A stretch of DNA of 64,000 bases from the NCBI RefSeq assembly GCF_029318685.1, contig NZ_CP119677.1:930001-994000 (forward strand). The letters are read 5' to 3'. Numbering within the stretch: the stretch's first letter is position 1; each line of letters opens with the position of its first letter. A model generated the notes under the pieces. It saw nothing but the letters and a program-made list of their open reading frames with translations, searched no databases and was not told the origin of the DNA. Below are positions 1 through 64,000 of the stretch, piece after piece. The translations under genes were made by a program, and so were the position numbers. This DNA comes from Ruminiclostridium papyrosolvens DSM 2782 (GTDB lineage Bacteria; Bacillota; Clostridia; Acetivibrionales; DSM-1351).

Positions 1-62
1 CACCCACGAGGGACATAGGAAAACGGAAAGAGTTTTATCATACCCATAATAGGACAATCCAT
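1..62 (-). CDS. Mini tail-collar domain protein, partial (N-terminus only)
   Basis: Only the first 20 or so codons lie in the window. They read MDCPIMGMIKLFPFSYVPRG, the same N-terminal pattern as the three neighbouring tail-collar proteins (short hydrophobic GxI-x-LF segment, then a P-x-G-W turn). A GGAGG ribosome binding site sits 8 bases before the ATG, and the stretch from the first codons through the ribosome binding site is nearly identical to that of the next gene, which points to recent tandem duplication. The rest of the gene lies beyond the left edge, so its length and integrity are unknown. Confidence 0.75.
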   Translation of the reverse strand, partial: MDCPIMGMIKLFPFSYVPRG

Positions 63-93
63 TATAATAACCTCCATAAATAAATTTTCATTT

Positions 94-354
94 TTAACTT
101 CTTTGGGGATATAAACCTTCTATCGCAATGAAGTAAGCCATAGGACGCGGTGACTTAGACTGATAAGCACTCGCCTTTAGCATATTTGGAACTACAAAAG
201 TTGAATTTGGGACTCCTCCGAATTTATTACCGATTAATGAATATAATGCCTGATTTTGACTTACTGGTAATGTTGCACCATTGCATAATTGCCAACCTAG
301 TGGTTGAAATCCAAGGGCGAAAAGTTGAATCTGACCTAGAAAAGGACAATCCAT
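94..354 (-). CDS. Mini tail-collar domain protein (86 aa)
   Basis: An 86-residue protein consisting essentially of one phage tail collar (MdpB/microcystin-dependent-like) domain. Visible signatures are GQIQLFALGF near the start, W-x-LCNG at about residues 21-26, QNQALYSLIGNKFGG at 33-47 and a C-terminal YFIAIEGLYP. There is no signal peptide and no trimerisation or shaft region, so it is far shorter than phage tail fibres. A GGAGG site lies 8 bases before the ATG. It belongs to a co-directional array of at least four paralogs. The family is known from phage tail fibres and from stand-alone bacterial proteins of unclear role; function here is unknown. Confidence 0.85.
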   Translation of the reverse strand: MDCPFLGQIQLFALGFQPLGWQLCNGATLPVSQNQALYSLIGNKFGGVPNSTFVVPNMLKASAYQSKSPRPMAYFIAIEGLYPQRS

Positions 355-383
355 TATAATAACCTCCCTGAAAATATAACTAC

Positions 384-638
384 TTAATTAGGTGTAGGAA
401 ATAAGCCTGTCATAGCAATATAATACGCCATGGGGCGAGATGCTTGATACGCACTGGCTTTTAGCAGATTCGGAACGGCGAAGGTCTGACCGGTTATACC
501 GCCAAATTTGTTTCCTATTAATGCATATAATGCCTGATTCTGTGCAATTGGATACACCGTTCCATCACATAACTTCCAATCCATTGGAGCGAAGCCTAAG
601 GCAAAAAGCTGAATCTGACCTATAAAAGGAAAATCCAT
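384..638 (-). CDS. Mini tail-collar domain protein (84 aa)
   Basis: Second complete member of the array, closely similar to the 94-354 protein over its whole length (IGQIQLFALGF, W-x-LCDG, QNQALYALIGNKFGG, MAYYIAMTGLFP). It has no signal peptide or membrane segment. A GGAGG-type site precedes the ATG. Gaps of 29 and 72 bases to its neighbours and the common strand suggest one transcript started at the promoter near position 1000. The small size means it is the collar fold alone, so it could be an assembly or decoration subunit. The cellular role cannot be read from sequence. Confidence 0.85.
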   Translation of the reverse strand: MDFPFIGQIQLFALGFAPMDWKLCDGTVYPIAQNQALYALIGNKFGGITGQTFAVPNLLKASAYQASRPMAYYIAMTGLFPTPN

Positions 639-710
639 AATAATAGCCTCCTGAGCCGCAGAACGGCTAAAATAAATTTTTTTAAAGCTTAAATTTTATT
701 AACAAGCAAC

Positions 711-953
711 CTAACCCTGTGTAGGATAAAAACCTTGTATTGCTATATAAAACTTTGTATTCGGTATAGGCTCTGTGCCTAATAAATTAGGCAGGGCAAA
801 GGTTGTTCTTCCGTCGCCGCCATAAGAATTTCGCAGTAACGAATACAGTGCTTGATTTTGTGCGATGCTTAATAACTGGCCATTGCACAGAAGCCAACCT
901 CGCGGTACAAAGGTAAACGGGAAAAGTTCTATTTCACCTAACATCGTCTCCAT
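711..953 (-). CDS. Mini tail-collar domain protein (80 aa), first gene of the array
   Basis: Most upstream and most divergent member of the array (LGEIELFPFTFVPRGW, LLCNG, QNQALYSLL, GGDGRTTFALPNLLG, YIAIQGFYP). The frame stays open to 1142, but the start at 953 is preferred: it is preceded by an AGAGGTG site five bases away, while the upstream extension is hydrophobic AT-rich sequence unlike any paralog and would run through the divergent promoter region. About 34 bases further upstream lies a near-consensus promoter on this strand. The paralog cut by the window start shares its PFSYVPRGW-like turn. Confidence 0.85.
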   Translation of the reverse strand: METMLGEIELFPFTFVPRGWLLCNGQLLSIAQNQALYSLLRNSYGGDGRTTFALPNLLGTEPIPNTKFYIAIQGFYPTQG

Positions 954-986
954 ATAAACACCTCTCGCTGATTTAGTATATTGTAT

Positions 987-1016
987 ATTATATATTATCG
1001 TGTAAAAATATGTCAA
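987..1016 (-). promoter_or_regulatory. Sigma-A-type promoter for the tail-collar array
   Basis: On the minus strand there is a perfect TTGACA at 1016-1011 and a perfect TATAAT at 992-987, separated by 18 bases. It is placed to drive the leftward tail-collar genes starting at 953. It lies back to back with a promoter for the rightward cadherin-like gene. Confidence 0.7.
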
Positions 1017-1054
1017 TAGAATGTCATAAATAATGACAATTAGAAAAGTTTTGA

Positions 1055-1083
1055 TTGTAATTTGGATTAAGTTACAATATAAT
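1055..1083 (+). promoter_or_regulatory. Sigma-A-type promoter for the discoidin/cadherin-like gene
   Basis: TTGTAA at 1055-1060 and TATAAT at 1078-1083 with a 17-base spacer. It lies about 60 bases before the ATG at 1143 and only about 40 bases from the divergent promoter, so both transcripts could be controlled from one intergenic region. Confidence 0.6.
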
Positions 1084-1142
1084 AATAGTATCACATAATG
1101 TAAAAAAATACAAATTTTAAAATATACAGGGAGGAAGTACAT

Positions 1143-2501
1143 ATGGGGAATATCGCATTAGCCGGCCTTGTTTCAGCATCCAGTTATATAGCTCCTTTTG
1201 AGGCCAAAAGAGCAGTTGATGGAATAGCAAAGCCTGTCAACAGATGGGTTGGAGAAGTACCTTGTTCACTTAATTTTATACCGGGCAGCTTGTATTGTGT
1301 AAATCGGTGGGTTGTAAGTGGCATGGCATCAGTGGGGTGGGACTCTCAGCAATACTATTTGCTGACTTATTCTTTACAGGGTAGCAATAACAATACTTCA
1401 TGGGTAACCCTTGATACAGTTGATAACACAAATACCAGCACAATAGCGTATAGTTCGGACAGAACCTTTGTCCCTACTGCCGCATATACATATTATAGGG
1501 TTCTTGTATCAAAAGGATTAAAATGTAATCCAAATATTGCGTCAATTTCCAATTTTCAATTGTTCTCTGTTGACCCATCAAGCCCATATCTGTCAAAACT
1601 GACAATAAACAGCGGTACACTTACACCGACTTTTAATAAAAGTACATTTGCATATACTGCCACAGTTGATTATGGAGTTACCAGTATTGTAGTAACACCT
1701 ACTGCAGAAACTCCGGCTGCCTACGGACAAAATGCAGTTATAAAGGTAAATGGAGTTCCAACTAATAGTGGAGCAGGAGCAACTGTAAACCTTGCAGTCG
1801 GTGCTAATAACATAGCTATTGATGTTACTTCGGCGGTTGGGTATGTTACTCAGAGGTACACACTGATTGTCACCAGACTAAACAGTAATAAACTCACCAG
1901 TCTTTCTGTACTTAACGGAACCACAGTACTTCCTATGGCGCCGACTTTTGATAAAAATACTTACGGGTACACGGTAGAAGTTGATAGCACGGTTCAAAGC
2001 GTAATGTTAAATGCGACATGTGAAAACCCTGCATCTACCATGACTATAAACGGAGGAGCTGCTGTCAGCGGTACACCATACGGGCCGATTGCATTGCAGG
2101 CAACTGGAGATACAACAGTAAATGTCATAGTATCTACAGCAACGATGTCACCGCAGACGTATACGGTAACAATTAAGAGGAAAGAGGATTTGACGTTGAC
2201 AGCGTTGGTATTGCAAACCACGTCACAGCTTATACTTGATCCAACTTTTAGCCCGCAATCGTTTTATCCGGGGACTACATATAATGCAAGTTGTGCATAT
2301 ACTACTTTTATAGGTGTAAAAGCAACAGCTTCAAACCCATTGGGAGTAACACTCACTGTAAATGGTACTACTTTAACAAGCGGAGTCAGAAAATCTGTAA
2401 ATGTTACACCGGGTGCAAATGATATTAGCATTACTGTTACATCAAATACAACGGGTAATTTCATTGTATATAAATGTAGTATAAATGTTGCAAAACAATA
2501 A
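1143..2501 (+). CDS. Discoidin-like (F5/8 type C) plus three cadherin-like beta-sandwich domains, no signal peptide
   Basis: A 452-residue beta-rich protein. Residues 1-145 read as an F5/8 type C-like domain (NIALAG, ASSY, AVDG, YSLQGSNNNTSW, YYRVLVSKG, FQLFSVDP). They are followed by three tandem cadherin-like beta-sandwich modules of about 95 residues, beginning near 150 (LSKLTINSGTLTPTF), 250 (LTSLSVLNG) and 352 (LTALVLQTT), each ending in a YT(V/L)-type strand. The ATG has a GGGAGGAAG site. The N-terminus lacks a signal peptide, which is odd for domains normally found outside the cell, and matches the leaderless tail-collar proteins transcribed divergently beside it. A role as adhesin or appendage component is inference. 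Confidence 0.8.
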   Translation: MGNIALAGLVSASSYIAPFEAKRAVDGIAKPVNRWVGEVPCSLNFIPGSLYCVNRWVVSGMASVGWDSQQYYLLTYSLQGSNNNTSWVTLDTVDNTNTSTIAYSSDRTFVPTAAYTYYRVLVSKGLKCNPNIASISNFQLFSVDPSSPYLSKLTINSGTLTPTFNKSTFAYTATVDYGVTSIVVTPTAETPAAYGQNAVIKVNGVPTNSGAGATVNLAVGANNIAIDVTSAVGYVTQRYTLIVTRLNSNKLTSLSVLNGTTVLPMAPTFDKNTYGYTVEVDSTVQSVMLNATCENPASTMTINGGAAVSGTPYGPIALQATGDTTVNVIVSTATMSPQTYTVTIKRKEDLTLTALVLQTTSQLILDPTFSPQSFYPGTTYNASCAYTTFIGVKATASNPLGVTLTVNGTTLTSGVRKSVNVTPGANDISITVTSNTTGNFIVYKCSINVAKQ

Positions 2502-2511
2502 GAGTGCCAAC

Positions 2512-2554
2512 AAAAATCACATCTCGATATTATATATTCGGGATGTGATTTTCA
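2512..2554 (+). terminator. Rho-independent terminator-like hairpin
   Basis: The arms 2513-2526 and 2539-2552 pair over 14 bp, with one G-U, around an AT-rich 12-base loop, right after the stop codon of the cadherin-like gene. The distal arm ends in TTTT. It separates that gene from the surface protein starting at 2576. Confidence 0.65.
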
Positions 2555-2575
2555 TGCTATTTAAGGAGGTTAACT

Positions 2576-5500
2576 ATGAAAAGGGTAAGCAGGAGTCTGT
2601 TACTAGTATTTTGTATTGCTTTGATTTTTATTTTTGTAAGCTCTCAGGTGGGTGTGGTATATGCGGTGGCACCACAGGATCAGAATTTTGATACAGATAA
2701 TGTTTCTGGAGATATAGAAGGAACATTACGTATCGGTGATTTGACTTTTGAGTCTAAAAACACAGTTGTTTCCGTAGTAGGCTGCGATGGAGTCAGTGCG
2801 GGTTATCCCGCAAATAAGTTAGAAAATATTTTTGAAAAAAAAGCTATAATTAATGACTACTATGGGGATTTAGTAGCCAAAGAATTTAAAATCACTTCAA
2901 ATCAGGGAACATTCAAGCTAAATTCTTTTTTTGTATTGACACATGATTTAGAGGAGACGCTAGGTACAGCTACAGCTAAAGTTATAGACATTAAGGGCTA
3001 TCGTGGTTCAGATGTTATAGCTACAGCTACAGGTATTGACTTAACTATAGATGGAGAAAAAACATACGATGGAGGTGTTACATATACGAGGAAATGTACC
3101 TTTACAAATGGTACATTTGGTAACGAATATGGAGGAATTCTTCAGTTTAGTGATGACTGGTATAACATAGATACAGTGGTTATATCAACCTCAGATACGA
3201 ATAAGCCCCTTCGTATTGCTTTAGATTCCCTCGACTTCTCAAACCTGACAGACCTTTCAATAGATAATACAACTGCCAATGAAGGAGAAGATGCAGTTTT
3301 TAAGGTAAATTTGACAAAGCCTTATACCCAAGATATAACTGTTAACTACTCAATAATTGTCGGTGATTCTGCAACAGCCAATGCCGACACTGCAACAGCA
3401 GATGATTTGGGCACCACTGTACTAAATGATAAAATTACTATTTCTGCAGGGAAGCCTTATGTGGATATAAAAGTACCGATAAAAACTGATACTGACTTTG
3501 AAAAAGACGAAGTCTTTAAAGTCACTATTTCGAACCCCAGTGTAGGCGGTATTATAAAAGGAGAGGCTACCTGTACCATAAACGCCAATGGTACTCCTCC
3601 AAAAGTTAAATTAAGCATTGATAAAAGCAGTATAAGTGAGAAGGATGGTTCTGCAAAAATAACGGCTACTCTATCAAATAAGACCTATGAAAATGTCACA
3701 GTTAATCTTGGCTTTTCAGGTGCAGAACCCGGAACTGATTTTAACGCTCCTGCTTCAATTACCATACCAGCTGGAAAAACCTCTGATTCGGTTGACATAA
3801 CCCCAGTATATGATGATATCTTTTCAGGTGAAAGTAAAAATGTAACCGTTGACATAAGTGGTGTAACGGGTGACATAAACGGTGCGGATGGAGGAGATAA
3901 AGACGACAGCTTTATTCCACCTAAACTTACTATAACGGATAACGAAACCGAGCCAAAAGTAAATTTAAGAATAACACCGGGCTCAATATCAGAAAGCGGT
4001 ACTAATACAGCAACAGTAACAGCCAAGCTTACAAATAAATCAAGCAAGGACGTAACTGTAAAACTTTCTTATGCAAATGCTGTGAAAGATAAGGATTTTA
4101 CAGTTTCAAATGATACTATTACAATACAGAGTACCAAGACTGAAGCTTCAGTAGAAATTAAAGGAATACCAAATAGTAAATTCAACAAAGACAAGACTCT
4201 TAACATTAGCACCTCCGATGCTGATGTTACAAACGCAATTCTGGGAACCGATAAATCAGTAGATTTAACAATAACCAACGTAGACCCGAAACCCAAGGTA
4301 ACTATAGCGCCTGTTACACCTGAATTTAATGAAAAGGATTCAGCTAACCAAAAGGCCATTTTTGAAGTTTCATTGTCACAAACAAGCGACGAAGCTGTCA
4401 CTGTTGACTATGAAACCTCGGACGGGACTGCAAAGAGTAATGAAGACTATACAGGTAAATCAGGACAGTTAACCATACCCAAAGGCGAAACAAGCGGCAG
4501 AATTGAAGTAGATATAATAAATGACACCATGGATGAATATGACGAAGATTTTTCACTTACCCTAAAAAATCCTATAGGTGCAGATTTGGGTGCTTCACCT
4601 TCTGCAACATGTACTATACAAGACGATGATGCTGCTCCCGACTTACTTGTAACCAATCCGGAGGTAGAAGAAAGTGATTCCAGCAATACTACCAAGCTTG
4701 TATTTGAAGTAAAACTTTCAGCAAAAAGCGGAAAAACCGTAACGGTAACTTACTCAACTGCTGACGGAACTGAAATTCAAGATAAAAAACCCGCTACGCA
4801 AGGAGAAGACTATACCGCTATTACTGGTATAACTCTGAATATTGCTCCGGGTGACACAAGCCCACATCAAATTGAAGTGACTGTTTTAGGAGACGATTTA
4901 CAGGAGCCGGATGAGACAGTTACATTGATTTTGACAGCTGACAATGCGAACGGTTGTACTGCAACAGGTACAATTAAGGATAACGATAAACCAACAATCT
5001 CTATAAGCGATGCCACTGTTACAGAAGGAGCCGCTCCAAAGATAGAATTTAAGGTGTCACTAAGCAAGCCATGCTCTGAAGGCGTAAGTGTTGAGTTCAG
5101 AACAAAAGACGGTACTGCTTTAAAGGGACAGGATTATGTACAAAAGGAAGATAGTGTTACTTTTGATAAAGGTGAATACGGGGATAAGATTATAGACATT
5201 GACATAAAAGACGATGAAATATATGAGGGAACCGAATCCGAATTCTTTAATGTTGAACTGTTTGGTTTAACAAATACATCTGTAAAAATGGATAAAGCCA
5301 CAGGAAAAGGAACTATAAATGACAATGAATCCAAGCCTTTAATATCAGTTGAAAATATTGCCGTAGAAGAAGGTGATTCAGATAAGACTACCGCTTCCTT
5401 TACAGTATCTCTTTCAACAGCCAGTGCAAGTGAGGTATCTGTAGATTATGCTACATCAGATGTAAATGCGAAAGCAGGAAGAGACTATACAGCTGCAACA

Positions 5501-7675
5501 GGCACCCTAAAAATACCTGCCGGACAAAAAAGCGGAATAATCAATGTAGATGTGTTAGGAGACAAAGTGTATGAAGATGACGAAACCTTTAAAATAATTC
5601 TTTCTAATTCACAAGGTGCAGATATAGACGCTTCAAAAGGAACTGCAATATGCACAATTAAGGACAACGATCCCATACCTGCCTTGAAATTTGAAGGTGA
5701 GGTACCTGTAGAGGTATCTGTAAAAGAAGGAGATTCAGGAACTACACAGCAGGAGTTGAAAGTAGAGCTTGATGCGGCGCGCGAAAAAGAAGTTGTTATT
5801 GATTACGTAACAGAAGACGGAACAGCAACAACTGCTGATAACGACTACATTCCGTTGTCCGATAAGTTGAAATTTGCTCCGGGTGAAACAACCAAGAAAA
5901 TAACAGTAAGTGTCGTAGGAGATAAAACAGGAGAGCCTGACGAAAGCTTCTATGTCACTTTGAAAACCAAAACCGGAGATATTAAAGCTGAGGTAATTAT
6001 TAAAGACGACGATAAGGCTTCTATTAAGATGGTGGAAAATGAAGGCAATACTGAGATTGCAAACGGTGGTACTGTTAAATTTAAAGATACAAAGGCAGGG
6101 GAGAAAAACGAGTTGGCGTTCACAATTTCAAATACCGGTAACAGTGAACTTGACTTGGAAAAACCTTATATAACCATAAACGGTGATAAATCGGATTTTT
6201 CGGTTAAATCAGAGCCGGTTAGTCCTATTGACGGAAAAGATTCAACCACCTTCAGCATACAATTTAACCCGTCTTCTTCTGGAACAAAAACAGCTGAAAT
6301 AACCATAGCGGGCAAAGATGCAGAAAACAGTCCGTTTACGTTTAAGGTTTCAGGAACTGTACCAAGTAGCCAGACAGACAGCCCTTCCGGCGGAGGTACA
6401 ACACCTGAACCCAAAAAAGAAACAATAGACATAAATGTAGGAGATCAATCTCTTAAAAATATAGCTGTTGATGTAAAAAATGAAAACAATACTAAAACTA
6501 CCACGGTAAATCTGGATGAAACAGAAGTACAAAAAACCCTTAATGAAATGGAAAAAACTAAGCCTGACAAGGAAAAGAAGGTAGTAATTCCTGTTACTAA
6601 TAATTCAGATAAAGTAGTGGGAGAGTTAAAGGCCAGTACATTAAAGGCTATGGCAGATATGGACACCATACTTGAGGTTAAAACGGAAACTGCATCCTAT
6701 ACCTTGCCTGCCAACGATATCAATATAGATGAAGTCGTGAAAAAATTGGGCGGCAACCCCGAACTTAAAGACATTTTGGTTAAGGTCACAGTTACTAAAG
6801 CTACTGGAGATAAATCGGATAAAATAAATGCTGCGGCAGCTCAAAAAGGCTTTGAAGTTAAGGGCAAACCTGTTGAGTTTGAAATATCATTTACAAATGC
6901 AGGCAGAGAAGTTACAGTTTCTTCTTTTAACAAGTACGTTGCAAGGACTGTAGCAATACCTGCGGGAATGGACCCAAATAAAATAACAACAGGTGTTGTG
7001 TATAATACTGACGGTTCCTTCTCTCATGTACCAACAGCTGTTACTGTAATCGACAAAACTTACTACGCACAGATAAACAGTCTTACTAACAGCACATATG
7101 CACTCATATATAATCCGCTGACGTTCAAGGATGTTGAAAAACACTGGTCAAAGGATTACGTAAATGATGCAGGTTCAAGACTTATAGTCAGCGGGACAGG
7201 AAATGGAAACTTTACTCCTGACAAAGCAGTTACAAGGGCTGAATTTGCAGTAATGATAGTAAAGGCATTGGGGCTGAAGGGTTCCCAGTTTGCTGATAAC
7301 TTCTCTGATGTGGGCAAGGATAATCCATATTACTCATATATCTATACTGCATACAAATATGGAATTATTACAGGCTATACTAACGGTAAATTCGGGCCAA
7401 ATGATTTGATTACAAGAGAACAGTCTATGACAATGATTTCAAAAGCCATGAAAATTGCCGGAATTAATACTCAACTTATAGATACTGATAATCTTAACAA
7501 ATACTTTGCTGATTCCGGAAATATCTCAAAATGGGCAAGAGAGGGAGCGGCTATCAGTGTAAACGGTGGATTGTTTGTAGGAAACAAGGGAATGCTTAAT
7601 CCAAAAAATAATGTTACAAGAGCTGAAAGTGCTACAGTAATTATAAAGCTTCTCAAGAATGCACATTTAATATAG
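2576..7675 (+). CDS. Giant S-layer-anchored Calx-beta repeat surface protein (1699 aa)
   Basis: Residues 1-30 form a signal peptide, probably cut after VVYA. From about 220 to 1140 there are roughly eight Calx-beta-type modules of about 110 residues, recognisable by (V/I)xEGD, VDYxTxDGTA, DYT and CTIKDND motifs. A choice-of-anchor/ASH-like module follows near 1150-1260 (FTISNTGNSELDL), then a Pro/Gly linker and a Lys-rich region. Three S-layer homology modules close the protein from about 1517 (FKDVEKHW, VTRAEFAVMIVKALGL; FSDV, ITREQSMTMISKAM; VTRAESATVIIKLL). The GGAGG site before ATG 2576 is clear. The SLH modules should bind pyruvylated cell-wall polymer, and Calx-beta modules usually bind calcium. 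The ligand or partner is unknown; adhesin or surface-layer spacer is the likeliest role. Confidence 0.9.
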   Translation: MKRVSRSLLLVFCIALIFIFVSSQVGVVYAVAPQDQNFDTDNVSGDIEGTLRIGDLTFESKNTVVSVVGCDGVSAGYPANKLENIFEKKAIINDYYGDLVAKEFKITSNQGTFKLNSFFVLTHDLEETLGTATAKVIDIKGYRGSDVIATATGIDLTIDGEKTYDGGVTYTRKCTFTNGTFGNEYGGILQFSDDWYNIDTVVISTSDTNKPLRIALDSLDFSNLTDLSIDNTTANEGEDAVFKVNLTKPYTQDITVNYSIIVGDSATANADTATADDLGTTVLNDKITISAGKPYVDIKVPIKTDTDFEKDEVFKVTISNPSVGGIIKGEATCTINANGTPPKVKLSIDKSSISEKDGSAKITATLSNKTYENVTVNLGFSGAEPGTDFNAPASITIPAGKTSDSVDITPVYDDIFSGESKNVTVDISGVTGDINGADGGDKDDSFIPPKLTITDNETEPKVNLRITPGSISESGTNTATVTAKLTNKSSKDVTVKLSYANAVKDKDFTVSNDTITIQSTKTEASVEIKGIPNSKFNKDKTLNISTSDADVTNAILGTDKSVDLTITNVDPKPKVTIAPVTPEFNEKDSANQKAIFEVSLSQTSDEAVTVDYETSDGTAKSNEDYTGKSGQLTIPKGETSGRIEVDIINDTMDEYDEDFSLTLKNPIGADLGASPSATCTIQDDDAAPDLLVTNPEVEESDSSNTTKLVFEVKLSAKSGKTVTVTYSTADGTEIQDKKPATQGEDYTAITGITLNIAPGDTSPHQIEVTVLGDDLQEPDETVTLILTADNANGCTATGTIKDNDKPTISISDATVTEGAAPKIEFKVSLSKPCSEGVSVEFRTKDGTALKGQDYVQKEDSVTFDKGEYGDKIIDIDIKDDEIYEGTESEFFNVELFGLTNTSVKMDKATGKGTINDNESKPLISVENIAVEEGDSDKTTASFTVSLSTASASEVSVDYATSDVNAKAGRDYTAATGTLKIPAGQKSGIINVDVLGDKVYEDDETFKIILSNSQGADIDASKGTAICTIKDNDPIPALKFEGEVPVEVSVKEGDSGTTQQELKVELDAAREKEVVIDYVTEDGTATTADNDYIPLSDKLKFAPGETTKKITVSVVGDKTGEPDESFYVTLKTKTGDIKAEVIIKDDDKASIKMVENEGNTEIANGGTVKFKDTKAGEKNELAFTISNTGNSELDLEKPYITINGDKSDFSVKSEPVSPIDGKDSTTFSIQFNPSSSGTKTAEITIAGKDAENSPFTFKVSGTVPSSQTDSPSGGGTTPEPKKETIDINVGDQSLKNIAVDVKNENNTKTTTVNLDETEVQKTLNEMEKTKPDKEKKVVIPVTNNSDKVVGELKASTLKAMADMDTILEVKTETASYTLPANDINIDEVVKKLGGNPELKDILVKVTVTKATGDKSDKINAAAAQKGFEVKGKPVEFEISFTNAGREVTVSSFNKYVARTVAIPAGMDPNKITTGVVYNTDGSFSHVPTAVTVIDKTYYAQINSLTNSTYALIYNPLTFKDVEKHWSKDYVNDAGSRLIVSGTGNGNFTPDKAVTRAEFAVMIVKALGLKGSQFADNFSDVGKDNPYYSYIYTAYKYGIITGYTNGKFGPNDLITREQSMTMISKAMKIAGINTQLIDTDNLNKYFADSGNISKWAREGAAISVNGGLFVGNKGMLNPKNNVTRAESATVIIKLLKNAHLI

Positions 7676-7689
7676 GACACTTACTAAAA

Positions 7690-7730
7690 AAAGGGCATCT
7701 GCAAAACCCATTGTTTTGCAGATGCCCTTT
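7690..7730. terminator. Bidirectional rho-independent terminator
   Basis: A perfect 18-bp stem (7690-7707 with 7713-7730), a 5-base loop and an A-run/T-run on either side. It lies between the convergent SLH protein and M4 protease genes and can end transcription in both directions. Confidence 0.92.
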
Positions 7731-7763
7731 AATGTTGAAAAATATTTCATTTAGTTTTATGTA

Positions 7764-10451
7764 TTAAGAATTTACAGTCACAGGTTGACTCAAAAATGAT
7801 ATTCTGTTTCCTGCTTCATCTATCTGTGCAACATAGAAATTATAACTGCCGATTAATGTATACACTGTTGCAGTTGTACTTGTGGTTTCTATACATTTTT
7901 CCGGTAATTCGGTTGAGTCGGCAGCCACTTTATATATTGCATACCTTGCACCCGAGGTACCCTCCCAGGAGAAGTTTATCTGTAAGCCTGAGCGGTTTGT
8001 AATATGAAAGTTTGACGGAGCAGGGTATTCAGTATTAACAAGAACAGAATTGCTAAGGAAAGATGATATTTCTCCATTCTCGTCAATCTGTGCTACATAA
8101 TAATTGTAGTTTCCGTATATTGTACTCAAGGATACTGTTGTGCTTGTGGTTTCAGCGCATTTTTCAAGGGGAGCAGTTGAACCTTGGGCTTGTCTGTATA
8201 TGGCGTATTTTGTACCGGAGGTACCAGTCCAACCGAAGCCTATAATAAGACCAGAGCGGTTTGTAATATGAAAGTTTTGAGGAGCAGGATATTGAGTACT
8301 TACAGTAACTAATAGGCTTGAAGTAGAAACAATATTTCCATTTTCGTCAATCTGAGCTACATAATAATCATAGTTTCCGTATAAGGCAGTTACTGATACT
8401 GTGGTATTTGTGGTCTCGGCACATTTTTCAAAGAGAGTTTCTGAACCTTGCAGCTTTCTGAATACACCATATCTTGTACCAATAGTACCCTCCCAACCAA
8501 AGCCTACCTCCAGACCTGTTCTGTTTGTAATATGGAAATTTTGGGGAGCGGCGAAGGGAAGTGTATAAGTAAGAGGACTGCTAAATTCTGAAACTCTGTT
8601 TCCGTTTGCATCTATTGCTGCAATAAAATAATCATAACTTCCCGGTATTGCCTGAACGGACTCTTTGGTGTTAGTAGTTTCAAGAATTTTTACAGGTTCG
8701 GCTGTAGAGTTTTTTTCTCTTCTATATATTCCGTAATGTGAACCTGATAGAGGAAGCCATGTTAATGACAATGATGGCCCTGATGCATAAACTATTCTCA
8801 AGTCAAGACCAACAGCACCTAAAGCCTTCCTTACAGAATTAACTTCAGCACTGTCCGCTCCATATAATGCTTCTGAGGACTCAACAAGGGCTGCCGCAAA
8901 TTGAGAGAATTTCATGTCATAAACCATATTTCCGTCATTAATGGCATGATAGAATATTTCTGCAAGTTTTTCCATTCCAATTGGATTTACGGTAACATTT
9001 TTAAAAGTTCCGCCCATTGCCATAAGACTTGCGGCTTTTGTAATAACACCACCGCCTTCGTGTGGTTTGGGATATTTGAGAGAACGGTCATTTTCACATT
9101 CTAAAATGCGTCTGTTATATTCATTATAAGTATCAATTACGGGATTAGCACAATCCCTGAGAATAGTTCCGGTATCTTCTGCTATTGTCCAATCAGGTGT
9201 TCCTTCACTTGGAAGAAAGTATTCACATATTGTACCAAACACGTCAGATATACCCTCGTGTAAGGACAAGCGCTCTGTTAAAGGAGGATTAAATTCGAAG
9301 TGACCGTCACTGGAATCTCCTAAGCCTTCCGATTTAAGTATTCCATGAGTAAATTCATGTGCCATGGCATCTACCGCGAAGGCAACGGATTTACCTGCCA
9401 AACCTTTACCTGCACCGATTCTTACCTCATTTGTGTCTGCAAAGGCATTAAAGACGTTACCGCTGTCTTTTATAATTTCAATGGTATACTCTGAGCCGTT
9501 GTCATCGTTTCCATTACGGTAAAAAGGAGCACCTTTAAAGAAATTAATAACATTTGTCATATTATAATGAGCATCTACGGCATCTTTTTGAAAGTTTAAT
9601 CCGGTGTCCGTGTCAAAATTATTATCATTTTCACTATATATTCCGTCTAATTCGTGGATAGTTTTTAGATTTTCAACGGTGTTTTTAAGATAGTATACAT
9701 CATTATCCTTTACCATTTTTAATGGCTGCTTTACCGCTCCGGATTGCCCTATACCGGAACCTACTGCCGGCTCTTCAAGACTTAATTCCTGATTGTTTTT
9801 TCCAAATACCGACAGATTACTTGCATAAAGATAATATATATAACTCTTAAATGCAGGATTTTTGAATTTGATACTTACTTTGTATATGTAGTTATATTTT
9901 CCATAAACAGGATATAGAAGCAACTGGCTTTTAGGGCTCTCAGTGTATACCGGCTTAAATCCCAAATCTCTCTCGATTGCAGAGAGGATTGAGTCTTGGG
10001 ACATTTCAGCGGGTTTAACAGCTAAGGAAACTCTATCTGCTATATCATATACATAGCTTCCAACAATATATACAATAACACCGTCAGAATTGATAAAATA
10101 GTTTCTGTCACTGTTTTGAACAGGTACGCCGTTATAGGTTTGAACTGTTTTTACTACCGTTCTGTTAAGGGAATTTACAAACTGCTCAGTAACCTTAAAC
10201 TGTATTGCCGGCAATTGATATTTTTGAGCTTCTTGAAGAATATATTGCTCAACTATTTGCTTTGGCGTTTTGTCAGACGCTGCCGTTAGGTTTCCTGATA
10301 TAAACGAAGGAATAACTTCTTGAGCTTGAATTGCTTCGGATTTTACATTATTGCCGGTGTTTTCAGTATTAGCATAAACCCATGGAAAACTACTGGTAAC
10401 AAGTGAAACAGATAGCAAAACAGCACTTAAAATTTTTTTTGCTGATTTCAT
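7764..10451 (-). CDS. Secreted thermolysin-family (M4) neutral metalloprotease with C-terminal FN3-like repeats
   Basis: An 895-residue precursor with signal peptide at 1-27 (cleavage near VYA-NTE), an FTP/PepSY-type propeptide up to about 240 and an M4 catalytic domain. Zinc ligands are visible as HEFTH (His365, Glu366, His369) and Glu399 in HEGISD. His464 in PHEGGG corresponds to the thermolysin transition-state histidine. After about 550 come one divergent and three close repeats of about 87 residues (NFHITNR, YAIYR, YYVAQIDENG), FN3-like and probably for substrate or wall binding. The ATG has an AAGGAG site. It should be an extracellular endopeptidase activated by propeptide removal. The family's own tail domains differ, so the repeats are a lineage feature. 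Confidence 0.93.
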   Translation of the reverse strand: MKSAKKILSAVLLSVSLVTSSFPWVYANTENTGNNVKSEAIQAQEVIPSFISGNLTAASDKTPKQIVEQYILQEAQKYQLPAIQFKVTEQFVNSLNRTVVKTVQTYNGVPVQNSDRNYFINSDGVIVYIVGSYVYDIADRVSLAVKPAEMSQDSILSAIERDLGFKPVYTESPKSQLLLYPVYGKYNYIYKVSIKFKNPAFKSYIYYLYASNLSVFGKNNQELSLEEPAVGSGIGQSGAVKQPLKMVKDNDVYYLKNTVENLKTIHELDGIYSENDNNFDTDTGLNFQKDAVDAHYNMTNVINFFKGAPFYRNGNDDNGSEYTIEIIKDSGNVFNAFADTNEVRIGAGKGLAGKSVAFAVDAMAHEFTHGILKSEGLGDSSDGHFEFNPPLTERLSLHEGISDVFGTICEYFLPSEGTPDWTIAEDTGTILRDCANPVIDTYNEYNRRILECENDRSLKYPKPHEGGGVITKAASLMAMGGTFKNVTVNPIGMEKLAEIFYHAINDGNMVYDMKFSQFAAALVESSEALYGADSAEVNSVRKALGAVGLDLRIVYASGPSLSLTWLPLSGSHYGIYRREKNSTAEPVKILETTNTKESVQAIPGSYDYFIAAIDANGNRVSEFSSPLTYTLPFAAPQNFHITNRTGLEVGFGWEGTIGTRYGVFRKLQGSETLFEKCAETTNTTVSVTALYGNYDYYVAQIDENGNIVSTSSLLVTVSTQYPAPQNFHITNRSGLIIGFGWTGTSGTKYAIYRQAQGSTAPLEKCAETTSTTVSLSTIYGNYNYYVAQIDENGEISSFLSNSVLVNTEYPAPSNFHITNRSGLQINFSWEGTSGARYAIYKVAADSTELPEKCIETTSTTATVYTLIGSYNFYVAQIDEAGNRISFLSQPVTVNS
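7767..8546 (-). repeat. Three tandem FN3-like protein repeats in the M4 protease tail
   Basis: Three units of about 87 codons (protein residues about 636-721, 724-810, 812-895) share NFHITNR(S/T)GL, a Y-(A/G)-(I/V)-(Y/F) core and YVAQIDE. They are also recognisable as DNA repeats. A fourth, more divergent copy (about 556-634) precedes them. They look like intragenic duplications. Confidence 0.85.
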
Positions 10452-10653
10452 TTAATTCTCCTTTTACAATTCATAAATTTCTATCTGCCTGTCGTCACAG
10501 ACAAATAACATTTTATCTTGCAAGATTGAAAACAATAATATCACTGTTTACTGTTTGTGTCAAAAAAACAATTATTTACCATGGAATAAATTTAATTTGC
10601 TATTTGTACAGATTAGGTATATACTTACAGAGTAGTTGAAAGAAGGTGGTAAA

Positions 10654-10773
10654 TTGAATAAGGAAACATTTTTGGTAACACCGAGTGTTATCGAGGAATG
10701 CCTGGGTGAGTCCTTTGATGCTTCTGAAAAGAAACATCCTGAGAAGGTCAAAACCCAAAAAACGTTGAAATAG
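10654..10773 (+). CDS. Small orphan protein, 39 aa, TTG start
   Basis: A short frame starting with TTG at 10654, preceded by AAGGTGG four bases upstream, and followed directly by a hairpin with a T-run. The product begins MNKETFLVTPSVIEECLG and ends in a Lys-rich tail. It has one Cys, no signal peptide and no membrane segment. The exact fit of ribosome binding site, frame and terminator argues for a real gene. I do not recognise a family. It stands alone between the divergently transcribed protease and the convergent helicase. Confidence 0.55.
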   Translation: MNKETFLVTPSVIEECLGESFDASEKKHPEKVKTQKTLK

Positions 10774-10797
10774 CCTATTGCAAGAGGCTTTTTTTAT
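10770..10797 (+). terminator. Terminator of the 39-codon gene
   Basis: AGCCT and AGGCT arms with an 8-base loop, followed by seven T, overlapping the TAG of the small gene. Confidence 0.7.
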
Positions 10798-10873
10798 TTT
10801 CCAAAAATAAAAATGAGCTGTGCACTAGCGGAAAATTCCTACTAATGCGACAGCCCGGTCTTGCTTTTATGTT

Positions 10874-12568
10874 TTATTTAGATTTTTTAGGACTACGTCT
10901 GTTAGGCGGTGTCGAACGATTAAATGATGAGCCGCGTCCACTTTTCTTTCTTGCATTTGATTTTTCTATATTGATACGTTTTCCCTTTATAGTATAGTTC
11001 TTCATTGATTTCAGAACTTCCGGAGCAATATCCTTTGGAACCTCTACAAAGGAATATCTGTCAAATATGTCTATTGCACCTACCAGCTTACCCGGAAGCC
11101 CGGTTGATGCAACAAGACTTTCGATAATGTGCTTTGGCTGTATTTTGCTCTCACTGCCTATATTAATGAATAGTCTGACCATATCCTTGTTGCTGCCAGG
11201 TTCTACAGCATTGTCAATCTCATTAACCTCATTTGGAAGATTACCGCTTTGTTCACCGTACATTTTCAATAATGCAGCTGCAACATCAAGAGAAGTTACG
11301 AAGTTTTCTCCCTGTTCTTCCGATTCATTATTGATTGTGTCAATGAAGCGTTCAATGTGGCTGACGAACTTTGAGATGCTGTCATCCTTTAGGTTATCTT
11401 TCAAAGTTTTAAGGATGTTTAACATTTTCTTTTCTTCAACTTCATTAAGACTTGGTGGCTTCATTGCAACAATAGTAGATTTCGTATACCTCTGTATATC
11501 CCTTAGCTTGTACATTTCTCTTCCGGAGATAAACGTAAAGGCTTTTCCTGTTCTTCCGGCCCTTCCGGTTCGTCCGATTCTGTGTACATAGTATTCTTCG
11601 TCATTTGGAAGATCATAGTTAAATACTGCTTCAACGTCGTCAACGTCGATACCTCTTGCAGCTACATCTGTTGCAATGAGTATATCAAAGTTACCTTTTC
11701 TGAAAAGGGACATGACTTTGTCACGGTGTTCCTGACGCATGTCACCATGCAGTGCTTCAGCAGAAAAACCTCTGGACTGGAGGCTGGCTGTAAGTTCATC
11801 AACCCTCTTTTTAGTATTACAGAATACAAGAGACAGCTTGATATCGTTGGTATCTATCAATCTTGATAAAACCTCGAGCTTTGCAGATTCCTTTACTTCA
11901 AGATAATACTGCTCGATACTTGGAACGGTAAGTTCCTTGTGTGCTATCTTTATATGAACGGGATCTTTCTGATATTTCTTTGTAAGCTCCAGAATCTCTT
12001 TTGGCATTGTAGCGGAGAACAATATAGTCTGTCTGTCCTCAGGGACTTTCTCCAATATTGTATCAATATCTTCTCTAAAGCCCATGTTCAGCATTTCATC
12101 GGCTTCATCAAGAACAATCATTTTAAGGGATTCCAGTTTTAGAGTTTTACGTCTCATATGGTCCATAACACGACCGGGAGTTCCTATAATAATTTGAGGG
12201 CGTTTCTTTAAAGCCATAATCTGTCTGTCAATTGGCTGTCCGCCATACACAGGTAGAATTCTTATACCATCCTTATATTTTAATACATTTCTTAATTCTT
12301 CACAGGACTGTATAGCAAGCTCTCTGGTGGGGCAAAGGACCAAAACCTGAATTGAATCAATGTGTGAATCTATTTTTTCCACTGCCGGGATTCCAAATGC
12401 ACAGGTTTTTCCTGTTCCGGTCTGAGCTTGACCAATCAGATCATTGCCTTCCAAAATATATGGGATTGACTGGGACTGAATAGGGGTCGCCTCTTCAAAG
12501 CCCATATCCGCAATTGCATGTTGTACCTCATCAGAGAGAGTTAAATCTTTAAAACTTAAATTTTCCAT
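10874..12568 (-). CDS. deaD: DEAD-box ATP-dependent RNA helicase (CsdA/DeaD type)
   Basis: A 564-residue helicase. The Q motif ends with Gln31 in ATPIQ; motif I is AQTGTGKT at 48-55, Ia PTREL, II DEAD at 154-157, III SAT at 185-187 and VI HRIGRTGRAGR. The C-terminal part contains a DbpA/CsdA-type RNA-binding domain (about 460-540, VRLFINIGS to INIEKS) and a basic Arg/Ser/Lys-rich tail. These enzymes unwind short RNA duplexes in ribosome assembly and cold adaptation. The start has a weak AAAGGA site. It is monocistronic, with its own 5' region before the divergent HAD gene. The call of subfamily rests on the C-terminal domain. Confidence 0.95.
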   Translation of the reverse strand: MENLSFKDLTLSDEVQHAIADMGFEEATPIQSQSIPYILEGNDLIGQAQTGTGKTCAFGIPAVEKIDSHIDSIQVLVLCPTRELAIQSCEELRNVLKYKDGIRILPVYGGQPIDRQIMALKKRPQIIIGTPGRVMDHMRRKTLKLESLKMIVLDEADEMLNMGFREDIDTILEKVPEDRQTILFSATMPKEILELTKKYQKDPVHIKIAHKELTVPSIEQYYLEVKESAKLEVLSRLIDTNDIKLSLVFCNTKKRVDELTASLQSRGFSAEALHGDMRQEHRDKVMSLFRKGNFDILIATDVAARGIDVDDVEAVFNYDLPNDEEYYVHRIGRTGRAGRTGKAFTFISGREMYKLRDIQRYTKSTIVAMKPPSLNEVEEKKMLNILKTLKDNLKDDSISKFVSHIERFIDTINNESEEQGENFVTSLDVAAALLKMYGEQSGNLPNEVNEIDNAVEPGSNKDMVRLFINIGSESKIQPKHIIESLVASTGLPGKLVGAIDIFDRYSFVEVPKDIAPEVLKSMKNYTIKGKRINIEKSNARKKSGRGSSFNRSTPPNRRSPKKSK

Positions 12569-12758
12569 TTTTATTCCTTTACTTTAATAAATTTATATAC
12601 TATTCAATAATAATTACTATTGCCAAGTTTTGCAATGATTATTTATCAATAAAAAGTAAAACTAAAATTATATTATAATAATGCTATAGGGAATTATGGT
12701 ATTATATGAAAGAAAAAACTAATGACATGGTATGTTATATGCCGGAACGGAGCAATGG

Positions 12759-13421
12759 ATGACGAAAAAATTTGCATTTGTATCTGATTTTGACGGAACA
12801 CTCACAGATAGAGATTTTTATCACATAGTTATGGACAAATACCTAAAGGACTGGTCATGGAATTATTATGATGAATGGAAGAAATCCAAAAAGATAAATG
12901 TTGATTTTCTTAATAAAATGTTCGGAGCAATGGACAGAAGCGAAGAGGAAATATTTCAGGATATATTGGAGTTACCCCTTGATCCGTATGCTGTTAAATT
13001 CATTCAAATGGTTCAAAACAACGGGGGAGATTTCTTTATACTAAGTGCGGGAACATCATATTATATCAATAAACTACTTGAGTATTTTAAAATAAAGAAT
13101 GTTACTGTTATCTCAATGAACGGAAGATATCACAACAGAGGAATTGAGATAATGCCTGATCCCAAAAGCGAATTTTATTCAGAAATGTGGGGAATAGACA
13201 AGCAAAGAGTTATCCTCTCATTGAAAGAAAAATATGAAAAGGTGTACTTTGCAGGTGACAGCGAGCCGGATATTGGTGCTGCAAAAACCGCAGATTGTGC
13301 ATTTGCCACAGGTTCCCTTAAAGATTGGCTCACAAAAGAAAAGGCTCCATATATAGCCTTTGAGCATTTTGAGGAAGTTGCAAAATATCTGGTCAGGGAA
13401 AAAGTATTTACAGATTTCTAA
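12759..13421 (+). CDS. HAD-superfamily phosphatase (MtnX/SerB-like, subfamily IB)
   Basis: A 220-residue HAD hydrolase. Motif I is DFDGTLTD at about residues 9-16 (nucleophile and acid Asp), motif II is the Ser in FILSAG, and motif IV is GDSEPDIGAA. A longer frame opens at 12732, but the ATG at 12759 has a CGGAG site and the conserved core begins just after it. It is followed 34 bases later by a glycerol-1-phosphate dehydrogenase gene and is probably in the same operon. The closest described relatives act on 2-hydroxy-3-keto-5-methylthiopentenyl-1-phosphate or phosphoserine. The neighbour suggests another small phosphomonoester, which is inference. Confidence 0.8.
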   Translation: MTKKFAFVSDFDGTLTDRDFYHIVMDKYLKDWSWNYYDEWKKSKKINVDFLNKMFGAMDRSEEEIFQDILELPLDPYAVKFIQMVQNNGGDFFILSAGTSYYINKLLEYFKIKNVTVISMNGRYHNRGIEIMPDPKSEFYSEMWGIDKQRVILSLKEKYEKVYFAGDSEPDIGAAKTADCAFATGSLKDWLTKEKAPYIAFEHFEEVAKYLVREKVFTDF

Positions 13422-13455
13422 GTAAAGATTATTTGTGGATGGAGGTACTTGAGTT

Positions 13456-14517
13456 ATGAATGCTGTACACAGAATTGAAATTCCTTCAATACTTGAAGTT
13501 AATAATAATATACTGGGTAGCGTGGGGGCGTACATTGAAAGGGCAGGAATAAATAATGTTGTAGTGCTGTTTGGAGAAGGAATCCGTGACTTGTTTGGTG
13601 AAAAGATTATGGAATCCATCTTGTCGAGAAAATCACTTAACCTTCTTGAAACATATGACTATGATGATATAAAGCTTGAAAATCTCATGCCCAAGGCCTT
13701 TACAATACCATACAAAACTGATGCAGTTGTGGGAGTGGGTGGGGGAAAAGTACTTGACGCAGCCAAATATATAGCTTTTTTAAACAAACTCCCATTTATA
13801 AGTATACCCACATCAACTTCAAACGACGGTTTTTCCAGTTCCGGCTGTTCTCTGATAATAAATGGCAGACGTACCTCAGTACATGCTTCAATGCCCTTTG
13901 GAATAATTGTTGATTTAGATGTTTTAAAAAATGCACCTATGAAATTTATATATTCAGGGCTGGGAGACATTATTTCTAAAATAACCGCTGTCTATGACTG
14001 GTATTTTGAAGAAAGCAACAATGCTGCAAAAGTTGATGACTTTGCTGCAATGCTGGCCAAAAAGTCTGTAAACAGTATTGTCAGAATGCCGTATACTCAG
14101 ATAACAGAAAACTTCTTTTTAAAGGAAATGGTGGATTCACTGACAATGAGCGGAATTGCAATGCAGATAGCAGATAGCAGCGCACCTGCCAGCGGCAGCG
14201 AACATCTTATATCTCATGCATTGGACAAGCTTCTGGAAAATCCTCAACTCCATGGAATACAGGTGGGGATTGCAACCTATCTTATGAGCAGGGTTCAGGA
14301 ACACAGATATGAGCGGGTAGAAAAATTCCTGACTGATACGGGTTTCTTTGCTTTTGTTGAAACTTTAAAAATGAAAGTGGAAGACTTCCAAAAAGCAATT
14401 GACCTTGCTCCTTCCATTAAACCAAACAGATACACCTATCTACATGTGCCGGAAAACAGAGAAAAAGCAAAAGTGTTGCTTAAAAGCGATAACATACTTA
14501 AAAGAATACTTGTTTAA
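13456..14517 (+). CDS. sn-Glycerol-1-phosphate dehydrogenase family protein (AraM/EgsA-like)
   Basis: A 353-residue iron-dependent alcohol dehydrogenase-fold protein of the glycerol-1-phosphate dehydrogenase group. NAD-binding GVGGGKVLDAAKY sits at about 92-104 and PTSTSNDGFSS at about 116-126. Metal ligands are expected at the Asp in GLGD (about 168) and at the His residues in SEHLISHALD and in the HGIQ segment. It would reduce dihydroxyacetone phosphate to sn-glycerol-1-phosphate, the archaeal lipid stereoisomer. In Bacillus the homologue AraM supplies heptaprenylglyceryl phosphate synthesis. A strong GGATGGAGG site precedes the ATG. No prenyltransferase partner (PcrB) is visible nearby, so pathway use is unresolved. 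Confidence 0.85.
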   Translation: MNAVHRIEIPSILEVNNNILGSVGAYIERAGINNVVVLFGEGIRDLFGEKIMESILSRKSLNLLETYDYDDIKLENLMPKAFTIPYKTDAVVGVGGGKVLDAAKYIAFLNKLPFISIPTSTSNDGFSSSGCSLIINGRRTSVHASMPFGIIVDLDVLKNAPMKFIYSGLGDIISKITAVYDWYFEESNNAAKVDDFAAMLAKKSVNSIVRMPYTQITENFFLKEMVDSLTMSGIAMQIADSSAPASGSEHLISHALDKLLENPQLHGIQVGIATYLMSRVQEHRYERVEKFLTDTGFFAFVETLKMKVEDFQKAIDLAPSIKPNRYTYLHVPENREKAKVLLKSDNILKRILV

Positions 14518-14526
14518 AGGAGCTTA

Positions 14527-14554
14527 TCGGATGCCTATATCTAAAGGCATCCGA
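14527..14554. terminator. Hairpin between convergent genes
   Basis: A perfect 10-bp stem (14527-14536 with 14545-14554) and 8-base loop between the stop of the dehydrogenase and the stop of ldh. The flanking T-runs are poor, so it is a weaker but well-placed bidirectional terminator. Confidence 0.6.
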
Positions 14555-14567
14555 ATTAAAGTACATT

Positions 14568-15518
14568 TTACAGATTCAGTCCGCTGATAACCTCTTTCAA
14601 GGCCTGAGCAGATTTATTAAGTAACCCTGTTTCCTCATCGTTTAGAGGAACATTTAAAATCCTTGAAACACCTTCCGAATTTACCTGACTGGGAATACTC
14701 AGGCATATGTCATTTAGACCGTATTCCCCTTCAAATAGGCTGGATACCGTCAATATGGAGTTTTCATTACGGACAATAGCTTCTACAATTCTTCTTACAG
14801 CCAGAGCAACTGCATAGTAGGTTGCATTTTTTCTGTCGATAATTTCATAAGCTGCGTTTTTTACTTTGTCAAAGGTATCACGCTTGAAGCTTTCATCATC
14901 ACAGGATTTACATTCTTTGCAATAAGAATCCATGGGTATTCCGGCTATGGATGCAAGACTCCAGGTAGGAACTTCCGTGTCTCCGTGTTCGCCGATTATA
15001 TATGCATGTACGTTTCTTGGGTCAACTCCCATATGTTCTCCAAGCATATATTTGAAACGTGCAGTGTCAAGAACTGTTCCTGAGCCTATAACTCTGTTTT
15101 TAGGGAAGCCGGACAGCTTGTAAGTTACATAGGTTAAAATATCCACCGGGTTTGTAACAACAAGGAGAATGCAGTCTGTATTATATTTAACAATATTTCC
15201 AACAATATCTTTGAAAATTTCTGTGTTTTTATTAACAAGGTCAATTCTTGTCTCACCGGGTTTCTGGTTCGCGCCTCCTGTGATTACAACAATATCTGCA
15301 CCCCTGCAATCTGAATAATCTCCATTATATATTCTTACAGGTCTCACAAATGGCATACCGTGATTCATATCCATTGCTTCGCCTTCAGCTTTTTTTGAAT
15401 TTTGGTCTATAAGCACAATTTCTGAAACCAGGCCGCTTACCATTAACGTATAGGCAGTAGTTGAGCCCACAAAGCCTGTACCCACAATAACTATTTTATT
15501 TATTGATTTATTTTTCAT
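14568..15518 (-). CDS. ldh: L-lactate dehydrogenase
   Basis: A 316-residue NAD-dependent enzyme reducing pyruvate to L-lactate. The Rossmann motif GTGFVGS is at about 12-18, substrate-binding Arg at VTNPVD-proximal positions, [11 protein letters not shown] marks the LDH rather than malate dehydrogenase group, and the catalytic His lies in [11 protein letters not shown]. The active-site loop residues [10 protein letters not shown] fit L-LDH. In cellulolytic clostridia it provides an overflow route for NADH alongside hydrogen and ethanol, and this group is often allosterically activated by fructose-1,6-bisphosphate. Start chosen at an ATG behind a GAAGG site. It is monocistronic. Confidence 0.95.
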
Positions 15519-15624
15519 AATAAAATAACCTTCACTTTCTTAGAGTAATTTGCTTAGTATAAATATACCCTTAATTTGTAAGATATAACAAAACAATATA
15601 AATGTAAAAAAATATACTATTTTG

Positions 15625-15653
15625 TTGTAAAATCTCCCATAATATTGTAAAAT
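15625..15653 (+). promoter_or_regulatory. Candidate promoter of the GGDEF gene
   Basis: TTGTAA at 15625-15630 and TAAAAT at 15648-15653 with a 17-base spacer, about 55 bases before the ATG at 15708. TTGTAAAAT occurs twice here, 20 bases apart, which may be chance in AT-rich DNA. Confidence 0.5.
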
Positions 15654-15707
15654 ATTATTATAATATAACAGAAAGTGGAATAAAAAAAGAAAAAGGAGAT
15701 AGTGCTT

Positions 15708-16853
15708 ATGCAAACATTAATTAATCATCAATTGACGATTATCTCTTTTGGAATCTTATTTCTTTTCTTGATTTACGCTAATTGTGTTTTGGAAAAGAAA
15801 TCTGTTATGAGAAGCTTGTACCTTTCAGCTGCGATTTTGAATTTATTTCTTACATTATCGAATTTGCTGCTAAAAATATTATTGGAAAATTACACCCTTC
15901 CCTTGGTAATACCAAGAATAATACGTGGTATCAACTTTATAGCATCGCCTCTTCTGGCTTACACATTTTTATTGTTTGTAAGTAATTATTTCGCTAACCC
16001 ATTCAGGATAAAGAAACAGACAGGACTGGTTATAAATTTACTTTTCTTCGTAAATACAATTGCGGCAATTATTTTTTTTAGAACTGATATTTTTTCGGAA
16101 AAACTCGCTACGAGAGTATATATTATCCCCTTTTCAATAAGTTTGATTCTGTTATCATACAGCATTTATGTAATATTCAAAAGACGGAAGTTGCTCTTAA
16201 AGATTGAGTACATTTATATTATGTCGGTAAGTACAATGATTGCAACTGTAACAGCCTTTGAGGTTATTTTAAATAAAACAGGGTATATTTGGTGTTTTAA
16301 TTCACTTGCCCTTATACTGATGTTTGTCATTATTCAGCAGGGGGAGCTGTACAAGGATTCACTTACAGGGGCCAGAAACAGACAGGCTTTGAAAAAATGT
16401 CTGGATTGCTTTGAAAGACGCAATTTAAGGAGACTGTCAGCGGTAATGCTGGACCTTGACTATTTTAAAAGTATCAATGATTTGTATGGTCACTCCGAGG
16501 GGGATTTTGCACTTAAAGCATTTGTAAAAGTGCTGCAAAGAGTATATCTGAATTCAGGAATTGTTTTCCGCACCGGCGGTGATGAATTTCTTGTTCTTAT
16601 TGATAATAAATCAGAACCCCAGATTCACGACCTTATGAAGAAGGTTTCAGGGGCAATAGAAAAATTTAATGCAGGTGGCAATAAGCCTTACAGTATAAAG
16701 TTCAGTTATGCCTTTGGAACATATAATAGAACCGATAAGGGAGTAAATCAGTTTTTACATGAAATAGACCTGCAGATGTACAACAATAAAAACGGCAAAA
16801 AAAGAATTTTTGGTGAAGGCCTTCAATCCGGTATTTACGCAGGAATATTATAA
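15708..16853 (+). CDS. Membrane diguanylate cyclase (7TM-GGDEF)
   Basis: A 381-residue protein. About seven hydrophobic helices occupy residues 8-210 and a GGDEF domain the remainder (DSLTGARNRQAL, MLDLDYFKSINDLYGH, TGGDEF). It should make cyclic-di-GMP from two GTP at the membrane, the N-terminal bundle acting as sensor. The signature GGDEF is intact, while the usual RxxD inhibitory site upstream of it is absent, so product inhibition is unlikely. An AAAGGAGAT site is better spaced for ATG 15708 than for the GTG at 15702. The next gene is a bacteriohemerythrin, hinting at oxygen-linked signalling. Confidence 0.85.
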   Translation: MQTLINHQLTIISFGILFLFLIYANCVLEKKSVMRSLYLSAAILNLFLTLSNLLLKILLENYTLPLVIPRIIRGINFIASPLLAYTFLLFVSNYFANPFRIKKQTGLVINLLFFVNTIAAIIFFRTDIFSEKLATRVYIIPFSISLILLSYSIYVIFKRRKLLLKIEYIYIMSVSTMIATVTAFEVILNKTGYIWCFNSLALILMFVIIQQGELYKDSLTGARNRQALKKCLDCFERRNLRRLSAVMLDLDYFKSINDLYGHSEGDFALKAFVKVLQRVYLNSGIVFRTGGDEFLVLIDNKSEPQIHDLMKKVSGAIEKFNAGGNKPYSIKFSYAFGTYNRTDKGVNQFLHEIDLQMYNNKNGKKRIFGEGLQSGIYAGIL

Positions 16854-16944
16854 CATTTTTAAGTTAAAATTCATTCCTTTGTATTGTTTATATTTCGGGA
16901 AGTAGGTATAATCTTGATATACACTACATTTAAGGAGGGTCCAT

Positions 16945-17337
16945 ATGATAGAATGGAGGGACGAGTTCATTCTTGGAATCGAGAAAATCGATGAACAGCA
17001 TAAAAAGTTATTTCAGATTGCCTCAGAAATTTATGCTGTTATGAAAAATCAGCTAATTACTGACAAATATGACGAAATTGTACACCTTATTACAGAACTC
17101 AAAGATTACACAATCTTTCACTTTACTTACGAAGAAGAATATATGCATAGCATAGGATACCGAAAGCTGCTCTCCCATAAAGTTGAACATCATGACTTTA
17201 TTGAAAAAATCAGTAATACGGACTATAGCAGAATAGATAAGGATCAGGATCAGTACTTAATGGAATTACTTGATTTTACGGTTGAGTGGATTGCAAATCA
17301 TATTATGAAAACAGATAGAGCATATATAATGAAATAG
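16945..17337 (+). CDS. Bacteriohemerythrin
   Basis: A 130-residue four-helix oxygen-binding di-iron protein. All seven ligands are visible: His19, His59 and Glu63 (HFTYE), His78 and His82 (HKVEH), His119 and Asp124 (HIMKTD). Length and spacing match the stand-alone family, which stores or delivers oxygen or senses it. A GGAGG site precedes the ATG. In an anaerobe the adjoining NADH oxidase suggests a joint role in oxygen scavenging. This is context-based. Confidence 0.93.
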   Translation: MIEWRDEFILGIEKIDEQHKKLFQIASEIYAVMKNQLITDKYDEIVHLITELKDYTIFHFTYEEEYMHSIGYRKLLSHKVEHHDFIEKISNTDYSRIDKDQDQYLMELLDFTVEWIANHIMKTDRAYIMK

Positions 17338-17349
17338 AAATTGTTTAAG

Positions 17350-17379
17350 GTACATTCTAAGGTGGATGTACTTTTTATT
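17350..17379 (+). terminator. Terminator after bacteriohemerythrin
   Basis: Stem 17350-17357 with 17364-17371 (8 bp, one G-U), 6-base loop, followed by TTTTTATTT. Confidence 0.75.
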
Positions 17380-17473
17380 TGCAAAAAAAGAAATGTTATA
17401 TCGATTCTGTTTATAAAATATATCACGTGGTATATATGGGATATATTTACATGCAAACAGAGGAGGATATAGT

Positions 17474-18808
17474 ATGAAGATAGTAGTAATCGGATGTACT
17501 CATGCAGGTACGGCAGCAATAACCAACATGGTAAAGCTTTACCCCGGGTCGGAAATAACGGTTTATGAAAAGAACGATAATATTTCTTTTCTTTCCTGTG
17601 GTATAGCCCTATATGTAGGCGGTGTGGTAAAGGAGCCGGAGAGCTTGTTCTATTCGTCACCTGAAAAATTAAGTGATATGGGCATTACAACCCATATGCG
17701 TCATGAGGTTACGGATATAGATATGGATAAAAAAATCTTGTGGGTAAAGAATATTGAAACGGGCAGCAGTTTTACAGATAATTATGACAAACTGGTGATT
17801 TCTTCGGGTTCATGGCCCATTATTCCTAAAATTGAGGGTATTGAGCTGGAGGGGGTGCTTCCGGCAAAAAATTATAACCACTCAAAAGAAATAGTCAGTA
17901 AGGAAAAAACTGCTCAGAGTATTGTAGTGGTTGGGGCAGGATATATCGGTGTGGAACTGGCAGAAGCCTTTGCGGTGAATGGTAAAAAGGTTACATTGAT
18001 AGACACTGAAAAAAGAATACTAAGCAAGTATTTTGACAAAGAGTTTACGGATATTGCTGAAGAAAAGATGAAAGCCAAAGGTATTACGCTTGCCTTGGGT
18101 GAGACTGTAACGAATTTCATGGGAAGCCGGAATAAAATTCAAAAGGTTAAAACAGATAAAGCAGAGTATGATGCTGACCTTGCCATTCTTTGCATTGGTT
18201 TTCGGCCAAGCACCGGATTATTTAAAGACAAGCTGGAGATGCTGCCTAATGGGGCCATAATTGTAGATGAGTATATGCAGACAAGCAGAAAAGATGTATT
18301 TGCAGCAGGAGACTGTTGTGCATCTATATATAATCCTCTGGGAACAAGTAAATATATTCCTCTTGCAACAAATGCTGTCAGGATGGGAACTCTCGCAGCT
18401 TTAAATCTTGAAAAGCCTACAGTAAAGTATTTGGGTACACAAGGAACGTCAGCAATAAAAATATATAACCTTAACTATGCATCAACAGGCTTGACCCAAA
18501 GCGCAGCAGAATTTGAAAAATTAGATGTAAAATACATTACAATCAGAGAGAACTACCGCCCGGAATTTATGCCGGACTATGAAGAGGTATTATTGAAAGT
18601 AGTATTTGATACCAGAAAAAGAGAGATTCTAGGAGCCCAGATTCTATCCAAGGCAGATTTAACCCAGTCTGCTAATACATTGTCTTTAGCAATTCAGAAG
18701 AAATTGACTATTGATGAACTTGCATTTACAGACTTTTTCTTCCAACCTCATTACAACAAGCCATGGAATTATCTTAATACTGCAGGGCTTCAAGCCAAGG
18801 ACATTTAG
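17474..18808 (+). CDS. nox: NADH oxidase / CoA-disulfide reductase-family flavoprotein
   Basis: A 444-residue FAD- and NADH-binding oxidoreductase. The FAD Rossmann motif is VIGCTHAGTAA at the N-terminus, the redox-active Cys42 sits in FLSCGIALYVGG, the NAD-binding motif VVGAGYIGVELAE lies near 153-165, and an FAD-contact ATG-like FAAGDC is near 275. The single Cys42 is typical of enzymes reducing O2 to water or peroxides or CoA disulfide, using NADH. A GGAGG site precedes the start. Next to bacteriohemerythrin, oxygen detoxification is the favoured role, but sequence alone cannot separate the subfamilies. Confidence 0.88.
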   Translation: MKIVVIGCTHAGTAAITNMVKLYPGSEITVYEKNDNISFLSCGIALYVGGVVKEPESLFYSSPEKLSDMGITTHMRHEVTDIDMDKKILWVKNIETGSSFTDNYDKLVISSGSWPIIPKIEGIELEGVLPAKNYNHSKEIVSKEKTAQSIVVVGAGYIGVELAEAFAVNGKKVTLIDTEKRILSKYFDKEFTDIAEEKMKAKGITLALGETVTNFMGSRNKIQKVKTDKAEYDADLAILCIGFRPSTGLFKDKLEMLPNGAIIVDEYMQTSRKDVFAAGDCCASIYNPLGTSKYIPLATNAVRMGTLAALNLEKPTVKYLGTQGTSAIKIYNLNYASTGLTQSAAEFEKLDVKYITIRENYRPEFMPDYEEVLLKVVFDTRKREILGAQILSKADLTQSANTLSLAIQKKLTIDELAFTDFFFQPHYNKPWNYLNTAGLQAKDI

Positions 18809-18916
18809 ACATTGTTTTGCTAAAGCTCCATTTGACTTCAATTAAAGTTGATATGAAAAAATATTTATGTTATTCTAAAATGAATTTGTTTTATTATTTT
18901 TTTAATGGAGTTAAAT

Positions 18917-20377
18917 ATGGAAAACGCAGATAAACAATATAAAAACAAGGGCTTAGTACTTGTAAACATTGTACTATTGACTTTTATGGCATGCCTTGAC
19001 AGCAGCATTGTAAATGTTGCACTGCCTGTAATGGCAAATAAATTTTCCGTTGGAATGAGTTCTATTTCAGCAATAGTGTCAACGTATTTGATTGCTATTT
19101 CTGCAACTGTGCTGATTTTTGGAAGGCTGGGAGACATTAAGGGAAAAGTAAAAATATTTAAAACAGGTATTGTTGTATTTACACTAGGCTCGTTATTGTG
19201 TGCCGTTTCACCTTCCCTGAATACGCTGGTGTTATCTCGAATTGTTCAGGCTATAGGTGCAGCTGCTTTTATGGCAACAAATCAGGGTATAGTTACAAGG
19301 GCGTTCCCGGCTAACGAAAGAGGCAGGGCACTTGGTATTACAGGTTCGTTTGTTGCACTTGGCACGCTTGTTGGACCTCCTCTGGGCGGATTTATTGTTG
19401 ACGTAGCAAGCTGGCAATACATATTCCTGATAAATATACCTATTGGTATTTTCGCATTCATAATGGGCTTGAGGGTGCTTCCTAAAGACGAGCAGAGCAG
19501 TGAATCAAAGTTTGACATTAAAGGTGCCATTCTTTTTCTTATAAGTATAATATCACTCTTTACCGCATTGCTGTCGGGTGAGCAGATTGGTTTCCTTAAA
19601 CCTGTTATTTTGGCAAGTTTTGCAGTGGCAATTATATCATTTGCTTTATTTGTTAAAATGGAGGGAAGAGTAGACAGCCCTCTTTTGCAGCTGAATATTT
19701 TTAAGAATAAGCTTTTTTCGCTAAGTATTTTTTGCGGATTTTTGCTCTTTGTATGTATGAGCTGCTCAAACATTATATTGCCATTCTATTTTCAGGATAT
19801 TATTAAAATGACACCTTGGTTAACGGGAGTATACCTTATGTCGTATCCACTGATACTTCTGGTGGTATCACCCATAAGCGGATTTCTGTCAGATAAAATT
19901 GGCTCAGAAATGCTTACCTTTGTAGGACTGGCAATTTTTAGTACAGGCTGTTTCCTGATGGCTACTATTAATCATACTTTTAGTCCTGTAAAAATTATAT
20001 TGTTTATTTCCTTGATGGCTGTGGGTAACGGTATGTTCCAGTCACCTAACAACTCACTTATTATGTCAACTGTACCGAGAAGTCGTCTGGGAATTGCAGG
20101 CAGCATTAATGCGCTTGTAAGAAATCTTGGTCTGGTAGTTGGTGTATCTGTATCTACATTAGTGCTTTATGGCATGATGAGTTTCAAGCTGGGCTATAAG
20201 GTAACGAATTTTGTTAAGGGGAAAGAAACAGAATTTATTTTTGGTATGAGCTCTGCGTATATATTCATTGGAGCACTTTCCTTGGTTGCAGCAACTCTGA
20301 CAGCAGTCAGATTATACAGAATCAAGAAAAATGCTAATTCCAATGACGGTTATACTGATGCTCAGGATTATCAATAA
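18917..20377 (+). CDS. MFS drug exporter, EmrB/QacA (DHA2) family
   Basis: A 486-residue membrane protein with about 14 hydrophobic helices. DHA2 signatures are visible: LDSSIVNVALPVM in helix 1, GRLGDIKGK after helix 2 and GPPLGGFIVD in helix 5. It should export lipophilic cations or other drugs by proton antiport. An alternative ATG lies four codons upstream at 18905, but the GGAG inside that stretch is correctly spaced for 18917. Tail-to-tail with a HAD phosphatase gene, four bases apart. Substrate is not predictable. Confidence 0.88.
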   Translation: MENADKQYKNKGLVLVNIVLLTFMACLDSSIVNVALPVMANKFSVGMSSISAIVSTYLIAISATVLIFGRLGDIKGKVKIFKTGIVVFTLGSLLCAVSPSLNTLVLSRIVQAIGAAAFMATNQGIVTRAFPANERGRALGITGSFVALGTLVGPPLGGFIVDVASWQYIFLINIPIGIFAFIMGLRVLPKDEQSSESKFDIKGAILFLISIISLFTALLSGEQIGFLKPVILASFAVAIISFALFVKMEGRVDSPLLQLNIFKNKLFSLSIFCGFLLFVCMSCSNIILPFYFQDIIKMTPWLTGVYLMSYPLILLVVSPISGFLSDKIGSEMLTFVGLAIFSTGCFLMATINHTFSPVKIILFISLMAVGNGMFQSPNNSLIMSTVPRSRLGIAGSINALVRNLGLVVGVSVSTLVLYGMMSFKLGYKVTNFVKGKETEFIFGMSSAYIFIGALSLVAATLTAVRLYRIKKNANSNDGYTDAQDYQ

Positions 20378-20381
20378 TAAT

Positions 20382-21005
20382 TTACAGCTTTAATATATCA
20401 AGCAAATCTGAAGGCTTTTTGAAAAAGAAGTCTGCATTTATATTTTCTGCGTTATTTGAGCCCCATATAGCTAATGCAAACTTTACTCCGGCATTTTTTG
20501 CACATTCTCTGTCAAATACCGTATCACCGATATACAGAGTTTCGGAAGGAACAGCCTTCAACTTGTCCATTGCAAATAGCAAAGGCGCCGGATTTGGCTT
20601 GTGTTCAGAAGTGTCATCTGATGATACTATAGTTTTAAAGTATTCAGTAAATTGCTCCAAACAGCTGTCAGCTTGTATTTCATAACGGCACCTTGAGGTT
20701 ACAACACCCATTGGGATATTTAACGCTTTAAGGTTTTCCATTACTTCAGGTATGCCATCAAAGGCAGTACATTTTTTAAAGCCTTCAATCAAATAATGGT
20801 AATATTCTTTCAAAGCGGCCTCAATATCAGTAAACCCATATCTTTCAAGAGAAAGAGGCGTAGGAACGCCATAGCCCTTTAATAGTTCTTCATTGGTAAA
20901 ATATCTGCCGTGTTTTTTATAAATAATACTCTGGTATGCATGGTATACGGCTGCTTCTGTATCAATCATTGTTCCGTCAATATCAAAAATTATGTACTTA
21001 AACAT
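20382..21005 (-). CDS. HAD-superfamily hydrolase, phosphoglycolate phosphatase-like
   Basis: A 207-residue subfamily IA HAD phosphatase: DIDGTMIDTE at 8-17, a helical cap to about 85, motif II in VVTSR, Lys in EHKPNPAP and motif IV GDTVFDRECAKNAG. The organisation fits the PGP/Gph and beta-phosphoglucomutase-like group. Substrate cannot be read. A GGAGG site precedes the ATG, and it lies 61 bases downstream of the flippase gene on the same strand, so the two may be co-transcribed. Confidence 0.85.
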   Translation of the reverse strand: MFKYIIFDIDGTMIDTEAAVYHAYQSIIYKKHGRYFTNEELLKGYGVPTPLSLERYGFTDIEAALKEYYHYLIEGFKKCTAFDGIPEVMENLKALNIPMGVVTSRCRYEIQADSCLEQFTEYFKTIVSSDDTSEHKPNPAPLLFAMDKLKAVPSETLYIGDTVFDRECAKNAGVKFALAIWGSNNAENINADFFFKKPSDLLDILKL

Positions 21006-21066
21006 TATTGCCTCCTTGTTATATGCCTCGATTATACAAGGTATTATAACACCAAAGGAGACATTC

Positions 21067-22572
21067 TCACCAGTTATGTTTACAATTATAAAATTTTGTT
21101 AAATAGAATATAACAAAAAAACATATACCAACAGACATAATTACATCAAATACCATAAAATTATCCGGTATAATGATACTGACTATTCTCATTGAAGCAA
21201 AACCGGCAAGTCCGCATATTGCAAGGACAACCCCACTTGGCAGTGAAAATCTGATTTCGCAGGACTTGCGTATTTCAATTAAATTCAGAACCAGAGCTGT
21301 CAATGAGGTAACGGCAAGTGAGATTCCTACGCCGTAAATGTTGATTGAGGGAATACCGGTTAATATGAAGACCAACACAAGATTTTCAACGGAAACAATA
21401 ATAGAGTTTTTAAGATTAACATTTTGTTTTCCAAGTCCGTTAAGTATCCCGAAAGAGGTTGAAGCCACGTAGCTTACAAAATTACATACACCGGCTACCA
21501 TAACCATTTTACCTAAATCATTTCTTCCGTAAAAGAACAAGCCCAGTTTTCCGGGAATACATATTGAGACAATCAATGTTCCCAACCCTATCATACAGGA
21601 AATTCTGAGAACCTGTGAAATCCTTTTTCCTGTACTCCACATGTCTTTTTTACTAAGGCTCAGAGACATATCGGGAATCAGTACAGTCATCATGGAGCCA
21701 ACAATTATAAACGGAAGGTTCACTGTTGTAAGAGCCATACCCATGAATTTGCCTATTTGCTGTAAAGCAACATCATAGCTTACTCCTGAACTCATTAATC
21801 TCCCGGGAAGAATCAGGGTTGAAGCTGTGGTCAGGATGGAGGAAATAAAACCGTTCAGGCACAGGGGACAGGATATTACGAGGACATCTGCCAGCAATTG
21901 CAAAGGGTTCTGTACCTTAACTCCGGAGGGTTTCAGCTTCCGTGATACAAGCTTAAATCCTGTTAGAAGAAACAACATGCTGATGAGTTCTCCTATTGCC
22001 AGAGCAAAATAAGCAATTGTAACGGTATTTTTTATATCGTTTAGCTGTAGCAGAGCAATTGTTGCGAGAAGTATTGAAATTCTGATACATTTTTCAATAA
22101 TATCAATTCCGGCGGGAATAGTGAACTTTTCAAATCCGTAAAAAAAGCCTTTGAATATAGCGGACATGGGGACAAAAATCAATGCCGGGCATATGATTCT
22201 CACAGCACTTAAAGCCCGGATATCCTTTATGATATATTTGCTTATAAACGGTGCATTGAAAAATACCAGTACGGCTACGGCGATACTCCACAGCCCCAGA
22301 AAACATATGGCTACTTTTACGCTTCTGTGAAGATTTCTGTAATCCTTCTTACTGTTAAATACTGCACAGGTTTTTGAAATTGCGGTTATGAGCCCATCTG
22401 TAGTAAGACAAAGCAGCAGGGAATAGACCGGCATAATAAGCCCATATAGCCCAAGTCCTTCAGCTCCGAGTTTTTTTGAAAGAACTATTGAAAATGTAAA
22501 ACCGATAAAGCCTGTTACCAAATTTGAAAGAGTAAGTATTGCTGAGTTTTTATAAAATTTATCAAGTCCCAT
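21067..22572 (-). CDS. SpoVB/MurJ-type oligosaccharide flippase (MOP superfamily)
   Basis: A 501-residue integral membrane protein with about 14 helices. The N-terminus (FYKNSAILTLSNLVTGFIGF, SKKLGAEGLGLYGL) matches the polysaccharide biosynthesis/SpoVB group of lipid-linked oligosaccharide flippases. Family members move lipid-linked precursors of peptidoglycan or other polymers across the membrane, and SpoVB is needed for spore cortex. Several paralogs usually occur per clostridial genome, so assigning SpoVB itself is not safe. Confidence 0.82.
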   Translation of the reverse strand: MGLDKFYKNSAILTLSNLVTGFIGFTFSIVLSKKLGAEGLGLYGLIMPVYSLLLCLTTDGLITAISKTCAVFNSKKDYRNLHRSVKVAICFLGLWSIAVAVLVFFNAPFISKYIIKDIRALSAVRIICPALIFVPMSAIFKGFFYGFEKFTIPAGIDIIEKCIRISILLATIALLQLNDIKNTVTIAYFALAIGELISMLFLLTGFKLVSRKLKPSGVKVQNPLQLLADVLVISCPLCLNGFISSILTTASTLILPGRLMSSGVSYDVALQQIGKFMGMALTTVNLPFIIVGSMMTVLIPDMSLSLSKKDMWSTGKRISQVLRISCMIGLGTLIVSICIPGKLGLFFYGRNDLGKMVMVAGVCNFVSYVASTSFGILNGLGKQNVNLKNSIIVSVENLVLVFILTGIPSINIYGVGISLAVTSLTALVLNLIEIRKSCEIRFSLPSGVVLAICGLAGFASMRIVSIIIPDNFMVFDVIMSVGICFFVIFYLTKFYNCKHNW

Positions 22573-22651
22573 TAAAATAAACCTCGTATTTGCTGTGTTA
22601 ATTAAAGGTTATTCAAATGGCGACATCATTATTCCATCATAAGCAGGCATA

Positions 22652-22680
22652 AAAAAGAGGCTTCACACTTCAAAACCTCA
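22652..22680 (-). terminator. Terminator of the DUF1294 gene
   Basis: On the minus strand an 8-bp stem with two G-U pairs, followed by a run of T. It overlaps the TGA stop of the DUF1294 gene. Confidence 0.7.
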
Positions 22681-22944
22681 TTTTTTAGTAAGAAAATATA
22701 TAAAAACAAATTGAGCAACGATTATTAGTGGAATGATTGTCATGAAGTACCAACGGCGTGTTTTATGCTTGAAAGTAAGTAATCCTATATATACGCCAAT
22801 GCTTCCTCCTAATATGGAGAGAAGAAAAAATGACCTTTCAGGTATTCTCCATAACCTGTTTTTTGCTTTATATTTATCAAGTGAAACTAATCCAAAACCG
22901 ATTATATTTAAAATAATTACTATTGCAATAAAGTATTTATGCAT
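22678..22944 (-). CDS. DUF1294 small membrane protein
   Basis: An 88-residue protein with three hydrophobic helices and the DUF1294 pattern: FGLVSLDKYKAKNRLWRIPE, then LSILGGSIGVYIGLLTFKHKT and a C-terminal helix. A GAGGTG site precedes the ATG. Function of the family is unknown; some members are fused to cold-shock domains. It has its own terminator and sits alone between the flippase and the FHA operon. Confidence 0.85.
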   Translation of the reverse strand: MHKYFIAIVIILNIIGFGLVSLDKYKAKNRLWRIPERSFFLLSILGGSIGVYIGLLTFKHKTRRWYFMTIIPLIIVAQFVFIYFLTKK

Positions 22945-23220
22945 ATAAGCACCTCGTAATTTTTTAACTGCACTAAGAGAGTATTATATTTTATATCATA
23001 CATTATTATACAATTAAAGTGTAGATTTTGTTCTATAAAATCTTAAAAATAAGTCAACCTTCCTACTCTATATCTAAGGTTAATAAGCTAAGCGGATAGA
23101 AATGCTCTCATATATAAGATATAATAAATGGAAGCAAATGTATATTTTTTCTATGAGATTTGAAAAAAGTGGCTAGTTTATATATAATAAAGAAAAACTT
23201 ATTGACTGGAGCATGAGCTT

Positions 23221-23649
23221 ATGGACTTTAGTTCGCTTTCGGTAGTATTTAGAATAGTATTGGTTGTATTAATTTTTATTATAATTTTATATGCATTAAA
23301 AATAATGTCCAAAGATTTAAAAAGGGGCAAACCCGGGAAAAACCTTGGATGGAAGCTGAGAATAGAGTATTCCGGTGATAAAAGCAGTTTAGAAGACGGA
23401 GATATTGTCCCAATCGGCAGTAAGCTTACCATCGGGAGAAACAAAAACAATCAGATGGTTTTGCCATCCAGAGCTGTTTCTAACTTCCATGTAAAAATTT
23501 ATTTTGAGGACGGCAGGTACATGCTTGAGGATATGGACTCCACAAACGGTACTTTTGTAAACGGTAACAGGGTTGATAAGAAAAGTTTGCAGCCGGGTGA
23601 CGAAATCAGAATTTCGGAGACGGTTTTTACCGTAACTGATGATGATTAA
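23221..23649 (+). CDS. Membrane-anchored FHA-domain protein (FhaB-like)
   Basis: A 142-residue protein with one N-terminal transmembrane helix (about 8-27), a short basic linker and an FHA domain (LTIGRNKNNQ, SNFHVKI, DSTNGTFVNG, GDEIRI). FHA domains bind phosphothreonine peptides. Size and layout match mycobacterial FhaB, and the next two genes are FtsW/RodA and a class B PBP, as in the actinobacterial fhaB-pstP-rodA-pbpA cluster, though no kinase or phosphatase gene is present here. Probably the first gene of a three-gene wall-synthesis operon. Confidence 0.88.
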   Translation: MDFSSLSVVFRIVLVVLIFIIILYALKIMSKDLKRGKPGKNLGWKLRIEYSGDKSSLEDGDIVPIGSKLTIGRNKNNQMVLPSRAVSNFHVKIYFEDGRYMLEDMDSTNGTFVNGNRVDKKSLQPGDEIRISETVFTVTDDD

Positions 23650-23676
23650 AACATTCTGTTATATTAGGAGAGCCAA

Positions 23677-24876
23677 ATGACTAAAAAGTTAAGGATGTTT
23701 CAATTTTTAATATATGTGTTTCTATTTTTCGGATTTCTGAACCTTGGTGTGTTAAAGAAGCCCTTTGACCCAAAGGCAGGAATATTTTTCGGTATATTGG
23801 TTGTAATTATCGCATTGACTACATGGATTCTTAAAAGATTTTATCCCATGGGAGACAGAATAATATTCCTTTTGGCAATGTTGCTATGTTCAATAGGAAT
23901 AATTATGCTTTACAGGCTCAATATCAAGCTTGCTACAAAGCAGCTGGCATGGCTGTTATTAGGGATTTTAGCTTTTCTTTTTGTAGTACTTTTCCTTAAA
24001 AGAGGACTTGCTCAATTTTCCCGGTTGAAATACGTGTTTCTGGCAGGAACCATTATGTTCATGTCTATGGCAACCTTTATAGGCTATGAAATACTGGGTG
24101 CCAAAAACTGGGTAAAGCTTGGGCCTGTGAGCTTTCAGCCTTCTGAATTCGGTAAAATATTTTTGATACTATACCTTGCAAGTGCTCTTTCAGATATGAA
24201 TACCAGAAAAAAACTTATAGAACCCGGCATAGTTATTTCAATATCACTGGGCTTCATGGTAATTCAGAGAGACTTGGGAACCGCACTTATTATATTTGCA
24301 GTATCTGTCACAATGGTGTATCTTGCAACCTCTAAGAAACTGTATGTATTAGTTTCGCTGGGACTGTTTGCGGCAGGTGGTGCAGCAAGTTATGCAATGT
24401 TTGACCATATAAAAAGAAGGATAATGATATGGCATAATCCTTGGCCATATGTCTATAACGAGAGCTACCAACTTGTGCAGTCCATGTACGCTATTGCTAC
24501 GGGAGGACTGTTGGGAAGGGGCTTGGGAATGGGACATCCGGGGTATGTTGCAGTTAATGAATCGGACTTTATTTTCTCGGTAATATGCGAAGAAATGGGT
24601 CTGTTAATGGGTTTTGCCATATTGATTCTGCATTTCCTGCTTTTTTATCGCTCCATAAGAAGCGCAATACATGCAGAAAATAATTTTTCAAAGCTTCTTA
24701 CCGCAGGACTCAGTGTAATGATTGCAACCCAAACGTTGGTTATTGTTGGGGGAGTAACTGGGTTTATACCTTTGACGGGAATAACACTTCCTTTTGTCAG
24801 CAGCGGTGGAACTTCCTTATTAATCAGTTTTCTTTCCCTGAGTATCATTCAAAAGGTTTCGGAAGGTGAAGACTGA
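23677..24876 (+). CDS. FtsW/RodA/SpoVE-family peptidoglycan glycosyltransferase
   Basis: A 399-residue SEDS protein with about ten helices. Signatures are GAKNWVKLGPVSFQPSEFGKI at about 145-165 and the C-terminal GGVTGFIPLTGITLPFVSSGGTS block. SEDS proteins polymerise lipid II glycan and work with a cognate class B PBP, which is encoded next. Position between an FHA protein and a PBP suggests a dedicated elongation or sporulation pair. FtsW, RodA and SpoVE cannot be told apart with certainty. A GGAGAG site precedes the ATG. Confidence 0.92.
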   Translation: MTKKLRMFQFLIYVFLFFGFLNLGVLKKPFDPKAGIFFGILVVIIALTTWILKRFYPMGDRIIFLLAMLLCSIGIIMLYRLNIKLATKQLAWLLLGILAFLFVVLFLKRGLAQFSRLKYVFLAGTIMFMSMATFIGYEILGAKNWVKLGPVSFQPSEFGKIFLILYLASALSDMNTRKKLIEPGIVISISLGFMVIQRDLGTALIIFAVSVTMVYLATSKKLYVLVSLGLFAAGGAASYAMFDHIKRRIMIWHNPWPYVYNESYQLVQSMYAIATGGLLGRGLGMGHPGYVAVNESDFIFSVICEEMGLLMGFAILILHFLLFYRSIRSAIHAENNFSKLLTAGLSVMIATQTLVIVGGVTGFIPLTGITLPFVSSGGTSLLISFLSLSIIQKVSEGED

Positions 24877-24901
24877 ATGGCAATGGAGGCTTAATTAACA
24901 T

Positions 24902-26317
24902 ATGGATAATTTAACTAATAATATAAAGAGAATAATGATAATTTTTCTGGTTGTATTTTTTGTCCTCATAAGTTATCTGGCTTACTTTACTCTTGTAAAA
25001 GGCCCTGAAATAGTAACAAGGCCTGATAACAGAAGAATGTGGGATATAAGAAACAAGGTTGTACGCGGAACCATATATGACAGAACCGGAAAGGAACTTT
25101 CCTTAAGTGAGAAGAAGTCCGGCAGCGGGGACTATAAAAGGGTGTATAAGGGCGGTGCAGCCACAGCTCATTCCTTGGGGTATTATGACCCTAAGTACGG
25201 GATAACAGGCTTGGAAAACCTGTATGACAGCTATTTGTCCAGTAATATATCAGCATCTCTGATGGCGTGGATTGGAAACGGCTTCAAAGAGGTTAATAAA
25301 AAAGGCGATGACGTATACAGTACTCTTGACTACCAGCTTCAAAAAACAGCCTATGATGCCCTTGGTTCATCAAAAGGCTCTGTAGTTGTACTCAAGGTTG
25401 ATACAGGAGAAATACTTGCCATGGTGTCTAAACCTTCATACGACCCCAACAGTCTTAACAAGAATTGGGAAGCACTTGTGAAAAGTAAAGACGTTCCATT
25501 ACTAAACAGGTCAGTTTCAGGGCTTTACCCACCGGGTTCAACCTTTAAGGTGGTAACGGCAGTAAGTGCTTTAGAGAATATAAAAGGTATAAAAAATGAG
25601 ACCTTTAGCGACAAGGGAAAACTGAATTTGGGGGGAGGATATACTCTCAGCAATGACCATGGTGAAGTTCTGGGTAAAATAAATCTTGAAAAGGCTTTAG
25701 TAAAATCAAGTAATGTCTTTTTCGGAAGCTTGGGTATAAGGCTGGAAAATGATTTATTTAAGACGGCACAGGAGTTTCGATTCAATAAAGAGATACCTTC
25801 TGATGGTATTATAATTGATAAAAGCAGATTTCCAAAGTATAAGACTTATGAAAAGGGTAATATGGCCCAAAGTGGAATAGGGCAGGCGGAAGTACTGGCT
25901 ACACCAATACAAATGGCTCTTATTTCTCAAACAATTGCCAATGACGGAGTTATGATGAAGCCTACCTTAGTTAACAAAATTACCGATTATAACGGCAATG
26001 CAATACAGAGCCTTAAAGCGTCAGAGGTAGAACGTGTTACATCAGCGGAATATGCAGGTGAGATAAGAAAGTATATGAGAGAGGTTGTGTCAAAGGGAAC
26101 AGGCACAAGAGCACAGGTCAGCGGAATTGAGGTTTGCGGAAAAACCGGAACCGCTCAGCACATAGAAAGTAAAACTCCTCACAGTTGGTTTATCGGTTTT
26201 GCACCCTATAAAAATCCCCAGATTGCTATAGCAGTAATAGTTGAAGAAGGGGGTTACGGAGGAGTTGCTGCGGCCGGAATTTCACAGAAGGTTATGAACA
26301 GGTATTTCCATAAATAG
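24902..26317 (+). CDS. Class B penicillin-binding protein (PbpA-like D,D-transpeptidase)
   Basis: A 471-residue protein with a signal-anchor helix (8-30), a short N-terminal module (VRGTIYDRTGKEL) and a transpeptidase domain. The three penicillin-binding motifs are visible: S213-TFK, S269-SN and KTG in CGKTGTAQ near 417. The small non-catalytic region resembles actinobacterial PbpA rather than large PBP2 or PBP3. It crosslinks peptidoglycan outside the membrane and should partner the SEDS protein encoded 25 bases upstream. The GGAGG site is 12 bases from the ATG, slightly long. Confidence 0.92.
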   Translation: MDNLTNNIKRIMIIFLVVFFVLISYLAYFTLVKGPEIVTRPDNRRMWDIRNKVVRGTIYDRTGKELSLSEKKSGSGDYKRVYKGGAATAHSLGYYDPKYGITGLENLYDSYLSSNISASLMAWIGNGFKEVNKKGDDVYSTLDYQLQKTAYDALGSSKGSVVVLKVDTGEILAMVSKPSYDPNSLNKNWEALVKSKDVPLLNRSVSGLYPPGSTFKVVTAVSALENIKGIKNETFSDKGKLNLGGGYTLSNDHGEVLGKINLEKALVKSSNVFFGSLGIRLENDLFKTAQEFRFNKEIPSDGIIIDKSRFPKYKTYEKGNMAQSGIGQAEVLATPIQMALISQTIANDGVMMKPTLVNKITDYNGNAIQSLKASEVERVTSAEYAGEIRKYMREVVSKGTGTRAQVSGIEVCGKTGTAQHIESKTPHSWFIGFAPYKNPQIAIAVIVEEGGYGGVAAAGISQKVMNRYFHK

Positions 26318-26325
26318 GGTGCCTT

Positions 26326-26877
26326 TTATACATTTTCATTAAGCAAAACCATGTGTATATGGTCTTCCCATTTACCGTTTATTTTTAGGTAGCTATTTGA
26401 AACACCTTCATAATTAAAGCCAAGATTTGAGACTACTTTTAATGAACGAAGATTTCTGGGCATGATATTGGCTTCAATCCTGTGGAGACCATATTCACTA
26501 AATATTATATCAATTCCCTTTTTTAGGGCTTCAGTTATGTAGCCTTTATTTATTTCATCCTTATCCAGACCATAGCCAAGGAAACAGGATAGAAAAGCTC
26601 CTTTTATAATATTACTGAAGCCTATGTTGCCTATAGTCCTGCTAGGGTCGTCTATTTTATATATCCATAGCCTAAGGGACTTATTCTGATTTATTTGCTC
26701 ATATTCGTTTTTCAGGTTTTCTTCATGATGTGAAATAGTATAAAATTCTTCCTCTCTTTTTGGTTCCCACTCCAGTAAAAAATCCCTGTTACGGAGGTAA
26801 TAATCTAAAACCTGATTGGCGTATGTTTCATCAAGTACTTTTAGTATAAGTCTGTCAGTGAAGTATATAGTTTGCAT
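26326..26877 (-). CDS. GNAT acetyltransferase, RimJ/RimL-like
   Basis: A 183-residue GNAT-fold protein: N-terminal TDRLILK, acetyl-CoA loop region GYGLDKDEINKGYITEALKK at about 116-135, HRIEANIMPRNLRSLKVVSNLGF at about 141-163. This is the pattern of ribosomal-protein and related N-acetyltransferases. Target unknown. Convergent with the PBP gene, nine bases apart. Confidence 0.85.
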   Translation of the reverse strand: MQTIYFTDRLILKVLDETYANQVLDYYLRNRDFLLEWEPKREEEFYTISHHEENLKNEYEQINQNKSLRLWIYKIDDPSRTIGNIGFSNIIKGAFLSCFLGYGLDKDEINKGYITEALKKGIDIIFSEYGLHRIEANIMPRNLRSLKVVSNLGFNYEGVSNSYLKINGKWEDHIHMVLLNENV

Positions 26878-26914
26878 TGTATAAAAATCTCCTTGATTAA
26901 ATAAAAAACAGTAT

Positions 26915-26946
26915 AAGAGGCAGGCTTAATCAAAAGTCTGCCTCTT
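26915..26946 (-). terminator. Terminator after the YjfB gene
   Basis: A 12-bp stem with one G-U (26915-26926 with 26935-26946), followed on the minus strand by a T-rich run. It lies between the yjfB-like gene and the GNAT. Confidence 0.75.
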
Positions 26947-26969
26947 GTTGATAAAATTTGCACAATTGT

Positions 26970-27146
26970 TTAAATACTAACATCAAATTTACTGCCCAAA
27001 CCCGGATTTACGCTAAGCTCCATCATTTTAGTTAAATTGGCACCTGTCTGGCTCATACTATCCATTGCCAGCTTAGTAACGGCAATATTAACATTTTGGG
27101 CCAATGAAGCCTGGGACATTGATATTGAAACAGCTGCAACATCCAT
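26970..27146 (-). CDS. YjfB-family small protein (58 aa)
   Basis: A 58-residue protein with the YjfB pattern (MDVAAVSISMSQASLAQNV, LAMDSM, LSVNPGLGSKFDV). The frame is open further upstream, but this ATG has a GAGGAG site and begins the conserved sequence. The family is annotated as putative motility protein because of association with flagellar genes in some Firmicutes, yet no flagellar gene is nearby. Own terminator; function unproven. Confidence 0.82.
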   Translation of the reverse strand: MDVAAVSISMSQASLAQNVNIAVTKLAMDSMSQTGANLTKMMELSVNPGLGSKFDVSI

Positions 27147-27349
27147 TTCAAAACACTCCTCTCGTAAACAGTCTTGCATAGTTTATCCATATAATTATAT
27201 TTTACATCTTTAATGTTAAAAGTTCAAATTTTCTGTGTTTGTATAGAAGAACGGTATCCTTGACTGCCTTAATAACAAAAAGTATAATAATTTCCATGAA
27301 GGGTGGCTTATATACCCGGCTATTATAAAAAACAAAAGGTAAGGAAGAC

Positions 27350-29107
27350 ATGAATATATTCAGCGACAGAGATTATTTCCTTTTTGATGGTGCCATGGGT
27401 ACCTATTATTCAGCAAAGAATAAAATCAATACTCCCTGTGAATTTGCCAATATCAGTGAAAGAGAAAATATTTTAAATATTCATTTGGAGTACATAGAAG
27501 CCGGTGCAAATGCAATTAAAACAAATACCTTTGGCGCAAACCGTTATTCACTGGGTTGTCAACAGTCAGAGGTTGACAGAATTATAAAATCGGGATATGA
27601 CATTGCCGTACAAGCTTGCTTGGGACAAGATGTGGCGGTCTTTGCAGATATTGGCCCTATACCCGACGGAAAAGGAGCCAATGTAGAAGAAGAATATAAA
27701 AAAATCGTTGATGTTTTTCTTGAATGCGGTGCAAAAAACTTTCTGTTTGAAACCTTTGCGGGTACTGATATATTGACGGGGATTGCCGCCTATATAAGGT
27801 TACGTTTGCCTGAGACGGTGATTATTACTTCTTTCGCAGTTTATCCTGACGGCTATTCAAAAGAAGGTTTTTTTTATATTGATATAATGGAAAAAATGTA
27901 TGCCAGCGGTCTTGTTGATGCGGTTGGTTTTAACTGTATCAGTGGCCCTGCCCATATGTACCGTTTGATTAAAAAAGCAGATATCAGAGGCAAAAACATT
28001 ATTATAATGCCTAATTCGGGATATCCGGGCTCAGAGAGAGGCAGAACCGTTTATTATGACAATTCTGAGTACTATGCTGAAAAGCTTGTGGAAATAAAGA
28101 ATCTGGGAGTTAAAATTCTGGGTGGCTGTTGCGGAACAACACCACGGCATATAGCAGCGGCTGCTAAGTTATTAACCAGCCCGCAATCTACTGAAGCCAA
28201 TACAGCTATAAGTACTCATATAGAGACTTGTGAGCTTGCAAATGAGAGTATTATCGACAAACTGATTAAGAATAAAAAGCCTATACTTGTAGAAATAGAC
28301 CCTCCCTTTGATACTAATTGGGAGTACATGCTGAGGGATGCGCTTATTCTTAAACAAGCAGGGGCAGATATAATTACTATTGCTGATTCACCTCTGGCAA
28401 AAGCAAGGGCTGAGAGTACCATTATGGCTGCAAAAATACAGAGAGAAGTTGCCATACCCGTTATGCCTCATATAACCTGCAGGGATAAAAATCTTCTGGG
28501 AATAAAGGCGTCCCTTTTGGGGGTGCATATAGAAGGAATACGAAACGTGCTTGTTATTACAGGTGACCCTATTGCCGATATTGAACGAAGCAGGATAAAA
28601 GGAGTTTTCAGTTTTAATTCTTCCAATCTTGCAAACTATATTAAAAGCTTAAATAGCAATGTTTTTTGCGGACAGGACATTAAAATAGCCGGAGCGTTAA
28701 ATGTAAATGCAGTAAATTTTGGTGCTGAGTTAAAAAAGGCTTTCACTAAAATCGAAAACGGCATCAGTTGTTTCCTCACTCAGGCAATTTACACAAAAAG
28801 TGCCGTTGAAAATTTACTAAAAGCGGTTGAAACCCTGAATATACCTATATTTGCCGGATTTATGCCAATTGTGAGCTACAAAAATGCTCAATTTATAAAT
28901 AATGAGGTTCCCGGAATAGATATAGATGCAGAAATCATAGAAAAATTCCGGGACAAAAGCCGTGAAGAATCAGAAAAGTTAGGAATGGAGATTACGATGG
29001 ATATTGTTGAGAAAATTTATCCTCATGTTTCCGGCTTTTATCTTATGACTCCACTTAAAAGAACAGGTGTAATATGTGAATTGATTAAAAAGATTAAGGA
29101 GTTATAA
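27350..29107 (+). CDS. Bifunctional homocysteine S-methyltransferase / 5,10-methylene-THF reductase (YitJ-like)
   Basis: A 585-residue fusion. Residues 1-280 form a Hcy-methyltransferase domain (FDGAMGTYY, zinc ligands Cys in GFNC near 195 and the CC pair in GGCCGTTPRH near 260). Residues from about 295 form a MetF-type flavin reductase (ADIITIADSPLAKAR, NVLVITGDPI, IKIAGALNVNA). It would transfer methyl groups to homocysteine and make 5-methyl-THF. The next gene starts immediately and encodes a pterin-binding methyltransferase, so together the operon holds three of the modules of cobalamin-dependent methionine synthase plus MetF. I see no S-box in the 200 bases upstream. Confidence 0.9.
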   Translation: MNIFSDRDYFLFDGAMGTYYSAKNKINTPCEFANISERENILNIHLEYIEAGANAIKTNTFGANRYSLGCQQSEVDRIIKSGYDIAVQACLGQDVAVFADIGPIPDGKGANVEEEYKKIVDVFLECGAKNFLFETFAGTDILTGIAAYIRLRLPETVIITSFAVYPDGYSKEGFFYIDIMEKMYASGLVDAVGFNCISGPAHMYRLIKKADIRGKNIIIMPNSGYPGSERGRTVYYDNSEYYAEKLVEIKNLGVKILGGCCGTTPRHIAAAAKLLTSPQSTEANTAISTHIETCELANESIIDKLIKNKKPILVEIDPPFDTNWEYMLRDALILKQAGADIITIADSPLAKARAESTIMAAKIQREVAIPVMPHITCRDKNLLGIKASLLGVHIEGIRNVLVITGDPIADIERSRIKGVFSFNSSNLANYIKSLNSNVFCGQDIKIAGALNVNAVNFGAELKKAFTKIENGISCFLTQAIYTKSAVENLLKAVETLNIPIFAGFMPIVSYKNAQFINNEVPGIDIDAEIIEKFRDKSREESEKLGMEITMDIVEKIYPHVSGFYLMTPLKRTGVICELIKKIKEL

Positions 29108-29893
29108 ATGATTATAGTTGGAGAGAAGTTAAACAGTTTCACACCCAAAATCTTTGATGCAATGAAAGCAAAGGACACCGAAGCTATCAGACAAATAACC
29201 ATAAGTCAGCAGGAGGCAGGAGCAAGATATCTTGATATTAACACAGCTATATTCAGAGAAGATGAGTTTGAAATGCTAAAATATATTCTGGATATAGTTA
29301 TGGAAAATACAACTTGCGGAATCATGCTCGATTCAACCTCGCCTGTTGTAATAGAAAAGGCTCTGCCACTTTTAGCCGGTAGGGATGTAATAATAAACTC
29401 GGTAACTCTAAAGGACAGAATAAATGATTTGCTTCCTTTGGCTAAAAGCTACAAGACAGGGATTGTAGGGCTGCCTATCGATGCAGAAGGTATTCCTCGA
29501 ACAGTGGAAAAAAGAGTGGAAAACTCACTGAAATTAATTGAAATAATGAACAAGGAAGGGATTAAAAATACCGACATATACATTGACGCTCTTGCAGAAG
29601 CTATAGTTACGGAAAGTGGGGTGTCAGTAATTACCATAAAAACAATAGAAGAGGTCAAGAAAGCTAATCCCGAAGTCCATCTTATTTGTGGAGTTTCAAA
29701 TGTCTCCTTCAGACTACCTAAAAGGGCAGATGTCAATTCTGTTTTCCTCTCAGCTGCAATTTTTGCAGGACTTGACAGCGGTATTTTGGATATTACCAAT
29801 GAACAGATTAGAAGCACTGTTTATACTGCCGAAATGATAGCAGGACATGACGAGCAATGTAGGAACTATTTGGGCTATATCGGAAATAAGTAA
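29108..29893 (+). CDS. Methyltetrahydrofolate-binding (pterin) methyltransferase, MetH-module / AcsE-like
   Basis: A 261-residue TIM-barrel protein of the dihydropteroate synthase-like group (IIVGEKLNSF, GARYLDINTA, GIMLDSTSP, INSVTLKD, DALAEAIVT, CGVSNVSFRLPKR). It binds methyl-THF and passes the methyl group to a corrinoid protein. It matches the stand-alone second module of MetH or the AcsE enzyme. It begins directly after the upstream stop codon, so translation is probably coupled. No corrinoid-binding protein or acetyl-CoA synthase genes are in the window; a B12-binding partner must be encoded elsewhere. Confidence 0.85.
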   Translation: MIIVGEKLNSFTPKIFDAMKAKDTEAIRQITISQQEAGARYLDINTAIFREDEFEMLKYILDIVMENTTCGIMLDSTSPVVIEKALPLLAGRDVIINSVTLKDRINDLLPLAKSYKTGIVGLPIDAEGIPRTVEKRVENSLKLIEIMNKEGIKNTDIYIDALAEAIVTESGVSVITIKTIEEVKKANPEVHLICGVSNVSFRLPKRADVNSVFLSAAIFAGLDSGILDITNEQIRSTVYTAEMIAGHDEQCRNYLGYIGNK

Positions 29894-29978
29894 CATAAAA
29901 AAATAGTTGCAGAATATACACAGCATATATGATAAAATATTTTATAACATTCATAAAAATCCGGGAGAGGGTATCAAA

Positions 29979-31697
29979 GTGAATAGTAAACCATTATATG
30001 AAGTAAGAAAAATTTCAAATCTTAAAGACATGATAGAGCAAAGTGCGAAGCTATATGGCTCCAAGCCTGCTTTTCTGGTTAAGCAAAAAGGAAATTCTGC
30101 TTATATTCCTAAAACTTTCAAAGAGTACAAGAACGATATTGATGCAATTGGAACAGCACTTGTCAGTCTCGGACTGAAAGGCAAAAAGATTGCTTTGATT
30201 GGCGAAAACAGGTACGAATGGGCTACGACTTATTTAGGTGTGTGTAACGGAACAGGCATTATTGTGCCTTTGGATAAGGAGCTACCCCAAAACGAGATTG
30301 AAAACTGTCTTCTAAGAAGTCATGCTGATGCTATAATTTTTTCAGGTTCAGTGTCAAAAAATATTTCCAGTATTCTTAAAAATATTACTACCTGTAAATA
30401 TTATATAAACATGGACATTGCTGAGGATTCGGACGGTCAGATGTCCTACGACAGGTTGCTTAAAAAAGGATATGACCTTATAAAAAGCGGAAACAGAGAG
30501 TTTTTGGATGCAGTTATAGACAATGAGATAATGAACATGTTATTGTTCACATCAGGTACCACTGACAAGTCAAAGGCGGTTATGCTGTCTCACAGGAATA
30601 TTGCAGAAAATCTGATGGCTATGTGTTCTATGCTTTATATAGATGAAAAGGATGTTTTTCTTTCTGTTTTGCCTGCACATCATACATACGAATGCACCTG
30701 CGGCTTCCTGTGTCAGATGTACAGAGGGTGTACGATTGCGTTTTGTGAAGGGCTCCGTCATATTGTCAAAAATCTCAGCGAATCAAAGTGTACCATGATG
30801 AATGGTGTACCGTTAGTTTTTGAATCAATATACAAACAATTAATGCATCAGGTTTCCAAAAAGCCGGGAGGAGCAAAAAAATTAAAGTTTGGAATAAAGC
30901 TGTGTAATGCTCTGGATAAACTGGGAATTGATGCAAGGAAGAAGCTTTTTGCGGAAATTCATCAGGCCTTAGGAGGACATTTGAGACTGTTTATCAGCGG
31001 TGCTGCTGCTATTGACCCGGAAGTAGCAAAGGGTTTCAGAAATATTGGTATAAAGCTTGTTCAGGGTTATGGCCTTACAGAGTGTGCTCCTATTGTAGGA
31101 TTAAACAGGGATTGCTGGTTTAAGGATGATGCTGCAGGCTTACCTTTGCCCGGGCTGAAGGTGGTAATACATAATCCCAATGCCGAGGGAGTAGGAGAGA
31201 TAAAGGTGTCTGGGCCAAGCGTAATGATGGGCTATTACGAAAACAAAGAGGCCACGGATGAAGTAATCAGAGACGGCTGGTTTTATACGGGAGATATGGG
31301 ATATCTGGATTCAGACGGATTTATCCATATTACAGGCAGAATGAAAAATGTAATCATTACAAAGAACGGTAAAAACGTTTATCCGGAAGAAATTGAAACC
31401 CTTCTTAACAGAAGTGACTATATAAAGGAATCTTTGGTATTTGGAAAAAATGATAATGGTGATGTAGTTGTTTGGGCCCAGATTGTGCCTGACAGAGAGA
31501 AGATTGAAGAAGATTTTAAAAATGCTATTCTTGGCACCGGCGATGTGCAAGCTGTTATAAACCAAGAGGTTAAAAGGATTAACAAGGAACTGGTAACATA
31601 TAAATACGTAAAAGAGTTTACTCTCAGAGATACTGAGTTTGAGAAAACTACAACTAAAAAAATAAAGAGGTATCAGGAGCTGAATAAAGGTGAGTAA
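29979..31697 (+). CDS. AMP-forming long-chain acyl-CoA synthetase
   Basis: A 572-residue adenylate-forming enzyme. The phosphate loop is LLFTSGTTDKSKAVMLSH (the usual Gly after TT is Asp here), with VQGYGLTECAPIV, GWFYTGDMGYLDSDGFIHITGR and the catalytic-lysine region at the C-terminus (EKTTTKKIKRY). It activates a carboxylic acid to acyl-AMP and then acyl-CoA. The frame opens at TTG 29907, but GTG 29979 has a GAGAGGG site seven bases upstream and lies just before the conserved region; the longer form remains possible. It overlaps the next gene by eight bases. Confidence 0.85.
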   Translation: MNSKPLYEVRKISNLKDMIEQSAKLYGSKPAFLVKQKGNSAYIPKTFKEYKNDIDAIGTALVSLGLKGKKIALIGENRYEWATTYLGVCNGTGIIVPLDKELPQNEIENCLLRSHADAIIFSGSVSKNISSILKNITTCKYYINMDIAEDSDGQMSYDRLLKKGYDLIKSGNREFLDAVIDNEIMNMLLFTSGTTDKSKAVMLSHRNIAENLMAMCSMLYIDEKDVFLSVLPAHHTYECTCGFLCQMYRGCTIAFCEGLRHIVKNLSESKCTMMNGVPLVFESIYKQLMHQVSKKPGGAKKLKFGIKLCNALDKLGIDARKKLFAEIHQALGGHLRLFISGAAAIDPEVAKGFRNIGIKLVQGYGLTECAPIVGLNRDCWFKDDAAGLPLPGLKVVIHNPNAEGVGEIKVSGPSVMMGYYENKEATDEVIRDGWFYTGDMGYLDSDGFIHITGRMKNVIITKNGKNVYPEEIETLLNRSDYIKESLVFGKNDNGDVVVWAQIVPDREKIEEDFKNAILGTGDVQAVINQEVKRINKELVTYKYVKEFTLRDTEFEKTTTKKIKRYQELNKGE

Positions 31698-32475
31698 TAT
31701 ATTAGAAACTGCAATAAACGATGCAGTAGAAATGGTTCGGGAAGCAGGAGAACTTTTGCTGCAAAGTATGGATGACAAGAAAGTCATCACAAAGAATGGT
31801 ACTGCTAATTTTGTAACAGAAATAGATTTGAAGGTTCAGGAGATATTATTCGGTAAGTTAATTAATTTACTTCCTGATAGTAATATAATTGCTGAGGAAA
31901 CGGCAGATAATAATTTTGCCTTGGGAAAATATACATGGATACTTGACCCTGTTGACGGAACTACTAACCTGATGTACGGGTACAAATGTTCTGCCATAGC
32001 CCTTGGATTGGTGGTAGAGGGTGTTCCTTATGCAGGAATAGTATACAATCCCTTTTTAAACGAAATGTATACTGCAAAAAAGGGTCAGGGAGCATTCATA
32101 AATGGTAATCCAATCGGGGTAACTTCAAACGAGAGTTTATCTAGCAGCCTTTTGGCTTTCGGTACTTCACCCTACGACAGAGGGAAGGCCGATGAGACCT
32201 TCAGAATAACCAAGAATGTCTTTGGAAAATGCAGAGATATAAGAAGAAGCGGTTCAGCTGCTCTTGACATATGTAATGTAGCTGCCGGACGAACTGACGG
32301 GTATTTTGAAATGGAATTACAGCCTTGGGATTATGCAGGAGCATCCATAATTCTGAAAGAGGCAGGCGGCAGAATAACCGATTGGCAAGGCAAGGATTTA
32401 ACCTACATTTTAAAAAGCCCCGCAATTGCTACAAATGGGCTTATACATGAGGAATTAATAGAAGCAATGAAATAG
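31690..32475 (+). CDS. Inositol monophosphatase-family protein
   Basis: A 261-residue Mg2+-dependent phosphatase. Metal-binding motifs are the Glu in AEET (about 68-71), WILDPVDGTTN at about 83-93 and WDYAGA at about 213-218. Family members hydrolyse inositol-1-phosphate, fructose-1,6-bisphosphate or 3'-phosphoadenosine 5'-phosphate. Translation starts at GTG inside the end of the acyl-CoA synthetase gene, so the two are coupled, but that does not fix the substrate. Confidence 0.88.
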   Translation: MSNILETAINDAVEMVREAGELLLQSMDDKKVITKNGTANFVTEIDLKVQEILFGKLINLLPDSNIIAEETADNNFALGKYTWILDPVDGTTNLMYGYKCSAIALGLVVEGVPYAGIVYNPFLNEMYTAKKGQGAFINGNPIGVTSNESLSSSLLAFGTSPYDRGKADETFRITKNVFGKCRDIRRSGSAALDICNVAAGRTDGYFEMELQPWDYAGASIILKEAGGRITDWQGKDLTYILKSPAIATNGLIHEELIEAMK

Positions 32476-32518
32476 ATAACAAAAACATAAAACTTAAGGG
32501 ATTAGTAAGAGTCGAAAA

Positions 32519-32578
32519 AGGATAATAACCACAAAATTTGTATTATATGGATTTTGTAGGTGTTGTCCTTTTTTTACT
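32519..32578 (+). terminator. Long terminator hairpin
   Basis: Nineteen-base arms (32519-32537 and 32551-32569) pair with two mismatches and two G-U, followed by TTTTTTT. It ends the operon that finishes with the inositol phosphatase-family gene. Confidence 0.8.
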
Positions 32579-32734
32579 AAAAAAAGAATTTTAAATGCAT
32601 TTCATACCAAAAAAGCAGCATTTCAGGAAGCAAAGGGATTTTAAAATGACTTTTTAAGATATACTTACAGGCATACTTATTAAATAAATACAATAGGTAT
32701 TTCTTTAAAAATAACATTCGGAGGAAACAAAAAA

Positions 32735-33229
32735 ATGAAAAAGATTATGGCAAGTATATCAGCACTACTTATTTGCATTACAGTATTAGCAGGTTGTGGA
32801 GCAGATCCGGTACAAGATGACCTGATTAATTACATTAACAATCAATTGCCAACTATTGCGACATTAGAAAAGAAAGTAACCAGTGAATATCAAGCTGTTA
32901 AGTCAGACAGTAAAGCAGACGACGCAACGTTTGGGGCTAAACTAAAGGATGTGATAATTCCTGCAGCTGCCGAATTAATCGCAAAAGCAAAAGCAACCGT
33001 TCCGGCAACAGAAGAAGTGAAAAAAGTACACGATAAGTATATTGCATCAGTGACAGCACAATCGGAAGCTTTTGCAATACTGCTTGATGCGGCTGGAAAG
33101 AATGATGCAGAACTAGCAAAAACTGCAAATGATAAACTAACAAAGGCTGAAAAGCTGTCCAAAGAATATTTAGCAGACTTAGAAACTTTGAAAAAGGATC
33201 ATAATGTAGAGAATAAAGAGAGCAAGTAG
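32735..33229 (+). CDS. Small helical lipoprotein of unknown function
   Basis: A 164-residue protein with a lipoprotein signal (lipobox VLAGC, Cys21) and a mature part that is almost wholly Ala/Lys/Glu-rich amphipathic helix, probably a helical bundle or coiled coil. A GGAGG site precedes the ATG. I recognise no named family beyond generic lipoproteins. The clostripain-like protease gene follows 50 bases later, so co-expression is plausible. Confidence 0.8.
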   Translation: MKKIMASISALLICITVLAGCGADPVQDDLINYINNQLPTIATLEKKVTSEYQAVKSDSKADDATFGAKLKDVIIPAAAELIAKAKATVPATEEVKKVHDKYIASVTAQSEAFAILLDAAGKNDAELAKTANDKLTKAEKLSKEYLADLETLKKDHNVENKESK

Positions 33230-33279
33230 CATTGATATACCATGCACATATTTCCAATTATACTGAGGGGGAATTAACT

Positions 33280-35187
33280 ATGCGTAAGTTTATGAGTGCA
33301 GCTTTGGTTCTGGCTATATGTGTCTTTACAGTACTATTTAGTGGTTCCAACGTTGAGGCGGCAGTAAAGGTTGCACCCTACACCGTTTTAGTGTATATGG
33401 TTGGGTCTGACCTTGAGAGCAATGGTGGGGCTGCAACAGATGATTTAATTGAAATGGCAGCAGTTGGCTCAACAAAGAATGTAAACATTTTGGTTGAAAC
33501 CGGAGGAACGAAAAAGTGGAATTTGCCTATGATAAGTAACAAGGTAAACCAGCGCTGGTTGGTTCAGAAGGAAAATATCAAACTATTAAAAAATGATTTA
33601 GGAAACCGTAGCATGGGTAAACAGAGCACTCTTCAGGACTTCCTTGTATGGGGAATAAAGAATTATCCTGCAAAGAAATATGCCGTAGTATTTTGGGATC
33701 ATGGTGCTGGTGCTAAAGGCTTCGGATATGATGAAAACAATAGCGGTAATGATCCAACTCTGTCTATAAAAGAAATAAATGGTGCTTTAAAGGCTGCAAC
33801 AGCTGCCAGTAAACAAAAATTTGAACTGGTTGGATTTGATGCTTGTTTGATGGGAAACATTGAGACGGCTACAGGAATAATGGATTATGCTTCATATATG
33901 GTAGCTTCCGAGGAGCTTGAGCCGGGCCATGGTTGGGAATATACTTCGGCTTTGCAGGCCTTGAACAAGAAACCTACAGCAACAGGTGCTGAATTCGGAA
34001 AGGCAATAGCTGACGGCTATAAAAAGCAAGCAACTTCACAGGGCACTGTAAACCAAATTACACTATCGGTAGTTAACCTTGCAAAAGTTAGTGCAGTTAA
34101 CACTGCATTTGAGAATTTTATAAAGAAAGCCAGCAATGATATTAAGGATCCTCAAAGGATTACTGCAGTGTCAAAAGCAAGAGTTAAAGCCGAGGACTAT
34201 GGAGATGCGGGCGCTCATGGTGGTACTACCGACATGGCTGATATCTATGACATAGCATATAATCTAAAGAGTATTTATCAGACTGAAGCAAATCAGTTAA
34301 TGAAAAGTATAAAGGCATGTATTACATACAAGGTTACCAGTGATACTAAGCCAAATGCAAATGGGTTATCCGTATATTTCCCATGCAAGGACAAGGAAAG
34401 CTTTAAGGATAACTTAAAGGAATATCAAAATACAGGCTATTCCAAAAACTATCAGAAGTTTCTTGCCACATATGTGGATGGGATTTTAAAAGACACAACC
34501 CCGATTCAGTTAATACAGGCTGACCCCAAAGCAGGCGGTGGAGATTCGAATAGCCTGTTTTCAGTACAGATAGCCCCGGAAGATATTGCGGATATAAATG
34601 AGCTTTATTCAGTACTGGCAATGCCCTGTGACGAAGAAGGCAATACAATAATGTATCTGGGTATGAATAAGGATGTCGAGCTGGATCCTATTACCGGTAT
34701 AGTAAAGGAAAATTTTACAGGTACCTGGACTACTCTTGGAGGGCAAATTGTGTCAATGTATATTGACGAAATAATTGATGATAATTATGTAACCTATTCC
34801 ATTCCTGCCAAGCTTAACGGAGAATCTGTAGATATAAAGGTTTTATATAGTGAAGAATATCCTGAGGGAATAGTATTGGGTGCATGGAAAGGCATTGACG
34901 AGAAGACCGGTATGCCTGACAAGGATATCATTAAGATATGCACCGGGGATGAGATTATTCCGCAATACTATTATTATGGAGTAACAGATGATTTAGGTGG
35001 CTACGTTAACGGCTATGTTGACGGAGAAGCTATTAAGGTAGGAGATGAACTCAAGCTGGAGGTAGTTGAATTGCCAGAAGCAGATTACCTGTACGGATTC
35101 TATATGACAGATACTGCACAAAACTCAAGTACCTCTGAATTTGTAACCTTTAACATTAAGGACGGCTATATTACTGTCAAGAATTAA
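33280..35187 (+). CDS. Secreted clostripain-family (C11) cysteine protease
   Basis: A 635-residue precursor with a signal peptide (1-27, NVEA). The catalytic dyad is His141 (FWDHGAG) and Cys189 (FDACLMGN), with VLVYMVGSDLES at the domain start as in family C11. Beyond about 410 lies a beta-rich extension of unknown role, so it is longer than minimal C11 enzymes. Family members cleave after Arg or Lys and are often Ca2+-activated. A GAGGGGG site fits the ATG at 33280, whereas the upstream in-frame ATG at 33232 has none and would break the signal peptide. A strong terminator follows. Confidence 0.9.
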   Translation: MRKFMSAALVLAICVFTVLFSGSNVEAAVKVAPYTVLVYMVGSDLESNGGAATDDLIEMAAVGSTKNVNILVETGGTKKWNLPMISNKVNQRWLVQKENIKLLKNDLGNRSMGKQSTLQDFLVWGIKNYPAKKYAVVFWDHGAGAKGFGYDENNSGNDPTLSIKEINGALKAATAASKQKFELVGFDACLMGNIETATGIMDYASYMVASEELEPGHGWEYTSALQALNKKPTATGAEFGKAIADGYKKQATSQGTVNQITLSVVNLAKVSAVNTAFENFIKKASNDIKDPQRITAVSKARVKAEDYGDAGAHGGTTDMADIYDIAYNLKSIYQTEANQLMKSIKACITYKVTSDTKPNANGLSVYFPCKDKESFKDNLKEYQNTGYSKNYQKFLATYVDGILKDTTPIQLIQADPKAGGGDSNSLFSVQIAPEDIADINELYSVLAMPCDEEGNTIMYLGMNKDVELDPITGIVKENFTGTWTTLGGQIVSMYIDEIIDDNYVTYSIPAKLNGESVDIKVLYSEEYPEGIVLGAWKGIDEKTGMPDKDIIKICTGDEIIPQYYYYGVTDDLGGYVNGYVDGEAIKVGDELKLEVVELPEADYLYGFYMTDTAQNSSTSEFVTFNIKDGYITVKN

Positions 35188-35207
35188 ACATGAATAAGTG
35201 TCAGAAT

Positions 35208-35258
35208 AAAAAACCCCCTTAGGTGATACCGAGAATAGTATCACCTAAGGGGGTTTTT
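35208..35258. terminator. Strong rho-independent terminator
   Basis: A perfect 21-bp stem (35209-35229 with 35238-35258), 8-base loop and a terminal T-run. It ends the clostripain transcript just left of the direct-repeat cassette. Confidence 0.93.
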
Positions 35259-35311
35259 AACAGTAACTCATTCAAATATTGTGAAGTTACAATTTAAGAA
35301 GAAAAACTATT

Positions 35312-35368
35312 GAGTAAAATATTTACAAATGATTTATGGTATTTTTCAGTTAGGATTGGTATCATATT
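35312..35368. repeat. 57-bp direct repeat, left copy
   Basis: It matches 40310-40366 at 56 of 57 positions (the single difference is A at 35319 versus T at 40317). The two copies are in the same orientation, 4998 bases apart. Weak similarity continues about 15 bases to the left, where the left copy would encode RRKTIE-stop against RRKNTE-stop at the end of the orphan gene at the right copy. Confidence 0.95.
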
Positions 35369-35561
35369 GTCTTTTATTGTTGGGTTAGCATAAAAGATCC
35401 TTTATTCGTATTTATACCAAAAGTTGACATATAATAAAAATAATGCTAAATTATAGCAGTGGAATTCTGAGGATTATATCTCATATTCTATTTATACACA
35501 TGTGTATTAGGCACATATGACATTCTGGTTTAATACTAAAATATTGAGGGGGACTTTAAAA
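35369..35561. other. Intergenic leader of the cassette (no gene seen)
   Basis: Together with the terminator and repeat to its left this is a gene-free stretch of 374 bases (35188-35561). Apart from the candidate promoter at 35424-35452 and a short ACACATGTGT palindrome near 35495, I see no structured element. Confidence 0.6.
35424..35452 (+). promoter_or_regulatory. Candidate sigma-A promoter of the cassette
   Basis: Perfect TTGACA at 35424-35429, 17-base spacer, TAAATT at 35447-35452, about 110 bases upstream of the secreted-protein gene. Confidence 0.55.
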
Positions 35562-35933
35562 GTGAAAAAAACAAGACTGACTATTTTATTAGCTATAGCC
35601 TTAGTTATAGCTTCAAGCATTTCTACTTTTGCGTGTACATATAGTGTATCAGTATATCATGATAATACAGCAACAAGCTATTATTACAAAGATGGTACAA
35701 TTTCTACTACATTTAGTTGGGACAATTCAAACTATCATCCAAATCTTTATTATCAGGAAAGTCGTTACGGGTATACACATAGTGGAACACTAACAAGTTA
35801 CGCAACTAGTACTGGGAACACACAAACATTTGTGTCTAGTGATCCAAGTACAGATTGGTATCAATATACTACAAAAACCTACACTACACTTTATGAAGGA
35901 GATATTACTAATTCTCAGTGCGGTTGGATATAA
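35562..35933 (+). CDS. Small secreted Tyr/Thr/Ser-rich protein, unknown
   Basis: A 123-residue precursor from a GTG at 35562 with a GAGGGGG site. The frame opens at 35517, but that extension would precede the signal peptide. Residues 1-24 form a signal peptide ending STFA, leaving a mature protein of about 99 residues that starts at or near Cys and has its only other Cys four residues before the C-terminus. The mature part is rich in Tyr, Thr and Ser in alternating beta-like patterns. I do not recognise a family. It heads the repeat-bounded cassette. Confidence 0.7.
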   Translation: MKKTRLTILLAIALVIASSISTFACTYSVSVYHDNTATSYYYKDGTISTTFSWDNSNYHPNLYYQESRYGYTHSGTLTSYATSTGNTQTFVSSDPSTDWYQYTTKTYTTLYEGDITNSQCGWI

Positions 35934-36043
35934 AAGTGACATTATTAATTCTGTTCACATTATAGAAAGATAACGAAACACAATTACAATGTTGGTATAC
36001 CTAATGCGCATGTGTAGACTATTCCTAGAGGAGTGTTAAAAAA

Positions 36044-38221
36044 ATGAAAAAACATATATTCATCATTCTTTTTGCCATGGTTCTGTTTCTCATCAGTGGA
36101 TGTAATGGGACTTCAAAGGAAACATTACCGAATTCTCAATCTAATAACTCTATAAAGAAATTTACCGAAATCCAGCTGAAAAACAAAATCCCAGAGGGCT
36201 ATGCAATTACAAAAGTTCTTAAAGAAACCCCTGACGGCTTATATGTACTGTGCTTAAATTTTAGTAAACCGGATGAGCAACATACTCATAAAGATGAAAC
36301 GCAACATAAGGATGAAGTTTATAATCAGAACAGGATATTTTTTATAAATCAAGATATAAATAAGAGCATATGGACTGGAAATTGTGAAGCAGCAGCTATG
36401 GATTCCAATAATCAGCTTTACATATTAAGTGAGGTAGGAAATGGGTCTTCTAAAAAATTTGTTTTAAATAAATACGATGATAAGCTTAACTTATCCGGTA
36501 AGTGGACACTGAAGTCACCTCCCAAAGAACATTCTATACTTGTTAACGATATTATTTTATATAATGACCGAATTGCCGTTATTAGGACAGGTGGAGTGCA
36601 AATTTTTGATTTATACGGGAAGGTTCTTTGGGAAAAGAGTTATAAAAGTATAAATAACTATGCTTCGGATAATCAAAATCTTTACCTGACTGAGTTTCCC
36701 GTTTATGGAGGGGACACTAACAGGCTTTTTAAGCTTAACGTTTTTGGATTTAGGGAGGAATGGTCAGCTAATATCCAGTTAATTCAGGACCAAATCAAAA
36801 ACCTGTCATATAATAAATATGACTCAAAACTGTATCTCATTTTAAACAATCGCTTGATGAGCTGTGATAAAGGCAAACTATCGGAGGTTTGTAATTTTTT
36901 AGATTTCAAGAGCGGAAAGCTTGTATCAAATGCTGCCGTTTCAAATGATGAAGCTCGTTTTACAAACTATCTGCAATTGATGTTTAATAATAATAGTTTC
37001 ACACTTCTTTTATATGCTATAGAAAACAATCCAATGTTTTCATATTCACCTTCTAATCAAGCTGTAAAATCACCAAGTACTTCTGTAAATTTGCTTCTGC
37101 CTACACATAATAATACACTTGAGATGACAGCGGCTAGGTTTGAAGAAAAAAATCCTGATACCAAAATTAACTTTACCTATTATAAAGAGACTGGTGATGT
37201 CAGCCAACCGGATTTTATACAATTTATGAATCTGAAGGTCTTATCAGGAGAACAAAACTGGGATATAGTTCCCATCATTTATTTACCTTACTGGCAATAT
37301 ATTCAAAAGGGTATTCTGGCAGACTTGGATTCGCTTGATAAGAAACACGATCTTAGTAACTCGGCTGTTTATTATACAAATCTGATTGATGGGTGTAGAA
37401 TAGATAAAAAACTTTATTATTTACCGATATGTATAACATTTCCGACATTTATAATAGACATAATGAATAAAGAAGCAGACAGCTTTATTCGGGACTCAAA
37501 AACTTGGACATGGACTGAATTGGAAAAAAATATAGCTTCTTGGAAGAAAGAAAGCAAACCATTTAAAAAAAATCCTTTGGCTGGTGCTTCAGTAATTTCA
37601 GTAATGATTTATCAACCATACATATCCGGATTTTTCACTGGGGAAAAAAAGGAGCAAGATGTGAAGCTGTTTGAGGAATGTATGACACTCTTATCCAGTT
37701 TTGAAAAAAAGGGTTTGTATGCCGATAAAGATCAGGTTGGAGTTTTAATGCCTTCGATGGATACTAATTGGTCAATATTTAGCAATGGCATTATTCCACT
37801 CTCTGAGAATGATAGAGTAATTTCGGTTCCTACTCTTAATGGAAGTAACCGACGTTCATTTACTATTCAGGAGGCGTATGCCATTAATTCTCAAAGCTCT
37901 AATCCTACCTTAGCCTTTGACTTTCTGAAATTTTTAGCGAAAGATAGCTCAATGAGTCACCCGGAGGCTATTTGTAGATCAGACAGAGAGTATATCATTA
38001 ATAATTTGGCTAACCAATTGCAAGCCTCATCGGAGAAAGTCATCCCATTCGTAGATTCATTACTGGCTGCTAAATCATCTTTGAATCATGCCGATTACTT
38101 TGACCCGCAAGTAGGCAGAATAGTTTTTGAAATTGTTGACCAGTTTAGAAAGGGCTTAATTTCAAAAGAAGAAGCTGCCAGAGACATTTCAAAAAGGGTT
38201 TGGCTCTACGCAAATGAATAA
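36044..38221 (+). CDS. Lipoprotein: propeller-like N-terminal part joined to an ABC solute-binding domain
   Basis: A 725-residue lipoprotein (lipobox LISGC, Cys20). Residues about 40-340 show repeated short beta-strand units (LYVLC, LYILSEVG, IAVIRTGGVQIFDLYGKVLWEK, LYLTEF, LYLILNNRL) that look like a beta-propeller. Residues from about 350 look like a family 1 extracellular solute-binding protein (SVNLLLPTHNNTLEMTAARF, WDIVPI, GILADLDSL, YYLPI, AFDFLKFLA), the standard core being about 370 residues. A GAGGAG site precedes the ATG. Two permease genes follow, so it is the receptor of an ABC importer. No ATPase gene is present. The ligand is unknown. Confidence 0.8.
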   Translation: MKKHIFIILFAMVLFLISGCNGTSKETLPNSQSNNSIKKFTEIQLKNKIPEGYAITKVLKETPDGLYVLCLNFSKPDEQHTHKDETQHKDEVYNQNRIFFINQDINKSIWTGNCEAAAMDSNNQLYILSEVGNGSSKKFVLNKYDDKLNLSGKWTLKSPPKEHSILVNDIILYNDRIAVIRTGGVQIFDLYGKVLWEKSYKSINNYASDNQNLYLTEFPVYGGDTNRLFKLNVFGFREEWSANIQLIQDQIKNLSYNKYDSKLYLILNNRLMSCDKGKLSEVCNFLDFKSGKLVSNAAVSNDEARFTNYLQLMFNNNSFTLLLYAIENNPMFSYSPSNQAVKSPSTSVNLLLPTHNNTLEMTAARFEEKNPDTKINFTYYKETGDVSQPDFIQFMNLKVLSGEQNWDIVPIIYLPYWQYIQKGILADLDSLDKKHDLSNSAVYYTNLIDGCRIDKKLYYLPICITFPTFIIDIMNKEADSFIRDSKTWTWTELEKNIASWKKESKPFKKNPLAGASVISVMIYQPYISGFFTGEKKEQDVKLFEECMTLLSSFEKKGLYADKDQVGVLMPSMDTNWSIFSNGIIPLSENDRVISVPTLNGSNRRSFTIQEAYAINSQSSNPTLAFDFLKFLAKDSSMSHPEAICRSDREYIINNLANQLQASSEKVIPFVDSLLAAKSSLNHADYFDPQVGRIVFEIVDQFRKGLISKEEAARDISKRVWLYANE

Positions 38222-38263
38222 CGATGTCTGCTGCATGTTCAAAAAACTATGGGAGGAAAACTT

Positions 38264-39112
38264 ATGATTCATAGCCGCAAGTGGTTGGTTTTACTTCTCC
38301 TACCAGGATTGACAGGGTTTATCTTTTTTTGGGTATACCCTGTTTTGTCAGGAGTTTATATAAGTATGACTAATTATTTAGATGGGGGAAAGTTTGTTTT
38401 TCTCCATAACTATATACAGCTATTTCAAAACAAAGTATTTTTAAAAGCACTCCTGAACACTTTTTGTATTACTACTGTGGGAGTTTCTTTGATAATGGTA
38501 ATTTCATTTATAATTGCATATTATATTTGGAAAACGTTAACCGTGCACCGATTACTAAAGGTTGTACTTTTACCGCTTGCGGTTGCTACAGTAGCAATTT
38601 CATTTGTATGGGAAACACTATTCAATTCAAACGGTGATATTAATAAACTTTTTACTGAAATCCTTGGGTTGTCATCAATAAATTGGCAATCGGGTGCTTT
38701 GTCGTATATTCCGATATTACTTCTGTACATATGGAGATATATTGGGATTGACATAATTGTATTTGTTGCAGCTCTCAACACAATTTCTACAGAAATAATA
38801 CAGGCTTTTTTACTGGACAGTAAAAGCAAATTGAAACAAATGTACTATGTATTTATACCCGGTATCGTCCCTCAAACAATTTTTGTTTTTTTTATATCCC
38901 TCATGTATTGTTTGTGGCTATCCCAAGATATTTTTACGCTATGGAAGGACTATCCGCCTGAACAGCTATATTTGCTGCAACACTTTATTACAAACAGTTT
39001 TCGAAAACTAAATTATGAAAATGCTGCCGCAGCTTCCACGGTGCTTATTATTATTATAGGTGTTATATTAGTATTTTTGAGGAAGCTGGAGAGGAGGTAT
39101 GATATTCAGTGA
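38264..39112 (+). CDS. ABC sugar transporter permease, MalF-type
   Basis: A 282-residue membrane protein with six helices, beginning with a typical LLLPGLTGFIFFWVYPVLSG. The cytoplasmic coupling loop (about 187-205) is a degenerate EAA motif, with QAFLLDSKSKL in place of EAAxxDGA. A GGGAGG site fits the ATG at 38264 better than the in-frame ATG at 38249. It overlaps the next permease gene by four bases. With the fused lipoprotein it forms a type I importer lacking its own ATPase, so a shared MsmK-like ATPase is expected. Confidence 0.85.
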   Translation: MIHSRKWLVLLLLPGLTGFIFFWVYPVLSGVYISMTNYLDGGKFVFLHNYIQLFQNKVFLKALLNTFCITTVGVSLIMVISFIIAYYIWKTLTVHRLLKVVLLPLAVATVAISFVWETLFNSNGDINKLFTEILGLSSINWQSGALSYIPILLLYIWRYIGIDIIVFVAALNTISTEIIQAFLLDSKSKLKQMYYVFIPGIVPQTIFVFFISLMYCLWLSQDIFTLWKDYPPEQLYLLQHFITNSFRKLNYENAAAASTVLIIIIGVILVFLRKLERRYDIQ

Positions 39113-39951
39113 AGAAGATTTATAAACGTATTCCGACTTATACATTATGTATTATATTATGTTTAATAATAATGTATCCTATAGTTTTCATTGTGTCATG
39201 TTCCTTTTTTGGTAGCCGAGAACTAGCTGATAATTTTATAAATTTATTCTATTTGATTCGAAAAGATTTTTCACTCTCTGGATATCAAATAATATTATAT
39301 AGCTTTCGCTTTCAATCCGGATTGATATTCTCATTAATATACGCTATATGCATAACATTCTTGCAATATGTATTTGGAATTTCAAGTGGTTTTGTTCTAG
39401 CAAAATTCCGGTTTAAGTTTAATGAAGCACTTTATTTTGCATATCTTTTGTGCATGATTATGCCATTTAGCGTAATTGTTTTGCCTCAATATATGCTTTT
39501 TAAAAGTATAGGGATATACGATAGCGTGTTTGCAATCATCTTGCCGGGCGGCTTTGGGGCTATGGGAGTTTTTTTCTATCGACAATTTATAAAGCAAATT
39601 CCAAACAATATACTTGAGGCGGCGCAGGTTGACGGGGCTTCTCCATTTGTACTTCTTAAAAAGATACTGGCTCCAATGTTAAAAGATTGCACATTCGCCT
39701 ATATGGTTATTTGTTTCTGTACAAATTGGAATTCAATAGACCCTTCAATTGCATTTATTCGTTCAGTTAGTATTCAACCTCTTTCTGTGGCTCTTAAAGA
39801 AGCTTTTAATAATGCCCCGGAAGTATTTTTCGCTCCGGCAGTATTGTATATGGTACCTCCTATTTTAGTTTATTTTTTCTTTTCAGAGGAGCTTATTAGA
39901 GGGTTATCATTTAATAAATCTTCAACGAAAGGACCTTCGCATGAAATATAA
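39109..39951 (+). CDS. ABC sugar transporter permease, MalG-type
   Basis: A 280-residue permease with six helices, starting at a GTG within the end of the previous gene. The coupling motif EAAQVDGASPFVLLKKILAPML is intact at about 175-196. MalG-type partners pair with MalF-type permeases in carbohydrate importers. It overlaps the orphan gene downstream by 11 bases, so the four genes from 36044 read as one operon. Confidence 0.86.
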   Translation: MKKIYKRIPTYTLCIILCLIIMYPIVFIVSCSFFGSRELADNFINLFYLIRKDFSLSGYQIILYSFRFQSGLIFSLIYAICITFLQYVFGISSGFVLAKFRFKFNEALYFAYLLCMIMPFSVIVLPQYMLFKSIGIYDSVFAIILPGGFGAMGVFFYRQFIKQIPNNILEAAQVDGASPFVLLKKILAPMLKDCTFAYMVICFCTNWNSIDPSIAFIRSVSIQPLSVALKEAFNNAPEVFFAPAVLYMVPPILVYFFFSEELIRGLSFNKSSTKGPSHEI

Positions 39952-40315
39952 AAAAGTAATTTTTCTTACAATATCAGCACTGCTTGTATTAACCATTTTA
40001 ATTATGCCAACAGTAATATGGCAATTTATGCCGAACGTAGAAACCCATACTGTTATTTCTTTGACAAAAGAAGGGTCTTTATTACCAATATCGGTAGTCA
40101 AATTGAAAGATAATCCCTGTGTTTATCAGTTGGTTTCCAATAAAAGCTTTTGGTATAATGGGTTTGTTGCTAAATGTATTCCGGTTAAAGTAATAAAAAG
40201 CGATGAGGATTCAGTAATGGTTGCTAATATATTTCATCCTTCAGAAGAATTGATTGTATTGGATAGGCATAATTTGCACGATGGTATTCATGTTAGAAGG
40301 AAAAACACCGAGTAA
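39941..40315 (+). CDS. Membrane-anchored orphan protein (124 aa)
   Basis: A 124-residue protein with one N-terminal hydrophobic helix (about 5-28) and an external domain of about 95 residues containing two Cys. No known family is apparent. An AAAGGA site lies seven bases before the ATG, inside the end of the permease gene, implying translational coupling. Its last sense codon and stop lie within the right copy of the 57-bp direct repeat, which is important for how the cassette formed. Confidence 0.7.
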   Translation: MKYKKVIFLTISALLVLTILIMPTVIWQFMPNVETHTVISLTKEGSLLPISVVKLKDNPCVYQLVSNKSFWYNGFVAKCIPVKVIKSDEDSVMVANIFHPSEELIVLDRHNLHDGIHVRRKNTE

Positions 40316-40366
40316 ATTATTTACAAATGATTTATGGTATTTTTCAGTTAGGATTGGTATCATATT
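40310..40366. repeat. 57-bp direct repeat, right copy
   Basis: Second copy of the repeat at 35312-35368 (56 of 57 identical). It starts in the final codon of the orphan gene and ends 43 bases before the MutS-family start codon. Confidence 0.95.
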
Positions 40367-40409
40367 CAGTAAAGGCTATTTTATTAACCGCAGACAATGG
40401 AGGCTGAAG

Positions 40410-42275
40410 ATGAGAACACCGGAAGAAAAGTACAAAAAAAGAGTAGATGTTTATAAAAGAAAGCTTGAATTATACACCGGAAAAAGCAGTACTACAGGTA
40501 ATTACAAGCTGTTAGTATTTTTTACGGGTTTGATTGGGGCGGCTGTTTTATTTTTCTTTAAATTATATATACTAATGGCTGCAGTAATACTGCTTTTTGG
40601 GGGATTGTTCGCTTATCTTTCCATTATTCACAACACATATATAAAAAATAAGAACTACTATCACGCAATGTTTCAGATAAATCAAATGTGCCTTAAAAGA
40701 GCTTTAGGTGAATGGAATGAATTCTCAGACATAGGGGAAGAATTCTTGAATCCGCAACACAACTACACATATGACCTTGATATATTTGGGAAAGGTTCCA
40801 TTTTTCAGATGCTTAATATGACAGCAACATATTCAGGTAGACATAAACTTGCAGAATTGCTTTTAAATCCTATGGAGAATAAAGAAGAAATATATAAAAG
40901 GCAGGAAGCATTACAGGAGTTATCCAAAAAGCTTATATTCAGACACAGGCTATTTTCAAACGGCTTAACCCTTAACAAGAACACAATACTAACTGACAAT
41001 AACGAGAGTGATAAAAAAAGAAAGAAAACTCTTCTGGATACTATGAACAAGTTGGATGATGTATACACATGGGCAAAGGAAGAAAAAAGCCTGTACACAT
41101 CGCCTAAATATAAGCTGTTGATATTCGGACTTCCTAGTCTGTCATTCTGTATGCTGATACTGGGAATAATAAGTCTTGTACCAGTTTATGTACCCATAGC
41201 CCTTTATCTGGTACAGTTCATAATGATTGGTTTCAGGGCTCAAAACAGAAACAAGAGTTTTGAGTTAGTAGAAAAGCACTCAGACACCCTGAAAGTATAT
41301 AAAAGCTTATTAAGAATATTTGAAACGGAGAAATTCTCAAGCAATTATATAAATAGCTTAAAGAATAAGTTAAAGGATGATTACGGAAATCCTGCTTGGA
41401 AGCAAATTGAAAAATTATCAAAGATATGGGAGCTTATTGCAAACAGGTACAACCTGATGCATATCTTTATAAATACAGCCGTGTTATGGGATTTCCATTG
41501 CCTTGCAGCACTTGAAAACTGGAAAAAAAGCGGAGGCAAACATGTTGAGAGGTGGTTTGACACAATAGGAGAGGTTGAAGCCTTATGCAGTCTGTCCCTG
41601 ATGTGCCACGATAATCCCGAATACATAATGCCACGTATTTGTGAAGAAAATACTCCTCAAATAGAAGCATTGAGATTAGGACACCCGTTACTGACAAAAG
41701 CCAGAGAATGCAATGATATAACAATAAATTCAAAAGAGCCGATACTGCTTATAACTGGTTCTAATATGTCAGGTAAAAGTACATTTTTAAGGACTGTAGG
41801 AATGAGTCTTATATTATCGTATCTTGGACTGCCAATCTGTGCGGAAGCTTTTAGCTGCCCTGTACTGAAGGTATATGCATGTATGAGAACCAGTGATAAT
41901 TTAGGACAAAGTGTATCCTCCTTTTATGCCGAGCTGCTGAGAGTTAAAATGATTGTAGAGGCAGTAGATAGGGGAGAAAAAGTATTCTTCCTTCTGGATG
42001 AAATCTTTAAGGGAACAAATTCGGCAGACAGACACACAGGTGCTAAAATGCTGATAAACCAGTTAGATAAAAAAGGTGCATGGGGACTTGTTTCTACCCA
42101 CGACTTAGAACTTGCAGATATGGAAAATGAGAGTCAGGGCCGCATCAGGAATTACCATTTCAAGGAGTATTACAAAGATAATCAGATATACTTCGATTAT
42201 CAGCTGAGAAAAGGTGTATCAGATACAAGAAACGCTATTTTTCTAATGAAAATGGCAGGAGTTAATATAGAATAA
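40410..42275 (+). CDS. MutS-family ATPase with transmembrane segments
   Basis: A 621-residue protein. There is a hydrophobic hairpin at about 33-71 and a second one near 232-270, then a MutS lever/clamp-like helical region and a MutS-type ATPase domain: Walker A GSNMSGKST at about 449-457, then the MRTSDNLGQSVSSFYAEL signature, Walker B FFLLDEIFKGTNS at about 527 and STHDLELA. It lacks the mismatch-recognition domain of MutS and the Smr nuclease of MutS2. A GGAGG site fits the ATG at 40410; the in-frame extension to 40254 overlaps the upstream gene. It is likely a membrane-bound MutS-like ATPase of unknown job. Confidence 0.85.
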   Translation: MRTPEEKYKKRVDVYKRKLELYTGKSSTTGNYKLLVFFTGLIGAAVLFFFKLYILMAAVILLFGGLFAYLSIIHNTYIKNKNYYHAMFQINQMCLKRALGEWNEFSDIGEEFLNPQHNYTYDLDIFGKGSIFQMLNMTATYSGRHKLAELLLNPMENKEEIYKRQEALQELSKKLIFRHRLFSNGLTLNKNTILTDNNESDKKRKKTLLDTMNKLDDVYTWAKEEKSLYTSPKYKLLIFGLPSLSFCMLILGIISLVPVYVPIALYLVQFIMIGFRAQNRNKSFELVEKHSDTLKVYKSLLRIFETEKFSSNYINSLKNKLKDDYGNPAWKQIEKLSKIWELIANRYNLMHIFINTAVLWDFHCLAALENWKKSGGKHVERWFDTIGEVEALCSLSLMCHDNPEYIMPRICEENTPQIEALRLGHPLLTKARECNDITINSKEPILLITGSNMSGKSTFLRTVGMSLILSYLGLPICAEAFSCPVLKVYACMRTSDNLGQSVSSFYAELLRVKMIVEAVDRGEKVFFLLDEIFKGTNSADRHTGAKMLINQLDKKGAWGLVSTHDLELADMENESQGRIRNYHFKEYYKDNQIYFDYQLRKGVSDTRNAIFLMKMAGVNIE

Positions 42276-42298
42276 TAAAAAACCAAGTAACATAAAAG

Positions 42299-42445
42299 GA
42301 CTGTTTCAAAACTTAATTTTTATCTTTTCTAGCCGTACGTGAGTATAAATTGTATCAATGGAAGCTTGGAAGCAATCATTGATACAATTTTATACGGGAG
42401 TACAGGTGTTAAAACAGGAAAGCTTTATAGTTTTGCAACATCCCC
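42299..42445. mobile_element. Candidate miniature element with imperfect terminal inverted repeats
   Basis: The ends GGACTGTTTCAAAAC (left) and GTTTTGCAACATCCC (right) are imperfect inverted repeats, matching at 12 of 15 positions and resembling insertion sequence termini of the TGTTGCAAAA type. No coding capacity and no clear target duplication. The interior is mostly the hairpin at 42343-42395. It could equally be a terminator region with chance similarity at the ends. Confidence 0.3.
42343..42395. repeat. Long inverted repeat (18-bp arms)
   Basis: 42343-42360 and 42377-42395 are complementary over 18 bp with a one-base bulge, with a 16-base loop. It lies between the convergent MutS-family and Cys-rich genes. 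There is no good T-run on either side, so a classical terminator is only one option. Confidence 0.8.
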
Positions 42446-42651
42446 TAATACTCTTCTTCCTGAATGTCAAAAACAAAATTACAATTGTCACATCTGAAAA
42501 CCAGCAGTGAGCCAAAATTATCACTTTCGGTTTTTTCCACGTGAATCAAACCCCCGCAATCACATTTCTTAGGATAACCTTCCATGCAGGTACAGCATTG
42601 GCAATGGTGTGAATTAGATTTCTCATAGCCCGTGGATTTAAAGTCAGACAT
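42445..42651 (-). CDS. Small Cys-rich zinc-ribbon-like protein (68 aa)
   Basis: A 68-residue protein with Cys pairs C-x-C-C-x-C, C-x-C and C-x2-C plus neighbouring His residues. The C-terminal LVFRCDNCNFVFD pattern is a rubredoxin/zinc-ribbon knuckle. The GGGGG site is best spaced for ATG 42651; GTG and ATG codons at 42660 and 42657 overlap the site. It probably binds zinc. No partner or function is evident. Confidence 0.7.
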   Translation of the reverse strand: MSDFKSTGYEKSNSHHCQCCTCMEGYPKKCDCGGLIHVEKTESDNFGSLLVFRCDNCNFVFDIQEEEY

Positions 42652-42779
42652 TTCCATCACCCCCGTTATATTATGTATTTATTTTAATACATAATAGATT
42701 ATATGTAAAGAAATCTTCCGATAATAAAAGAATATTTTCAATATATCAAAAATTCTGTGAAAAAAATATCAAACTTTGA

Positions 42780-42808
42780 TTGACAATACAAATCACAGTA
42801 ATTACAAT
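42780..42808 (+). promoter_or_regulatory. Strong sigma-A promoter of the hydrogenase operon
   Basis: TTGACA at 42780-42785, 17-base spacer, TACAAT at 42803-42808 (11 of 12 consensus positions). The untranslated leader would be about 135 bases. I could not find a convincing Rex operator (TTGTTAA-N4-TTAACAA type) overlapping it. Confidence 0.75.
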
Positions 42809-42948
42809 ATTAATGGATATATTATAACGTGTATTACAGATACGGTAAAAGTTTTTTAAATTGTATACAATGTACTTTAAGGGTTGGTACTTTGTTCCTT
42901 ATTTGTCATTAGGGCAAGGGGAGAATTAATTTTATATGAGGGGTCGTT

Positions 42949-43440
42949 ATGGCCCGCGGGAGGGCAAAAATGGAGAAGGTTAAGGAGATATTGAATCGCT
43001 ACGGCAATTCAAAAGACAATCTTATTCAAGTGATGTTGGAACTGCAAAATATTTCGGGGACTAATTCCCTGCCCCATGATTGGGTTGTATTTGTAGCAGA
43101 AGCACTGGATATGCCTGTTAGTAGGGTATATAGTGTAATTACTTTTTATTCTATGTTTGGCAATGAGCCTAGAGGCAAGTATTTGGTTGAAGTCTGTAAA
43201 AGCGGGCCTTGCCATGTTTCAGGTGCAAAAACTGTATTGCAGCTTATTGAAGAGAAACTTGGCTTAAAGCCCGGTGAGACCACTGAAGATGGAGTTTTTA
43301 CATTGATTCAGTCAAGCTGTTTTGGTGCATGTGATATAGCTCCTGCTATCAAAATAGGTGAAAAAGTTTATGGTAATCTCACAGCTGAGAAGTTGACTGA
43401 GATAGTAGACTCTTACAGGGAGGGCCAACATAATGGATAA
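42949..43440 (+). CDS. hydC: NADH-linked [FeFe] hydrogenase, NuoE-like [2Fe-2S] subunit
   Basis: A 163-residue thioredoxin-like ferredoxin subunit with the four cluster ligands Cys83, Cys88 (CKSGPC), Cys124 and Cys128 (CFGAC). It passes electrons between the flavin subunit and the hydrogenase subunit in the cytoplasm. Two starts are possible: ATG 42949 with GAGGGG five bases upstream, and ATG 42970 with GGGAGGG five bases upstream. The second removes seven residues and matches the usual family N-terminus better. It overlaps the next gene by eight bases. Confidence 0.92.
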   Translation: MARGRAKMEKVKEILNRYGNSKDNLIQVMLELQNISGTNSLPHDWVVFVAEALDMPVSRVYSVITFYSMFGNEPRGKYLVEVCKSGPCHVSGAKTVLQLIEEKLGLKPGETTEDGVFTLIQSSCFGACDIAPAIKIGEKVYGNLTAEKLTEIVDSYREGQHNG

Positions 43441-44722
43441 GGTACTGAGCGCAAGATTTGGAAAAATTAAACCTGACAGTGTTGAAGAATATATTCAGGC
43501 CGGAGGTTACGAAGGCTTGAAAAAAACAATGTCAATGGAACACCTTGATGCAATAGAAGAAATAAAGAAAGCAAACCTTTTTGGAAGAGGCGGAGCTGCT
43601 TATCCTACCGGAATTAAGTGGGAGCAGGCTTATGCTATTCAAAGAGGACCTAAATACATGGTCTGTAATGCAGATGAAGGTGAACCCGGTACATTTAAGG
43701 ATAAACATATATTGGCCGAAGACCCTTTTGAACTCATTGAAGGTATGACCATAGGTGCATATATAATGGGTGCTAAGGAAGGCTATATTTATATCAGAGG
43801 CGAATATGCAGCTATTCAGAGAATCGTGAAAAGTGCTATTGAAAATGCAAAAAAAGCGGGATATTTGGGTAAGAATATTCTAGGCAGAGAAGGCTTTGAT
43901 TTTGAATTAAAGGTTGTTTCAGGTGCAGGCGCATATGTTTGCGGTGAAAATACAGCTTTGGTTGAATCAATTGAAGGAAAGACAGGAAGACCAAGACAAA
44001 AGCCGCCTTATATAAAGAACTGCGGTTTGTATCAAATGCCTACAATACTGAACAACGTTGAGACATATTCATGTATTCCATGGATAATAAAGGACGGCGG
44101 AGATAAATTCAGCTCAATGGGAACTGAGTTCAGCGGCGGAACTAAATTGATGTGCTTATCAGGTAATGTTAACAACAGAGGTGTTTACGAAATACCTTTC
44201 GGATTAACTTTGAGAGAACTTATATTCAACTTGGGCGGAGGAATGAAAGACGGACGTAAGTTGAAATTTGTTCATCTTGGCGGTTCATCAGGAAGCTGTT
44301 TCCCTGAAAGCATGATTGACACAAAAATATGCTATTATGATTTAAAAAAAGCAGGTTTTTCATTGGGGTCAGGTGCAGTGCTTGTAGTAGACGACACACA
44401 TTGTGCAGTAGATTACCTGAAAACCGTTATGGAGTTCTTTGAAGAAGAATCCTGCGGAAAATGTACACCTTGCAGAGAAGGTAACCTCAGACTGGTTGAA
44501 ATTCTTGACAAGATGACAGAAGGAACTGCAACTATGGCTGATTTTAATAAAATGAAGAGTCTTGCGCAAACTATGAAGACAACAAGTTTCTGCGGATTGG
44601 GACAAAGTGCTCCAATGCCATTGATAACTCTGGTTAAATATTTTGAAGAAGAATTTTTGGAGCATATTAACGGAAAATGTAGAGCCGGAGTGTGCAGCAT
44701 GTCTGGAAAGGCAGGTAAATAA
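43433..44722 (+). CDS. hydB: NADH-linked [FeFe] hydrogenase, NuoF-like flavin subunit (short form)
   Basis: A 429-residue NuoF-type protein: FMN/NADH motifs FGRGGAAYPTGIKW at 50-63 and GAGAYVCGENTAL at 164-176, and a [4Fe-4S] site at Cys341, Cys344, Cys347 and Cys387. It has neither the N-terminal [2Fe-2S] domain nor the C-terminal ferredoxin domain of Thermotoga-type HydB, ending at the CRAGVC segment where that domain would start. It should take electrons from NADH. The short form resembles the subunit of non-bifurcating Syntrophomonas-type Hyd1ABC. It overlaps hydC and is two bases from hydA. Confidence 0.93.
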   Translation: MDKVLSARFGKIKPDSVEEYIQAGGYEGLKKTMSMEHLDAIEEIKKANLFGRGGAAYPTGIKWEQAYAIQRGPKYMVCNADEGEPGTFKDKHILAEDPFELIEGMTIGAYIMGAKEGYIYIRGEYAAIQRIVKSAIENAKKAGYLGKNILGREGFDFELKVVSGAGAYVCGENTALVESIEGKTGRPRQKPPYIKNCGLYQMPTILNNVETYSCIPWIIKDGGDKFSSMGTEFSGGTKLMCLSGNVNNRGVYEIPFGLTLRELIFNLGGGMKDGRKLKFVHLGGSSGSCFPESMIDTKICYYDLKKAGFSLGSGAVLVVDDTHCAVDYLKTVMEFFEEESCGKCTPCREGNLRLVEILDKMTEGTATMADFNKMKSLAQTMKTTSFCGLGQSAPMPLITLVKYFEEEFLEHINGKCRAGVCSMSGKAGK

Positions 44723-44724
44723 TT

Positions 44725-46449
44725 ATGGATATGATTAATTTAAAAATAGACGGGTTTGATGTTTCTGTTCCAAAGAATACTACAATTCTTGAAGCTGCAA
44801 AACAGCTCAATATAGATATTCCGACTTTGTGCTTCATGAAGGGCATAAATGAGCCCGGTTCATGCAGAGTTTGTGTTGTTGAGGTTGAAGGTTGGAGAGG
44901 TCTTCACCCTGCATGTGTAACTAAGGTATCTGAGGGTATCGTTGTAAAGACTGCTACAAGCACAGTAAGAGAAGCAAGAAAGAACATACTTGAGCTTATT
45001 ATGGCAAACCATAACAGAGAATGTCTTTCATGTCCAAGAAACCTGAAGTGCGAGCTGCAGACACTTTGCAATGACAACGGAATAGATACAATTCCTTATG
45101 AAGGAAAGGTTGACAAGGGATGTCTTGATACTTCCGGCCCTATCGTAAGAGATCCTAACAAGTGTGTTCTTTGCGGAAGATGTGTTAGTGTCTGTTCAAA
45201 GATACAGGACGTAAGCGCCATCGACTTTGCTTTCCGTGGAGCCCATATGACAGTTACAACTGCATATGAAGAAGGTCTTGTTGGTCAGGATTGTATAAAC
45301 TGCGGTCAGTGTATCAAGATATGTCCTGTTGGAGCTTTACAGGAGAGAGATGATACTGACAAGGTATGGAAGGCTCTCGAAAACCCTGAATTACATGTTG
45401 TTGTTCAGACTGCTCCTGCTGTAAGAGTTGCTCTCGGTGAAGAATTCGGATTTGCGCCGGGAACAAATGTTGAAGGTAAAATGGTTACTGCACTTAGAAG
45501 ATTGGGCTTCAACAAGGTATTTGATACAAACTTCAGTGCTGACCTGACAATTATAGAAGAAGGCAACGAACTTATAGAAAGAATTCAAAACGGTGGTAAA
45601 CTCCCAATGATTACTTCCTGCTCACCGGGATGGATTAAATTTTGTGAGCATAACTACCATGATTTTATAGAAAATCTTTCATCCTGCAAATCACCGCAAC
45701 AGATGTTTGGTGCAATTGCAAAATCCTATTATCCTGTTAAGGCTGATGTTGATCCTAAGAGCATGTTTGTGGTATCAGTAATGCCATGTACTGCAAAGAA
45801 GTATGAAGCGGACAGGGAAGAGATGAGTGTTGACGGACTAAAGGACATTGATGCGGTTATTACTACAAGAGAACTTGCAAAGATGATAAGACAGGCGGGA
45901 ATCAAATTTGCTGAACTGGAAGACAGCAAGCAGGACAGTATACTTGGAACTTACTCCGGTGCAGGAACAATATTCGGTAATACCGGAGGAGTTATGGAAG
46001 CTGCTCTTCGTACCGTAGCTGACAAGCTTACAGGAAAATCACTTGATTGCATTGATTACACTGCTGTAAGAGGTTTGGAGGGTATTAGAGAAGCTACAGT
46101 AAATATCGCCGATATGGAGATAAAAGTTGCTGTTGCAAATGGTACAGGAAATGCGTCAAAGCTTCTTGATAAAATAAGAGCAGGTGAAGCAAACTATCAC
46201 TTCATTGAAGTAATGGGTTGTGAAGGTGGATGTATCAACGGTGGCGGACAGCCAATCATTAAGGATAAATCTACTACAGAGGCTGTTAAAACTGCAAGAA
46301 TCAAGGGTCTGTATAATATAGATGCATCATGCGAAAAGAGAAAGTCACATGAAAACCCTGAGATACAGAAATTGTACTCAGAGTACCTTGGAGAAGCAGG
46401 GGGACACAAGGCTCATAAGCTGCTTCACACACATTATACAGCAAGATAA
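44725..46449 (+). CDS. hydA: [FeFe] hydrogenase catalytic subunit
   Basis: A 574-residue enzyme. The N-terminal [2Fe-2S] domain has Cys36, 47, 50 and 64. A His-Cys3 [4Fe-4S] site follows (His96, Cys100, 103, 109), then two [4Fe-4S] sites (Cys147/150/153 and Cys157; Cys190/193/196 and Cys200). H-cluster motifs are L1 TSCSPGW (Cys299), L2 MPCTAKKYE (Cys355) and L3 GCEGGCINGGGQP (Cys499, Cys503), and a small-subunit-like tail follows. It reduces protons to hydrogen in the cytoplasm. With hydC and hydB it forms a trimer that uses NADH. Maturases HydEFG are not in the window. Confidence 0.96.
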   Translation: MDMINLKIDGFDVSVPKNTTILEAAKQLNIDIPTLCFMKGINEPGSCRVCVVEVEGWRGLHPACVTKVSEGIVVKTATSTVREARKNILELIMANHNRECLSCPRNLKCELQTLCNDNGIDTIPYEGKVDKGCLDTSGPIVRDPNKCVLCGRCVSVCSKIQDVSAIDFAFRGAHMTVTTAYEEGLVGQDCINCGQCIKICPVGALQERDDTDKVWKALENPELHVVVQTAPAVRVALGEEFGFAPGTNVEGKMVTALRRLGFNKVFDTNFSADLTIIEEGNELIERIQNGGKLPMITSCSPGWIKFCEHNYHDFIENLSSCKSPQQMFGAIAKSYYPVKADVDPKSMFVVSVMPCTAKKYEADREEMSVDGLKDIDAVITTRELAKMIRQAGIKFAELEDSKQDSILGTYSGAGTIFGNTGGVMEAALRTVADKLTGKSLDCIDYTAVRGLEGIREATVNIADMEIKVAVANGTGNASKLLDKIRAGEANYHFIEVMGCEGGCINGGGQPIIKDKSTTEAVKTARIKGLYNIDASCEKRKSHENPEIQKLYSEYLGEAGGHKAHKLLHTHYTAR

Positions 46450-46476
46450 TTTAATTGAATGCTAATAAAAAAAAAG

Positions 46477-46507
46477 ACGCTGCGGGTTAAACCCACAGCG
46501 TTTTTTT
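46477..46507. terminator. Bidirectional terminator after hydA
   Basis: Twelve-base arms with a single C-A mismatch (46477-46488 with 46490-46501), preceded by an A-run and followed by a T-run. It serves the hydrogenase operon on the plus strand and the 42-codon gene on the minus strand. Confidence 0.88.
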
Positions 46508-46520
46508 AAGTGCAAATTAC

Positions 46521-46649
46521 TTATTTAGTCTTAGTCTCCAAAACTGACTTTTTAATGTTTCCTTTTGAAATACGTTTCTGATTTTCCAAGTTTTGAGTAT
46601 CAGCAAAATATTCTACACCATCTGATTTAGTACTTTTATTCTTTCCCAT
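46521..46649 (-). CDS. Small basic protein (42 aa) behind the Ca2+ ATPase
   Basis: A 42-codon frame with a GGGAGG site and ATG, ending just before the bidirectional terminator. It lies 38 bases downstream of the Ca2+ ATPase stop on the same strand, so it is probably in that transcript. The product (starts MGKNKSTKSDGVEYFADTQN, Lys-rich) is soluble, with no Cys, signal or membrane helix. I know no family. Signal quality of start and terminator supports a real gene. Confidence 0.6.
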   Translation of the reverse strand: MGKNKSTKSDGVEYFADTQNLENQKRISKGNIKKSVLETKTK

Positions 46650-46687
46650 ATAGAAATAACCTCCCTGACTGATATTAATATACAGCC

Positions 46688-49318
46688 TTATTGTTTGGTC
46701 ATTTTACTATTACTATTCATACCCGTTCTTATAGCTTTGTATATTTGAATAACAACCAGTGGAACTAATGCCAGAAGAACAATTATTCCCAGATTTTCCA
46801 AGACGGCGGGATTGACTGTGAAAAGGCTTTGGAGTAAAGGAATCCATAGTACCAATGCCAGTAATGCAACTCCTATAAGCAAGGCACCCCAGAGGAATAT
46901 ATTTGAAAAAATTCCGACTTTATATATGGGGTACTTTGAGCGGCAGTTGAAGCCATGAATCATTCGTGATAAGGCGAGAACTGCAAAAGCCATAGTGCTT
47001 GCAAGGGTGGCATCGCCTTTGCTTAACCCATAGTAAAAGGCTGCAAGAGTACTGGCGGCAATAACTGCACCTTCAAAAAGAACGTGGAACAAAAAGCCTT
47101 TGTTTAGCAGTGGTTCATTAATATCACGAGGCTTGGAATTCAGCGCATCTTTTCTGTAAGGCTCTAACCCAAGGGCTATAGCCGGCATGGAATCAGTAAG
47201 AAGATTTATAAACAATAAATGCATTGCTGTAAAAGGAAGAGGAAGTGCCAGAATGGAAGTGTACAGAACAGCAAGTATTCCGGCTGTATTTCCTGAAAGC
47301 AGAAACTTTATGGAATTTTTAATATTTGTATAAATACTTCGGCCGTTTGACACCGCCTTAACAATAGTAGCGAAATTGTCGTCCACAAGAATCATGGATG
47401 CGGCATCCTTTGCTACCTCAGTGCCTACTTTCCCCATAGCTACGCCTATGTCTGCCTGTTTCAGGGCGGGTGCATCGTTTACTCCGTCTCCTGTCATTGC
47501 AACAACATTTCCTTTGTCCTGCCATGCTTTAACTATTCTTATTTTATGCTCAGGGGATACACGTGCATAAACTGAAATGTCTTCAACATTATTTCTTAAT
47601 TCTTCATCGGACATTTTTTCAACGTCGGTACCTTCTACGGCTCTTCCGTTTTCTGTCATGATGCCGATTTGACGAGCTATTGCAGAGGCAGTAATCTTGT
47701 GGTCTCCTGTTATCATTACAGGCTTAATTCCGGCTTTAATACAGTCTGCAACTGCAAGCTTTGATTCCTCACGAGGCGGATCAATCATAGCAATTAATCC
47801 TACAAATGTAAGAGACTTTTCGTCTTCAACAGAAATATTTGCCTGGGAGTCAAACTTTTTATATGCAAATGCAAGAACTCTTAAACCGTCATTGGAAAAG
47901 TCCCTGTTTATCCCTTCCAACATTTCTATGTCACTTTGGGATATGGGCCTTTCTCCGTTTTCTTGTGCAATATTACTTACTCTGCTGAGAATAATATCGG
48001 GAGCACCCTTTGTAAACATCATGTACTGGCCTTCAATGTTATGAAAAGTACTCATAAGCTTTCTGTCTGAGTCAAAAGGGACTTCGGAAAGTCTTGGGTA
48101 TTCCTTGCGAAGGTCTTCTTCTTCATAGCCGTAATTATTTGCAAGCTTTATAAAAGCCAGCTCAGTGGGGTCGCCCACGCCTTTGTCACCTGTTATGGTA
48201 GCATCACTTGCCAAAGCACTCATTTTTACAACTGTTCTTTGGAGAGTATCTTCCATTGAAAGGCCGCGGGATTCCAGAACCTTTGAACCAACGAATACTT
48301 TTTCTGCCACCATTTTATTTTGTGTGAGTGTACCGGTTTTGTCGGAGCAAATTACAGAAACACTTCCAAGGCTTTCTACAGAGTGAAGTTTTCTTATAAT
48401 AGCATTTTCCTTGGCCATTTTCTGAGTACCTATTGCAAGTACAATGGTAACAATGGAGCTAAGTGCTTCAGGAATGGCAGCAACAGCCAGTGCTATTGCG
48501 AACATAAATGAATCTATAAGGGAGTAGCCTCTTAAAACATTTGCAGCAAATATTATTCCGCACAGTACAAGTATGGCAACAGCCAGCTTTTTTCCGAACT
48601 TATCAAGACTGACTTGCAGGGGAGTTTCCTTACTTTTAGCCGAGTCCATTAAATGAGCGATTTTTCCAAGCTCGGTAGACATTCCTATATCTGTAACTGC
48701 CACAACGGCTCTACCGTAAGTAATAAGGCTGCCTGTAAACACCATATTCTTTCTGTCGCCTATAGCGATTTCAGTATCTTTGATTACTTCTGTTTCTTTA
48801 AGTACGCTTTCAGATTCTCCGGTAAGTGAGCTTTCATTTACCTGAAGACTGTAATTTTCAAGGATTCTTCCGTCTGCGCTTACAAAGTCGCCTGCTTCAA
48901 GAAGAAGTATATCACCTACCAAAACTTCACGGGACGGTATTTCAATTTTTTCATTATTCCTTATAACCTTAGCAATTGGAGATGAAAGTGTTTTTAAGCT
49001 GTCAAGGGATTTTTCTGCCTTAAAATGCTGAACCGTGCCTAAAATTGAGTTAAGTATAGTAACTGCAAAGATTACTATTGCACTTTCATAATCTTTTAGA
49101 AACAGAGAAATAACACCTGCAATGAGAAGGATTATTACCAGAAAATCTTTAAACTGACTGAAGAAAACTTTAAAGAAACCTGCCTTATTCTCGGCTTTCA
49201 GTTCATTAAATCCGTATTGGCCTCTAAGACGGTCTATTTCTTTACCGGATATACCTTCCATACTGGTGTTGAGTTTTTTTAGAACTTCATCAGTGGACAG
49301 GTTGTAGTTATTATTCAT
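46688..49318 (-). CDS. P2-type Ca2+-transporting ATPase (SERCA/PMR1-like)
   Basis: An 876-residue P-type ATPase. Actuator TGES at about 163-166, phosphorylation site CSDKTGTLTQNK near 320, nucleotide-binding FTKGAPD, hinge MTGDGVNDAPALKQADIGVAMG near 600, M4 AIPEALSS and M6 NLLTDSMPAIALG. The M4 PEAL and M6 N-x-x-TD residues fit the calcium site of P2A pumps. The N-terminal cation-ATPase domain and about ten helices are complete. It exports Ca2+ from the cytoplasm using ATP. Mn2+ transport is also possible in this group. Confidence 0.92.
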   Translation of the reverse strand: MNNNYNLSTDEVLKKLNTSMEGISGKEIDRLRGQYGFNELKAENKAGFFKVFFSQFKDFLVIILLIAGVISLFLKDYESAIVIFAVTILNSILGTVQHFKAEKSLDSLKTLSSPIAKVIRNNEKIEIPSREVLVGDILLLEAGDFVSADGRILENYSLQVNESSLTGESESVLKETEVIKDTEIAIGDRKNMVFTGSLITYGRAVVAVTDIGMSTELGKIAHLMDSAKSKETPLQVSLDKFGKKLAVAILVLCGIIFAANVLRGYSLIDSFMFAIALAVAAIPEALSSIVTIVLAIGTQKMAKENAIIRKLHSVESLGSVSVICSDKTGTLTQNKMVAEKVFVGSKVLESRGLSMEDTLQRTVVKMSALASDATITGDKGVGDPTELAFIKLANNYGYEEEDLRKEYPRLSEVPFDSDRKLMSTFHNIEGQYMMFTKGAPDIILSRVSNIAQENGERPISQSDIEMLEGINRDFSNDGLRVLAFAYKKFDSQANISVEDEKSLTFVGLIAMIDPPREESKLAVADCIKAGIKPVMITGDHKITASAIARQIGIMTENGRAVEGTDVEKMSDEELRNNVEDISVYARVSPEHKIRIVKAWQDKGNVVAMTGDGVNDAPALKQADIGVAMGKVGTEVAKDAASMILVDDNFATIVKAVSNGRSIYTNIKNSIKFLLSGNTAGILAVLYTSILALPLPFTAMHLLFINLLTDSMPAIALGLEPYRKDALNSKPRDINEPLLNKGFLFHVLFEGAVIAASTLAAFYYGLSKGDATLASTMAFAVLALSRMIHGFNCRSKYPIYKVGIFSNIFLWGALLIGVALLALVLWIPLLQSLFTVNPAVLENLGIIVLLALVPLVVIQIYKAIRTGMNSNSKMTKQ

Positions 49319-49594
49319 AAGCTCCCCCTTTGATATTTTTACTAATTATAAGTTAGATTAAGCAAAATTGTCCATATATATAATTAATTTCTGCTAATTA
49401 AAAGGATTGTATTCAAAAGAAATTGGCAAAATTAAGATATATAGGATATGCAAATTTTAACAAAAGTATGTTAGAAAGGTTACAACATTTTCAACAAAAA
49501 GAAATATAATTATTTTTATCAGTCTGATATAATGAGTAGGATATACTGAATTGCCAAATGTGGCCAAAATAGTGATTAAAAATGGAGATAGAAA

Positions 49595-51409
49595 ATGAGC
49601 AGAAGAAGAAAAAATGTTAATAAGCTGCTTCCCGCACTAGTTGTTGCTTTGCTTGCTATATTAGTAGCTATGATAGCAATATACTTGGTTTATACCGGGA
49701 AGCTTCCACCAAAGGTATCAAATAAAACACCGCAGACTTCTACGCAGACGACTGCAAACGCTACCTCGTCGGTTTCAACGGGTACTGTTGCAGAGAATAC
49801 TCCAACTGATGATACGGATAAGGAACAGAAACCCACTGAAAGTACTAACCCAAGTGATCTTTTGATTTCGTGGAAGAACCCATCAAGTTTTATATCAAAG
49901 GCTGCAATGGGGGACGGTTCATTTAAGAAAACATTTAAAGATGGAAACATAAGGTACTGGAGACTTGTAAGCAATCAGGTAACATCAGGCTACAATCCGC
50001 CTTACAACCTTGCTTTTGGTTCTTCCGAAATGTACTCGGAACTTGAAGGTGTTACTACCTTCAGAGGAAATAACTATAGGACGGCTCCTTCATGGGGAAA
50101 AGCTGATGTTAAGGAGAAAAAGCTTGAAATAGTGTGGACACATGACATTGGGGCTGTTTCAGGGGTAGGAAGCTACTGGCCCGGTGCAGGTTGGACGGGG
50201 CAGCCGCTTTTGGCTCACTGGTCACCGGATGTCAGAAAAATAATGAACATAAATAATAATTTAAAGGACAAGGATCTTGTGGAAGTAATATATCCTGTAT
50301 TTGACGGACATATTTATTTCCTTGACATGGAGACGGGAAAAGAGTCCAGACCCCGCATAAATCTAAGGTTTACCGTTAAAGGAACAGGTATGGTTGACCC
50401 AAGGGGGTATCCTCTATTTTATACTGGACAAGGCCTTAACGAGAATGATGGCAGAAAAGGTGCTTTCAAATACAGGATATATGATTTGATTCACCAAAAG
50501 GAGATTTTTTCAATGCCGGGAAATGACCCCGTTGCATTCAGACCATGGGGAGCAAATGATTCCTCCGCATTGCTGAACAGATACACCGATACGCTATTGG
50601 ATTGCGGTGAAAACGGTCTTGTTTACAAGACAAAGCTAAATACAAAGTTTGATAAGAAAGCAGGAACAATATCAATTAATCCTTCAATAACAAAATACCG
50701 TTACAAGAGCAGTTACAGTCCAGAACAAGGAATTGAAAATTCACCTGCTGTATACAGGAACCTGATGTATTTTGCCGATAACGGAGGAACTATACAGTGC
50801 TTGGACATCAACAAACTTGAACCTGTTTGGATTTTTAAATCAGGTGACGATACTGATAGTTCCATAACTATAGAAGAAACTGACGAAGGAGTATTCCTCT
50901 ACACAGCAAATGAGGTTGATAAACGAGGAAAATCAGGAGCCAGGGCAAACTGCAACGTAAGAAAGCTTAATGCACTGACTGGAGAGCTTGTATGGCAGAA
51001 GGATTATTCCTGTGTTTACCAGAATTATATAAATGGAGGGGCGTTGGCAACTCCTGTAATCGGAAAAAATGATATAAGTGATATTGTTATATTCAATGTA
51101 GCACTTACAGGCTCTACAAGTGATGGAACACTTGTGGCACTGGATAAGAAGACAGGTAAAGAGGTTTGGAAGAGGCAGTTGGACGCATACAGTTGGAGTT
51201 CTCCTGTAGATTTTATGTCCAAAGACGGAAAGACCTATATGCTGCTTTGTGACTTTAAAGGATATATGCATTTGGTAGACCCTAAAACAGGTGAGGATTT
51301 GGATAAAATCTCAGTTGGTGGGAATGTAGAAGCATCACCTTCAGTATACAATGATATGGCGGTAGTAGGTACTTATGCAAAAAAAATATACGGAGTAAAA
51401 ATCAAGTAA
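49595..51409 (+). CDS. Membrane-anchored PQQ-repeat beta-propeller protein, copy 1
   Basis: A 604-residue protein with a basic N-terminus, one signal-anchor helix (about 11-33), a Thr/Ser-rich linker (about 38-85) and a beta-propeller of PQQ-type repeats (LEIVWTHDIGAVSG, IYFLDMETGKESRP, CLDINKLEPVWIF, LNALTGELVWQKDY, LDKKTGKEVWKRQL, LVDPKTGEDLDK). The propeller faces outside. Such folds scaffold protein contacts (BamB) or bind ligands; Gram-positives have no BAM complex, so function is open. A close paralog follows 23 bases later. The upstream 276 bases hold a TATAAT at 49528 but no clear -35. Confidence 0.85.
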   Translation: MSRRRKNVNKLLPALVVALLAILVAMIAIYLVYTGKLPPKVSNKTPQTSTQTTANATSSVSTGTVAENTPTDDTDKEQKPTESTNPSDLLISWKNPSSFISKAAMGDGSFKKTFKDGNIRYWRLVSNQVTSGYNPPYNLAFGSSEMYSELEGVTTFRGNNYRTAPSWGKADVKEKKLEIVWTHDIGAVSGVGSYWPGAGWTGQPLLAHWSPDVRKIMNINNNLKDKDLVEVIYPVFDGHIYFLDMETGKESRPRINLRFTVKGTGMVDPRGYPLFYTGQGLNENDGRKGAFKYRIYDLIHQKEIFSMPGNDPVAFRPWGANDSSALLNRYTDTLLDCGENGLVYKTKLNTKFDKKAGTISINPSITKYRYKSSYSPEQGIENSPAVYRNLMYFADNGGTIQCLDINKLEPVWIFKSGDDTDSSITIEETDEGVFLYTANEVDKRGKSGARANCNVRKLNALTGELVWQKDYSCVYQNYINGGALATPVIGKNDISDIVIFNVALTGSTSDGTLVALDKKTGKEVWKRQLDAYSWSSPVDFMSKDGKTYMLLCDFKGYMHLVDPKTGEDLDKISVGGNVEASPSVYNDMAVVGTYAKKIYGVKIK

Positions 51410-51432
51410 AATAACCGGGGAGTAAATTGAGA

Positions 51433-53250
51433 ATGACTAGATATAGAAGAAGAAGGGCAACCAACAGATTTAAAGTAATACTGACTATTTTAATACTATC
51501 GTTGATAACAACAGGTATCATGATTGTATTAAGCAAAACAGGTAATTTAGGGAAATTAGGAAACAGTAAAAATTCCTCTGCTGTAAATACTACTGCGAGA
51601 GACAGTCAGAATGAGGTTGATGAAACAGAACCTGAGCCGGTAGCAGACCCAATGCCCGCAGAAATAACAGACCAGAGTAAGTTGAAGGCCTCATGGACTA
51701 CAAATTCAAATTTTGACGGTGCAAAGGCTTTTACGGAATTTGCATTCCAGAATACATTGAAAAACGGAACTAAAATGCAAAGCTGGATATTTAGAAACAA
51801 TACTCCTTTGAAGGAATATACGGTAAAAAACAAGAACAAAATCAGCTTTGGTGCATCTGATACTTATTCAGACCTGGAAGGTATAACAACGTTCAGAGGA
51901 AACAATTATAGAGATAATGCATCATTTGGTACACGTACCGTGAATCAGAAAAAGCTGGAGATAGTGTGGAAAAAAACCGGACTGGGGGCTATTTCAGGAG
52001 AAGGCAGCTTTTGGCCGGGAACAGGCTGGACAGGGCAGCCCCTCATTGTTCATTGGTCTGAAGACGTAAGAAAGCTGATGAACATTAACAGTGATATGAA
52101 GTCAAAAGATCTTGTTGAGATCATATATCCTACTCTTGACGGAAATATATATTTCCTTGACCTTGAAACGGGAAAACCCACCAGAAATCCAATCAAAATC
52201 GGTTATCCGATTAAGGGAACAGGTATGATTGACCCGAGAGGCTATCCGATACTCTACACTGGAATGGGAATAAATGATAACGGCGGAAAATACAGCGAAT
52301 ACAAATACAGAATTTTTAATCTCCTGAACCAGAAGGAGATGTACTCAATATTCGGCAGAGATCAGGTTGCATTCAGAGGTTGGGGAGCCAATGATTCATC
52401 TGCAATTCTGGATAAAAATACAGATACACTCCTTAACTGCGGTGAAAACGGACTTGTATACAAGGTGAAAATGAATACAAAATTCGATAAGGCAGCGGGA
52501 ACCCTTTCAGTAGCACCTCAAATTACCAAATACCGTTACAGAAGTCCATACAATGACGAACAGGGTATAGAAAATTCACCTGCAGTATATAAAAACTATA
52601 TGTATTTCTGTGATAACGGAGGTACACTGCAATGTCTGGACCTGAATACTATGAAACCTGTGTGGATATATGAAACAGGGGATGATACCGACAGTTCTAT
52701 TGTAATAGAAGAAACAAAGGACGGAGTGTTCTTGTATACTGCAAACCAAGTTGATAAGCGTGGTGAAAATGGTAAAAAGAAATTTGATAATTGCAATATT
52801 CGAAAAATAAACGCAAAAACAGGTGAGCTTGTATGGCAAAAGGATTACAAGTGTATCTACAACTATTATATAAACGGCGGTTCACTGGGAACTCCGGTAC
52901 TTGGTAAAGACGATATAAGTAATATGGTTATATTCAACATTTGCTTTACAGGTTCAAATACAGACGGAAACATGATTGCTTTGGATAAAAACACCGGGGA
53001 AGAAATATGGAATAAGAAACTCTCAGCGTATAGCTGGTGTTCTCCCGTTGACTTCAAAAGCTCTGATGGGAAAACTTATTTAGTGTATACAGACTACGCA
53101 GGGTACATGCGTCTGGTAGACCCTAAAGACGGAAAAACCCTTGATTCGGTATCCTTGGAGGGAAATGTAGAATCCTCTCCTGCTATTTACAACGATACTC
53201 TGGTAGTAGGAAGCTATGCTAAGAAGATATTTGGAATAAAGGTAAAATAA
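51433..53250 (+). CDS. Membrane-anchored PQQ-repeat beta-propeller protein, copy 2
   Basis: A 605-residue paralog of the preceding protein, alignable throughout the propeller (GVTTFRGNNYR / GITTFRGNNYR, PGTGWTGQPLIVHWSEDVRKLMNIN, NCGENGLVYKVKMNTKFDK). It shares the anchor helix but has an acidic linker. A TTG at 51427 is an alternative start; the GGGGAG site is 4 bases from it and 10 from ATG 51433, so the choice is uncertain by two residues. Tandem duplication with different linkers suggests distinct or paired partners. Confidence 0.84.
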   Translation: MTRYRRRRATNRFKVILTILILSLITTGIMIVLSKTGNLGKLGNSKNSSAVNTTARDSQNEVDETEPEPVADPMPAEITDQSKLKASWTTNSNFDGAKAFTEFAFQNTLKNGTKMQSWIFRNNTPLKEYTVKNKNKISFGASDTYSDLEGITTFRGNNYRDNASFGTRTVNQKKLEIVWKKTGLGAISGEGSFWPGTGWTGQPLIVHWSEDVRKLMNINSDMKSKDLVEIIYPTLDGNIYFLDLETGKPTRNPIKIGYPIKGTGMIDPRGYPILYTGMGINDNGGKYSEYKYRIFNLLNQKEMYSIFGRDQVAFRGWGANDSSAILDKNTDTLLNCGENGLVYKVKMNTKFDKAAGTLSVAPQITKYRYRSPYNDEQGIENSPAVYKNYMYFCDNGGTLQCLDLNTMKPVWIYETGDDTDSSIVIEETKDGVFLYTANQVDKRGENGKKKFDNCNIRKINAKTGELVWQKDYKCIYNYYINGGSLGTPVLGKDDISNMVIFNICFTGSNTDGNMIALDKNTGEEIWNKKLSAYSWCSPVDFKSSDGKTYLVYTDYAGYMRLVDPKDGKTLDSVSLEGNVESSPAIYNDTLVVGSYAKKIFGIKVK

Positions 53251-53264
53251 TAATGTACTAAAAT

Positions 53265-53314
53265 AATTGCTTGGATTTATAGCATCTCCTTGTAAAATGC
53301 TTATCCAGGCAATT
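53265..53314. terminator. Extended stem-loop after the propeller genes
   Basis: Outer arms 53265-53276 and 53303-53314 pair over 12 bp with one G-U, and an inner AGCAT/ATGCT stem extends it. There is no strong T-run. It probably ends the propeller operon or protects its 3' end. Confidence 0.5.
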
Positions 53315-53514
53315 ATATTAAATTGGGGTAATTAATGATACACTGCTGTTTCAGACTTATAGGACTTAAAATCGTATAATTATTAGTACTAAAAATAATT
53401 AAGGAAAAGTTAATAAATTACGTCTATAAAATGTTACATAAATATATTATAATTAGGTAAATTTAGTAAGTCAGAGACGTAAACGCAAAAGAAAACACAA
53501 ACGAGGGAGATATT

Positions 53515-54090
53515 TTGGAGATGAAAATTTTAAGAGAATTATTAGGCTGGGTAGGAACAATACTGGGGTCTGTGGTTTTGGCATTGATAGTTATAATATT
53601 TATATTTCAGCCAACCAGCGTAGACGGACATTCAATGGATAATACTTTGCACGATAAAGAAAAAATAATAATTAATAAGACTCAGAATATATTTCACGGT
53701 AAACCAAAATACGGAGACATTGTTATAATTGACAGCAGGGTAGACAGAAAAAGAACCTTTTGGGACAACGTTATAGATCCTCTCAAATACAATATTCTTG
53801 TATCAAAGTTTACCGAAAATACTCAGCAGATATTCTGGGTTAAGAGAGTAATAGGCAAAGCCGGAGACGAATTGCAGTTCAAGGACGGAAAAGTTATACG
53901 CAACGGTATAACGTTAGAAGAAAAATACATAAAAGAGCCAATGCGTTATCAATCAGAAAACATAATAAAGGTTCCGGAGGATTGCGTATTTGTTATGGGA
54001 GACAACAGAAATGAAAGCAAGGACAGCAGAGTGATAGGCCCTGTACCAAATGACCATGTAGTGGGTAAGTATTTATTCAAACTTGGTTAA
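53515..54090 (+). CDS. lepB: Signal peptidase I
   Basis: A 191-residue type I signal peptidase with one N-terminal helix (about 13-31). Catalytic Ser40 lies in VDGHSM, general-base Lys110 in FWVKRVIGKAGDE, and the box E motif is MGDNRNESKDSRVIGPV. It cleaves signal peptides at the outer membrane face. A TTG start is used, supported by a GGGAG site five bases upstream; ATG 53521 would be 11 bases from it. Several paralogs per genome are usual in Firmicutes. Confidence 0.93.
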   Translation: MEMKILRELLGWVGTILGSVVLALIVIIFIFQPTSVDGHSMDNTLHDKEKIIINKTQNIFHGKPKYGDIVIIDSRVDRKRTFWDNVIDPLKYNILVSKFTENTQQIFWVKRVIGKAGDELQFKDGKVIRNGITLEEKYIKEPMRYQSENIIKVPEDCVFVMGDNRNESKDSRVIGPVPNDHVVGKYLFKLG

Positions 54091-54114
54091 TACATAACAA
54101 AACTTGGAGGACAT

Positions 54115-54873
54115 ATGAACCCGCTTTCGATATACAAAAAGAACTATCATGTTGATTATGGCGATGCTGATTATTTTAAAAGACTAAAACTCAGTTATCT
54201 TTTTAACTTTTTTCAGAATATCGCAGGCCTCCACTCAGAGAGTACAGACCTTGGTATAGGAAAATTGCAGAACGAATATGGTGTGGCGTGGGTAATGGTT
54301 CGAATGATGGTGGATATTAACAGGATGCCCGGTATTAATGAAGATATTTCAATTGAGACATGGCCGGTATCACCCAAGAAAATGACAATAGAAAGAAATT
54401 TTATTGTCAGGGATATGAAGGGGAATATTCTTGTTAATGCAATCTCAAGCTGGGTTATACTGGACTTACAGAAACGTCAGATGGTTAAAATAGATTCAAT
54501 GCTTCCAAAGCAGCATCCTGAATTTATAGAATCAAAAGCAATAGACAGGAAATTTGAAAAGCTGAAGCCAACAGGCGAGTTGCATTCCGTGTACAAAAAG
54601 CTTGTAGGCTTTAGTGACCTTGATATTAACGGTCATGTAAATAATGCAAAATATATAGACTATATATTAGACTGTTTTTCCTTAGATAAGCATGAAAAGT
54701 ATAGTGCTGAATCAATTCAAATAAATTATGTAAATGAAGCAGTTGCCGGAGATATTATTTCTTTGTACAGGAATACTGAGGAGATAGAAGGAAACCACAA
54801 AAGAGTGTATATTCAAGGGGTAAGTGAAACTGACAAAAAGGTATATTTTGAAGCAGACATCAAGGTACAGTAG
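54115..54873 (+). CDS. Acyl-ACP thioesterase
   Basis: A 252-residue double hot-dog protein. The N-terminal half has YHVDYGDADYFKRLKLSYLFNFFQ and the second half DLDINGHVNNAKYIDYILD, the conserved Asn/His segment of acyl-ACP thioesterases. It should release free fatty acids from acyl carrier protein. The GGAGG site precedes the ATG. Placement 24 bases after signal peptidase I suggests shared transcription rather than shared function. Confidence 0.88.
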   Translation: MNPLSIYKKNYHVDYGDADYFKRLKLSYLFNFFQNIAGLHSESTDLGIGKLQNEYGVAWVMVRMMVDINRMPGINEDISIETWPVSPKKMTIERNFIVRDMKGNILVNAISSWVILDLQKRQMVKIDSMLPKQHPEFIESKAIDRKFEKLKPTGELHSVYKKLVGFSDLDINGHVNNAKYIDYILDCFSLDKHEKYSAESIQINYVNEAVAGDIISLYRNTEEIEGNHKRVYIQGVSETDKKVYFEADIKVQ

Positions 54874-54907
54874 TATATTACTATTTTAATGGGTGGAGGG
54901 AGTTTAT

Positions 54908-55522
54908 ATGAATACTTCAAAAAAACTTAAAACTATATTGGGTGTTCTTTTTTGCTTTATGGTAATTCTGGTTATTTTGCTTGTGTATGTTGTAGGTCAG
55001 TCAAAGGAGCCAACTGAATCTTCTTCAACAGCATCTGATTCGTCAGCAAGTACATCACAAACCACTGCATCACAAACCACTCCGGTTACTGAAAAAATGG
55101 AACTCAAACTTTATTATTATGATGCTGATAATTATGATAAACCAAAGGAAATCCGTAATATTACTGTTGATAAAAAATTGTATGACAATGATTTAACAGC
55201 TGCAATAAACAATGTTTTGTCTTCTACAGACATAAAAATAAACAAGGCTGTTTTGGATGGAAAGAATATTACTATTGATTTACCTAAGGAGACTGTAAAA
55301 AAGTTTAATTCAGGGAGTGCAGGAGGTATCAACCATACCAACATTCTTGCAATGACAGTACTGAATCTTCCGGGAGTTGAACAAATGCAGGTAACTATGG
55401 ACGGGGAAGCAGGTATTGAGTCAGACCATTTCAGCTTTAACGGTACATTTATCAAACCTGAGGAAGGCAAAAAGTATACTTTCAACCCGTCAGATAAGCC
55501 TGGAAAGACTTTGGAATTTTAA
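54908..55522 (+). CDS. GerMN-domain membrane-anchored protein
   Basis: A 204-residue protein with an N-terminal anchor helix (about 9-29), a Ser/Thr-rich linker with a duplicated TASQTT unit, and a GerMN domain (about 70-190: LKLYYYDADNYD, LDGKNITIDLPKETVKKFN, QVTMDGEAGI). GerMN domains occur in spore germination/cortex protein GerM and in lipoproteins such as LpqB. A GTG at 54893 is in frame, but GGAGGGAG lies between it and ATG 54908, which fixes the start. Role in spores is possible, not shown. Confidence 0.83.
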   Translation: MNTSKKLKTILGVLFCFMVILVILLVYVVGQSKEPTESSSTASDSSASTSQTTASQTTPVTEKMELKLYYYDADNYDKPKEIRNITVDKKLYDNDLTAAINNVLSSTDIKINKAVLDGKNITIDLPKETVKKFNSGSAGGINHTNILAMTVLNLPGVEQMQVTMDGEAGIESDHFSFNGTFIKPEEGKKYTFNPSDKPGKTLEF

Positions 55523-55524
55523 AT

Positions 55525-56295
55525 ATGAAAAATAAATATTTACAGATATTTTTGTACATATTGGCTGTCGCTGGAATAATAGACACTATACTTATTGCTA
55601 AAAGAGGCGGCGGTATGAATCTGGGGGTTTTGCTTCCAGCTGTTGGAGGGACTTGTATAATACTTTGGGCATTATTTAAAAAGACCCCATCATACAGGAG
55701 AAGACCAAACCTTTATAGGAAGCTTATAAAAGTATTTACAGGACTTTTCCTTATATGGTTGGTTTCTTTTGCTATTATAACTGCTGTTATAATAACCTCT
55801 GCCATGTCAGATAAGGAGCAAAAGGTAGACAGCGTAATAGTACTGGGTGCAGGGCTTAAAGGTGAAACACCTACTCTGGTTTTGAAGAAGCGTCTTGACT
55901 ATACTCTGGATTACTACAAAAGCAATCCGGATGTAAAGATAATAGTATCAGGGGGGCAGGGTATCGGCGAAACCATAACGGAAGCCGAGGCAATGAAAAG
56001 ATATCTGGTTAAACATGATATTCCCGAAAATATTATTTTGAAAGAAGAAAGTTCTACCAGTACCTATGAAAACATGCTGTATTCTAAAAAAGCCTATGAA
56101 AATACTATTGGAAAGCCTCTTGATAAGGTAATGATTATAACTAATGATTTTCATATGTTCAGAGCAAAAATACTTGCAAAAAGAGCCGGACTTAAAGCAT
56201 ATGGAATCAGTTCCGGCACTCCTTGGTACATATATCCGAATGTTTGTTTAAGAGAGTACTTCGCTTTATTCAAGTCTCTTATTTTAGACAGATAA
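55525..56295 (+). CDS. YdcF/ElyC/SanA-family (DUF218) membrane protein
   Basis: A 256-residue protein with about three N-terminal helices and a DUF218 domain: DSVIVLGAGLKGETPTLVLKKRLD, IIVSGGQGIGETITEAEAMKRYL, ILKEESSTSTYENMLYSK, ITNDFHMFRAKILAKRAGL. Family members affect envelope integrity and polysaccharide or nucleotide-sugar metabolism. It starts two bases after the GerMN gene. Its 3' end overlaps the convergent GH95 gene by 12 bases. Confidence 0.87.
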   Translation: MKNKYLQIFLYILAVAGIIDTILIAKRGGGMNLGVLLPAVGGTCIILWALFKKTPSYRRRPNLYRKLIKVFTGLFLIWLVSFAIITAVIITSAMSDKEQKVDSVIVLGAGLKGETPTLVLKKRLDYTLDYYKSNPDVKIIVSGGQGIGETITEAEAMKRYLVKHDIPENIILKEESSTSTYENMLYSKKAYENTIGKPLDKVMIITNDFHMFRAKILAKRAGLKAYGISSGTPWYIYPNVCLREYFALFKSLILDR

Positions 56296-58611
56296 GTTAA
56301 AATTAACACTTTCATTTTCAGATAAATAAACAAAAACTAAGTTGCCTGTCTTTTCAAAATATTTGTCTGCCGTAAAGGATTCATTTATCCTAATACGGCA
56401 GACATTACTATTTCCAGCTGTTATACGCACCTTCAAAAGATTGTGATTGCGCCACAAAATATCTACAGTGTAGTTTCCTCTGGCTTTTAAACCCGTTGCA
56501 CTTCCATCTTTCCAGCTATTGGGCAAGGCAGGCAGCAGGTGTAGCTCGCCGTTATGGCTTTGTAAAAGCATTTCAATAATACCAGTCGTAAAACCGAAAT
56601 TACCATCAATTTGGAATGGAGGATGTGCATCAAAAAGATTGGGATAAACGGAACGGGTTAAAAGTTGATTGACAAAACGGTAGGCATTATCTCCGTCCCC
56701 CAGTCTGGCATAAAGACATATTAGCCAAGCACAGCTCCAACCTGTATGGCCTCCTCCGTTTGCAAGTCGTTGTTCCAGAGATTTACGGCAGGCTTCGGCA
56801 AGTTCCGGGGTGTGCCATGGACTTATAACACTGCCGGGGAAAAGTCCAAACAGGTGGGAGATATGCCGATGCCCCGGCTCTTCTTCAACATATTCATCAG
56901 GCCACTCCAATAACTGTCCCTTTTTACCTATCCGAAATGGAGGCAGCTTGCAAAGCCTTTGGACAAGTAAGCCGGAAAGCTCTGAATCAATTTTAAGAAT
57001 AGACTGTGCTTCCACACAGCTTTCAAAAAGCTCTCGGATAATAAACAGGTCCATGGTTGAACCTTTTGTAATTGAACATATTCGACCTTCTTTATCTATA
57101 AAGGCGTTTTCAGGTGAAGTGGAGGGGTTGGTTATATAATACCCTTTTTTGTCAGGCTTCATATAATCAAGGAAAAACAAAACTGCTTCTCGCATAATAT
57201 AATAGTGATTTTGTAAAAAAACTACATCACAGCTGAATCTGTAATGCTCCATTATATGTAGAGAGAGCCACGCCCCACCCATAGGCCAGAACCCCCATCT
57301 TGCCTGACCTGACACGGCAGATGCCATCCGCCATAAATCCGTGTTATGATGCAACACAAAGCCCCTGCATCCGTAATTTTCACGTGATATCTCAGAACCA
57401 GCCTTTGAAACGTCTTTCAGCAGATCAAACAGAGGCTTGTGACATTCCGAAAGGTTAGCAGTCTCAGCAGGCCAATAATTCATTTCAAGATTAATATTAG
57501 TAGTGTAATTAGAAGACCATGGTGCTGCCAAATCTTTATTCCAAATACCTTGAAGATTGGCTGCTTGTGTGCCGGGGCGGGAACATGCTATAAGCAGATA
57601 TCTGCCATAGGCAAACATCAGTGAATCAAGAGAAGGGTCGTACTGTCCTTTGGCATATGCAGCAAGTCTTTCATCTGTGGGCAGCTGCGACTGTGTGCCA
57701 AGGTCAAGACATACACGTTTAAATAAAGAAGAGTGGTCATCTTTATGACGGGACAAAAGTTCATTCCAACTATAACCTGCTGCCTTATCCAAAGTCCGTA
57801 TACATTTGCTTAACGGGTCTACGCCCGAACTTCCTGGCATTATATCAAATCCCTCAAAATTTGTAGATGAAGAGAGGACTAAGAGAACTTCATCAGCAGC
57901 ATTGATTGAAATACCGTTTTCTTCTACAATTACGGAGCCACCCTTTATATATGCCCTCATTCCAACTGAAAATCCAATACTGCGACTGTGTTCTTCAGAG
58001 TCATAGACTATATGTTTACCTGCTTCCACGTAGTCAGGAATCATACATGAAGGACAGTCTCCGGTCATTATTAAGGTACGGCCTTTTTTATTAACCTGAT
58101 AACGCAGTTGAGAATCAAGAGTTGCGGTTAATGTAAATGATTCTGATTTATCTGCAGTCATATGAACTGCCATTACGTTGTCAGGATAAGAACATATAAC
58201 CTCACGGCAATGATTAACGCCGCCACAGGTATAGCGGGTTTCACATACTGCTGTATTAAGGGAGAGTGAACGACTGTAGTTATTAATTTCTCCTGACAGC
58301 TCACAGGTCAGTAATAACCTGCCAAGAGGGAGATAAGACTGTGAGTAGCCAGTTAGTATATTTTCTTCTATAAGCTTTTGTGCATCATAATTATTGCCTT
58401 CATCCACTAGACACTGAACTTCAGGTAATAAAGGCAGTATGTTTTTGTTAATAAGCTGCCCCGGTAATCCTGACCATAAAGTATCGTTATTTAAATCAAT
58501 ACATTCATGTGAAATCCCGCCGTGAACCATTCCACCAAGACCACCGTTACCGACAGGCAGTGCCTCTTCCCAAATACGAGCGGGAGATTTGTACCATAAA
58601 ATATACTCCAC
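56284..58611 (-). CDS. GH95 alpha-L-fucosidase, cytoplasmic
   Basis: A 775-residue glycoside hydrolase of family 95. N-terminal LWYKSPARIWEEALPVGNG with NNDTLWSGLPG is the family hallmark. Catalytic-site segments visible are NINLEMNYWPAETANLSE (the paired Asn region), TSPENAF (general-acid Glu) and PFQIDGNFGFTTGIIEML (Asp). No signal peptide, so it acts on imported oligosaccharides. Most members remove alpha-1,2-linked L-fucose; some act on L-galactose. It is the last gene of the importer operon (binding protein and two permeases upstream), and a GH31 gene diverges on the other side. Confidence 0.92.
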   Translation of the reverse strand: MEYILWYKSPARIWEEALPVGNGGLGGMVHGGISHECIDLNNDTLWSGLPGQLINKNILPLLPEVQCLVDEGNNYDAQKLIEENILTGYSQSYLPLGRLLLTCELSGEINNYSRSLSLNTAVCETRYTCGGVNHCREVICSYPDNVMAVHMTADKSESFTLTATLDSQLRYQVNKKGRTLIMTGDCPSCMIPDYVEAGKHIVYDSEEHSRSIGFSVGMRAYIKGGSVIVEENGISINAADEVLLVLSSSTNFEGFDIMPGSSGVDPLSKCIRTLDKAAGYSWNELLSRHKDDHSSLFKRVCLDLGTQSQLPTDERLAAYAKGQYDPSLDSLMFAYGRYLLIACSRPGTQAANLQGIWNKDLAAPWSSNYTTNINLEMNYWPAETANLSECHKPLFDLLKDVSKAGSEISRENYGCRGFVLHHNTDLWRMASAVSGQARWGFWPMGGAWLSLHIMEHYRFSCDVVFLQNHYYIMREAVLFFLDYMKPDKKGYYITNPSTSPENAFIDKEGRICSITKGSTMDLFIIRELFESCVEAQSILKIDSELSGLLVQRLCKLPPFRIGKKGQLLEWPDEYVEEEPGHRHISHLFGLFPGSVISPWHTPELAEACRKSLEQRLANGGGHTGWSCAWLICLYARLGDGDNAYRFVNQLLTRSVYPNLFDAHPPFQIDGNFGFTTGIIEMLLQSHNGELHLLPALPNSWKDGSATGLKARGNYTVDILWRNHNLLKVRITAGNSNVCRIRINESFTADKYFEKTGNLVFVYLSENESVNFNLSV

Positions 58612-58662
58612 CAGATTCCCTCCTAAAAATTGGTTATAAAATATAAAAACGTCCTGTTAAAT

Positions 58663-58710
58663 GGAAAAAGGATGCTTCTCGGGTATTACCCAAGGCTGCA
58701 TCCTTTTTCC
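58663..58710 (-). promoter_or_regulatory. Intercistronic stem-loop between the binding-protein and GH95 genes
   Basis: Perfect 13-bp arms (58663-58675 with 58698-58710) enclose a second small GGG/CCC hairpin. There is no T-run after it on the minus strand, so it reads more like an mRNA processing or stabilising structure than a full terminator. It lies 37 bases after the binding-protein stop codon. Confidence 0.7.
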
Positions 58711-58746
58711 GGAGGAGAGGACTATAAAATGTCCAATTTTGCAAAT

Positions 58747-60519
58747 CTATTTTTTGCTGTCCGCTGCCTGTTTCCTAGCTGCAGCAACCTCACTTAACTG
58801 CTGTTTATCCCATTCTACAACGGTATCAAAACCTTCGCCCTTGACCTTCTCGGTCATTTGTTTTAAAAGAGAATTGAACTCACTGTCACTCTTTGCATAT
58901 ACCATCTTCCAGGAATAGTCACGGATATCCATCTTTACCACGTCCTGAGTTGACTGAATGTCAGAAGGAAGTGTAGGAGCAACATAATCGGTACCCGGAG
59001 CAACTGAAATGTGGTTGTTCTTTACAAGCCAGTCTTTGGTACACATAGCGCCGTCCATGGCTTCACTCCAGTTTTTCTGAAGGAGACTTGTATTAGAGGA
59101 CAGAGTTGAGGACCAAAGTTTATAATAATATGGTTCCTTGGTATTAGGATTAACGGCGTTAGCTGCCAAGCCGTCAAAGCCGAGTCTGCACTCTCCTGTT
59201 TGCCAATCGCTGCCGCCAAACTCGCTGGATACTTCAACTGCAAGAGATGGTCTGCATTTCTTGCCAAAATCAGTAAGTACAGCTTTGCCGTTTTCCATTT
59301 TCCATGCAAGACCTTCAGGGCCGTTCTTTACAATCATTTGTCCTTCAGGTGAATAGTACCAGTTTAGGAAATCCATAGCACGTTCAGGGTCTTTGCAGGA
59401 TTTGCCTAATGCAACAACATAAGTGCTGCCGTTTGGAGTAAATCCATTTGACCATATTTTCTCATCAGCAATAGGAACAAGTGCAAAGCCTGCACCCTTT
59501 GCTATGTTATCAGCATTGTTAAAATAGTTAGGTCCAAGCCAACTGAACTGTGAGTAAAGAACCTGACCATTTGTATACTTTTTGGTAATATCATCCCAGG
59601 TCTGATTGATTGAGTCTGGGTCCAGAAGACCGTCACGGTATGCCTGATTGTAAACCTTCAGAGCTTTTACATAGTAACCGTTGGGGTCAATAATGCTTTG
59701 ATACTCGGTAGCCATATTATTTGTCAGAAGGAAACCGCCAAAAGGAGCTTCCTCATAACCGTAAAGCTCTGCAATCATTTTACCGAACATCATCATACAG
59801 CCGTCCCAATCCTTAAACAGTGAAAAAGCATACTGCTTCTGACCATTTGCGTTGGTGGGGTGCTTTTTTGCCATAGCTTTTAACATGGGATATACATCAT
59901 CAAAGGTATTAAGCTTAGGAGAGCCGATTTCCTTGTAGTAATCATAGCGTGTATATACTCCAAAAGTAAGGTCGGAATCTTCACAAGGAGTATTAGGTGA
60001 CTCAGTTGAAACATTATTAGGTATAGCATAATTACCATACTTATCGGAGATACGTTTGATTGCACCCGGATAATTCTTAACAATATTACTTCCGTGCTTT
60101 GAAAGCAAATCGTTGTCAGACAGTTTCATTAGAAGCCCGGCTTTAAGTGAATCAGTGAATTTAGTGTCCATTGCACCATATACCACAATATCACCAAGGT
60201 CTCCGGAAGCAGAACGGGTCTGAAAAGACTGGTCAGCATTTCCGTCTGTCTGGGCTGAAATAATGTTCAGCTTGAGATTGAATTTGTCTTTTACCACTTT
60301 TCCGAACCATCCTATCTGTTCGCCTTGGAAATTTCCGGTGAGAGTGTAAACATCAAGTGTTACAGTATCCTTATAAGGAGTGTTGCCGGAACCGGATGCG
60401 GAACTGCTGGAATTGGATGAGGAATTACTGTCGCCGCCCGGTTTAGTGCAGGCCGCCATACTTACGGTAACACCGAGGATAATGGCAGCGGTTAGGGATT
60501 TAATAAGCCACTTTTTCAT
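58747..60519 (-). CDS. ABC importer carbohydrate-binding lipoprotein (LplA-like)
   Basis: A 590-residue lipoprotein (lipobox VSMAAC, Cys24) with a Ser/Asn-rich spacer and a large solute-binding domain of the LplA/YtcQ type (LDVYTLTGNF, WFGKVVKDKFNLKLNIISAQTDGN, GDIVVYGAMDTKF, FTPNGSTYVVALGKSCKDPERAMDFLNWYYSPEGQ). It captures oligosaccharides outside the cell for the two permeases encoded upstream. GGAGG lies seven bases before the ATG. The large size is usual for receptors of long plant-glycan oligosaccharides; specificity is inferred from the adjoining GH95 and GH31 genes. Confidence 0.9.
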   Translation of the reverse strand: MKKWLIKSLTAAIILGVTVSMAACTKPGGDSNSSSNSSSSASGSGNTPYKDTVTLDVYTLTGNFQGEQIGWFGKVVKDKFNLKLNIISAQTDGNADQSFQTRSASGDLGDIVVYGAMDTKFTDSLKAGLLMKLSDNDLLSKHGSNIVKNYPGAIKRISDKYGNYAIPNNVSTESPNTPCEDSDLTFGVYTRYDYYKEIGSPKLNTFDDVYPMLKAMAKKHPTNANGQKQYAFSLFKDWDGCMMMFGKMIAELYGYEEAPFGGFLLTNNMATEYQSIIDPNGYYVKALKVYNQAYRDGLLDPDSINQTWDDITKKYTNGQVLYSQFSWLGPNYFNNADNIAKGAGFALVPIADEKIWSNGFTPNGSTYVVALGKSCKDPERAMDFLNWYYSPEGQMIVKNGPEGLAWKMENGKAVLTDFGKKCRPSLAVEVSSEFGGSDWQTGECRLGFDGLAANAVNPNTKEPYYYKLWSSTLSSNTSLLQKNWSEAMDGAMCTKDWLVKNNHISVAPGTDYVAPTLPSDIQSTQDVVKMDIRDYSWKMVYAKSDSEFNSLLKQMTEKVKGEGFDTVVEWDKQQLSEVAAARKQAADSKK

Positions 60520-60615
60520 ACATAAACCTCCATTAAATTATTGTATTAGTAAAGCAGTGTTTCTTTATGTGCCGTTACACTGCAGTGTAGGGCACTAATA
60601 AACTATATAACGGAA

Positions 60616-61539
60616 TTAACCCTTAACGGCACCTATAATTATGCCGCCCACAAAAAACCGCTGGAAAAAGGGGTATACAAATAAAATAGGAAGTATAACC
60701 ACAACCGAAACAGTCATTCTCACAGACTGTGCTGTTTGAGAGCTTGCAATACTTGATACTGATTGACCAATTCCTGAACCGCTGTTTCTCATAATACTAG
60801 CAAGAGAACTTGCCTGATTAAGGTAGCGATACAGGATAAACTGCAAGGTATACAAATGGCTGTCCGTCATCAACAACAGAGTGTCAGTAAAAGAATTCCA
60901 TTGACCTACCGCGGCAAAAATGGCAACCGTTGCGAGGATAGGAACGCAGAGAGGCCAGACAACTTTAGTAAATATTGTAAAGTATCCTGCCCCATCTATC
61001 TGTGCCGCTTCTTGAAGAGCTTGGGGGGTGCTCTCTATATAAGTTTTTACAAGGATGACATTAAAGGGAGCCACAATAGCCGGAAGAATATATGCAAGAA
61101 AATTATTACGAAGGCCAAGGTTAAGCATTGTTATAAACCAGGGTATCAGTCCGGCATTAAAATACATTGTAACAATAACAAAACGGTACCAGAATTTGCG
61201 ACCCCACATTTCTTTTTTTGTAAACAGATATCCTAAAAATGCTGAGGCAAAAACTGTTAGTGTCGTGCCGATTATTGTACGGGCTACAGATATAAATAAA
61301 GCATCAGTAAGACCGTTGAGTTTCAAAATTTTTACGTAATTATCAAAATGAATTTTTTGGGGAAGTACTAATACCGCCATCTTTGAGCTGATTTCATTGG
61401 CTGTAAGTGTATTTATAATCAAAAAATAAAAAGGATATATGCAAGCGATAGTTAAGACACCAAATACCAAATATGTAATTATATAAAACACAATGTCTCC
61501 AAATGTGTAATGTTCTTTCTTTTTTATTATGGATAACAT
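60616..61539 (-). CDS. ABC sugar transporter permease, LplC/YtcP-type
   Basis: A 307-residue permease with six helices. The coupling motif EAAQIDGAGYFTIFTKVVWPL lies at about 178-198, and the C-terminal FVYPFFQRFFVGGIIIGAVKG is diagnostic of the LplC group. AAGGAGG precedes the ATG. It works with the LplB-type permease upstream and the binding lipoprotein downstream; no ATPase gene is linked. Confidence 0.92.
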   Translation of the reverse strand: MLSIIKKKEHYTFGDIVFYIITYLVFGVLTIACIYPFYFLIINTLTANEISSKMAVLVLPQKIHFDNYVKILKLNGLTDALFISVARTIIGTTLTVFASAFLGYLFTKKEMWGRKFWYRFVIVTMYFNAGLIPWFITMLNLGLRNNFLAYILPAIVAPFNVILVKTYIESTPQALQEAAQIDGAGYFTIFTKVVWPLCVPILATVAIFAAVGQWNSFTDTLLLMTDSHLYTLQFILYRYLNQASSLASIMRNSGSGIGQSVSSIASSQTAQSVRMTVSVVVILPILFVYPFFQRFFVGGIIIGAVKG

Positions 61540-61565
61540 GTTTGTTTTCCTCCTTTATTAACCTG

Positions 61566-62516
61566 TCAGACAATAGTTTCGCCACGCAGAAGTTTGGATA
61601 CGCCGTTAACCGAAAACAACAGTGCTATACTGACGATAGACTTGAGCATACTGACGGCAGTTGCAAGAGGGAAATTCATACTGCCAACACCTATGTTGTA
61701 AACATAAAGGTCAAGAACCTGAATATGTGCTTTGTTCATTGCATTCTGGAATACATAATACTGGTCAAGGCCGTTATTAAGAAAATTGGCAACTGACAGC
61801 ATCAACAGAACAAAAAAGGTTGGCAACAGTGAAGGAATAGTTATATGCCAAATCATTCTGAAACGCCCTGCTCCGTCAACTTTGGCAGCTTCGTAAAGTT
61901 CCTGATCAATACCTGCTATAGCGGCAAGGTACATAATGGCACTCCAACCGAGAGTTTTCCACAAACTCCATAAAGTCATTGTAAGCCATGTATGGTTATC
62001 GTTTGCAAGAAAGTTTATGGGAGATGAAATAATATTCATATTCATCAGTACCTTGTTTACCACACCGTCTCCCGTTGAAAAGAACACATAGGCAACAGAG
62101 TAAACAAGTACCCAGCTGATAAAGTTGGGCAGAGTAGTCAACACTTGTACCGTTCGTTTGAACCAGCCTCGTTTAACCTCATTTAGAAATACAGCAAAGG
62201 CAAGAGGCAGAACGGAGGTTAACAGGTTTAGCCCGCTAATCGCAAAGGTATTACGAAGAACGTCACCGATTGCATTTCTGTAAGCAGGATTTGTAACTAT
62301 AGAAGTAATCCATTTTAGCCCCACAAAATCACACTGATACAACTTAAATGGAGGACGGTAATCGAACATTGAGTAAATCCATCCGTATAAAGGTAAGTAG
62401 GAAAATGTAAAACAAAGAATCAGAAAAGGTAATGCCATGAAAAACAGTTTGAATCTATCCCGGTGCTTGTTCTTTTTAAACTTGACGTAGGTGATGCCAT
62501 TCGACGGATTGGACAT
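61566..62516 (-). CDS. ABC sugar transporter permease, LplB-type
   Basis: A 316-residue permease with six helices (LFFMALPFLILCFTFSYLPL first) and coupling motif YEAAKVDGAGRFRMIWHITIPSLLP. The frame extends to 62579, but ATG 62516 has a GGAGGG site eight bases upstream and gives the usual basic N-terminus. First gene of the leftward importer operon, whose promoter must lie in the 260 bases shared with the divergent GH31 gene. Confidence 0.92.
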   Translation of the reverse strand: MSNPSNGITYVKFKKNKHRDRFKLFFMALPFLILCFTFSYLPLYGWIYSMFDYRPPFKLYQCDFVGLKWITSIVTNPAYRNAIGDVLRNTFAISGLNLLTSVLPLAFAVFLNEVKRGWFKRTVQVLTTLPNFISWVLVYSVAYVFFSTGDGVVNKVLMNMNIISSPINFLANDNHTWLTMTLWSLWKTLGWSAIMYLAAIAGIDQELYEAAKVDGAGRFRMIWHITIPSLLPTFFVLLMLSVANFLNNGLDQYYVFQNAMNKAHIQVLDLYVYNIGVGSMNFPLATAVSMLKSIVSIALLFSVNGVSKLLRGETIV

Positions 62517-62692
62517 TAAGCTTCCCTCCAAATATTTTGGGTTTAGTAATTTTTTACAAAAATATTGTATCTTACCCATTAAAATTTGTATATCCTAAAA
62601 AAATAGTCAAAAACACTGTAAAATTTATAGGTGAGTATCTGTTTTCAAAAAGTTCTATAATTATTACAGTGATTTTAATGTGATTTTTTACG

Positions 62693-62721
62693 TTTTAAAT
62701 ATACTCATGAGACTGTATAAT
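62693..62721 (+). promoter_or_regulatory. Candidate promoter of the GH31 gene
   Basis: Perfect TATAAT at 62716-62721 with a poor -35 (TTTTAA at 62693-62698, 17-base spacing), about 56 bases before the start codon. A weak -35 fits an activated promoter; no operator was identified. Confidence 0.4.
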
Positions 62722-62776
62722 TGAAAATATGGAAAAATAAAATAGCCGGATAAACTTTTCAGGAGGTCTTAATACC

Positions 62777-64000
62777 ATGAAATTTCTAAATGGATATTGG
62801 TTGAGCAAGGAAGGATATTCACTGCATTACCCGTCCAAGGCATACCGTATTGAGAAATGCGGGGACAGATTACGCATTTTTGCACCATGTAACCAGATTA
62901 ATCACAGAGGAGATACTTTAGCCGGCCCTGCACTGACTATTGAATTGAGTTCACCGGCGGCTGATATAATTCACGTAAGAGCATATCACTATAAAGGAGT
63001 AAAAAAAGACGGACCTTATTTTGAACTTAATTCTGCCGGAAGTTCTCCAACAATCAGTGAAGATAGTGATGCAGTGTGGTTTGAAAGCGGAAATATTAAG
63101 GCTCGTATTGATAAAAACAACTTTAGTATTGACTATTATCGGGGCAGTGAACTTCTGACAGGGAGTGGTTGGAGGCATCTTGCATACATTAAAGATGAAA
63201 ACGGTCATACCTATATGAGGGAACAACTTGATTTGGATGTGGGAGAGTGTGTGTATGGTTTGGGTGAGAGGTTTACACCCTTCGTAAAGAATGGTCAGAC
63301 AGTTGATATTTGGAATCAGGACGGAGGTACTTGTACCGAGCAGTCCTATAAGAATATCCCATTTTACATGACAAACCGAGGGTATGGAGTTTTTGTAAAC
63401 GACCCCGGACTTGTGTCATTTGAAGTTTGCAGTGAAGTAGTATCCCGGGTGCAATTTTCTGTTGAAGGTGAAGCCTTGGACTATTTTGTGATTGGAGGTT
63501 CAGACTGTAAGGAAGTGATTTCAAATTATACTGCGCTTACAGGACGTCCTTCAATGCCTCCTGCATGGTCCTTCGGACTATGGCTTTCCACTTCCTTTAC
63601 GACGAACTATGATGAAGAAACCGTCACCGGATTTATTAATGGAATGAGTCAGCGGCGTATTCCCCTATCCGTTTTCCACTTTGATTGCTTTTGGATGAAA
63701 GAATTTAACTGGTGCGATTTTATTTGGGACAAGGATGTTTTTCCAGACCCCAAAAAGATGTTGTCCAATTTAAAGGAAAGTGGCCTGCATATCTGTGTCT
63801 GGATTAATTCATATGTCTCACAGGAGTCTGTTCTGTTTGATGAAGGAATGGAAAAGGGCTATTTCATACACAAAAAAGATGGCAGCGTCTGGCAATGGGA
63901 TATGTGGCAGCCGGGAATGGCAATAGTTGATTTTACAAATCCTGAGGCGTGTAAGTGGTTTTCTCAGCAGCTTCTTAACCTTGTGGATATGGGTGTGGAT
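62777..64000 (+). CDS. GH31 alpha-xylosidase (YicI-like), 3' part beyond the window
   Basis: An ATG at 62777 with GGAGG upstream opens a frame that runs to the window edge (408 codons so far). Sequence is YicI-like: MKFLNGYWL start, VYGLGERFTPFVKNGQ, WNQDGGTCTEQSYKNIPFYMTNRGYGVF, GRPSMPPAWSFGLWLSTSFTT, PLSVFHFDCFWMKEF. The catalytic Asp (KTDFGE region) should follow just past the edge. No signal peptide, so cytoplasmic. YicI-type enzymes remove alpha-1,6-linked xylose from the non-reducing end of xyloglucan oligosaccharides. Divergent from the importer/GH95 operon. Confidence 0.93.
   Translation, partial: MKFLNGYWLSKEGYSLHYPSKAYRIEKCGDRLRIFAPCNQINHRGDTLAGPALTIELSSPAADIIHVRAYHYKGVKKDGPYFELNSAGSSPTISEDSDAVWFESGNIKARIDKNNFSIDYYRGSELLTGSGWRHLAYIKDENGHTYMREQLDLDVGECVYGLGERFTPFVKNGQTVDIWNQDGGTCTEQSYKNIPFYMTNRGYGVFVNDPGLVSFEVCSEVVSRVQFSVEGEALDYFVIGGSDCKEVISNYTALTGRPSMPPAWSFGLWLSTSFTTNYDEETVTGFINGMSQRRIPLSVFHFDCFWMKEFNWCDFIWDKDVFPDPKKMLSNLKESGLHICVWINSYVSQESVLFDEGMEKGYFIHKKDGSVWQWDMWQPGMAIVDFTNPEACKWFSQQLLNLVDMGVD

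Follow-up and report, generated by a model that had tools for sequence, protein, structure and literature searches.

The DNA analysed here, referred to below as the window, is a stretch of 64,000 nucleotides from Ruminiclostridium papyrosolvens DSM 2782 (genome G000; positions 930,001-994,000 of its single contig), which belongs to a genus of cellulose degraders. Within it a cassette of five genes lies between two almost identical copies of a 57-bp sequence, with a clostripain-family protease gene to its left and the gene for a MutS-like ATPase to its right. The features of the region, in window coordinates, are as follows.

33232-35187, + strand: clostripain-family protease, the left neighbour; present in the same interval in genome G006, 94% identical
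35209-35258, no strand assigned (listed for the - strand): 21-bp perfect inverted repeat, terminator-like, between the clostripain gene and the left 57-bp copy
35312-35368, + strand: left 57-bp copy, a duplicate of the MutS-like gene leader; the first cassette gene begins 194 bp downstream
35424-35452, + strand: possible promoter of the cassette's own (TTGACA-17-TAAATT, with TG)
35562-35933, + strand: small secreted protein of 123 aa with two cysteines, predicted to be beta-rich, without a family
36044-38221, + strand: lipoprotein with a solute-binding domain of sugar type at residues 358-634
38264-39112, + strand: ABC importer permease 1, similar to UgpA/GlcT below the curated cut-offs, without a Pfam match
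39109-39951, + strand: ABC importer permease 2, BPD_transp_1, similar to UgpE with NCBIfam matches below cut-off
39941-40315, + strand: orphan protein of 124 aa, membrane-anchored by reading of the sequence
40310-40366, + strand: right 57-bp copy, the native leader of the MutS-like gene; homologous DNA lies directly upstream of this gene in relatives
40410-42275, + strand: MutS-like ATPase gene, matched by the MutS1 and MutS2 models only below their cut-offs

The first-pass annotation had listed the insert as a secreted small protein, a lipoprotein, two permeases and an orphan membrane protein, and this gene list is correct. The cassette encodes an ABC importer of sugar type without an ATPase gene, together with a small secreted and a small membrane protein. 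Such importers usually share a general ATPase encoded elsewhere in the genome. The signals of the secreted protein and of the lipoprotein are assignments made by reading. The reading frame of the secreted protein opens at 35517, and the start at 35562 is more likely; that of permease 1 can begin at 38249, and its start was picked to fit genome G003, which carries a related cassette. The secreted protein is 67% identical in G003, with both cysteines kept, and none of Pfam, NCBIfam and PHROGs gives it a significant family. Its predicted structure (pLDDT 71.7) is beta-rich, and a comparison with PDB folds yielded no relative, the best match having an E value of 0.12. Pfam matches at E 0.24 (0.075 for the G003 protein) and a match in genome G164 (35%, query residues 33-123, in a frame of 1357 aa) were put down to chance or to a beta pattern in common. 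The N-terminal region of the lipoprotein, about 340 residues, is without a family, and a structure prediction for this protein (mean pLDDT 42) was left unused. Against defence models the MutS-like protein gave three weak ATPase matches and the five cassette proteins none. As to the possible cassette promoter, its TTGACATA is present in the G003 leader too, and promoter-like sites in the region are at shuffle level (25 against 25.0).

The 57-bp copies are identical at 56 positions and have the same orientation, exactly as first reported for both coordinate pairs. Their sole mismatch is at repeat position 8, with A at 35319 on the left and T at 40317 on the right. The BLAST match between them widens to 72 bp at 91.7% identity (35297-35368 and 40295-40366), the extra 15 bp being alike at 10 of 15 positions. 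No 57-mer match with three or fewer mismatches was found in 100 dinucleotide shuffles of the window. Among direct repeats of 35 bp or longer in the window (E ≤ 1e-4), the copies of this pair are the most similar to each other, the three others listed under these limits being 68-71% alike. Further copies elsewhere in the genome, for which the first-pass annotation had advised a search, did not appear: with 35280-35380 as query against the one-contig genome of 5,027,861 bp (E ≤ 0.001), only the two known places were returned, in a genome-wide repeat search that scored 40 of 47 first-look candidates. With two genomic places only, a dispersed element was ruled out. An RNA element or a tRNA target was also ruled out; no Rfam match was obtained at gathering scores, and the window is without tRNA or tmRNA.

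Of the two copies it is the right-hand one that is native, as the leader of the MutS-like gene; the left-hand one is its duplicate. A DNA search with 35200-40420 as query found leader matches directly upstream of the MutS-like gene in G002, G005, G006 and G007. Identity was 85% in G002 (over 40310-40420), 83% in G007 and 78% in G006 (both over 40316-40420), and 78% in G005 (over 40320-40420). Each of these four genomes has one leader place and no cassette, and the second DNA match in G006 is the terminator behind clostripain. In G009 a match of 39 bp lies inside the leader, at 85%. When the leaders are aligned, the right copy runs on into sequence common to the relatives (CAGTAAAGG... and variants). 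G002 has 50 of 57 bases in common with the left copy and 51 of 57 with the right copy, with which it shares the T at the differing site. An ungapped short-word BLAST of the right-copy region against G007, G006 and G005 covered chiefly the 3′ end of the 57-mer and the sequence beyond, and the 5′ part of the repeat is therefore best conserved in G002. The outside genes had been said to look unrelated; the MutS-like gene, however, is not unrelated to the repeat, the right copy being its own leader. A cassette bounded by repeats of its own is likewise not supported, since the repeat is this leader and the G003 cassette is without it.

The leader is probably the promoter of the MutS-like gene. By reading, the right copy carries an extended -10-like motif, TGGTATCAT, and the core GATTGGTATCATA can be read as a putative extended -10 promoter. 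The first bases of the right copy also provide the stop codon of the last cassette gene, and the C terminus of the orphan protein is altered at this junction (...HVRRKNTE here, ...HVRRSK in G003). The repeat copies differ from each other at 1 of 57 positions and from G002 at 6-7 of 57, so that the duplication looks younger than the species split from G002, unless conversion between the copies maintains their likeness.

The cassette body was found in two of the 11 genomes of the genus, the studied genome and G003, at 78% DNA identity, and is missing from the four closest relatives. At the MutS-like site it is absent from all ten other genus genomes; the G003 copy sits elsewhere (1075024-1079789), and the end of the MutS-like gene of that genome lies about 28 kb away. 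Two exporter-like genes (C39-type ABC and HlyD-type, by sequence reading) flank it on one side and asnB on the other. The adjoining G003 stretch (L052:1457-6518) contains, as neighbours, the C39-type exporter, the HlyD-type protein and a short ORF resembling a leader peptide; this neighbourhood is possibly a bacteriocin export locus. Self-BLAST of an 18-kb stretch with the G003 cassette lists no direct repeat (E ≤ 1e-3). BLAST homology between the two cassettes covers 35491-35806 and 35999-40299, and a weaker alignment extends left to about 35386. No cassette remnant was found within 1.5 kb beside asnB of the studied genome. More widely, a relative of the solute-binding protein occurs in 2 of 391 class genomes at E ≤ 1e-40 and in 4 of the 11 genus genomes at E ≤ 1e-15, the two extra genomes matching residues 336-635 only, at 28%, while the orphan protein occurs in 2 of 58 order genomes. 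Neither plasmids nor phages gave a blastn match to 35300-40400, and plasmids gave no tblastn match to the solute-binding protein. A scan of named genomes with this protein produced 77 pattern matches, none of which was confirmed; it missed the G003 copy too.

Synonymous divergence between G000 and G003 was compared for 36 ORFs of the window, of which 24 (4 in the cassette and 20 outside it) matched G003 stretches totalling about 72 kb and 12 were unmatched. The four cassette genes have pS values of 0.50-0.57 and the 20 other genes 0.67-0.84; the latter are close to saturation, and three of the 20 rows cover only part of a gene or probably compare paralogues (coverage 0.54 and 0.25; 25% identity). 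Further low-identity rows among the non-cassette genes may be paralogous, and two rows share one G003 target. The short secreted gene lies outside this set, and its pS, computed separately, is 0.635, near the lowest of the other genes. For two genes, pS of G000 is 0.49-0.54 against G002 and 0.28-0.39 against G007. As the cassette pS is below that of the other window genes, horizontal movement within the genus is its most likely history; the horizontal origin is well supported, and another species of the genus is the probable source. The two cassettes most likely parted after their chromosomes, though not recently, and G003 is not the direct donor. Recent gain by recombination, as suggested at the outset, stands in outline, given that the four closest relatives lack the cassette and that its pS against G003 is lower than that of other window genes.

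The best explanation, which we regard as moderately probable, is horizontal gain within the genus of a five-gene ABC-importer operon, by an insertion that duplicated the 57-bp target leader. The operon would have arrived at a variable spot upstream of the MutS-like gene, leaving 57 bp of target leader on both sides of itself; the left copy would now precede the cassette, and the right copy would still serve the MutS-like gene. With T for the leader, the map is flank-T-cassette-T-flank, and T is native to the right flank, which fits insertion with target duplication. No recombinase, transposase or integrase in the cassette matched Pfam, NCBIfam or PHROGs at the thresholds used, in agreement with what had been noticed from the sequence, and host recombination is therefore the likely agent. 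It might have acted through homology at one end and an illegitimate join at the other, or alternatively through repair of a widely staggered break. The locus is a trace of horizontal gain with duplicated target DNA and no recognisable mobile element; that insertion and duplication were one event we infer. Recombination between the copies could cleanly delete the cassette, and excision or toggling between presence and absence is possible. We give little credence to a broader proposal, that the MutS-like leader is a preferred insertion site of the genus at which enzyme-free insertion gives a reversible, promoter-preserving operon module. On this view foreign operons would gain a copy of the promoter and leave the MutS-like gene unsilenced, and the 57-bp repeats would later permit their clean loss.

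The empty site predicted for relatives is present on one side: the right flank is contiguous with one leader copy, and no cassette is there, in G002, G005, G006 and G007. The left flank (35259-35311) has no counterpart in the relatives, and none of them joins it directly to a single leader copy. It is on this side that another history deserves attention, in which the cassette was inserted with its own leader and no duplication, and 57 bp of the MutS-like leader were copied in later. The cassette leader would then reach the clostripain terminator, and the copying, by template switching or ectopic conversion, was perhaps favoured since it added a promoter. In agreement with this, 35262-35295, the 34-bp stretch to the left of the left copy, is collinear with the leader of the G003 cassette and alike at 25 of 34 positions, as expected of a homologous spacer; the left copy would then lie within the cassette leader. 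To the right of the left copy, the weak alignment with the leader of G003 extends as far as about 35386. The score was equalled in 8 of 500 shuffles, 29 of 3000 real 53-mers and 2 of 3000 real 201-mers; two earlier tests of the left flank, over a range omitting part of the 34-bp stretch, gave nothing (217 of 400 and 149 of 500). This weak signal suggests that the left copy may have been added later. The similarity is, however, short, AT-rich and chosen after the fact, and cassette homology at BLAST level starts only at 35491. Moreover, the alignment with the G003 leader scores no better once the 57-mer is removed (40.0, against 40.5 unexcised; the best excision elsewhere, at 35353, gives 48.5). 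We consider this two-step course unlikely, if the most serious of the rivals.

The same final map, leader-cassette-leader, would result from tandem duplication of cassette plus leader followed by loss of one cassette. This takes more steps, a duplication and then a deletion ending at the leader boundary, and a search with cassette DNA found no second remnant in the studied genome; we judge it improbable. Direct repeats of such length in the same orientation at a variable spot would also suit site-specific integration, with the 57-mer as attachment site, an integrase encoded elsewhere and a cassette cycling in and out. It is nevertheless very unlikely, with no recombinase family matched in the cassette, no repeat flanking the G003 cassette, no third copy of the 57-mer in the genome and no viral contig that matches 36 bases of the 57-mer exactly. 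Assembly error or chance is scarcely credible: the genome is a single contig, the copies have different flanks, the repeat is presumably shorter than the reads used, and the shuffles gave no match.

Insertion with long target duplication was reportedly described by Nobusato et al. (2000, Gene 259:99) and Furuta et al. (2010, NAR 38:2428) for restriction-modification genes, first in Helicobacter pylori. The favoured reading, insertion with duplication of the leader, resembles these cases in that relatives lack the insert at the site where one genome carries it, in its flanking direct repeats of tens of bp or more (here 57 bp, 56 identical), and in that the repeat is target DNA, single in the four relatives without the insert. 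The cargo differs, being an ABC importer here and usually restriction-modification genes there, which is not a mechanistic difference. Passages in PMC3874152, PMC3031569 and PMC1643837 report, for restriction-modification genes, target duplications on the order of 100 bp, and long target duplication is also mentioned in PMC4978471 and PMC3154945.

A candidate mechanism is homology-facilitated illegitimate recombination, with one homologous join (here perhaps at the leader) and one illegitimate; according to the sections consulted, it has been proposed for sites with alternative foreign segments (PMC2884548). The same sections report that in Escherichia coli, Staphylococcus aureus and Streptococcus pyogenes direct repeats lie at the base of 10-18% of the variable segments, that among these loci 42-66% in E. 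coli and S. pyogenes, but 16% in S. aureus, show a genome missing the segment, and that 66-94% of the repeats are shorter than 30 bp, the threshold for RecA-dependent recombination in E. coli (PMC2884548). The Ruminiclostridium repeat, at 57 bp, is in contrast above this length. An Arabidopsis study of similar repeats, as excerpted, favoured tandem-repeat histories (PMC2869330), and for this reason the tandem-duplication alternative was kept above. Genomic islands that carry an integrase also have direct repeats at both ends; here, however, no integrase was matched, the window has no tRNA gene and the G003 cassette has no flanking repeat. A DNA transposon would differ in having a transposase family, terminal inverted repeats and a short duplication; here no such family was matched, no inverted repeat spanning the cassette end to end was among the 25 longest of 39 pairs, and the duplication is 57 bp. 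A literature search on genomic islands in Ruminiclostridium returned nothing relevant.

If the favoured reading holds, the locus is a case of long target duplication with an ordinary transporter operon as cargo; the bacterial cases in the literature as far as consulted are restriction-modification genes, in a search that was not exhaustive for other cargo. It would also show how insertion of an operon into a leader can spare the gene that follows, and would mark a gene-turnover spot in Ruminiclostridium with both junctions still readable. The cassette does not reveal a new mobile element.

In every one of the 11 genus genomes one contig carries an inositol-monophosphatase gene followed by the MutS-like gene, and the interval between the two genes ranges from 345 bp (G008) to about 14.8 kb (G004). 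In the window this interval (32475-40410) is a gene-turnover spot whose content differs among the 11 genomes. Self-BLAST of the ten other intervals listed no direct repeat in the 150 bp before the MutS-like gene, the stretch used for G004 leaving out about 4 kb of its interval. The interval holds a lipoprotein, the clostripain and the transporter cassette in G000, ankyrin repeats in G004, a TraB-family protein in G001, a GH10 enzyme with dockerin in G009, and little in G002, G003 and G008. In G007 (L043:4214-9695) the order is a short Cys/Tyr-rich ORF, a radical-SAM gene, a response-regulator-like ORF and a histidine kinase, which can be read as a candidate ribosomal-peptide cluster; G006 has similar ORFs there. 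In G005 the interval contains an ORF of 1341 aa and, by reading of the sequence, transposase-like fragments. A 116-bp direct repeat (95%) is also present in G005, its copies lying about 1.8 kb apart (5991-6106 and 7797-7912 of the reverse complement of L045), the first of them inside the 1341-aa ORF.
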